Assembly (NCBI GenBank): GCA_903939515.1
Contig: CAJAHH010000144.1
Coordinates: forward strand, 1-34,372
DNA length: 34,372 nt
Reading direction: 5' to 3'
DNA from: an uncultured Verrucomicrobiota bacterium
GTDB lineage: Bacteria > Verrucomicrobiota > Verrucomicrobiia > Limisphaerales > UBA9464
Below, piece after piece: positions 1 to 34,372 of the stretch (positions are counted from its first letter, which is position 1; each line of letters begins with the position of its first letter). The translations under genes were made by a program, and so were the position numbers. The notes beneath the pieces were generated by a model that was not told the origin of the DNA, made no database searches, and saw only the letters and a list, made by a program, of their open reading frames with translations.

Positions 1-133
1 CAAGTCGGCAAGTCGGCAAGTCGGCAAGTCGGCAAGTCGGCAAGTCGGCAAGTCGGCAAGTCGGCAAGTCGGCAAGTCGGCAAGTCGGCAAGTCGGCAAG
101 TCGGCAAGTCGGCAAGTCGGCAAGTCGGCAAGT
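1..133. repeat. 8-bp tandem repeat array (16 full copies plus 5 bases)
   Basis: The octamer CAAGTCGG is repeated 16 times without a mismatch, followed by a partial copy (CAAGT). The array is cut by the window edge, so its full size is unknown. Because 8 is not a multiple of 3, all three forward frames read the same eight-residue cycle (QVGKSASR) with no stop, and the reverse strand is open too. One forward frame stays open from base 2 to a stop at 326-328, so the array could lie inside the 3' part of a gene that begins outside the window. It could equally be non-coding satellite DNA. Confidence 0.97.
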
Positions 134-1075
134 TTGCGACATCCCGCCCGTGAAAAGGCCAGCTCGATGATTGGGCTGGGATTACCTGGGCGGCGATGCC
201 CGACTCGGGCCACCTCGGGCTACCAACACACCCCACGGTCTGCCGACCGAAACTTCGGCGCAGATTCATTAGGTGTGGGTGACTTTTCATTGCGTAGTAT
301 TACATTGATTAACTTATCACTAATTTAAGTCAATATTTTAATATTTTTTAGGTTTTTTGATGCCAATAAAACCTGATTCGAAGGACGCCGATTTTGGCCT
401 TTTTAGTGCCATTTTACGTCATCGACCTCCTGTTTTGGCACACTCCACTGACGCGTTGATTATTTTCGATCCACCCACCGATGACCGGCGGCGTTCTTCC
501 TAGATTTCACGTAGTGACATTCCAAAAAGTTTGTACCGGCGAAGGGGCTGTAGATTGTCGCGATGCTTGGGTCTGGTCGTGGATCCCCACAGCATCAGGC
601 GGGGTCTTTTGCGGGATCGCAAGGGCCGACGATGGACTCAGATCGCCGCACAGGCGGAGTTTTTCTACCACCAGTTCCAGACCCTTCACCGGCAGCGCCC
701 CGGAACGGGACAATGACAGGCGTCTCAGCAACGTTCCGGAATCCACGGAAAGTTGCCGGTTTGAAATTCGCGGTTTTGCCGGATCCTCGGATCCGTTTCC
801 TTCCAGGATGAGCGCCTGCGTTTCTTCCTTCTTCCAAATGAGGCCGAATGCGTCCGGGGCCCACCAGACTTGATAAGAATTCCCTCGGGCAATCGACAAG
901 CTGGGGGCCGGATCGATGATCCGTTGAGTTTCTAAGCTCAGCGGTTTTCAAACCGGCAGGTTTCATCGGTTTTCACCCCGTCGCTGACACAGGCCGGGAC
1001 TGCTGGCTAAGACCGTTCCCGTCTGGGGCCATTTAGTTTTGAAGTCGCCAACATCGCCTCCGTACTCAACGACAC
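134..1075. other. Gene-poor stretch, no supported gene
   Basis: Open frames of 60-130 codons exist on both strands (for example overlapping frames at about 481-873 plus and 507-899 minus), but none shows a recognisable domain, a convincing ribosome site or a hydrophobic pattern. Bases 295-370 are strikingly A+T-rich compared with the surroundings and could hold a promoter, though no clear -35/-10 pair can be assigned. The only structured item is the 48-bp repeat at 942-989. Confidence 0.5.
942..989 (+). repeat. 48-bp long-range direct repeat, left copy
   Basis: This segment matches 34134-34181 at 42 of 48 positions in the same orientation. Each copy contains the nonamer CGGTTTTCA twice, 25 bp apart, and ends in a CCGTCGCxGACA core. 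No open frame is shared, so it looks like a non-coding dispersed repeat found close to both ends of the window. Confidence 0.75.
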
Positions 1076-1474
1076 TTATTCTTCCACGGGAAAATAATCA
1101 TCGCCGCACACCTGATCATCACGATCCCTATCTGGGTTCACCGTCCGACGCGCCGCACACAAATTCTCCGAGAGCACCAGGCCTCCGGCAGCCAATCCAC
1201 CGGCCACTAGGACTGCCCCAAGGCCCCAGGCCAACCGCGGCCGCCCAAGGCCTGCCCGTGCGAAAAATGCCCTGACCCGCCCACGGGCCGACAGGCGCAG
1301 CTGGCCTAACAGGGCGCAACCCGTGAGCACCACCGTCAGGGCCACCAGTGCCGCCATCGGCAAGGTCTCATGGACGAGTCCATAGGTGTACCAGAACGAA
1401 TATACCCACAGCACCGCGGTTGACCTCAGTAGGAAAAAGGGTTGCGGGACGATTTTAGCATTCGTTGCAGCCAC
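1076..1474 (-). CDS. Hypothetical small membrane protein
   Basis: I do not recognise this 132-residue protein. The sequence shows about three hydrophobic stretches: a weak one near residues 17-33, a strong one at 40-57 (MAALVALTVVLTGCALLG), then a basic Arg-rich loop, and a Gly/Ala/Val-rich helix at about 84-103. The tail is acidic and charged (about 110-132). That alternation of helices and a positively charged loop is what a small inner-membrane protein would look like. The start is a GTG; in-frame stops lie a short way upstream. It stands alone in a gene-poor region, so it may be a fragment of a longer membrane protein or a chance frame. Confidence 0.4.
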   Translation of the reverse strand: MAATNAKIVPQPFFLLRSTAVLWVYSFWYTYGLVHETLPMAALVALTVVLTGCALLGQLRLSARGRVRAFFARAGLGRPRLAWGLGAVLVAGGLAAGGLVLSENLCAARRTVNPDRDRDDQVCGDDYFPVEE

Positions 1475-1802
1475 GTTTTCGCCGCTGCCAATCGCGGGTA
1501 GCTCGACAAGTCCTTATCAGGTTTGGAGGTCATGGCTGAGGCCAATCCCGGTCCCTACCGCGACCGTTTTCGAAGCCCCTCGGCAAGCGCTGGGAATGCC
1601 TTTGCTCCCGACTCTGATGATGTGTCCCCTCGGGCGATCGTCACCACCTCCTATCCGACTCCGTCGACCAACTGGGTCGCTGACCTGGCATGGCTCAAGA
1701 AAACGGGCACGCGACGCTGACAGCAAGAGTCCGGCAACTTTACGCACGGTCCAGCCAAGGGCTTTCAACACAGATTCAGGCGCTGATTAGGAAATCTCAG
1801 CA
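1475..1802. other. Intergenic stretch, nothing assignable
   Basis: A plus-strand frame at 1523-1720 (65 codons) is open but shows no domain and has proline/serine-rich, low-information content. I see no RNA gene, terminator or repeat here. Confidence 0.4.
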
Positions 1803-1856
1803 GAGGGATCAAATATCAGAAATCGTTCCCTGCCCCCCTTTTTCCTGACCCCTTTA
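1803..1856 (-). repeat. RAYT-associated dispersed repeat, solitary copy
   Basis: On the minus strand it reads AAAGGGGTCAGGAAAAAGG, then GGGGCAGGGAACGATTTC, then TGATATTTGATCC. The first part matches the right end of the RAYT element at 18278-18313 (AAAAGGGGTCAGGAAAAAGG, then a GGCAG junction, then TTGATATT). The middle part matches 4379-4398 and 8239-8257. A solitary copy without a transposase is what REP-like, transposase-mobilised repeats look like. Confidence 0.65.
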
Positions 1857-2027
1857 CGTTCCCCTGACCACCTTGTCGGCCTGGATCTCAACGATCATGC
1901 CGTCGAGTGGCAGTCGGGGCATTTTTGCGCCGGAGTCATACTCGACGAAGAGCTGGAGGTTTGAGTAGCCTCTGGTATGACAAAACACCCTCAACTCCTC
2001 TTTTTTGGAGTCGATGGATACCCTGAC
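1854..2027 (-). pseudogene. Possible 3' gene fragment, unidentified
   Basis: A minus-strand frame of 57 codons runs from an in-frame stop at 2028-2030 to a TAA at 1854-1856. It reads like real protein (for example LRVFCHTRGYSNLQLF and LPLDGMIVEIQADKVV) rather than a random frame. It has no ATG in its first half, so it looks like the C-terminal end of a gene whose upstream part is gone. The stop codon lies inside the dispersed repeat at 1803-1856. I cannot name the family, and it may still be a chance frame. Confidence 0.25.
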
Positions 2028-2228
2028 TTAGAGATCTGTCGCTGAGGCGGTTACGAACCATTTGTATTGTGAACAGGCTCGTCGAACACCGCCAAGTGCG
2101 CCCGGACAGCCTTGTTTCACAGCGTCCGGATGGGGTGATTTGTGAGGAGGTTGCCGGCTTAAGCACTCACCGCTTCGGTCGAAACCAATGTCGAGGGTTG
2201 GGTTCATCGCCTTCCAATTTCAACTAGC

Positions 2229-2894
2229 ATGCCCTCTCAGAATCCTGCCCAAGAATTCTCGGCCGATGCCCCAAGTGCAGCCGGTGCTGCCCTCAGGGAG
2301 GACACCATCGAATACGGGTTCATCGGCAAGCTCCAGGGGCTCAAGTACACCTACCGACGCGACATTTCAGACCGCGCCTCGCTGGAGAACAACTTCCGCG
2401 AAAACAAAGCCACCATGGATGCGGTGCTGCCTGAGGAAAACTTGCGCGGCTTCAAAGGCCAGTACCTCGAGACAGCCAAGAAGCTCAAAGAACAGCAGGG
2501 CAAGACGGGCGGCAAAGACGACACCACCGACGACCCCGTGGACCAGATCGACTTCGAGTTTGTCCTCTTCGCCTCTGCCGTCATCGATTACGACTACATC
2601 ATGAGCCTCATTGCCTGCTACTCGGCCAAGGGACCGGGCAAGTCGAAGAGGACACGCGAGGAGCTCATCGGCCTCATCAGCGCCGAAGCCAAGTTCATCC
2701 ACGAGCGTGACGACATCGCCATGTGCCTCAGCAGCCTCGACTCCCTGATCACCGCCGAAACCCAACAGCTCGAGGCCCTCAAGACCCACAAACGCGGCCT
2801 GATACAGCAGTTTTTCCCTGCGCCAACGGAGCAACCGCATAACATCGAAGGGCACCACCCTGGATTCCCATCCCCGGAGGAAGCGGAGGCATGA
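2229..2894 (+). CDS. Type I restriction chimera: HsdR N-terminus / HsdR C-terminal part / HsdS C-terminus
   Basis: This intact 221-codon frame joins pieces of two restriction genes. Residues 1 to about 58 resemble the start of an HsdR translocase/endonuclease (DISDRASLENNFRE). Residues about 59-163 resemble the far C-terminal HsdR segment (LPEENLRGFKGQYLETAKK, IDFEFVLFASAVIDYDYI, REELIGLI, KFIHERDDIA). Residues about 164-201 resemble the C-terminal coiled end of the HsdS specificity subunit (CLSSLDSLI, LEALKTHKRGLIQQFFP). The nuclease and DEAD-box helicase core of HsdR (normally around 1,000 residues in all) and both DNA-recognition domains of HsdS are missing. Both joins preserve the frame. 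It cannot act as a restriction enzyme; if made, it would be an orphan assembly-domain protein. It sits 103 bp upstream of rhuM. Family assignment is from remembered motifs, not a search. Confidence 0.8.
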   Translation: MPSQNPAQEFSADAPSAAGAALREDTIEYGFIGKLQGLKYTYRRDISDRASLENNFRENKATMDAVLPEENLRGFKGQYLETAKKLKEQQGKTGGKDDTTDDPVDQIDFEFVLFASAVIDYDYIMSLIACYSAKGPGKSKRTREELIGLISAEAKFIHERDDIAMCLSSLDSLITAETQQLEALKTHKRGLIQQFFPAPTEQPHNIEGHHPGFPSPEEAEA

Positions 2895-2997
2895 GCGCCA
2901 CACCCAAGATTCACCATTTCCCGTTGTCCCATAACCGTCGGGACCGTTTTCGTGGCAGCACGAAAATGGTCCGCCACAGAACCGCCGAGCGACTGCC

Positions 2998-3999
2998 ATG
3001 AACGGCCTGATCCTTTACACCACCGAAGACGGTCGCAGCCAAATCAAGCTGCGGGCCAAGGACCAAACCGTCTGGTTGTCCCAGCGGGAGATGGCCCAAC
3101 TCTTTGACGTGAGCACCGACAATGTGGGTCTGCACCTCAAGAACATTTTCGAGGACCGAGAGCTGGAGGCAAATTCAGTTACCGAGGAATCCTCGGTAAC
3201 TGCCGCCGACGGCAAAAACTACCTCACCAAGCTCTACAACCTCGATGCCATTTTGGCCGTGGGTTACCGGGTGCGCTCGCCTCGTGGCGTGCAGTTCCGC
3301 CGCTGGGCTTCCACCCTCCTTAAGGAATACCTGACCAAGGGTTTCGTGATGGACGACGATCGCCTGAAGAACCCGGATGGCCGCCCGGATTACTTCGACG
3401 AGATGCTGGAACGCATCCGGAACATCCGGGCCTCCGAGAAGCGCTTCTACCAGAAGGTGCGCGACCTGTTCTCGCTGAGCAGCGACTACGACAAGACGGA
3501 CACGGCGACGCAGGCGTTCTTCGCCACGGTGCAGAACCTTCTCATTTTTGCCGTGACGCGGAAGACCGCCGCAGAACTCATCACTACCCGCACCAATCCC
3601 GCCGATCCGCGGTTCGGCCTGCTCGCCTGGAAGGGCGACGCGGTGCGCAAGACGGACATCGTTGAGGCCAAGAATTACCTCACCGAGGATGAGATCAACA
3701 CCCTAAACCGGTTGGTCGTCATCTTCCTTGAAACCGCCGAGCTGCGGGCCAAGAGCAAGCAGGAGACACACATGGCGTTCTGGAAGCAGAACGTGGATCA
3801 GATCATCACCTCCAATGGCTTCCCGCTGCTCACAAACGCCGGTTCTATCAGCCACGAGAAAATGGTGGAGCGCACGGGTGAGCTGTATCTCCAGTTCGAC
3901 GCAAACCGCAAACAGCGCGAGGCCATAGAAGCTGACCAGCAGGACGAGGCCGACCTCAACTCCTTGGAAACCCAACTGAAAAGACGCCGTCAACAATGA
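2998..3999 (+). CDS. rhuM: RhuM-family (virulence RhuM) protein
   Basis: A 333-residue, apparently full-length member of the RhuM family, first described in a Salmonella pathogenicity island and often found inside type I restriction-modification operons and genomic islands. Visible family features are the N-terminal YxTEDG start, an HTH-like segment VWLSQREMAQLFDVSTDNV (about 26-44), HLKNIFEDREL (about 47-57), the KLYNLDAILAVGYRV block (about 78-92), RGVQFRRWASTLLKEYLTKG (about 95-114) and a charged C-terminal tail. The DNA-binding-like N-terminus suggests a regulatory or toxin-like role, but its biochemical function is not established. It is the only unbroken gene in a cluster of restriction and toxin-antitoxin fragments. 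Its TGA stop overlaps an ATG at 3996 (ATGA), suggesting it was once in a tightly packed operon. Confidence 0.9.
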   Translation: MNGLILYTTEDGRSQIKLRAKDQTVWLSQREMAQLFDVSTDNVGLHLKNIFEDRELEANSVTEESSVTAADGKNYLTKLYNLDAILAVGYRVRSPRGVQFRRWASTLLKEYLTKGFVMDDDRLKNPDGRPDYFDEMLERIRNIRASEKRFYQKVRDLFSLSSDYDKTDTATQAFFATVQNLLIFAVTRKTAAELITTRTNPADPRFGLLAWKGDAVRKTDIVEAKNYLTEDEINTLNRLVVIFLETAELRAKSKQETHMAFWKQNVDQIITSNGFPLLTNAGSISHEKMVERTGELYLQFDANRKQREAIEADQQDEADLNSLETQLKRRRQQ

Positions 4000-4064
4000 A
4001 CGACACCAACCAAAAGAAATCGGGCCCACTCTCTCGGGCATCGCTGATCCACTACACGACGTGA
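3996..4064 (+). pseudogene. Truncated downstream start codon region (22 codons)
   Basis: An ATG overlaps the rhuM stop as ATGA and opens a 22-codon frame (MNDTNQKKSGPLSRASL) that stops at 4062-4064. The overlap is typical of a real downstream gene in an operon, so this may be the first codons of a gene whose body was deleted, like the other fragments around it. It is too short to identify. Confidence 0.2.
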
Positions 4065-4113
4065 TTGTTACCCCCCTTGATCCCAGTGCGGATTTTCGCG
4101 TAAAAATGTTTTT

Positions 4114-4336
4114 ATGAGAACCACCCTGGATCTGCCCGATCCGCTGTTTCGCCGAAGATTCCCTCGCCGCCGAAAAGCGCTTTGAACTCTGGAGCCGCGT
4201 CCCGGGGTTTCCATCGAACCGCTGGACCGACGCCTGGATCGCCGCCCTCGCCTCGTCTGCAGGAGCCCGCGTCATCTCCTTCGACTCGGATTTCACCACT
4301 TTCCCTGACCTCGATTTCCTTCACCTGCGCCCATGA
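4114..4336 (+). pseudogene. VapBC toxin-antitoxin remnant (antitoxin start fused out of frame to PIN-domain toxin end)
   Basis: The ATG at 4114 opens MRTTLDLPDPLFR, a typical VapB antitoxin start, which then runs into a stop after about 22 codons. In another frame, 4154-4336 encodes 60 residues ending a PIN-domain VapC toxin: NRWTDAWIAALASSAGARV and SFDSDFTTFPDLDFL carry the late acidic residues of the PIN fold. The rest of VapB and the N-terminal part of VapC, with the first catalytic Asp, are gone. The vapC stop overlaps the hsdM start as ATGA at 4333-4336, so the original pair probably preceded hsdM in one operon. No functional toxin or antitoxin can be made. Confidence 0.7.
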
Positions 4337-4378
4337 CCGACACCAAACAACGCCAACTGGGCAATACCCTCTGGCAAC
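4333..4378 (+). pseudogene. Truncated start of type I methyltransferase HsdM
   Basis: The first 14-15 codons (MTDTKQRQLGNTLW) match the characteristic N-terminus of HsdM subunits (compare MTDxKQxQLGxTLW). After the Trp codon the similarity stops abruptly and the sequence continues as the dispersed repeat at 4379-4398. The S-adenosylmethionine-binding and catalytic NPPF regions are absent. The frame stays open for about 150 codons but reads as nonsense, so I treat only the first segment as genuine. Confidence 0.65.
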
Positions 4379-4398
4379 AGGGTCAGGGAACGATTTTC
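4379..4398 (+). repeat. Dispersed repeat copy at the hsdM break point
   Basis: The core GGTCAGGGAACGATTTTCG matches the minus strand of the repeat at 1803-1856 and the copy at 8239-8257 (one or two changes). It begins where hsdM similarity ends, which suggests the repeat was involved in, or inserted at, the truncation. Confidence 0.55.
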
Positions 4399-4600
4399 GA
4401 ATTTGCTTCAGCCGCATGTTCGCTGCTCATGGCTAATGCCTCGACCAGAACACCGGGTCGGGAGACCTGGCCCACAGATTCTCCGAGTCCTGGTGACAGC
4501 GTTCCCCAGGCCGTGCGAACGCACGCACACCGCAATTTGTTTTATCCGAACTCCCACTCGGAAGATTGTCTTGAGGAACACCCCTCCCTAGCCTGTTGGC

Positions 4601-6799
4601 ATGAAATCCCGCTGGCTATCCCTGCTGGCCGGCACTGCTGCCGCCCTGATGGCAGTGGAGACTCTATTTTACCTCCCGGTTTTGGCTTCGACCGCGAGTC
4701 CCCTGAGCTTCAACAGGGACGTGCGACCCATCCTTTCGAACCACTGTTTTCCGTGCCATGGGCCCGATGTCCAGCAGCGGAAAGCTCAACGTCGGCTAGA
4801 CACCTTCGATGGGTCTGTAGCCCTTCGTGACGGTATCCAAGGTATCGCGCCGGGAAAACCCGCTCAGAGCGAGTTGTGGCGACGCGTGACCTCATCGGAT
4901 CCGGAGGAGGTCATGCCACCGCCCAAGTCAGCGAAGCGGTTGTCTGAGGCCGAAAAACGCACCCTTCGCGCTTGGATCGAAAACGGTGCTCGATATGAGG
5001 CTCATTGGTCCTTTGAACCTCCACAACTAGTTCCCGCTCCCCGCACCATCGATGGATCCTGGCCGCGGAATCCGATCGATGCCTTCGTGCTGGATCGCCT
5101 CGAAAAAGAGGGCCTAAAACCCGCACCCGCGGCAGCCCCTGAACTTCTCCTGCGCCGCGCATCGCTCGATTTGACCGGACTCCCGCCCTCCGAGGCTCTG
5201 CTCTGTCGATTTTCATCCAACCCAAACGATCAGGAGTATTTACGGGCGGTCGATGAACTCATGGCGTCTTACGCCTATGCGGAACGTCAAGCCCAAGACT
5301 GGCTCGATCTGGCACGGTACGCCGACTCCAACGGTTTTTCCGACGACCAGACGCGCACCATTTGGCCCTATCGGGACTGGGTGATCAAAGCCATCGCCCA
5401 GAACATGCCTTTCGACCAGTTCACCATTGAACAACTAGCCGGTGACTTGTTGCCCGGGGCTACTCCCGAACAAACGATTGCCTCGGCGTTCCACCGGAAC
5501 GCGCCCCAGGCCAAGGGCAACACTTATCCAGTCGAAGAATACCGCATCAAAGGCGTCATCGACCGGGTCAACACAACGGGCACCGCCTGGCTGGGGCTGA
5601 CCCTCGGATGCGCCGAATGCCACGACCACAAATTCGATCCGATCAGCCAGCGTGAATACTTTTCGCTGTTCGCAATTTTTAACAACGTGGTGCACAGCGG
5701 CGAAGCCTTTGCCCAAGACGGACCCTTCTTCGATACACCGCTTCCCGCCGACATGGCCGGAAAGTCTCCGGCAAATCGCACGGTGCGGAAAATTCCGGTA
5801 ATGGCAGAACAGGCGACTCCGCGTGAGACCCGGGTGCATGTCCGCGGCAATTTTCTGCGGAAGGGAGAGATTGTCTTACCCGGAGTCCCAGCCGTGTTCG
5901 GGACGGCTTCAGGGACACACCCGACCAATCGGCTTCAACTGGCCCGCTGGCTGGTGGACGGAAAAAACCCCCTGACCGCACGTGTGGCAGTGAATCGTTT
6001 GTGGCAGTCCAGCTTCGGCCAAGGATTGGTTCGAACGCCTGCCGATTTCGGAAAACAGGGCGCATCGCCGTCCCACCCGGAACTGCTGGATTGGTTAGCC
6101 CGCGAACTCGTCTCCAGCGGCTGGAATCTCCGACTCATCCATCGATGGATCGTGACCTCGTCCACCTACCGGCAGGCCTCACACAACCCCGGCGATCCAG
6201 CACGGCTTCTGGACCCTCAGAATCTCCTATTGGCCCGGGCGCCGCGTCCACGACTGGGGGCTGAACAAATCCGGGATCAGGCTCTGGCTACTGCTGGACT
6301 GCTCACTTTGGCCTGCGGCGGTGAACCGGTCTTTCCCCACCAACCCGAACACTATTGGGAAGAACGAGCCTTACCCGGAAAATGGGCTCCCAGCCTCGGG
6401 GCCGACCGATACCGCCGCAGCCTGTACACTTATTGGCGGCGCATGGCGCTGCATCCCACTCTGGAACTGCTCGATGCACCTGCCCGAACCGTGTGCACGG
6501 CCAAACGAACTGTGTCCAATGTGCCCACGCAAGCGCTGGTGACCCTGAACGACCCCGTCTTCACTGAGGCGGCTGAGGCCTTCGCCCAAAGAATTTTGCA
6601 CGAGGCCCCTGCCACCGATACGACCCGCCTCGAACGCGGCTTCCGACTGGCTTTAGCCCGCAAGCCTTCTCCGGAAGAACGCACGCGGTTCCTCGAATTC
6701 CTCGCCCTGCAGCACGCACGAGGTCTGGATGATGCAGCGGCCTGGACCCGCGCTGCGGCGGTCCTGCTTAATCTGGATGAATTCTTGTGCCGGCCATGA
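4601..6799 (+). CDS. PSD1-type cytochrome-domain protein (DUF1549/DUF1553)
   Basis: A 732-residue exported protein of the family first defined in planctomycetes and also abundant in Verrucomicrobia. A signal or anchor helix occupies residues 7-30. A cytochrome-like PSCyt1 domain follows, with [19 protein letters not shown]; its CFPCH motif at 49-53 is a c-type haem site. The DUF1549 (PSCyt2) domain spans about 150-360 and includes [14 protein letters not shown], a second CxxCH. The DUF1553 (PSD1) domain spans about 415-700 ([45 protein letters not shown]). It lacks the LamG, PA14 or Ig-type insertions seen in the 1,000-residue members. The molecular role is not established; these proteins are always found next to a DUF1501 gene and are thought to act in periplasmic breakdown or oxidation of complex substrates. 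The stop overlaps the next ATG (ATGA), so the pair is translationally coupled. Confidence 0.93.
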
Positions 6800-8199
6800 A
6801 CCGCTCCCCCTTTCCCACCGAACGGCTGGCGACTTCCTCTCGCCGAGCCTTCTTGCAACACAGTGCAGCGGGCTTGGGCACCATCGCGCTGAGCACCTTG
6901 CTGAGGGCCGACCCGCGCGGAACCCATTTCGCCGCGAAGGCCAAGCGGGTCATTTTTCTCTTCATGGCGGGCGGACCGTCCCATGTGGATCTTTTTGATC
7001 CAAAGCCCCGGCTTCAGAAACTGGACGGAAAACCCATCCCAGCCGAATTGCTCAAGGACCATCAGCAATTCGCCCTCATCCGGGGCACTCCTGCCCTCAA
7101 AGGATCCTCCCGCCTCTTTGCACCCTGTGGGCGCTCCGGAACCATCGTGTCCGATTGGTTGCCCCATCTGGCCCGGGTGGTCGATGACATCGCGGTGATC
7201 CGTTCCATGAAAACGGACACCAATGTCCACGATCCGGCCGTCAACCTGATGAACTGCGGATCCATGATGTTCGATCGGCCCACGTTGGGGGCCTGGCTCT
7301 CCTACGGACTCGGATCCGACAATCACAACCTGCCGGCCTACATGGTCCTGACCTCCGGGTTCGATGACGGCCAGCCGCTGCTCCAAAGCTTCTGGGGCAA
7401 CGGGTTCCTCGATTCACGTCATCAAGGCGTTCCCTTTCGCAATCAAGGAGATGCCGTCCTGCACTTGGCTAATCCGGCAACGGTCACGCGAGAACAACGC
7501 CGCGAGCAACTCGACCTACTCCGTTGGATGAACCAACGCCAGCATGACGCGCTGGGCGATCCTGAGATTTTGTCGCGCATCGCATCGTACGAGATGGCCT
7601 TCCGCATGCAGGCCAGCGTTCCCGCGTTGACCGACCTTCGAAACGAGTCGCCAGCGACCCTTCGACTGTACGGCGCGGAACCAGGAAAACCCTCCTTCGC
7701 CAACAATTGTTTGATGGCACGAAGACTCGTCGAAGACGGCGTCCGATTCGTTCAACTCTATGACCGAGGATGGGATTCTCACACGGACATCCAACGGGAG
7801 CATACTCGCCAATGCACCGCTACTGATCGACCCACCGCAGCGCTTTTGACCGACCTCAAGCAACGCGGGTTGCTCGACGACACGCTCGTCATCTGGGGAG
7901 GCGAGTTTGGTCGCACGCCTGTCGCCCAGGTTTCCGGCAAGACCTTTGGGCGAGATCACCATCCCCACGCCTTCACCATGTGGATGGCCGGAGGCGGCGT
8001 GAAGCGCGGGGTCACCTACGGCACCACCGACGAGTTCGGCTACCACACCGAGGAGAACCCGGTGCACGTTCACGATCTCCACGCAACCATCCTGCACCTC
8101 TTGGGCATCGATCACGAACGACTCGTCTTCCGAAACCAAGGCCGGGATTTCCGCCTCACCGATGTCTCAGGAACCGTGGTGAAGGCTCTGCTGGCTTGA
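6796..8199 (+). CDS. DUF1501 domain protein, Tat-exported
   Basis: A 467-residue member of the DUF1501 family, distantly related to alkaline phosphatase/sulfatase-type folds. I chose the ATG at 6796 over the in-frame GTG at 6787 because it forms the ATGA overlap with the preceding stop. A twin-arginine signal SSRRAFLQHSAAGLG (about 13-27) predicts folded export through the Tat system. Family landmarks are FLFMAGGPSHVDLFDPKP near the N-terminus, VHDPAVNLMNCGSM, YDRGWDSHTDI, VIWGGEFGRTP and GRDHHPHAFTMWMAGGG near the C-terminus; the conserved Asp, His and Glu residues suggest a metal site. It forms a two-gene operon with the PSD1 gene. The substrate is unknown. Confidence 0.95.
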   Translation: MNRSPFPTERLATSSRRAFLQHSAAGLGTIALSTLLRADPRGTHFAAKAKRVIFLFMAGGPSHVDLFDPKPRLQKLDGKPIPAELLKDHQQFALIRGTPALKGSSRLFAPCGRSGTIVSDWLPHLARVVDDIAVIRSMKTDTNVHDPAVNLMNCGSMMFDRPTLGAWLSYGLGSDNHNLPAYMVLTSGFDDGQPLLQSFWGNGFLDSRHQGVPFRNQGDAVLHLANPATVTREQRREQLDLLRWMNQRQHDALGDPEILSRIASYEMAFRMQASVPALTDLRNESPATLRLYGAEPGKPSFANNCLMARRLVEDGVRFVQLYDRGWDSHTDIQREHTRQCTATDRPTAALLTDLKQRGLLDDTLVIWGGEFGRTPVAQVSGKTFGRDHHPHAFTMWMAGGGVKRGVTYGTTDEFGYHTEENPVHVHDLHATILHLLGIDHERLVFRNQGRDFRLTDVSGTVVKALLA

Positions 8200-8238
8200 A
8201 CCCAGAGCCAGAATGACTCGGAAACAGGGCCAAAAACA

Positions 8239-8257
8239 AGGTCAGGGAACGGTTTCC
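8239..8257 (+). repeat. Dispersed repeat copy between DUF1501 and dioxygenase genes
   Basis: GGTCAGGGAACGGTTTCCG matches the core of the repeats at 4379-4398 (same strand) and 1803-1856 (opposite strand). The preceding AACAAG also matches AACAGG at the hsdM copy. It lies between two convergent genes. Confidence 0.5.
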
Positions 8258-8352
8258 GTTTTGGAATGGCACTGGGGGACGCCGGGTCGGGGGGCCAGGC
8301 CTGCAGGGGGATGTCGTGGGTTAGACCGCTTCGGACTGGCTAAACTGGCCCC

Positions 8353-9018
8353 TCACGCCTCGGGGGTGACGCCCAGAACGAGGTCAAAGTGGGCAGCCCA
8401 TTCGCCGGCCTTCGCACCGCGCATGGGCTTGAATCCGACGGTCACGGCGTCGCGATCCTGCTTGGTCTTCAACTCGCGCCAGATCGGGTCCTTCTCATTG
8501 CCGGGATGCCCCTGAATGTAGAGCTGGGTGGTGATCAGTTCCTGGCCACCACGACGGATCTTGAAATGGATGTGCGGTGTCCGGGGCGAGTACGGAACGG
8601 GCTTGATGGTCCGGAACAAGTACTCCCCAGTGCTTCCAGTCGAGAACCGGCCGAACCCCTGAAATTGCTTGTCCTGACGCGACCGATTCGAGGTGTCGCC
8701 CGTGTGCAGGTAAACTCCGTGGGCATCGCACTGCCAAATTTCTACCAACGCGTTGCGCACCGGTTTGCCGCCCGCATCGAGCACCCGTCCGCTCACATAA
8801 CCCACCTCACCCACCGCCGGGGTCAGGGCGTTGTTGATGACGATTAAATCATTGTCGGTGTCGAGCGGCAGGTGGTTCGGATAGTAGGGCCCTTCGGTGC
8901 CAGAGGGGGTTCGCGTCAGGGCCTCGGCGAAGGCGCCGGCCGATGTGAAGCAAGCGGCGACAGCACCGGTTGTTCGAAGGAAATCCCGACGCGTCTTGAG
9001 GGGCAGCAGTAGATTCAT
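8353..9018 (-). CDS. Intradiol ring-cleavage dioxygenase-family protein, Tat-exported
   Basis: This 221-residue protein resembles protocatechuate 3,4-dioxygenase-type intradiol enzymes, which open catechols between the two hydroxyls using non-haem Fe(III). I place the start at 9018 because the ATG is followed directly by a twin-arginine signal (TRRDFLRTTGAVAACF); the frame is open a further 40 codons upstream without domain content. Family motifs are TPSGTEGPYYP with a candidate ligand Tyr, GRVLDAGGKPVRNALVEIWQ, DAHGVYLH, and PVPYSPRTPHIHFKI carrying the HxH iron ligands. The beta-sandwich pattern fits the stand-alone catalytic domain of extracytoplasmic intradiol-like proteins. The substrate is unknown. 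It is transcribed towards the DUF1501 gene (convergent) and starts about 150 bp beyond the GH20 gene's stop; the two could be co-transcribed. Confidence 0.88.
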   Translation of the reverse strand: MNLLLPLKTRRDFLRTTGAVAACFTSAGAFAEALTRTPSGTEGPYYPNHLPLDTDNDLIVINNALTPAVGEVGYVSGRVLDAGGKPVRNALVEIWQCDAHGVYLHTGDTSNRSRQDKQFQGFGRFSTGSTGEYLFRTIKPVPYSPRTPHIHFKIRRGGQELITTQLYIQGHPGNEKDPIWRELKTKQDRDAVTVGFKPMRGAKAGEWAAHFDLVLGVTPEA

Positions 9019-9165
9019 GGGAGCGCTTCCAGCAAACCCAAGGCTTCGGGCCCTGCCGAGAAGAATCGCTGGGATTTGAACGCTCCGAGCTGAGACTCGA
9101 GACGACACAACCCGAGGGCTTCGGGGGAAAATCTCCACACTGGTGAGCCGCGGGATTCACTGGGT

Positions 9166-11319
9166 TCACCGACCTGCGGCGGGAATCACGGCAGGGATTC
9201 TCAACCGCTCCACGGGGGACAGTTCCCGCAGCGTCGATTTTCCATTCTTCCACAGCACGAACTCGCGGATGGCCAGCACGGCGTTGGGAGGTTGGTTGAT
9301 GGTCGAACGGATCCGCAGGGCCACCACCCGTCGGTCATCCAGCGCGGCATCGGCCACTCCATTTTTGAAGCGAGCAACCTCCTGCCATCGGCCATAGCCA
9401 GTGGAGACCTCCAGCACGCCCTGCCTGAGGCGGTGGTCGCCGTTGGGCATTCCCGTGATGGCTTGGATGCGATCGAAGGATGCTGGAGACGCCAGGACAA
9501 TGGTGAAGGAGTCCACATCGCGGCGCGGGCCCCAGGTCATGTGGTAGGTGTCGAGGTCGCCGTCGAACGCATGCAGGGGGTAAAGCGCATCGTAACCCTG
9601 GCCGCGGTCGATGCCTGTCAGGGTCCACCGCCAGTCCTCGTCGTTCCGGTTGAAGCATGAGGGATAAATGAGCGGAGGCATCGCGTCCTGAGCCCTAGCA
9701 GGAAGGGCGGGCTGGATGGGATGGCCGAATCCCGGGCCCGTCACAATGCCCATCGCGGCGAGGCGATTCACATGGGTTTTCACCCGGCCCAGGAACTCCT
9801 CGAAGTCCGGTTTTTCGACGCCCCATCCGCGCTCAGCAAGGGCCAGCACTCGGGGGAAAGCCTGACTCTCGATGTGATCCTCGGGGATCATCTCTCCCCA
9901 CAGGCAGGCCTCCACACCGAGCACGTGCGACCGGGCCTCCGGCGTGAGCCCTGCCGATGGCGGCAGAGGATCAAAGTCATAGGCCGTCTTCAGCGTGGTG
10001 CGCTCGATGTTGTAGTTGAAATAGTGATGGTTGCCGGTCGACATCACGACGTCCCACCCGGATTTGGCCGCGGCCCAACCGCTGTTGCCCTCATTGTCCC
10101 AGCACGTGTAAATGGCCCCCTTCGCAACACCGCCCCAACCCATGATGCGTTTCCCGCGTTTCGCGGCCAGTTCCGTCACCCGTTGCATGAACCAGGCGTG
10201 AAGATTTCCGACCTGCTTCTGCTTGGCCTGGCATTTAGGGCATTCACCCCAGTATCGCATCTCCGCTTCGTCTCCTCCGACATGCAAAATGGGTGAAGGA
10301 AAAAGCTCCGCCACCTCGGCAAACACGCAATCGAGGAACTCAAACACCCGTTCGTTGCCCGGACAGAATTCTGAACCGCACAGCGGATCGATGGGAAACG
10401 GGGCGATGCTCCGGCGGGTCCCGAAGCAGTTCAATTCGGGATAGGCAACCAACGCCGCCCCGGAATGGGACGGGGTCTCGATTTCCGGGATCACGGTGAT
10501 GAAGCGCTGGGCGGCGTGAGCGACGATTTCGCGGATGTCTTGCCGGGTATAAAAGCCCCCGATCCGCACCCCTTCCCCGAGGTCGGCCCAGGCACCGACG
10601 CGCGTCAGCTTGGGATACTTCCGGATCTCCACCCGCCAGCCATCCACATCGGTAAGATGAAGATGGAGGCGGTTGAGCTTGTGATACGCCATCCAATCGA
10701 GGCACCGGAGAATACCCTGCTTACCAATGAACTGCCGCGCAGGATCGAGCAGCACACCGCGCCAGGGAAAGCGGGGCTTGTCCTCGATCCTCACCACGGG
10801 CACCGACCACGCCACGCCGGGCTGGAGGACTGAAGACTCCAAGGCCGGGGGAAACAACTGACGCAAAGTCATGCATCCGTAAAAAGCTCCCGTACCCGAC
10901 GCGGCACGAATGAGGACTCGGTCGGGCAGCACCTCCAACTGGTAGCCCTCCTCCCCCAATGCGGCCGAGTCTCCCGACAACGTCACCTGAATGGAGTCCG
11001 CCCTCCCGGCTTCGCCAGCGGCCGGCGACCGTCTCACCGGAAGCGGGAGCCCCGTCGAACGTCTCAGCAGGCTGGCGAGCTGTTGTCCGGTGGCCTCCGT
11101 TCCTGGCACCACGGTGAGGAACGTGTTGCGTCCCAGCACAAAACGACCCTGCCCCATTTCCAACCGTGACGGTTTCGGGATGACGGAAACCTCTGGCACT
11201 GTGTCCCCCACAACCCGGGAGATGCCTATCGCAAGACACAGGAAGAACTGAACAAACCCAAAGGAGGCAACCCTGCGCAGAGGACGGAAGTTGGCGGCGG
11301 CAGCAAGTTCAGGTTTCAT
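9166..11319 (-). CDS. Beta-N-acetylhexosaminidase, GH20, with C-terminal discoidin-like domain
   Basis: A 717-residue secreted glycosidase that would remove terminal N-acetylglucosamine or N-acetylgalactosamine from chitin oligomers or glycans. An N-terminal hydrophobic segment (about 19-37) looks like a signal peptide. The GH20b helper domain spans about 42-180 (SVIPKPSRLE, GTGAFYGCMTLRQL). The catalytic barrel runs from about 183 to 530 (RFPWRGVLLDPARQFI, LHLHLTDVDGWRVEI, TVIPEIETPSHSGA). Catalytic Asp350-Glu351 lie in HVGGDEAEMRYWG, as expected for substrate-assisted catalysis. After about 560 a beta-rich segment (LHAFDGDLDTYHMTWG, RVVALRIRSTINQPPNAV) resembles an F5/8 type C or related carbohydrate-binding module. 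Length and motif order look complete. Confidence 0.94.
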   Translation of the reverse strand: MKPELAAAANFRPLRRVASFGFVQFFLCLAIGISRVVGDTVPEVSVIPKPSRLEMGQGRFVLGRNTFLTVVPGTEATGQQLASLLRRSTGLPLPVRRSPAAGEAGRADSIQVTLSGDSAALGEEGYQLEVLPDRVLIRAASGTGAFYGCMTLRQLFPPALESSVLQPGVAWSVPVVRIEDKPRFPWRGVLLDPARQFIGKQGILRCLDWMAYHKLNRLHLHLTDVDGWRVEIRKYPKLTRVGAWADLGEGVRIGGFYTRQDIREIVAHAAQRFITVIPEIETPSHSGAALVAYPELNCFGTRRSIAPFPIDPLCGSEFCPGNERVFEFLDCVFAEVAELFPSPILHVGGDEAEMRYWGECPKCQAKQKQVGNLHAWFMQRVTELAAKRGKRIMGWGGVAKGAIYTCWDNEGNSGWAAAKSGWDVVMSTGNHHYFNYNIERTTLKTAYDFDPLPPSAGLTPEARSHVLGVEACLWGEMIPEDHIESQAFPRVLALAERGWGVEKPDFEEFLGRVKTHVNRLAAMGIVTGPGFGHPIQPALPARAQDAMPPLIYPSCFNRNDEDWRWTLTGIDRGQGYDALYPLHAFDGDLDTYHMTWGPRRDVDSFTIVLASPASFDRIQAITGMPNGDHRLRQGVLEVSTGYGRWQEVARFKNGVADAALDDRRVVALRIRSTINQPPNAVLAIREFVLWKNGKSTLRELSPVERLRIPAVIPAAGR

Positions 11320-11583
11320 TCAACGGAGATGCATGATCATGGAGAGTGGGCGAAGTTCGGGTCTAGGATCAGTGTGGTCTATACACGCAAATTGAGGGGT
11401 TTTGAAGCCTAGGTGATCCACCTCACCCACCGCTAACGACCTCACTCAATCAACCTCACTGACACTTTTTTGATCGCACCGGCGCTGGACCCGAGCAACC
11501 CGTTGATTCCAACGCCCCCCCCGAGAGCGGCCACCGCAAATTGCTCTAGGCGCGCCTCCTCTAAAAAATCCACCCTCTTTCCA
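11320..11583. other. Divergent intergenic region
   Basis: About 260 bp separates the divergent GH20 and carbonic anhydrase genes and must hold both promoters. I cannot assign boxes with confidence. The carbonic anhydrase frame is open upstream to 11470, but that part is proline-rich and has no family content. Confidence 0.4.
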
Positions 11584-12225
11584 ATGGCAGACCTGACGCA
11601 CCTCTTCGCCCAAAATAAAACTTGGGCCGCCAAGATCACCCAAAGCGACCCGGAGTTTTTTCAAAAACTCTCCCGCCAACAAAACCCCGAGCACCTGTGG
11701 ATCGGCTGCTCCGACAGCCGCGTACCCGCCAATGAAATCATTGGCCTGTTGCCCGGCGAAGTCTTCGTCCACCGCAACATCGCCAACGTCGTCGTCCACA
11801 CCGATCTGAATTGTCTCTCTGTGATCCAATTCGCCGTCGATGTGTTGAAAATCAAACACATCATGGTCGTGGGACACTACGGCTGCGGCGGCGTGCGCAC
11901 CGTGCTGCGCTGCGAACGCGTGGGCCTCGCCGACAACTGGCTGCGCCACGTCCAAGACGTCCGCGAAAAACACCAGTGTCGTATTGATGCCCTGCCCGGT
12001 GAACCCGCCCAGCACGATCGTCTCTGCGAACTCAACGTCATCGAACAAGTCGCCAACGTCTGCCAAACCACGATCGTCCAAGACGCCTGGGCACGCGGCC
12101 AAAACGTCACGGTGCATGGCTGGATCTACGGCCTCAAAGACGGCCTTTTGCGCAACCTCAACACCAGCGTCGCAAACCCCGCCGATCTACCCACCGCACA
12201 AGCCGCCGCCCTCGCGGCGCTCTGA
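11584..12225 (+). CDS. can: Beta-class carbonic anhydrase
   Basis: A 213-residue cytoplasmic zinc enzyme interconverting CO2 and bicarbonate, very close in layout to E. coli Can. With the ATG at 11584, the zinc ligands and the Asp/Arg pair fall at Cys42, Asp44 and Arg46 (WIGCSDSRVPANEI) and at His98 and Cys101 (VVGHYGCGGV), the same numbering as the E. coli enzyme. That supports this start over the longer frame from 11470. Other family blocks are FVHRNIANVV and VHGWIYGLKDGLL. Length is normal. It is followed by the beta-propeller gene after 38 bp, but there is no functional link I can see. Confidence 0.96.
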   Translation: MADLTHLFAQNKTWAAKITQSDPEFFQKLSRQQNPEHLWIGCSDSRVPANEIIGLLPGEVFVHRNIANVVVHTDLNCLSVIQFAVDVLKIKHIMVVGHYGCGGVRTVLRCERVGLADNWLRHVQDVREKHQCRIDALPGEPAQHDRLCELNVIEQVANVCQTTIVQDAWARGQNVTVHGWIYGLKDGLLRNLNTSVANPADLPTAQAAALAAL

Positions 12226-12263
12226 GGGATTGTATTTGTCCGCAAATCAGTTGGGCTGAACCG

Positions 12264-13643
12264 ATGCAAGAACACCTGCCCACAACGCACTCCGGGGCAA
12301 ATCGGTGGTGGCCCATTTGCGTGGCAGCTGCCCTCGCGTTGCTGGGAACGTGGACCGACGGTGGACTCCGTGCCGATGACTGGCCGCAATGGCTAGGACC
12401 CCAGCGGGATGCAAACTGGAGGGAGAGTGGAATCCTGAAGGCATTTCCCGCCGGCGGCCCCCGACGGGTGTGGCGCACCGCCATCGGATCCGGATACACG
12501 GGACCGGCCGTGGTCGGAAATCGGGTGTACCTGATGGATCGCCAGGTCGCAACCAATGCGGCGAAAGCAAAAAATGCGTTCGACACATCGTCGATTGCCG
12601 GTACCGAACGGGTCCTTTGCCTCGATGCCGCCGATGGAAAGGTGGTCTGGCAACGATCCTACAATTCCAGTTACACGGTCAGTTACGCAGCGGGTCCGCG
12701 AACGACACCGGTCGTTGCCGACGGTCGCGTGTACACACTGGGAGCCATGGGCCAGCTTGCCTGCCAGAACACCCGGGACGGATCTGTGGTCTGGAGCCGG
12801 GACTTCGTGGCCGATTACGGGCTCAAGGTTCCGATTTGGGGCGTTTCGGCGCATCCGCTGCTCGATGGAAATAAGCTCATTTGCATGGTCGGTGGCGAAG
12901 GGAGCGTGGCCGTTGCTTTCGACAAAAACACCGGGCGCGAACTCTGGCGAGCCCTGTCCGCCAAAGAGCCCGGTTACTGTCCCCCCGTCATTTATAAACT
13001 CGGCGGCCGACGCCAATTAATCCTCTGGCATGCCGAGGCGGTGAACGGACTGGATCCGGAGACCGGCCGAGTGCTCTGGAGTGAACCTTGGAAACTCAAC
13101 TACGGGTTGGCCATCCCCACTCCCCGTCTGCTGGACGACGGACTCTTCCTCACCTGCTTCTACAATGGATCCATGCGTCTGCGATTTGAACCCGGACACG
13201 AGGTGCCAGTGGTGGCCTGGAAGACCGCGAAGCAAAGCGAGCGCGACACCGTGAATCTCAACTCCATCATGGCCACACCGTGGGTGGAGGACGGCTATGT
13301 GTACGGCCCTTGCAGTTACGGACAGTTCCGCTGCCTGCGTCTGGATACCGGTGAGCGCCTCTGGGAGACCTTCCAGCCCACCGTGGGCAAGGCCGAGCGT
13401 TGGGGAAACTGCTTCGTGGTGAAAAACGGGGCGCAATGGTTCCTGCTCAGCGAACAGGGCGACCTGATCATCGCCCGCCTGTCACCGAAGGGGTACGAGG
13501 AACTCAGCCGGGCGCACGTCATCGAACCGGACAACCGCGACCCCGGTCGTCCGGTCGTCTGGAGTCATCCGGCTTTTGCCCACCGGCGAATCTACCTTCG
13601 AAACGACAGCGAGATCCTCTGCTACGATCTGGCTGCCAAGTAA
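12264..13643 (+). CDS. PQQ-type beta-propeller repeat protein (secreted)
   Basis: A 459-residue protein with an N-terminal hydrophobic helix (about 13-27) ending before ADDWPQWLGPQRD, the usual entry of verrucomicrobial and planctomycetal PQQ-like propellers. Successive blades are visible as repeated G-x-V-x-W or L-x-W units: DGKVVWQRSY, DGSVVWSRDF, TGRELWRAL, TGRVLWSEPW, TGERLWETF. Such proteins share the fold of BamB and of quinoprotein dehydrogenases, but this one has no obvious PQQ-binding or dehydrogenase active site, so it is better seen as a binding or scaffold propeller in the periplasm. It may be co-transcribed with the downstream GH13 gene (58 bp gap). Confidence 0.87.
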   Translation: MQEHLPTTHSGANRWWPICVAAALALLGTWTDGGLRADDWPQWLGPQRDANWRESGILKAFPAGGPRRVWRTAIGSGYTGPAVVGNRVYLMDRQVATNAAKAKNAFDTSSIAGTERVLCLDAADGKVVWQRSYNSSYTVSYAAGPRTTPVVADGRVYTLGAMGQLACQNTRDGSVVWSRDFVADYGLKVPIWGVSAHPLLDGNKLICMVGGEGSVAVAFDKNTGRELWRALSAKEPGYCPPVIYKLGGRRQLILWHAEAVNGLDPETGRVLWSEPWKLNYGLAIPTPRLLDDGLFLTCFYNGSMRLRFEPGHEVPVVAWKTAKQSERDTVNLNSIMATPWVEDGYVYGPCSYGQFRCLRLDTGERLWETFQPTVGKAERWGNCFVVKNGAQWFLLSEQGDLIIARLSPKGYEELSRAHVIEPDNRDPGRPVVWSHPAFAHRRIYLRNDSEILCYDLAAK

Positions 13644-13701
13644 CCCAGCCTAAGAATTACTCCGTACGATCCCCACCACCCCCCGATCGGCGGCCACACC
13701 G

Positions 13702-15558
13702 ATGGCCCAGGTGGACAAGAACGAAGCCCCCATGACTGCAACCCCAGAGTCTCTCCGAATGCTCCGCGGAATCACCGTGTGGCTCATACTGCTGTGGACG
13801 CCTCGGGTTCTGGCCACTCCGCCGGACTGGGCGGCTGACGCCATTTGGTACCAGATCTTTCCCGAACGGTTCCGCAACGGGGACGCGAAGAACGACCCGG
13901 TCCCTGCCAGTCTCGAAGGCACCTGGCCTTATGAAGTACCCGCGGGTTGGAAGGTCTCACCCTGGACTTCCGACTGGTACGCACTCCAACCGTGGGAGCA
14001 GGCCAGCGGAAAAGACTTCTACCACAACGCCCAACTCCGCCGCTACGGAGGCGATCTCCAAGGCATTCTCGACCGACTCGATTACCTGAAAGATCTGGGC
14101 ATCAATGCCCTGTATCTCAATCCGGTCTTCGACTCCCCGTCGCTCCACAAATATGGCGCGGCGCGATACCATCATATCGACCGTCATTTCGGTCCGGATC
14201 CCGCCGGCGATGCCGCTCTGTTCGCCGCCGAAGATCCCGCCGATCCGGCCACTTGGCGCTGGAGTGCAGCCGACCGGCTGTTCCTGAAACTCATCCGCGA
14301 AGCCCACCACCGGAAGATGCGCATCATCATCGATGGGGTTTTCAACCATACCGGAACCACCTTCTGGGCCCTCCAACAGGCCCGACGGGAAGGCCCCAGC
14401 AGCCGCTTCGCCCGCTGGTTCCACATCACCCGCTGGGATGATCCGGCCACCCCGGCCGATGAGTTCGACTACCAGGGATGGTCCGGCATCAAAGACCTAC
14501 CGGAAATCCAACGGGATGCGGAGAATTTGCACCCCGAAGTACGCCAGCATTTCCATTCGATCGTGCGCCGATGGATGGACCCCAATGGCGACGGCAACCC
14601 CGAGGAGGGCATCGACGGGTGGCGCGTGGACGTTGCTGCTGAAGTGCCCATGGGATTCTGGAAGGAGTTCCGGGGATGGGTGCACACCCTCAACCCACAG
14701 GCCTACATCACCGGTGAGATCTGGTGGGAGGACTATTCAGCCAACACCTTCCGCAATGCCCGCCCTTGGCTCGATCAGTCCTTTGATGGGGTGATGAACT
14801 ACCGATTCGGAGACGCCGTCTTCCAATTCCTCAATCAACCCCGATCCATCACACCGGCCCAGTTCGCGGAAGCTCTGGAACTCCAGCACCGGCACTACGG
14901 CTACGACCGATGCCTGGCCCTCCAGAATCTCCTGGGCTCCCACGACACCGCGCGGGTCGGATCGGCGGTGGTCAACCCGTCGGCACGCCAAGACCACGGA
15001 GCCTCACTCAAGGAGGACCGGGGCTACGATCCGCGGGCCCCCAACGCAGCCGAGAAAGCCCGATGGCGGCAAATGATCGCCCTGCAGTTCCTCTCGCCCG
15101 GAGCCCCGTACCTGTATTACGGGGACGAAGTCGGGATGTGGGGAGCCGATGATCCCGATTGCCGCAAACCCATGGTCTGGGCCGATCTCCACTACACGCC
15201 AGAGAAGCGACTGCCCTCCGGCCACGAGCGCCCAGCCGACGCGGTGACCGTGGACACGGCTCAAGCGAAGTACTATCGCGATTGGATCCAACGCCGGCAC
15301 GCGCACCCCGCCCTCCGCCGCGGAGATTATCACACGCTGCCCCTTGAGCAGCGGTTCGGCCTCCTCGCCTTCGAACGCCGCTGGCAGGAAGATCGGATCA
15401 TCGCCCTTTTCAACCCCCGGGACACGCCCGTGCGGATATCGCCCCAAGATCTCGGCCTCCAAGACCTGCGCCTCTGGAAACAGGAACCTCCCCACCCCGC
15501 AGACTCCACAGCCATCGAAGTCCCCGCCCATCAATACCGCATCCTCACTCATCGGTGA
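13702..15558 (+). CDS. GH13 alpha-amylase-family glycosidase (neopullulanase/cyclomaltodextrinase-like)
   Basis: A 618-residue retaining alpha-glucan hydrolase. All GH13 landmarks are present: DLGINALYLNPVF (about 131-143), DGVFNHTG (211-218), GIDGWRVDVAAEVP with nucleophile Asp310, YITGEIWWED with acid/base Glu339, and LLGSHDTARVG with the transition-state Asp at about 415. AIWYQIFPERFRNGD near residue 47 is typical of neopullulanase-type enzymes. The starts at 13732 and 13759 are real alternatives, since the hydrophobic segment RGITVWLILLWTPRVLA followed by TPPDW looks like a signal peptide and no strong ribosome site favours 13702. Codons 345-385 are duplicated at 17264-17385. It would cleave maltodextrins or starch outside the cytoplasm. 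Confidence 0.94.
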   Translation: MAQVDKNEAPMTATPESLRMLRGITVWLILLWTPRVLATPPDWAADAIWYQIFPERFRNGDAKNDPVPASLEGTWPYEVPAGWKVSPWTSDWYALQPWEQASGKDFYHNAQLRRYGGDLQGILDRLDYLKDLGINALYLNPVFDSPSLHKYGAARYHHIDRHFGPDPAGDAALFAAEDPADPATWRWSAADRLFLKLIREAHHRKMRIIIDGVFNHTGTTFWALQQARREGPSSRFARWFHITRWDDPATPADEFDYQGWSGIKDLPEIQRDAENLHPEVRQHFHSIVRRWMDPNGDGNPEEGIDGWRVDVAAEVPMGFWKEFRGWVHTLNPQAYITGEIWWEDYSANTFRNARPWLDQSFDGVMNYRFGDAVFQFLNQPRSITPAQFAEALELQHRHYGYDRCLALQNLLGSHDTARVGSAVVNPSARQDHGASLKEDRGYDPRAPNAAEKARWRQMIALQFLSPGAPYLYYGDEVGMWGADDPDCRKPMVWADLHYTPEKRLPSGHERPADAVTVDTAQAKYYRDWIQRRHAHPALRRGDYHTLPLEQRFGLLAFERRWQEDRIIALFNPRDTPVRISPQDLGLQDLRLWKQEPPHPADSTAIEVPAHQYRILTHR

Positions 15559-15640
15559 TCCGGCACCGACAAGCGAGTTGGCTATTGAACTTTAGGACCT
15601 TGGCTCACGATGCCTTTCCTACCATAACTCGTCCGAAAGC

Positions 15641-17050
15641 ATGGCAATCACGGTTTCACAGATCGACGCCTGGCGAGCGGCCCGTTCCGAACACCAGAAT
15701 CTGGAGTTCAAGGAGGCGAAGGCTCAGTTCGACAACCGCAAGCTCTACCGATACTGCGTGGCCCTGGCGAATGAGGGCGGTGGGCATCTGCTGCTGGGCA
15801 TCGAAGACCATCCGCCCCGCCGGGTGGTGGGCACGGCCGCCTTCAATGATCCGATCGACATGGCGGCCAAGCTTTTCCAGGCGCTGGGTTTCCGCGTGGA
15901 TATCGAGGAGGTCGCACATCCCGATGGCCGGGTGCTGGTGTTCGCCATTCCCAGCAGGCCTCGCGGAACGGCCTTCAATTTCGAGGGATCCTACCTGATG
16001 CGCGCCGGTGAAGAGCTGGTGCCAATGAGCGAGGACCGGTTGCGGGCGATCTTTGCCGAGGGCCAGCCGGACTGGCTTTCCCAACCGGCCATGACGGATT
16101 GCGACGATGACAAGGTGGTTCAGGTGCTGGACACCCAAAGCTACTTCGACCTGCTGCATCTGCCGTATCCGGCGAACCGGACGGGCGTCCTGGAGCGTAT
16201 TCAACATGAGAAGCTGATCGTGCGACAAGGGCAAGGTTGGACGATTACGAACCTGGGCGGGTTGCTGTTTGCCAAGCGGCTGGATGCCTTTGACCGGCTG
16301 GCGCGCAAGGCGGCGCGAGTGATCGTCTATGAGGGCAGGAACAAGCTGAAAACGAAGACCGACAAGCCGGGGACAAAAGGCTATGCCGTCGGCTTCCAGG
16401 GACTGGTGGAGTTCATCAACGGACTGGTCCCGTCCAATGAAGTGATCGAGCAGGCCTTGCGCCGGGAAGTGAAGATGTTCCCGGAGATCGCCGTCCGCGA
16501 GCTGGTGGCCAACGCGTTGATCCACCAGGATTTCAATGAATCAGGCTCTTCGGTGATGATCGAGATCTACGAGGACCGGATGGAAATCTCCAATCCCGGA
16601 AAGCCCTTCATCCCAACCGACCGCTTCATCGACGAATACCAGTCGCGCAATGAGCGGCTAGCGGATGTGATGCGTCGGCTGGGAATCTGCGAAGAAAAGG
16701 GCAGCGGCGTGGACAAGGTGATCCAGGCGGCGGAGGTATTTCAGCTGCCCGCCCCCGATTTCCGTGTGGGGGACCGGCGCACGTCCGCGGTGCTGTTCGC
16801 ACACCAAACCCTGGATGGCATGGATCGGAACGACCGCATCCGGGCCTGCTACCAACATTGCTGCCTGCGTTATGTGATGAACGAGAAAATGACCAACCAA
16901 AGCCTGCGGGAGCGATTCCAATTGCCGGAAGGAAAGGTGGCGTCCGTCTCGCAGATCATCGCCACCACGGTGGATGCCGGCAAAATCAAGCTGGCCGACC
17001 CCACCCAAACCTCCACCCGTTACCGGAGTTATGTGCCGTTTTGGACCTGA
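15641..17050 (+). CDS. ATP-binding protein with AlbA_2 (Schlafen AAA_4) domain
   Basis: A 469-residue protein of the COG2865 type, once labelled a RecG-like regulator. The N-terminal AlbA_2/AAA_4 domain (about 15-130) opens with the family signature NLEFKEAK and continues with ALANEGGGHLLLGIED. A middle helical region carries WTITNLGGLLFAKRLD. A GHKL-like ATPase domain lies at about 280-370 (AVRELVANALIHQDF, MEISNPGKP, GICEEKGSGVDKVI, containing the N- and G-box patterns). The C-terminal 80 residues look like a winged-helix. Such genes are common passengers in type I restriction-modification operons and are thought to regulate transcription or respond to phage. It is followed 88 bp later by an hsdR fragment, consistent with that setting. 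The frame is intact. Confidence 0.9.
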   Translation: MAITVSQIDAWRAARSEHQNLEFKEAKAQFDNRKLYRYCVALANEGGGHLLLGIEDHPPRRVVGTAAFNDPIDMAAKLFQALGFRVDIEEVAHPDGRVLVFAIPSRPRGTAFNFEGSYLMRAGEELVPMSEDRLRAIFAEGQPDWLSQPAMTDCDDDKVVQVLDTQSYFDLLHLPYPANRTGVLERIQHEKLIVRQGQGWTITNLGGLLFAKRLDAFDRLARKAARVIVYEGRNKLKTKTDKPGTKGYAVGFQGLVEFINGLVPSNEVIEQALRREVKMFPEIAVRELVANALIHQDFNESGSSVMIEIYEDRMEISNPGKPFIPTDRFIDEYQSRNERLADVMRRLGICEEKGSGVDKVIQAAEVFQLPAPDFRVGDRRTSAVLFAHQTLDGMDRNDRIRACYQHCCLRYVMNEKMTNQSLRERFQLPEGKVASVSQIIATTVDAGKIKLADPTQTSTRYRSYVPFWT

Positions 17051-17057
17051 GACTTCC

Positions 17058-17136
17058 TTAAAGGCAAAACCAAGAAACGGCGGCAAAAGTTCACAAATCC
17101 CTGATTTTCAAGGGTTTCCTCTTTAAAGGCAAAACC
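17058..17136 (+). repeat. 14-bp direct repeat pair flanking a short spacer
   Basis: TTAAAGGCAAAACC occurs at 17058-17071 and again at 17123-17136, with 51 bp between. The second copy directly precedes the hsdR start at 17138. It could mark a small duplication in the intergenic region; no function is evident. Confidence 0.6.
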
Positions 17137-17137
17137 G

Positions 17138-17263
17138 ATGAATGAATCCGAGATACGCGCCGAACACATCGACCCCGCCCTGAAGGCGGCAGGCTGGGGC
17201 GGCGTGGAGGGCAGTCGGATCCGTCGAGAGTATTCCATCGCCCCGGGCCGCATCGAGGGACGC
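17138..17263 (+). pseudogene. Truncated start of type I restriction subunit HsdR (EcoEI-type)
   Basis: The ATG at 17138 opens about 42 codons (MNESEIRAEHIDPALKAAGW, then VEGSRIRREYSIAPGRIEG) that match the start of EcoEI-type HsdR subunits, which bind ATP, translocate and cut DNA. At 17264 the similarity ends and the sequence becomes a copy of an internal piece of the GH13 gene. The nuclease and helicase domains are absent. It differs in sequence from the HsdR piece at 2229, so two separate restriction systems are represented in this window. Confidence 0.7.
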
Positions 17264-17385
17264 ATTCAGCCAACACGTTCCGCAATGCCCGCCCTTGGCT
17301 CGATCAGGCCTTTGATGGGGTGATGAACTACCGATTCGGAGACGCCGTTTTCCAATTCCTCAATCAACCCCGATCCATCACACCG
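17264..17385 (+). repeat. 122-bp duplicated segment of the GH13 gene
   Basis: This segment matches 14735-14856 inside the GH13 gene at 119 of 122 positions, same orientation, without gaps. It covers GH13 codons 345-385 but has no catalytic residue. The left edge abuts the hsdR fragment and the right edge abuts the left end of the RAYT element. The high identity implies a recent event. Confidence 0.95.
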
Positions 17386-18313
17386 TGAAGGGGTCAGTTC
17401 TTGATATTGATACATAAAGCTGACAAAGCCACTCCCCCGGCCTAACCCGCAAATTGAGAGTCGAGTATGCTGGTGCGATTTATCACGTCATGAATCGCGG
17501 TGACCGGCGCGAACTGATCTTCATGGATGATGCGGATCCCCAACGCTTCGTCGACACGCTGGGCGAGGCTTGCGCCAAGACGGGCTGGCAGGTTCACCTA
17601 TGTCCTCATGCCGAACCATTTTCATGTGGTGGTCGAGACGCCGCAGCCCAATCTGGTTGCCGGGATGAAGTGGTTGCTGGGCACTTACACGAGTCGCTTC
17701 AACCGGCGGCACAAGCTCTTCGGCCACTTGTTCTCTGGGCGCTACAAGTCGCTGATCGTGGACGGATCGGGTAACGGTTATCTCAAGAGCGTGGGCGATT
17801 ACGTCCACTTGAATCCGGCGCGGGCGAAACTGGTGGTGGCGGATGTGCCCTTGGAGAGTTTTGCCTGGAGCAGTTGGCCGGCGTACTTGCTCGTGCGCTC
17901 GAAACGTCCGAGGTGGTTGCGGGCGGATCGGTTGCTGGGCGAGTGGGGCATCCCCAAAGACAGCCCGGCCGGGCGGCAACGGCTTGAGAGGGCGTTGGAG
18001 GAACGGCGCGGGGCGGAGCATTACGGCGAGGAGCGCGCGGAGACGGCGGAGACGTAGGCGGAACTCATCATCGCGGAGAAGTTGAAGCGGGGCAGTGGCA
18101 GGAAGCGGATCTCAAAACTCGGCCCAAGGGGGACTCAGTGAAGGTGGCTTTGGCGGCGCGCTTGCGGGCGGAGACGACGATGACGGTGGGGTGGATCGCC
18201 GAGCGTCTGGCGATGGGCACGCGCGGTTATCTGAACCATCTCTTGTATCGCCGGAGGAAGCAGGGTGGGGAGTAGACAATATCAAGAACTGCCCCCTTTT
18301 CCTGACCCCTTTT
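17386..18313 (+). mobile_element. RAYT (REP-associated tyrosine transposase) element, decayed
   Basis: About 0.93 kb bounded by matching ends in inverted orientation. The left end at 17388-17410 reads AAGGGGTCAG, then TTCTTGATATTG. The right end at 18278-18313, read on the minus strand, is AAAAGGGGTCAGGAAAAAGG, then GGGCAGTTCTTGATATTG. The left end lacks the 14 bp between the two GxCAG words. The element carries one broken transposase frame. Unlike classical insertion sequences, RAYTs act on single-stranded DNA and mobilise short REP-like repeats, matching the solitary copies at 1803, 4379 and 8239. Confidence 0.8.
17442..18275 (+). pseudogene. REP-associated tyrosine transposase (TnpA_REP, Y1_Tnp) pseudogene
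   Basis: Three frames must be joined to recover a full-length transposase of about 277 residues. Frame one (from the TTG at 17454 or slightly earlier) gives RVEYAGAIYHVMNRGDRRE. After a frameshift at about 17598, frame two gives YVLMPNHFHVVVETP with the HUH (HFH) metal site, and YTSRFNRRHKLFGHLFSGRY. A TAG interrupts it at 18055-18057. A second frameshift near 18092 leads to frame three, QWQEADLKTRPKGDSVKVA and TMTVGWIAERLAMGTRGYL, the usual C-terminal helix-turn-helix of this family, ending at 18275. An ATG is missing at the expected start. With three lesions it cannot be active; any recent movement needed a transposase in trans. Confidence 0.88.
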
Positions 18314-18342
18314 CCGGGTGTCCATGGGGATGCTTGATGAAT

Positions 18343-19860
18343 CTACGGTTGATGTTGAGGAACGGGAGAATCGGAGCTGCCGACCACACGGTCGGGAGGC
18401 CGGTCGGTCGGGCCGACCAAAGAGGTGCGCCTCCACGAGAGGCGCAGACCGAAGAGGGTGGTGGCCAGCCCGCCCAGCAACAGCGTGATGACGACGATGT
18501 CCCACAGCGGGCGGCGGGCGGCGAGCCACGGCCAGTCGAAGCTGTGCAGGCCGTTGAAGAGCCAGCGGTAGGCGCGGGCACCGCGTGTCAGGCGCTCGGT
18601 CAATTGGCCGGTCCGCGGGTCGAGATGGAACCAGGTCGCGTCGGCATCATCGAAACGGATGCGCCACGCGGGCAGCGGACGCGGGTCCTCTCCGGGGCGG
18701 CGTGAATAGTAGTGCGCGTCGTAGGCGGTCAATTCTTCGAAGGCGACCAACCGGTGGCCGGGCAGCAGGGCCGCGGCGCGTTCGCGGAGAAGTCCGGGAG
18801 CGAACGTGTCGAGGACGGGGCCGGAGCCACCGGCGGGCAAGAGACGGGTTTGGTCCGGCGCGGCGCGGACGAGATAGAAGGGTTGGCCGGCGACCTGCAC
18901 GAGTCGGCCTTCCTTGAGGCGAAGGTCCGCGATCGCGGCGAACGCGTCGCCGGGGGCGCGGGTGAAGGCGGCGAGGTCCAACGCGCCGCCGGCGAGGGCT
19001 TCGGTCTGGGCGCGGGTCGGTTCGCCGTCGTCGAAGATGCCCGTGAAGCGCAACGAGAGAAAACCGCTGAACAGCCACGTCACGGCGAAGACCCCGAAGG
19101 CCGCACCGGTCAGCACATGCCAGCGGCGCGCGCCTCGAAACGTTCGCCAAGCGACCCGCGCGCGGCGCAGGCCCAGCACCAGGCCGGTGAGCGGGAGCAT
19201 CATCGCGGCGCCCGCGAGGATACGCAGCGTGACGCGCCAGGTGACGTTGTGACGGCGCAGCCAGGTCGGATAGACCCAGTGCGTGACGGCTCCGGCGTAG
19301 TTGAGCATCCGTTCGCGGTGTCGCGTGTCGCGCAGCACCTCGCCGGTGCGGGCGGAGACATAGAATTCGGTGCCGTCCGCGTCGCCGAGCGCGACGCGGT
19401 GCAGCGGGCGGAAGGGGTCCAGCGAGCTTGAAACCGTCCACTGGTCGTGGTCGCGGAGGCCGTCGTGTCTCGCCGTGGCGTAGGTGCCGGCGGCGAAGCG
19501 CCGGGCGATCGCCACGGCCGTCTCCGGCGCGACAGTGGGAAGCGGCTGCCCGTCGTCCGCTCGGACGGTGACCCACGGGCCGCCGTCCGCCGGACGCAAG
19601 TGATAGACGGGACGGCCGAGCACTTCGCCCAGGCGCGCGCTGGACGGCGGCTGGCTGGATCCGACCGCGGCGGACGCTTGCGCCGCCGACACGCGCCACG
19701 AGGAACTGGGGAGCGCGGCCAGCCCGGCGCAGCGCTCCACCGCGGTCAGAGAAGGGAAGCCCACGTACATCATCACGAACGCGCTCGCGAACCAGAGCGT
19801 GACGAGCACGCCCAGGGTCAGGCCGAGCCAGCGATGCGTGAGGAAGAGCAGGCGTTTCAT
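18343..19860 (-). CDS. PepSY-associated membrane protein (putative ferric/siderophore reductase-like)
   Basis: A 505-residue inner-membrane protein of the PepSY-TM family. I chose the ATG at 19860, which opens MKRLLFLTHRWLGLTLGVLV with the family's first helix and HRWLGL motif; the longer frame upstream has no domain content. Further membrane helices are seen near 225-245 (LAGAAMMLPLTGLVLGL), 262-280 (LTGAAFGVFAVTWLFSGFL) and 465-480 (IVVITLLLGGLATTLFGL). Between them lie periplasmic PepSY-like repeats (GEVLRDTRHRERML, TGQLTERLTRG). Family members are commonly encoded beside TonB receptors, and some are proposed to reduce ferric siderophores. It starts 13 bp after the receptor stop, so the genes form one transcript. 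Base composition is distinctly G+C-rich. Confidence 0.88.
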   Translation of the reverse strand: MKRLLFLTHRWLGLTLGVLVTLWFASAFVMMYVGFPSLTAVERCAGLAALPSSSWRVSAAQASAAVGSSQPPSSARLGEVLGRPVYHLRPADGGPWVTVRADDGQPLPTVAPETAVAIARRFAAGTYATARHDGLRDHDQWTVSSSLDPFRPLHRVALGDADGTEFYVSARTGEVLRDTRHRERMLNYAGAVTHWVYPTWLRRHNVTWRVTLRILAGAAMMLPLTGLVLGLRRARVAWRTFRGARRWHVLTGAAFGVFAVTWLFSGFLSLRFTGIFDDGEPTRAQTEALAGGALDLAAFTRAPGDAFAAIADLRLKEGRLVQVAGQPFYLVRAAPDQTRLLPAGGSGPVLDTFAPGLLRERAAALLPGHRLVAFEELTAYDAHYYSRRPGEDPRPLPAWRIRFDDADATWFHLDPRTGQLTERLTRGARAYRWLFNGLHSFDWPWLAARRPLWDIVVITLLLGGLATTLFGLRLSWRRTSLVGPTDRPPDRVVGSSDSPVPQHQP

Positions 19861-19873
19861 GGGAGCCGCCGGT

Positions 19874-21997
19874 TCAGAAACGAGCGCGGAGCTCGACCTC
19901 GACGCTCGCGGGTGCGCCGACGAGCGCCTGGTTGCCGTAGTCGTCTTCTGCCCAGGCGAGGTAGGTCTTGTCGGCCAAGTTGCGGCCGCGCACCGTGAGG
20001 GTGAACTGCTTCCAGGCATACGCGGCGTAAGCGCCCACGACCGTGTAGTCGTCCATCGTGAAGCGCGCCCCGCCGGGGTCGTTGCCGAGGCGGTTGCCCA
20101 CGCAGCGGACGTCCGCTCCGAGCTCGAGGCCGAAGGGGAAACGGTAGCTGGTGAACACACCGGCCTGCTGGAGCGGCACGTTCGAGGGCCGTGCACCGTC
20201 GTCCGCGAAGCCCGGGTGGTCGATGTCCGCGCTCAGCGCGGTGAAGTTCGCGCCGAGCGTCCAGCCGGCGACCGGCCGCAGCACGCCTTCCAGTTCGATG
20301 CCGTGCGACCGCTGCTGGCCGGCAGGCGCGCCGACGCGTTCGTTGCCGACCCGGAAGGTGCGGATCCGGTCCTTCTCGATGTCGAAGTAGGCGAGCGTGG
20401 CCTCCGCTCGGCCGTCCCATCCGGTGTGTTTCGCGCCGAACTCGAACTGCCGGGATTTCTCGAGGCTGAAGCTGTAGCCGCCGAACGCCGCGCCGCCGAT
20501 GTTCACGAACGACCGGGGCGAATTCGCGGCCGTGGTGTATTGGCCGTAGAGCGTCGTGTTGGTGACGACTTCCCATACCACACCGCCGCGATAGGTGAAC
20601 GGGTTGAAGTCGCGACCGTAGCTCGTGCCGCTGTCGCGGTTGAAGACATCGTTCTGGATGTGGTCGTAGCGCGCTCCGGCCACGAGCTTGAGGCTGGGCA
20701 GCAGCGCGAACTGGTCCTCCACGAACGGTCCCGCCTGCGTGATGGTGTAGTCGGCCCCCCTCTGGCTAGGCCCGGCCGCGCCGCTCGCGAGCGCATAGGT
20801 CGGACGGACGGGGTTGAAGGCGTCGGTCGTGAAGCTCCCGCTCGGGAAGTCCGCGAGGCGGAAAAACTCGGTGCGCTTGAAGTCGCCGCCGAGGGCCAGC
20901 CGGTTCTCGCGGCCGGCCAGCTCGTGCGTGAAGAGCGTTTCGAGCCGGTCGCCGAAGAGGCTTTGCTCGTGCTCCACGATGCCGAGGTCACGGTAGGTCA
21001 GGCGACCCGCGACGGGGTCGTAGTCGTAGCCTTCGGCGTTCTTCCAGTCGCGGTTGGCGACGGCCCCGTAGGCGAGGTTGTTCACGCGCACGGCGTCCGA
21101 AGGCGTCCACTCCGCCTTGAGCCGGAACCAGTAGGTCTCGGACTTCATCACGTTGTCGGCGACGTTGTAGTTCGCGCGCTGCAGCCGTTCGTCCAGGCGA
21201 CCGTTGACTAAGGGCACGCCCCAGTAGGCGTTCAGGTCGTCCTGCAACGCCTCGGTATAGAGGGTGAACGCGAACTGTTCGCTCACGTCGTAGCGCAACG
21301 CGGCGGAAAAATTGTGATACTCGTAGCCGCCGTCGCGCTGGAAAGTGTCACTGGCCTGCCGGCTGAAGTCGGCCCGATAACTGAGCCCCGTGTCAGCCAC
21401 GGGTCCGCCCGCGCCCGCGCCCAATCGGACGGTGTTCCAGGTGCCGTAGCTGGCGAGCGCTTCCGCCGTGAAGCGGTCGCGGCTCGGCTCCTTGGGCAGG
21501 AAGTTGATGGCCGCGCCGACCGCGCCCTCGCCGTGCAGCACGCTGGCGGGGCCTTTGATGACTTCGACGGCGGCCAGGTTGAAGGTATCGAGCGGACGCG
21601 CGCTCATCGCCGGGTTGAGCAGGCGCACGCCGTCCCAGAGCTGGGCCACGTTGTCGCCGACGAACCCGCGCGTGGAATACGTCGCGCCGTTCCCGGCGGA
21701 GTTGGCCCCCGTGAAGCCGACCACGCTCTCGACGGCTTCCTGGGCCGTTCGGAGACCGCGCGCCTGGAACGCGGCCTGGTCCAGCGTGAAGACGCTGGCC
21801 GGGATGTCGCGGACGGGCACGCCGAGGCGCGAGGCGGTGGCGGCGGGCGCTTCGAGCCGCAGTCCGTCGGTGTCGGTGGTGCCGTGGATGACCACCTTCT
21901 CCATGATGACCGCGGAGGTGGTGGCTTCTTGCGCGCGCAGTGCCGGGAAGGCGGCGAGCAACGCGACGGCGAGGGGGATGGTTCTTCTTTTTTGCAT
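19874..21997 (-). CDS. TonB-dependent siderophore-type outer-membrane receptor
   Basis: A 707-residue beta-barrel importer for metal-chelate complexes, energised by TonB. I place the start at the ATG 21997 because it gives a clean signal peptide (MQKRRTIPLAVALLAAFPAL, cleaved after RAQ), seven codons inside the longest frame. The plug domain spans about 45-160 (VPVRDIPASVFTLDQ, AVEVIKGPASVLHGEGAVGA). The barrel fills the rest and ends in Phe (VELRARF), the usual outer-membrane insertion signal. TonB-box C-terminal strands are visible (NLADKTYLAWAEDDYGNQAL). The pattern fits the siderophore receptor subfamily; the actual ligand (iron, zinc or other chelate) is not readable. The neighbouring ABC-3 permease would argue for zinc or manganese. 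Confidence 0.92.
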   Translation of the reverse strand: MQKRRTIPLAVALLAAFPALRAQEATTSAVIMEKVVIHGTTDTDGLRLEAPAATASRLGVPVRDIPASVFTLDQAAFQARGLRTAQEAVESVVGFTGANSAGNGATYSTRGFVGDNVAQLWDGVRLLNPAMSARPLDTFNLAAVEVIKGPASVLHGEGAVGAAINFLPKEPSRDRFTAEALASYGTWNTVRLGAGAGGPVADTGLSYRADFSRQASDTFQRDGGYEYHNFSAALRYDVSEQFAFTLYTEALQDDLNAYWGVPLVNGRLDERLQRANYNVADNVMKSETYWFRLKAEWTPSDAVRVNNLAYGAVANRDWKNAEGYDYDPVAGRLTYRDLGIVEHEQSLFGDRLETLFTHELAGRENRLALGGDFKRTEFFRLADFPSGSFTTDAFNPVRPTYALASGAAGPSQRGADYTITQAGPFVEDQFALLPSLKLVAGARYDHIQNDVFNRDSGTSYGRDFNPFTYRGGVVWEVVTNTTLYGQYTTAANSPRSFVNIGGAAFGGYSFSLEKSRQFEFGAKHTGWDGRAEATLAYFDIEKDRIRTFRVGNERVGAPAGQQRSHGIELEGVLRPVAGWTLGANFTALSADIDHPGFADDGARPSNVPLQQAGVFTSYRFPFGLELGADVRCVGNRLGNDPGGARFTMDDYTVVGAYAAYAWKQFTLTVRGRNLADKTYLAWAEDDYGNQALVGAPASVEVELRARF

Positions 21998-22030
21998 GGT
22001 TGGTTGTGTGTGTTCCACGGGTGAAGAGAG

Positions 22031-22888
22031 TCAGTGCAAGGGCGCCAGCGACGGCGGATGGAACGCCCGGCGGTCGCGCCAGCGGCTCCAGGCAAAGGCC
22101 ACGAGGAAGCAGCCGAAGGCGCACAGCACGATGGCTGGGCCGGGCGGGATGTTCGCGGCGTTGGAGGCGGCCATGCCGGAAAGCGCGCTGACCAGCGCCG
22201 CCGCCAGCGAAGCCAGCACGATGCGCGACAACCGCCGGGCACCCAAGCAGCCTGCCGCGCCCGGCAACACGAGCAGCGCCGCCACCAGCAGCACCCCGAC
22301 GACGCGCGTCGCCACGATGACCGTGGCCGCGACCAGCAGCATGAGCGCGTAGCGGAGCGCGACGACCGGCACGCCTTCGGCACGGGCCAGCTCCTCGTCG
22401 AACGTCCACGCGCCGAGCCAGCGCCAGCATCCAACGCAGGCGGCGAGCGTGAGCAGGGTGAGGCCGGCGAGCAGGGTGAGCTCGAGCGGCTGCACCGCGA
22501 GTATGCTCCCGAAGAAGATGTGTTCCAGACGACCGAGCCCCCGCTGCCGGAGCGACAGGAGCGTGACGCCGAGCGCGAAGGCGGCGACGTAGCACGCGCC
22601 GACCGCCGTGTCCGACTGCACGCGTCGCGCGAAATAGGCGATGGCCAGGGCGACGCCGCAGGTGAACACGAAGCTGATGGCGTAGTTCGCGGCCGTGGGC
22701 AGGGGGCCGGAACGCAGCAGGACCAGGCCGACCGCGAGTCCGCCCAAGCTGGCGTGGGCCAGCCCGTCGGCCGCGAAGGCCATCCGCCGCAGCACGATGA
22801 ACGGCGAGAGCACGCCGCAGAGCACCGCGAGCAGTCCGCCTGCGAGGAGCGCCCGCACCAGGAAGCCGTAGTCGAGAAAGCTGTTCAT
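22031..22888 (-). CDS. Metal ABC transporter permease, ABC-3 family (ZnuB/MntB-like)
   Basis: A 285-residue inner-membrane permease for Zn2+ or Mn2+ uptake. Eight or so hydrophobic helices are visible. Family landmarks are FIVLRRMAFAADGLAHASLGG (about 31-51, with the conserved AxxGxxHAxLGG), FARRVQSDTAVGA and GVLLVAALLVLPGAAG (about 213-228). The ATG at 22888 overlaps the stop of the small upstream ORF as ATGA, which fixes this start against the longer frame from 23074. An ABC-3 importer also needs an ATPase (ZnuC-like) and a periplasmic binding protein (ZnuA-like); neither is in the window, so partners must come from elsewhere or the transporter is incomplete. Confidence 0.92.
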   Translation of the reverse strand: MNSFLDYGFLVRALLAGGLLAVLCGVLSPFIVLRRMAFAADGLAHASLGGLAVGLVLLRSGPLPTAANYAISFVFTCGVALAIAYFARRVQSDTAVGACYVAAFALGVTLLSLRQRGLGRLEHIFFGSILAVQPLELTLLAGLTLLTLAACVGCWRWLGAWTFDEELARAEGVPVVALRYALMLLVAATVIVATRVVGVLLVAALLVLPGAAGCLGARRLSRIVLASLAAALVSALSGMAASNAANIPPGPAIVLCAFGCFLVAFAWSRWRDRRAFHPPSLAPLH

Positions 22889-23049
22889 GCGGGCGGGGCG
22901 GGAGCGGGTTGGCGCAATTGGTAGCGCTGGCGATGCGCAGCGGCATCGGCCGACAACCAGAGCATCAACGTCATCAGGCCAACCAGCAGCCCACTGAAAC
23001 AGCGCCGGTATCCCTCCAATTGGTTGCCACGCCTTCTCATCGCCAACAT
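22885..23049 (-). CDS. Small single-pass membrane protein coupled to the permease
   Basis: A 54-residue ORF with a basic N-terminus (MRRRGNQLEGYRRC), one hydrophobic helix (FSGLLVGLMTLMLWL) and a Pro/Ala-rich tail. Its TGA overlaps the permease ATG, strong evidence that it is translated. A GGAG about 11 bases before the ATG at 23049 could be its ribosome site; the ATG at 23040 is an alternative. I do not recognise a family. As first gene of the operon, just downstream of the 19-bp dyad, it may be a membrane accessory of the uptake system or a short leader peptide that couples translation of the permease. Confidence 0.6.
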   Translation of the reverse strand: MLAMRRRGNQLEGYRRCFSGLLVGLMTLMLWLSADAAAHRQRYQLRQPAPAPPA

Positions 23050-23084
23050 CGATGAAGAGGCTCCAATGTGACACCCCAACAGTA

Positions 23085-23103
23085 AATGCAAATCGTTTGC
23101 ATT
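23085..23103. promoter_or_regulatory. Perfect 19-bp dyad, candidate Fur/Zur/Mur-type operator
   Basis: AATGCAAATCGTTTGCATT is a perfect inverted repeat with 8-bp arms and a 3-bp centre. It lies about 35 bp upstream of the first gene of the metal-uptake operon (start 23049). The core TGCAAATnnTTTGCA shape is like boxes bound by Fur-superfamily regulators in alphaproteobacteria and some other phyla. By analogy it would repress the operon when metal is plentiful. The regulator itself is not in the window. Confidence 0.6.
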
Positions 23104-23298
23104 ACCTACTTCCGCAACTCGATTAGACCCGGAGCACGCGGCTGTGTGGGGACGAATGGCGATGCGGCGGTCGTTCGGACAATTGCCGCGAATCTGGAAA
23201 GACTATGCAGAAGCGTAGTCGCCAGCAGAGGATCCGAGGTCCGGTCCCGATGAACGATTGATTGAGGCGAGATCCATGGATCAGCGCCCGTCTCGTTG

Positions 23299-23538
23299 TC
23301 AGTGCCTGGGTGGATATTTGCCCAACTTGCGCCGCAGGGTGCGCCGATCCAATCCCAGCAGTCGCGCGGTCTGGGTGATGTTGCCCCCGCAGTCTGCGAG
23401 CACGCGTCCGATGTGCTCCCACTCCACACGGTCGAGAGTCGGGGAGCGCCCTTTTTCATCTTCGGGGTTTCCATTTTCTGAAAACCCAATCAATCTCCGA
23501 ACGCTGACCCGGCAACCGACAGGTGAACTGTCGTTCAA
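23299..23538 (-). CDS. Fis-type helix-turn-helix protein (response-regulator output domain without receiver)
   Basis: A 79-residue ORF whose C-terminal 45 residues form a Fis-like HTH ([19 protein letters not shown], then [21 protein letters not shown]), nearly identical in pattern to the DNA-binding end of ActR/RegA/PrrA response regulators. The phosphoacceptor receiver domain that should precede it is absent; the 35 residues before it have no fold I can recognise and the only start is a TTG. It may be the 3' remnant of a response regulator gene or a stand-alone small DNA-binding protein. It lies 61 bp after the SUMF1 stop, same strand. The HTH call is firm; whether the gene is whole is not. 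Confidence 0.65.
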
Positions 23539-23599
23539 CCCCTCCCAACTCAGGCTCCGCCGCCGCTCCGCTCCAACCGCCTCCGGCGGCGCTTTGAGC

Positions 23600-24799
23600 T
23601 CACCGAACTGAACTGAGGGCGGGGCGGAAGCCCAGGTTGTAGTTAGAGTTATCCGGGCCGGACCTGTCCCGGGAGGCCGAGCGCGCGTTCCCGGTATTCC
23701 AACTACCCCCGCGGAGCACGCGGTAGGTGTAGGAGCCCGAACTCGGACCTGTCGGATCCGTCACACTGCCAGTCGGGTAGTGCCCATACCAGTCACCACA
23801 CCACTCACCCACATTCCCCATCATGTCATAAAGCTTCCACGCATTGGCTGCCTTTTGCTTCACAGCATGCGTCTGGAGTCCAGAGTTCCCTGCATGCCAC
23901 GCGATCGCATTCGGCTCTCCATATCGCGCACCTCCCTTTCCAGCACGCGCCGCGTATTCCCACTCCGCTTCCGTCGGTAACCGTTACACCTGCTGGGAAG
24001 TGATCCGTCCCCACGCTCGTTCCCGATCCGTCAACTTCTGGCAGTAGGCCACCGCATCGTTCCAACTCACCGACTCCACCGGACGGTTCAGGTCTCCTTT
24101 GAAATACGACGGATTGCTCCCCATTACCGCCTCGTACTCTGCTTGCGTCACTTCGTGGTCTGACAGCCAGAACCCCTGCGTCAACGTCACAGTATGTTGG
24201 ATCTCAAGAGGATCGCGTCCCTCCTCGCACGGCAGGCTCCCCATCGCGAAGGTCCCGGGAACGATCCAAACAAAACCGGCGGTGCCAGGCGGCTTTTCAG
24301 CAACCCCACGATAAAATCGAGCCGCTGATCCCGGTGACAAATCTACCAGAACCGTGCCCTCGGCTCCCACCATCACGTTCGTCCACATCGTCCATGGACC
24401 ACTCAGGCTGGCCGCAGACTCCACCCGAGCATAGCTACCTACAGGACCCTCTACAGTCAGCTTGGGCACCATCTCCAACTTGACGCTCAAAGGCTTCGGC
24501 GGTGCGTCAACCACCACCGTGGGTGCCGTTGAATAACCGGTTCCAGCCGTCAGCACCACCACCGCCGCCACCTTGTCCTCGCTCAGGATCGCCTTAGCCG
24601 TTGCCCCACTGCCACCGCCACCGCTCAGGGTGACCGCTGGCTCACTGGTGTACCCTGATCCTCCAGAGGTCACCGTGATGTCGCTCACGAAGCCTGCAGT
24701 GATCGTGGCAACCGCCGTCGCCGTTTCACCGGCCAAGGCTCGACCGATCGAAAGCGACATCAACATCGCAACGGTCATCAGCCATCCGGGAACGTGCAT
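23600..24799 (-). pseudogene. SUMF1/FGE-sulfatase-type protein split by one nonsense codon
   Basis: The frame 24799 to 23600 (399 codons) is continuous except for one TAA at 23984-23986, sitting where the family has Tyr in the VYRLPTEAEWEYA block. Before it: signal peptide (about 7-23), a Gly-rich double repeat (ITVTSGGSGYTSEPAV, VVLTAGTGYSTAPTVV), a beta-sandwich linker, then the SUMF1 domain start (VWIVPGTFAMGS, DHEVTQAEYEAVMG, PVESVSWNDAVAYC). After it: [50 protein letters not shown]. The Cys pair of true formylglycine-generating enzymes is not seen after RGGSW, so even when whole it was probably a non-catalytic SUMF1-fold protein. A single sequencing error would also explain it. Confidence 0.85.
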
Positions 24800-25372
24800 A
24801 ACCGGAAAGCTACCGGCCTTTCTCGGTTACCGCATCCCATTTGGAGACTGTAACGAGGCGGAATCGGAAAATTATGAAGGGATGCACGACTGCACTTGTC
24901 GGGCGGTTGGACGGAAATTCAAAACGTGGGTCCCTCGCGCTCATGCCGCCGGGATTCGGACCCTACCTATCCCTACCCCGTGGGGACGGTCTGGTCGCAG
25001 AAAAGGGATTCCTTTTGAGGGGCTGGGCGCAGGGCAGAGATGGACCTGAATCACCATCTCGAGGGGCACCACAGGCCTGACTCATTGAGTTACCCTTCGT
25101 TATTGGCGTCTTCAGGCCTGGGCCTCTGAGTCCGTCCTCGGAATGAGCAGATTTGCCGGCGGATGAAGAGACTCCGAAGGTCCGCAAAGATCCCCACGAA
25201 ACCTATCTCTGGAAGGACAGGACTTTGGTCCGCCAAACTACTCAAGACGCCTGATTTCAAAGGTTTTGTTGTAACTGGGAGGTGTTCGAACGGCAACTCT
25301 CGGCAACTCTCGATAAACGCCGACAACCGCGATTCCTAGCCTCCCATTGCGGGAGGCCGGTACATTGAAAAA
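24800..25372. other. Intergenic stretch with one hairpin
   Basis: No frame here has domain content. A perfect 7-bp stem with a 5-base loop (GCCTCCC / GGGAGGC) lies at 25339-25357, downstream of the minus-strand tRNA. It could act as its terminator, but no T-run follows the stem; a short T-run precedes it. A small tandem duplication (GGCAACTCTC twice) lies near 25294-25313. Confidence 0.45.
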
Positions 25373-25449
25373 TGGTCGGGGCGGTGAGATTTGAACTCAC
25401 GACCTTCTGAACCCCATTCAGACGCGCTACCAAGCTACGCTACGCCCCG
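25373..25449 (-). tRNA. tRNA-Pro (anticodon GGG)
   Basis: A full cloverleaf is seen on the minus strand: acceptor CGGGGCG pairing with CGCCCCG, D arm with TTGGTAG, anticodon stem TCTGA/TCAGA closing the loop ATGGGGT (anticodon GGG), and T arm GTGAG-TTCAAAT-CTCAC. Discriminator A is followed by an encoded CCA. It reads the CCC and CCU proline codons. Confidence 0.95.
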
Positions 25450-25557
25450 ACCAGGTTGCTCTTGCGAGCGGACGGATCATCCAGAAAGCACCCCTGTGGA
25501 GCAATAGATTCTTCCAACGATTCTTCGCTCCGCCCCCAAACGGCAACCCCGAGAACC

Positions 25558-27258
25558 TCAAACCGGCTCGGCGATGAGGTCGTAGTCGGTGTGGCCGATG
25601 ATGCGAACCTTGCAGAACTTCCCAATCGGCACCTTGCCCTGGATATACACGCGGCCATCGATGTCGGGCGCGTCGGCTTCACCGCGGGCGATCGTGTAGT
25701 GTCCCTTGAGGGCCATCACTCCCGTGTCTTCGCCTCGAATGAGTCCATGCTCCCAAGAGCTGATGTTGGCCTTAGACAGTTCCTTCGCCGACGCCTCGCC
25801 CTCGGTGATCACCTTCAGCGTCCGACCAACAAACCCCTCGGCGATGCCCACGGCGACACGATGCTGTGCGGCCATAGAAAGTTCCCGACGCTTCTGGCGG
25901 GTCTTGGGGGTCAGTTGCTTCTCCATCTTGCCGGCCACCGTGCCGTCCTCGCGGGAGTAAGCGAAAATGCCCAGACGCTCAAAGCGGGTCTCTTCGATGA
26001 ACTCAATCAAGGTCTTGAAATGCGCGGCCGTCTCGCCCGGGAAACCCACGATGAAGGTCGTTCGCAATGTGATGCCAGGGATGCCGGCCCGGATCCGGGT
26101 GATGAGGTCGCGAATGTACTGGCCCGAAGTTTCACGGCGCATCCGTGCGAGCATGTCGTCGTGAATGTGCTGCAAGGGCATGTCCACATACCGGGCCACC
26201 TTGGGGCACTCAGCGATGGTCCGGATCAACTCGTCGGTCCAGTGGGCCGGGTGGGTGTACAGAAGCCGGATCCAGAAATCGCCCTTCAGCGCATTCAACT
26301 CGCGCAGCAGCGTGCACAGCGTGGTGGCATCGACCGGCAGGGCCTGGGTGGCTGCTTTGAAGCGTTCTGGCGAAGAAATGGCCCGGCTGTGATTGGGACG
26401 CAGATCGAGCCCGTAATAAGTGGAATCCTGGGAGATGAGGTTGAGCTCGCGCACCCCGTCGGCGATCAAGGCCTTGGCCTCGGCCACGATGTCGGCCTGC
26501 GCCCGGCTGCGGTGGGATCCGCGCATCCGAGGAATGATGCAGAAGCTGCACGGATGGTTGCAGCCTTCAGCGATCTTCACATACGCAAAGTGCTTCGGAG
26601 TGAGACGGAAGCGCGGGGTGTCAAAATGCGGGATGTAGCTGGGTCGAACCGTGACATCCACCGAGGGAACCTCCGGTTGCTGGGCCGCAGTCAGGGCGAT
26701 GCGACTCTTGCCGAAACGATCGGTGCCACGGAGAGCCGTCTCGTCGGCATGGTCATGGGCCGGGGCTTGTTTTTCCAACTCCTTGAGGCGCCCTTTCACG
26801 CGAGCTCCCTGCGGTGCCTGCGGAGTCACTGCCTCGGCACCCACTCGGGAGGCCCTCTTGGCGATGGCCTCATTAACCAGCGCCCCCACCTGCTCCACCT
26901 GGTCAATGCCCATGAACACATCCACCTCGGGCATCAACTTGGGCAACTCGTCACGATAACGCTGCGGCATGCACCCGGACACGATGAGAGCCTGACCCCG
27001 ACGCGAGGCTTCGCGCAGGGCGCTGTACTCCAAAATGGTATCCACCGACTCCTCTTGTGCGGCGTCGATGAAGGAACAGGTGTTGACGATCACCGCGTCG
27101 GCTTGGGACGCATCGTTGACGATCTCAATGCCTTCTCTGAGGAGAGATCCGAGCATGATCTCGGCGTCTACCAGGTTTTTGGCGCATCCGAGGGAAATGA
27201 GTCCCACACGGCGGGGACGGGAGATCGGTTTTTTCGGCGCAGTCGGCGTCTTGCTCAC
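25558..27258 (-). CDS. rimO: Ribosomal protein S12 methylthiotransferase RimO (elongated)
   Basis: A 566-residue radical SAM enzyme that adds a methylthio group to an Asp of ribosomal protein S12. The N-terminal MTTase domain has its three cluster cysteines at about 25 (SLGCAKNLVD), 61 (NTCSFIDAA) and 96 (VSGCMPQRY). The radical SAM cysteines are Cys233, Cys237 and Cys240 (EGCNHPCSFC). The TRAM domain forms the C-terminus (VRIIGHTDYDLIAEPV). Typical RimO has about 430-460 residues; this one has an insertion of about 70 residues between the MTTase and radical SAM domains (about 135-205, polar and Ala/Gln-rich) and a shorter one before LLRELNAL. The GTG start at 27258 precedes the first motif by a short basic leader. 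Confidence 0.95.
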   Translation of the reverse strand: MSKTPTAPKKPISRPRRVGLISLGCAKNLVDAEIMLGSLLREGIEIVNDASQADAVIVNTCSFIDAAQEESVDTILEYSALREASRRGQALIVSGCMPQRYRDELPKLMPEVDVFMGIDQVEQVGALVNEAIAKRASRVGAEAVTPQAPQGARVKGRLKELEKQAPAHDHADETALRGTDRFGKSRIALTAAQQPEVPSVDVTVRPSYIPHFDTPRFRLTPKHFAYVKIAEGCNHPCSFCIIPRMRGSHRSRAQADIVAEAKALIADGVRELNLISQDSTYYGLDLRPNHSRAISSPERFKAATQALPVDATTLCTLLRELNALKGDFWIRLLYTHPAHWTDELIRTIAECPKVARYVDMPLQHIHDDMLARMRRETSGQYIRDLITRIRAGIPGITLRTTFIVGFPGETAAHFKTLIEFIEETRFERLGIFAYSREDGTVAGKMEKQLTPKTRQKRRELSMAAQHRVAVGIAEGFVGRTLKVITEGEASAKELSKANISSWEHGLIRGEDTGVMALKGHYTIARGEADAPDIDGRVYIQGKVPIGKFCKVRIIGHTDYDLIAEPV

Positions 27259-27336
27259 AGGACGCGTAGCCTAGCGGTTCAGCTCAAAGACCAGCAATCC
27301 CACAGAATTTTCTGTAGATCAATTCCGTGGGCCAGA

Positions 27337-27582
27337 TCACTGGCGCTCGTACTCCCCCTTATTGACCCGTTTGAAGACCGAGAATCCTGCTTTCTTGGCA
27401 TCGGTGGTCGACAGGGGCTTCAGGTGATGGGGCGTGCTGAAACCGGAGATCACCTTGCGGACGGGTTTGCGACAGGCCGGGCAAGCGGTCAGTTCGGGCG
27501 CGGTGATGGGTCGCCGGAGGGTGAACTGGCCACCGCAGGCGGCGCAGTTGCCGTCACAAAGTTCGTATTCGTAAATGGGCAT
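27337..27582 (-). CDS. FmdB-type zinc ribbon protein
   Basis: An 81-residue protein starting MPIYEYEL, the hallmark of the FmdB/CxxC_CxxC_SSSS regulatory-type family. Two CxxC knuckles (CAACGGQF and CPACRKP) would bind one zinc. The C-terminal VISGFSTP and the lysine/phenylalanine-rich tail fit the family. The frame is open far upstream (to 27891), but that part overlaps the divergent serB start and has no content. Function is unknown; some relatives regulate amidase or formamidase genes. It precedes rimO on the same strand by about 80 bp. Confidence 0.88.
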   Translation of the reverse strand: MPIYEYELCDGNCAACGGQFTLRRPITAPELTACPACRKPVRKVISGFSTPHHLKPLSTTDAKKAGFSVFKRVNKGEYERQ

Positions 27583-27751
27583 GACGCTCTCGAAGGGACT
27601 TGAGGAGGACCGCTGACAGGGCCAAGGATGAGCAACCCAACGTGCTCTCCAGCGGTCTCGACTGCGCCAACCTGACGGGTTTTCCGGCGAGGGCAATCGT
27701 GGAAACGGCATGACATCCCGCCCAAGGAGATCCCAGTCTCCACGCCGCATC

Positions 27752-28588
27752 ATGACCGAGCTTGTCATCCAGTCCACGACGCTGCCCGAGGCTGCCATCA
27801 CCGCCTTCGGCAACGAGTTAGGCCGCTCGCCCGACGCCACCCGTGGGCATTCAGCCCGCTGGCGGAAGGTTGCGGCCACTCCGGAGCTCAAGGCCTTGGC
27901 TGAATCCCATCAGGTGGATATCGCCTTCGTGCCTGAGAACCGACGCCGTGCGGATTTCAGCCTGCTGGTCATGGACATGGACTCGACCCTCATCACCATC
28001 GAGTGCATCGACGAAATCGCCGACCGCATTGGTGTAAAACCCCAGGTCTCGGCCATCACCGAAGCGGCCATGCGCGGCGAACTCGACTTTGCCGGTGCCT
28101 TGCGAAAGCGGGTGGCCTTGCTCGAAGGCCTAGAGGAATCCGCTCTAGAGGCGGTGTACGAAGAACGACTGCGACTCTCACCGGGAGCAGAGGAACTCAT
28201 TCGATTTGCCCAAGAGTCTGGCTGGAAAACCCTGCTGATCTCCGGAGGGTTCACTTACTTCACCCATCGACTTCAGGCGCGCCTCGGGCTCGACCACGCA
28301 ATGGCCAACACTCTTGAAACCCAGGCGGGACGTCTGACAGGTCGCGTGTTGGGCGACATTGTGGACGCGGACCGCAAGGCCACGGAGCTCCGCGCTTTGG
28401 CCGCGCGCCTCGGGGTCGAACCTTCCCGCGCCATCGCCATCGGAGACGGCGCCAACGACCTCAAGATGATGGGCGCTTCGGGCATGGGCATCGCCTACCG
28501 AGCCAAGCCGGTCGTGCGTCAACAAGCCATGCATGCGCTCAATTTCAGCGGGCTCGACGGAGTTCTGAATCTCTTCGCGCAAGACTAA
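27752..28588 (+). CDS. serB: Phosphoserine phosphatase
   Basis: A 278-residue HAD-superfamily enzyme making L-serine from phosphoserine in the last step of serine synthesis. The ATG at 27752 is preferred to 27710 because it starts at the family-like sequence MTELVIQSTTLPEAA. HAD motif I is DMDSTL with nucleophile Asp75 and acid/base Asp77. The cap has IECIDEIADRIGVK and MRGELDFAGALRKRV. Motif II is LLISGGFTYF, motif III is the Lys in DADRKATEL, and motif IV is AIGDGANDLKMM. The N-terminal regulatory region is shorter than in E. coli SerB. It is divergent from the FmdB gene and converges on the kinase gene. Confidence 0.94.
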   Translation: MTELVIQSTTLPEAAITAFGNELGRSPDATRGHSARWRKVAATPELKALAESHQVDIAFVPENRRRADFSLLVMDMDSTLITIECIDEIADRIGVKPQVSAITEAAMRGELDFAGALRKRVALLEGLEESALEAVYEERLRLSPGAEELIRFAQESGWKTLLISGGFTYFTHRLQARLGLDHAMANTLETQAGRLTGRVLGDIVDADRKATELRALAARLGVEPSRAIAIGDGANDLKMMGASGMGIAYRAKPVVRQQAMHALNFSGLDGVLNLFAQD

Positions 28589-28633
28589 CTCGCTGCGGTA
28601 GGTGCGGCTCTGAGGCCTGCCGGGATCCCGAAC

Positions 28634-31600
28634 TTAGGGAATCTTCTCTGGGACGATGGGTTGGGCCAAATCAGGATTTGCGACCCCCTCGTGGGCTAAG
28701 CCCGATTGCAAGGCGTCGAGGTCCCAAAGGTACGAGGCATGCACCACACTGGCAGCGAGCAGTCGCCGACCACGAGAATCCCAACTCAGTGAGGTGAGGC
28801 GCAGCTTTTCGGGCAACCGCAGTTGGGAAATCACAGATCCGTCCTGCGCTTGCAGCAAGTGGAGTGAGCGGGTTCCCAGTGCTACAGCCAATCGCTGACC
28901 ATCGGGAGTCACGGCCACGCGACCATAGACCCCCACTGGATCCAGCAACCGCTGCCACAGGATCTTTCCCGAATCCACATCCCATGCCACGAGCCCATGA
29001 GTCATGGTGCCAAAGAGCCTTCGGGACACCGGACAAAAGACCAGTTCACCGGCCTCGCCCAAGGCGGACAACTCTGGGGGGTATTCCAGCAACCGCACCC
29101 GGAACCCATCCTCGCAAACAACCACGGCCGGAGCGGCATCGATCCCCCAGCTGGCCAATAACTTTCCGCTCGTATGAATCGATCCGATGACACTGCGCGA
29201 CGGCAGCGAGACCGGCTGCCAACGACCTTGGGCATCGCACCAAAACGAGCCATTGGTCGACACAATCCAGGCTTCACCGGAGGGGGCGATATCTCCGCGC
29301 CCGGAATTGGGAAGCGGTTGACGCTCGATCAAACGCAATCGGGGCCGCGACGCATCGCCCTCCACGGCCAGTGTGATCCGGTTGCTCAGGCTCAGGGCCC
29401 ACAGCCGGGTTCCATCCGCCGAGAAGGACAGGTGCCGGATCATGCCGTCGTCGCATGGCCAATGCGCTGCTTCCTTGCGACCTGACTTGGGGTACAACCG
29501 AACGCCGTCGTAGGAACCACTGGCCCATCGGTCTCCCGCCGGATGAAAGCGGACCACCGCGGGGCCCGCGTTGGCCTCGGAAGGGACGTCGGGTGGCACC
29601 TCCGGAATTACGGACCATCCCGTGGGCGGGTCAAACCGCAGTAACTCCCATTGAAACTCATCCTTCCAGGCGATCCACCGCCCATCCGGCGACCACTGGA
29701 TAGCAGCGCCGGCCCCGGCGTACTCGGCCAACGGCGTCTCGCTCGACCAGTCCCAAATGCGGGATCGGCCATTGTACCCGCTCGAGAGAATCCAGGACGA
29801 ATCCGGCGAGAAGGCCAGTCCGAGAATGCCGTGATCTTCCTTGACCAACCGCTTCACCGGCGTTCGGTACCGATCAAAGCGACCGATAAATATCTGCATT
29901 TCTGAACACACCTGCAGAAGATCGCCATCGGGGTTCCACGCCAGCACCTGAACGGATTCGCCGGCGGGAAGCTCCATCCATCGTTCCACGCGGGCCGAAT
30001 CAAGATTAGCGAAGCGCACGATGGGATTGGTGGCGTTGATGGCCGCGGCCCAGTGCCCGTCGGGGCTGACCACCAGATCATGCGGAGGCACTCCGACCGG
30101 GACATGACGAACCACCCCCGGGTGATCGATGGGCAACAGGTCGAACGAATCATCGGCCCGCCCCGCCAGCAGCCACCGACCATCCGGAGTGAACTCACGA
30201 CCGAGGTATTTGGGATCTAGGCGCACCTGGAGCACCGATTGCCCCTGGGTCCGGGAGACGACGTGGAACCGTTCGGTAGAATCTCGAACGAGCAGCCAGC
30301 GACCGTCGAGGCTGACCGAACTAATAAACTCCAGGTTCAGGCCGGGCACCGGCGGCGGGAGGGAGGGTTTGCCGGCACCTCCTCGTACCGGAATCCCATC
30401 GATCCACCCATCGGTTCCCACTCTAAACAAGTGGCGTAGTTCCGGATCGAAGAGTCCTGCCGTGTGGGAAATCGAGCCCACAGGCCATCGCCGAGGTTCG
30501 GGCCCATCGAGTCGTGAGGGCGGACGCCAGGGTGTTTTTTCGGACACCAATTCGGGCACCAGCAACGCACTAGCGACCAACTCCCGGAGTTCGGGTTGCC
30601 CGGCACGCAAGGCAGTGGCTGCTCGCAAAGTAGCCAGTGCCCGAGACCGCTTGGCCGGGGAATCATCGTTGAGAATGTCCCGAGCCCGACTGAGAAGAAG
30701 AGCCACCTGTTGAGATTCGGAGTCCCGCCGGCGGTCCTGGACCTCACGAGAACGGAATCGCAGGGCGGCCGTCACACCAAGGCCCAAGATCCCCATCACC
30801 AAAACAGCGCCCGTGGCGCGAAGGAGAACTCGTTTCCGAACTTCCCGAGCCCGGAGTTGTCGGACCGATCGGCCTCCGCGCAGGAGTAATAGCTCGTCGC
30901 GCAATTCAGCGGCATCGCGATGACGTCGGGCCGGGTCGCGGGCTCCGAGGCGAAGAATGATCTCCTGGAACTCCCACTCGACGGTGTGTGCGGGCTGGAT
31001 CCACTCGGCCGGGGTCGAAGGGTAGTCGGCCAGACGTCGGCCGGTGGCGATCTCATACAAGACCATTCCTAGGCTGTAGAGATCAGCCGGTGGGAGTCCG
31101 GGGCCCTCCGGTGCGATGTACCCGGCGGTGCCCACGCAGCTGGATCCCTCGCGCGCCTCGCTCACAAGCCCCACATCGGCCAGACAGGCCCGGCCGTGGA
31201 GGTAGATGATGTTCGAGGGCTTAATATCCCGATGAACCAGACCTGCTGTGTGGAGCACCTCCAGAGCATCGGCCATAGCCAGGCCCACTTCGACACACTC
31301 AGCAATTTGCAGGCGGCCCCGGGTGATGAGGTCGACACGCAACGTTCGCGCCTGATAGGCATGCGTCCCTGCAATAGAGGGTTGAGCCGAATTATTAGTC
31401 GCGACCACCGCAGGCGCGGCAACCGAATCGGCCAACTCCATCACCGAATAGAAGAAGCCAGATTTTGCATCACAGCCCACCTGAAGAATAGGGACCAAGC
31501 TCGAACAGGCCCTTGAAATGGGCTCGTAGCGTCTCAATCCCTCGAACTCCCGATTGAAAGGCTGATCGCTCTCGAAGGACGAACGCCGGATCACCTTAAT

Positions 31601-31726
31601 GGCGCGCGCTGTCCCCAGAACCGTTCGCCCAAGCCAAACATCCCCGTAGGCACCAGAGCCTATCACCTCGATCAACTCATGATCTGGTATTACTGGAATC
31701 CCGCTCTGCGGATCGCTCGAAGCCAT
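28634..31726 (-). CDS. Ser/Thr protein kinase with C-terminal WD40-like beta-propeller
   Basis: A 1,030-residue membrane kinase. The Hanks-type domain covers about 17-280: Gly loop GSGAYGDV (23-30), ATP-binding Lys44, catalytic loop HRDIKPSN (165-172) and APE at YIAPEG. The Mg-binding DFG is DVG (184-186), which keeps the essential Asp. An insertion of about 35 residues separates VMELAD from RVDLITRGRLQIA. A transmembrane helix lies at about 305-325. The outer part (about 400-1020) contains WD40/TolB-like blades (LDGRWLLVRD, FTPDGRWLLAG, VSPDGHWAAAI, FSPDSSWILSSG, WSPDGRWIAWKD, VTPDGQRLAVAL). Kinase inside plus propeller outside suggests a sensor receptor. It starts 8 bp after the ECF sigma gene, so the two are co-transcribed; the sigma factor is a likely phosphorylation target. 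Confidence 0.93.
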   Translation of the reverse strand: MASSDPQSGIPVIPDHELIEVIGSGAYGDVWLGRTVLGTARAIKVIRRSSFESDQPFNREFEGLRRYEPISRACSSLVPILQVGCDAKSGFFYSVMELADSVAAPAVVATNNSAQPSIAGTHAYQARTLRVDLITRGRLQIAECVEVGLAMADALEVLHTAGLVHRDIKPSNIIYLHGRACLADVGLVSEAREGSSCVGTAGYIAPEGPGLPPADLYSLGMVLYEIATGRRLADYPSTPAEWIQPAHTVEWEFQEIILRLGARDPARRHRDAAELRDELLLLRGGRSVRQLRAREVRKRVLLRATGAVLVMGILGLGVTAALRFRSREVQDRRRDSESQQVALLLSRARDILNDDSPAKRSRALATLRAATALRAGQPELRELVASALLVPELVSEKTPWRPPSRLDGPEPRRWPVGSISHTAGLFDPELRHLFRVGTDGWIDGIPVRGGAGKPSLPPPVPGLNLEFISSVSLDGRWLLVRDSTERFHVVSRTQGQSVLQVRLDPKYLGREFTPDGRWLLAGRADDSFDLLPIDHPGVVRHVPVGVPPHDLVVSPDGHWAAAINATNPIVRFANLDSARVERWMELPAGESVQVLAWNPDGDLLQVCSEMQIFIGRFDRYRTPVKRLVKEDHGILGLAFSPDSSWILSSGYNGRSRIWDWSSETPLAEYAGAGAAIQWSPDGRWIAWKDEFQWELLRFDPPTGWSVIPEVPPDVPSEANAGPAVVRFHPAGDRWASGSYDGVRLYPKSGRKEAAHWPCDDGMIRHLSFSADGTRLWALSLSNRITLAVEGDASRPRLRLIERQPLPNSGRGDIAPSGEAWIVSTNGSFWCDAQGRWQPVSLPSRSVIGSIHTSGKLLASWGIDAAPAVVVCEDGFRVRLLEYPPELSALGEAGELVFCPVSRRLFGTMTHGLVAWDVDSGKILWQRLLDPVGVYGRVAVTPDGQRLAVALGTRSLHLLQAQDGSVISQLRLPEKLRLTSLSWDSRGRRLLAASVVHASYLWDLDALQSGLAHEGVANPDLAQPIVPEKIP

Positions 31727-31734
31727 AGAAAATT

Positions 31735-32379
31735 CTATTCCGGATCTTCTTCATGTCTCAGCTTCCCCAATTCGACCCGAAGCAGCTTTCCCACCCGATG
31801 CTTGGCCACATACACAGCCATGGTCGAAGTCTGAAGGTTGGCTACCACCGTCGAAATCGGAACTTCTCTCAAGACGTGCATCTCATAGATCAAGTACTGC
31901 TTCTCGGACACTTGCTCCCGAACCTGTTGCAGCGCCTTATTAATAAGATATCCCTCCCATTCTGAGGCCCATAGCACATCCAACTCGGGACGTTTTGGAT
32001 CTGGATGATCCGTCGCCACGGTTTCGCTCGAGTTCTCAAAGGGCGGCACCTGCGAAATAATCCGGTTCCAGCGATTCTGTTTACGGAGTCGGTCCACCAT
32101 CCTGCGCCGAACCAGCGTCATCAACCATGCCTTGAAACCGCCCTTCGAACCGTCATACCGAAACTGGGGCATTTGTTTGGCCACAGAAATCATGGTTTCT
32201 TGAACAACCTCTTCGGCCTCAATCTCAGAAAGCCCCGCCTTGAGACAAAACGAGTAAATCAAGCGCCAGTAGGTATCGAAGAACTCCTGCCATCCCTCCT
32301 GATCCTCTTGGTCCTTCAGGCGCAACAGAAGACTCTGTCGTGTCGCAAAAAGAGATTGATCATTAAAAAATCGAGACAT
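31735..32379 (-). CDS. ECF-type RNA polymerase sigma factor
   Basis: A 214-residue sigma-70-family protein with only regions 2 and 4. Region 2 spans about 25-95 (WQEFFDTYWRLIYSFCLKAG, EAEEVVQETMISVAKQ, GGFKAWLMTLVRRRMVDRLRK), typical of the core-binding and -10-reading helices. Region 4 spans about 140-205 with a diverged HTH (VPISTVVANLQTSTMAVYV, AKHRVGKLLRVEL). The linker contains FENSSETVATDHPDPKRPE. No anti-sigma gene follows; instead a membrane Ser/Thr kinase gene starts 8 bp downstream, resembling kinase-controlled ECF groups such as EcfP-PknT of Vibrio, where phosphorylation near region 2 switches the sigma factor on. Candidate targets are the many Ser/Thr residues in region 2 and the linker. 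Confidence 0.92.
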   Translation of the reverse strand: MSRFFNDQSLFATRQSLLLRLKDQEDQEGWQEFFDTYWRLIYSFCLKAGLSEIEAEEVVQETMISVAKQMPQFRYDGSKGGFKAWLMTLVRRRMVDRLRKQNRWNRIISQVPPFENSSETVATDHPDPKRPELDVLWASEWEGYLINKALQQVREQVSEKQYLIYEMHVLREVPISTVVANLQTSTMAVYVAKHRVGKLLRVELGKLRHEEDPE

Positions 32380-32440
32380 GGTCTAAAAGATTTTTAATAT
32401 TTACTTTAGTTTTTAGGTATTTAAAACATTTTTGTTCCAC
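32380..32440 (-). promoter_or_regulatory. A+T-rich promoter region of the sigma-kinase operon
   Basis: The 60 bp before the sigma ATG are far richer in A+T than the surroundings. On the minus strand GGAAC at 32438-32434 is a possible ECF-type -35 element, followed by T/A-rich DNA, suggesting autoregulation. I cannot define a -10 box with confidence. Confidence 0.3.
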
Positions 32441-32513
32441 TTCATTCGATGAAAGCAGTCACGCACTTCAAGTTCCGCCTTCCGCCTTGATTCGAGGGCC
32501 TGTAACCTCCGAC

Positions 32514-33740
32514 ATGCTATTTTCTGAACTGGGGCTGCAGGCGGCGATGCTCGATGCCGTTGCAGAGCTCGGTTACAAAGAGCCGACGCCCATTCAGGCT
32601 AGCGCCATCCCGCAGATACTCGAAGGGCGTGATGTCATCGGATCCGCACAAACTGGAACTGGCAAAACCGCCGCTTTCGCACTGCCCATCCTCAGCACAT
32701 TGGGCTCCCATGCTCCAGGACCGCGGTGTTTGGTGCTAGAGCCCACGCGTGAGCTGGCCGTGCAGACCTTTGAGAACTTTGAAAAGTTTGCTAAATTCAC
32801 TAACTTACGGATCGGACTGATTTACGGCGGCGTCGGCTATGGTAAACAACGCGACGACCTCCAGCGCGGCATGGATGTCATCGTAGCCACGCCTGGGCGA
32901 CTGCTCGACCACCTTGGCGAAGGCGCGGTGCGTTTGGATGGGGTGAAATTTCTGGTCCTCGACGAGGCTGATCGGATGCTCGACATGGGCTTCCTCCCGG
33001 ATGTGCGGCGCATCGTTCTCAAGTGCGGCAAAGATCGTCAGAGTTCCCTATTCTCGGCCACCATTCCCCCGGCGATCGAAACGCTGATTACTTGGGCGAT
33101 GCGGGACCCTATCACCATTGAAATTGGTGCACGGCGTTCCGTGGCAGACACCGTGAAGCATGTCCTTTACCCGGTGGCGGAGCTTCAGAAACCGACTCTG
33201 CTGGTCTCACTGCTGGAGAAAGTTGAATGGGAAAGCGCCATCGTTTTCTGTCGGACTCGTCGCGATGCCGACACGGTTGACGCCCTACTTAGGCGCAACA
33301 ACCACAAGGCGTCCGTCATTCATTCGGACCGTTCTCAGAAAGATCGGGAGCAGGCCTTGGAAGGTTTCAAAAGCGGAAAATACGAGGTTCTTGTGGCCAC
33401 CGATATTGCGGCGCGCGGCCTCGACATCGCGGACGTCTCGCATGTCATCAACTACAACGTACCGGAGCATCCGGAGGACTACGTTCATCGGATAGGCCGA
33501 ACCGGTCGCGCGATGAGTTCGGGCGACGCATTGACCCTATTCTGTGCGGGTGAGGCAGCCCAAGTGGCTTCAATTGAGCGCTACATTGGCAAGAAGGTAC
33601 AACGCGTGAAACTCCCTGAGTTTCCCTATACCTACACCGCCTTGTTCGATGAGGACAAACTAGGGCCTGCAACCGGTCGCAAGACCCAGGGGGCGCGGGT
33701 TGGAAAAGGTTATTTCTTCGGTCCCGCGCGACGGCGGTGA
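32514..33740 (+). CDS. DEAD-box ATP-dependent RNA helicase (RhlE-like)
   Basis: A 408-residue RNA helicase acting in ribosome assembly or RNA decay. The ATG at 32514 (MLFSELGLQAAML) fits the family start; the frame is open 27 bp further upstream. Motifs in order: Q motif GYKEPTPIQ, Walker A AQTGTGKT, PTRELA, TPGRLLDHL, DEAD (VLDEADRMLDMGF), SAT (LFSATIPP), then the second RecA domain with IVFCRTRRDAD, VATDIAARGLDI and HRIGRTGR. The short C-terminal tail is basic (GARVGKGYFFGPARRR), typical of RhlE-type proteins. It is divergent from the sigma factor gene across about 130 bp. Confidence 0.94.
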   Translation: MLFSELGLQAAMLDAVAELGYKEPTPIQASAIPQILEGRDVIGSAQTGTGKTAAFALPILSTLGSHAPGPRCLVLEPTRELAVQTFENFEKFAKFTNLRIGLIYGGVGYGKQRDDLQRGMDVIVATPGRLLDHLGEGAVRLDGVKFLVLDEADRMLDMGFLPDVRRIVLKCGKDRQSSLFSATIPPAIETLITWAMRDPITIEIGARRSVADTVKHVLYPVAELQKPTLLVSLLEKVEWESAIVFCRTRRDADTVDALLRRNNHKASVIHSDRSQKDREQALEGFKSGKYEVLVATDIAARGLDIADVSHVINYNVPEHPEDYVHRIGRTGRAMSSGDALTLFCAGEAAQVASIERYIGKKVQRVKLPEFPYTYTALFDEDKLGPATGRKTQGARVGKGYFFGPARRR

Positions 33741-33851
33741 TTTCGACGGTCCGACCGGCTGCTTTGCTTCGTCAACGTCACAGAGAAAAAGCATCAGCAC
33801 TGCCGCTGGAGGAGACAGCTTTTGTCTGACCCCCTCGTTCATCTTGGGCAG

Positions 33852-34067
33852 ATGAATCGATGGAAACTATGGACTGAGCGCGCATCACCAGAGCGTCTCA
33901 TCGCCCGTTTTGGCACAGCACATCTCGTCCATTGCAATGGAGCGCGTTATGAACTCCGTGGTGGCAATGATTGGGACTTTGCTGCCGCTCAGGAATGGGT
34001 TGCCCATTTTCTTCACGAAGCAGTCATTGATCGGCCGCTCACCCCGCGTGGCTATGTTCATCGGTAG
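33852..34067 (+). CDS. Hypothetical small protein
   Basis: A 71-residue ORF, MNRWKLWTERASPERLIARF, then GTAHLVHCNGARYELRGG and AAAQEWVAHFLHEAV. It reads as a genuine small soluble protein: amphipathic helices at both ends with a beta-hairpin-like centre. I have an impression that similar short proteins occur in Verrucomicrobia, but I cannot name a family. The frame is open to a TTG at 33822; I prefer the ATG at 33852. It lies 111 bp after the helicase gene on the same strand. Confidence 0.5.
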   Translation: MNRWKLWTERASPERLIARFGTAHLVHCNGARYELRGGNDWDFAAAQEWVAHFLHEAVIDRPLTPRGYVHR

Positions 34068-34088
34068 CCCCCCTAAGTGCACGGGACT

Positions 34089-34241
34089 AAAACCCTTTGC
34101 CTGTGGGAGATTACGGAGCACTGCATGCGTCCACGGTTTTCAAACTGGCAGGTTTCCCCGGTTTTCATGCCGTCGCAGACATCTGTCTGGATGAGGCAGC
34201 ACTTTACCAAGAGCACGGAACAAAACCCTTTGCCTGTGGGA
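34089..34241 (+). repeat. 20-bp direct repeat pair (133 bp apart)
   Basis: AAAACCCTTTGCCTGTGGGA occurs identically at 34089-34108 and 34222-34241. The pair brackets the right copy of the 48-bp repeat, so a larger composite repeat unit is possible. Confidence 0.75.
34134..34181 (+). repeat. 48-bp long-range direct repeat, right copy
   Basis: Matches 942-989 at 42 of 48 positions in the same orientation, including both internal CGGTTTTCA nonamers. It is non-coding as far as can be seen. Confidence 0.75.
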
Positions 34242-34255
34242 CATGCGTATTCCGA

Positions 34256-34372
34256 CGCAAATCGGACACCAATCCGATTTGAAGTCGGACAGCGTTCCGA
34301 TTCAAAGCGGACAGTGTTCCGATTGAAGTCGGACAGTCGTCCGGGCTGATGTCGGACAGTATTCCGATGGGA
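34256..34372 (+). repeat. 22-23 bp imperfect tandem repeats, running off the window
   Basis: About five units follow one another, with the pattern (T)TGAAGTCGGACAGnnTTCCGA. The GTCGGACAG and TTCCGA words are kept while the bases between vary. A partial unit may precede at 34241-34255. The array reaches the window edge. There are no unique spacers, so it is not a CRISPR array. Confidence 0.85.

Follow-up and report, generated by a model that had tools for sequence, protein, structure and literature searches.

Subunits of type I restriction enzymes have been joined by design. Excerpts of a published report describe HsdR nuclease-HsdM, HsdM-HsdS and HsdM-half-HsdS proteins, and indicate that some in-frame fusions are expressed and assemble (PMC6158711). 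As presented in those excerpts, the engineered fusions join functional domains (HsdR N-terminus to HsdM, or HsdM to HsdS), whereas the frame analysed here consists of short HsdR and HsdS remnants fused by deletion. It lies in a stretch of 34,372 nucleotides from the draft genome of an uncultured Verrucomicrobiota bacterium (G000), the whole of which is called the window below. A second point of comparison is the ordinary bacterial deletion pseudogene, which shows short-repeat deletions, broken neighbours and a near-neutral ratio of replacement to silent changes. The chimera shares all of these features, with several broken neighbours, and differs in that its two successive deletions are in frame and cross a gene boundary. 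We conclude that the frame is very probably a pseudogene scar, the recent deletion product of a type I restriction operon.

The composition of the parent operon can be read from relatives. The gene order in one of them (L006) is hsdR, hsdS, rhuM, hsdM, and the chimera locus retains the order hsdR-hsdS-rhuM of L006. Both in L006 and in L005, hsdS directly overlaps rhuM, and rhuM overlaps hsdM, by 4 nt. Since rhuM stands between hsdS and hsdM in 24 of the 57 loci that have hsdM, it is one of several cargoes. A less decayed operon is found in another genome of the same genus (G008, locus L137), which carries the C-terminal part of hsdS, a gene for an 879-residue AAA protein, a gene for a Schlafen/AlbA_2 protein, rhuM and an intact hsdM; hsdS is cut there by the contig end, and hsdR is not on the stretch. 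The rhuM stretch of L137 is 85% identical to window positions 2997-4047 at the nucleotide level. By this comparison the window reads as a collapsed version of the same operon, in which hsdR and hsdS have become the chimera, rhuM is kept and hsdM is reduced to 5' scraps.

Parts and joins of the chimera

The forward-strand frame at 2229-2894 starts with ATG, ends with TGA and comprises 221 codons without an internal stop. In piecewise scans, residues 1-58 matched the PADLOC type I REase model (REase_I) at model positions 5-40 of 976 (E 1.4e-4); residues 59-163 matched the same model at 766-866 (about 766-874 by another reading; E 9e-18) as well as Pfam EcoR124_C (E 1.1e-22); and residues 163-221 matched PADLOC Specificity_I models (best E 1e-16). 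The whole frame matched EcoR124_C (PF12008) with E 1.1e-23, covering Pfam positions 62-168 or so of 260. Neither the frame nor its pieces matched any NCBIfam model. When aligned with intact HsdR and HsdS proteins of other loci, the frame shows its joins at ..NNFRE|NKAT.. and ..HERDDIA|xCLSSLD... The separate scans and the alignment thus bear out an earlier, sequence-only reading, in which an HsdR N-terminal segment, an HsdR C-terminal segment and the C-terminal end of HsdS were taken to be fused.

The ends of the chimera appear to coincide with the ends of its parent genes. Its first codon falls at the HsdR start region of relatives (MPPA.. in L007, MPSQ.. in L009), and the ATG is apparently the original hsdR start codon, while its stop fits the HsdS end of relatives (..LFPSPEEVEA). 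The HsdR C-terminal segment is 82% identical to HsdR of L006 and L007. Within the HsdS tail is an additional in-frame stretch of about 51 nt, found neither in L006 nor in the other intact HsdS ends compared.

All three parts derive from type I HsdR (EcoR124_C, PF12008) and HsdS, but the chimera differs from the intact subunits in that HsdR from about 58 to 810 is mostly gone and HsdS is nearly all gone. Judged as an HsdR subunit, it is missing the nuclease and SF2 motor domains, which lie between the two remaining pieces, and its EcoR124_C domain is incomplete. Judged as an HsdS subunit, it has no pair of target-recognition domains with conserved spacers; about 40 residues match one conserved spacer. 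Against solved structures, the chimera gave three hits to troponin C, all at chance level (E 0.43-0.49).

At join 1, relatives have GAG or GAA followed by AAG or AAA on one side (HsdR FRE-K) and GAA or GAG followed by AAC on the other (HsdR E-NK), in identical codon phase (nine variants viewed per side, out of 34 and 14 distinct ones). A homology of up to 5 nt, GA[A/G]AA, is therefore possible at this join, with relatives standing in for the true parents. At join 2, ATCGCC occurs in identical codon phase in HsdR ERDDIA and HsdS xRIAxCLSSLD of most relatives (again nine variants viewed per side, out of 26 and 53 distinct ones), and a few deviate (ATT GCC, ATC GCT, ATC GCA, ATA GCC). The sequence-only reading had proposed a short-homology deletion at the second join; the shared ATCGCC agrees with this, but the second join may not be the only one with homology, given the possible GA[A/G]AA at the first. 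In relatives the two copies of each short homology share one codon phase. A deletion between repeats of this kind is necessarily in frame, so the joins could fall in frame without selection. More generally, same-phase short homologies in the genes of an operon can give in-frame chimeras without selection; for that reason, a fused frame that is open in a defence island provides weak evidence of function.

We propose the following course of events. The parent would have been a type I operon, hsdR-hsdS-rhuM with cargo and hsdM, that encoded an EcoR124-like HsdR and was probably acquired horizontally. Several deletions would then have collapsed it: one took about 750 codons inside hsdR, another the end of hsdR together with nearly all of hsdS, and to judge from relatives both probably occurred between short repeats in the same codon phase. 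The outcome would be a frame of 221 codons, begun by the old start codon of hsdR and closed by the old stop codon of hsdS. Its survival as an open frame would reflect the recency of the event and a probable exchange of the segment between sister species by recombination, rather than any need for the protein.

The rest of the island was also described as broken in the sequence-only reading, and this description is corroborated by the hsdM 5' scraps, by the out-of-frame join in the cargo remnant and by a frameshift in rhuM of a sister species (L004), where an 82-nt deletion has removed the equivalent of window positions 3555-3636 or thereabouts (Table 1). We found no hsdM in the window beyond the second scrap. 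A search of window positions 1-6000 against Rfam gave nothing at the gathering threshold, and a reverse-strand frame at 1939-2166 has no Pfam match.

Table 1. Features of the chimera and its island (window positions), with partial hsdM copies in other loci (positions in those loci)
Feature	Position	Strand	Evidence
HsdR N-terminal segment, codons 1-58	2229..2402	+	PADLOC REase_I match; aligns to intact HsdR N-termini, e.g. L007, L009, L070
Join 1, GAAAA	2400..2404	+	Codons of relatives
HsdR C-terminal segment, middle part of EcoR124_C domain	2403..2720	+	PF12008
Join 2, ATCGCC (Ile-Ala)	2715..2720	+	Codons of relatives
HsdS C-terminal segment with original hsdS stop	2721..2894	+	PADLOC Specificity_I, E 1e-16; alignment of tail with intact HsdS C-termini
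In-frame addition of about 51 nt in HsdS tail, flanked on each side by TTCCC	about 2820..2870, edges approximate	+	17-residue gap relative to L006
36-codon frame with ATGA overlaps with chimera stop and rhuM start	2891..3001	+	Sequence
rhuM (Virulence_RhuM; PADLOC PDC-S05), open	2998..3999	+	PF13310, E 4.6e-102; PADLOC, E 2.2e-139
First partial hsdM 5' copy (MNDTNQKK...), overlaps rhuM stop	3996..4053	+	80% nucleotide match to intact hsdM start of G008 (L137)
Two-gene cargo remnant: antitoxin-like N-terminus MRTTLDLPDPLFRR joined out of frame to PIN-domain C-terminus	4114..4336	+	Three-frame translation
Second partial hsdM 5' copy, MTDTKQRQLGNTLW	4333..4374	+	tblastn, E 0.025; 83-88% nucleotide match to three places in L137
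hsdM 5' copies, L137	reversed stretch of G008:C29, 4545-4672 and 5698-5843		
hsdM 5' copies, L070	14259-14413 and 15398-15483		
hsdM 5' copy, L030	14029-14116		
hsdM 5' copy, L062	13147-13266		

The chimera in sister species

The full-length chimera, with identical joins and matching flanks, is also present in two further draft genomes of the genus. The copy in L003 (G001, SYMJ01000068.1) has 99% and that in L004 (G005, JAPLUF010000231.1) 98% protein identity; one base just after join 2 varies between the copies. Counting its own genome, three genomes have the chimera, out of 19 searched in the genus, 50 in the family and 96 relatives. Among the best 80 of 475 relatives on genome contigs it is full-length in two. 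We detected no full-length copy in 9 viral loci, and in none of 44 plasmid records does a single place cover 80%.

Spacing in the relatives leads to the same two sisters. We measured the gap between the two HsdR pieces and that between HsdR and HsdS in 89 loci (80 from genomes, the best of 475, and 9 viral). The gap between the HsdR pieces is 2000-2600 nt in 69 loci, has another value in 2 and is unmeasurable in 16; the HsdR-HsdS gap is at least 600 nt in 76 and unmeasurable in 11. For both measures, a gap of zero occurs only in L003 and L004. Together with the presence of the chimera in both sisters, this argues for a shared deletion product, not for an error in a single assembly and not for a stand-alone family. 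We rejected the stand-alone family, the outcome named beforehand as fatal to the fusion, because the full-length matches seen, on genome contigs among the best 80 of 475 relatives, are limited to G000, G001 and G005, in an identical place, as one deletion lineage; the suggested search for the same fused architecture elsewhere led to the two sister species. Matches by tblastn that span residues 13-170 in L005, L019, L021 and L029 were set aside as alignment extensions. Each of these four loci has a separate HsdR N-terminus upstream, with 2.3-3.3 kb between, and the viral locus L123 was unmeasurable.

An artefact of assembly or binning is an explanation to which we give almost no credence. All the drafts involved are fragmented, into 160, about 250 and about 410 contigs, and the L003 contig terminates inside rhuM. 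Against an artefact, three separate assemblies have identical joins, and the flanking DNA is homologous as well, to the left for both sisters and to the right for L004.

The history of the segment may differ from that of its surroundings. Across positions 1851-3290, which include 378 nt upstream of the frame, the three copies diverge by 0-2.4% per block, whereas the left flank (160-1176) differs by 9.6-13.7% from L003 and by 3.5-7.0% from L004. Two 3-kb stretches elsewhere in the window were also compared: for the first, identity is 94-97% in G005, and G001 has only a 199-nt match at 74%; for the second, identity is 95% in G005 and 96% in G001. By flank, the copy closest to the window is that of L004; by chimera, L003 and L004 form the closest pair, with 2 differences between them and 5 and 7 to the window, all small numbers. 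From this discordance between flank and chimera we infer that the segment was exchanged between species by recombination after the chimera had formed.

Constraint and competing readings of the open frame

Across the three species the chimera has 7 variable codons, 5 with replacements and 2 silent, and two of the five replacements fall within the additional 51-nt stretch. Against L004, the chimera has a ratio of replacement to silent changes of 5:2, and rhuM one of 5:1. The two genes that follow, at 4601-6799 and 6787-8199, have ratios of 14:36 and 3:33, or 17:69 pooled. The difference from the pooled neighbours gives P = 0.0075 for the chimera, P = 0.0027 for rhuM and P = 8.7e-5 for both together (Fisher's test). 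Five or more replacements out of seven have a probability of at most 0.03 under omega of 0.15 or less; with only 7 variable codons, the counts are compatible with omega of 0.3-0.5. The chimera is thus under relaxed constraint relative to neighbouring genes, on small counts. No stop or frameshift interrupts it in any of the three species; under neutrality, seven changes would leave it free of stops with a probability of about 0.77-0.82.

Highly conserved positions are mostly kept in the HsdR pieces, and rhuM keeps them as well as relatives do. In the HsdR C-terminal piece 2 of 44 are altered, a level found in 14 of 86 homologues; one of these two changes, from M to R at codon 141, is absent in L004. 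The HsdR N-terminal piece has 0 of 15 altered, and rhuM 2 of 114, which 9 of 28 relatives match. In the HsdS piece 2 of 12 are altered, a level reached by 3 of 62. This pattern says that the event is recent, and by itself fits recency and weak constraint equally.

In the sequence-only reading, retention of the frame raised the possibility that a product is made and kept, for example as an interfering fragment. That proposal finds no support in the same-phase homologies at the joins or in a ratio of 5:2 set beside 17:69. In a weaker form, in which the frame is kept under slight constraint as a relay to rhuM or as a short product that still touches type I complexes, it is improbable in our judgement. 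If it were true, a restriction operon would have been trimmed by in-frame deletions to a relay and one accessory defence gene.

The relay would be translational, with ribosomes passing from the old hsdR start through the chimera and the 36-codon frame to rhuM. Two ATGA overlaps, at 2891-2894 and 2998-3001, do lead from the chimera to rhuM, the hsdS-rhuM and rhuM-hsdM overlaps of L005 and L006 are likewise 4 nt long, and rhuM is open in the window. Against such a role, rhuM itself has the 5:1 ratio relative to L004, where it is frameshifted by 82 nt, and in L003 it is cut by the contig end, so that one of three copies is shown whole. We regard a relay as very unlikely. Still lower in our estimation stands an expressed and selected small protein that would dock on type I methylase or restriction complexes as a dominant interfering fragment. 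In its favour, the frame is open at full length in three species and retains the start codon of hsdR and the stop codon of hsdS, and the fold is predicted best in the HsdS helix (block means of 68-81 pLDDT over residues 171-200). The ratio of 5:2, unlike that of neighbouring genes, speaks against it, and so do the searches of the three drafts: G000, G001 and G005 (96%, 79% and 80% complete) have no EcoR124_C match apart from the chimera, and its own genome has no second relative of it save a chance-level match (E 0.39). Other type I-like matches do occur. Those in G000 are without an EcoR124_C match, namely C100 (2539-12717), which has HSDR_N, an N6_Mtase frame with one internal TAG and Methylase_S at 24 bits, and C31 (28936-29070), which has a weak HSDR_N match. 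G005 has N6_Mtase on C330 (two; 12082-15956) and C105, and HSDR_N on C67. The AlphaFold prediction is poor overall (mean pLDDT 46, pTM 0.23), which is weak evidence given an alignment of the three chimeras and HsdR C-terminal pieces only (21 of 33 sequences) that is thin outside the HsdR piece; HsdS and HsdR N-terminal rows were dropped because they aligned wrongly. A pseudogene scar of recent origin accordingly remains our preferred reading of the frame.

Partial hsdM copies, cargo and a palindrome

Partial hsdM 5' copies of about 30-50 codons stand before cargo such as rhuM in distant hosts as well, with a complete hsdM after the cargo. Searching each locus with its own hsdM start, we detected a further partial match in 6 of 57 loci: L030, L070 (two copies), L137 (two), L062, L079 (25 nt) and L076. 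The match in L076 was set aside, as it lies far upstream and begins at nt 20. A stricter protein search, which read L137 in the other orientation, gave a full and a partial hsdM copy in 3 of 62 loci (L030, L062 and L070). In L030, L062, L070 and L137, one hsdM copy ends about 15-45 nt ahead of rhuM, and the window has its two hsdM scraps beside its own cargo. The arrangement suggests that cargo was inserted more than once and brought a new hsdM start with it, a stepwise embedding that would restore hsdM each time, for example by one-sided homologous recombination. Such copies beside cargo may tell how embedded genes enter type I operons. In the literature collection searched, no paper combines 'embedded', 'type I restriction' and 'RhuM'.

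The cargo remnant of the window has a PIN match (PF01850, E 4.8e-5), and its antitoxin-like N-terminus is one that we take to be VapB-like. The out-of-frame join of the two is another deletion scar in the chimera's island.

Between the hsdS remnant and rhuM, at 2943-2970, is a palindrome, ACCGTTTTCGTGGCAGCACGAAAATGGT. Its pattern has 16 matches in 15 of 123 loci, a count that excludes 14 window, sister and duplicate loci, and none in three mononucleotide shuffles. A tighter pattern occurs in at least 120 viral stretches and in 4 of 145 relative genomes, at one place each, the chimera's own genome not being among them; a looser pattern has a single match in that genome, at 2943-2970. In the largest protein cluster around the palindrome (14 loci), members overlap the site and the representative reads ..DVNKMV.., presumably a DinD/BRO-like motif, so that at least some of the palindromes appear to be coding sequence. 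A type I or RhuM relative is present at 4 of 124 loci with the pattern. We dropped, without disproving it, the idea of a regulatory hairpin common to type I operons.

Two further observations concern the surroundings and the relatives. The contig opens with a tandem CAAGTCGG repeat run (window positions 1-132). In two other genomes, HsdR N-terminal matches lie in 81-codon frames (L088, G031:C86:10901-11092, and L089, G052:C59:9840-10031), one of them with a TAG; these frames are possibly further decayed hsdR genes.
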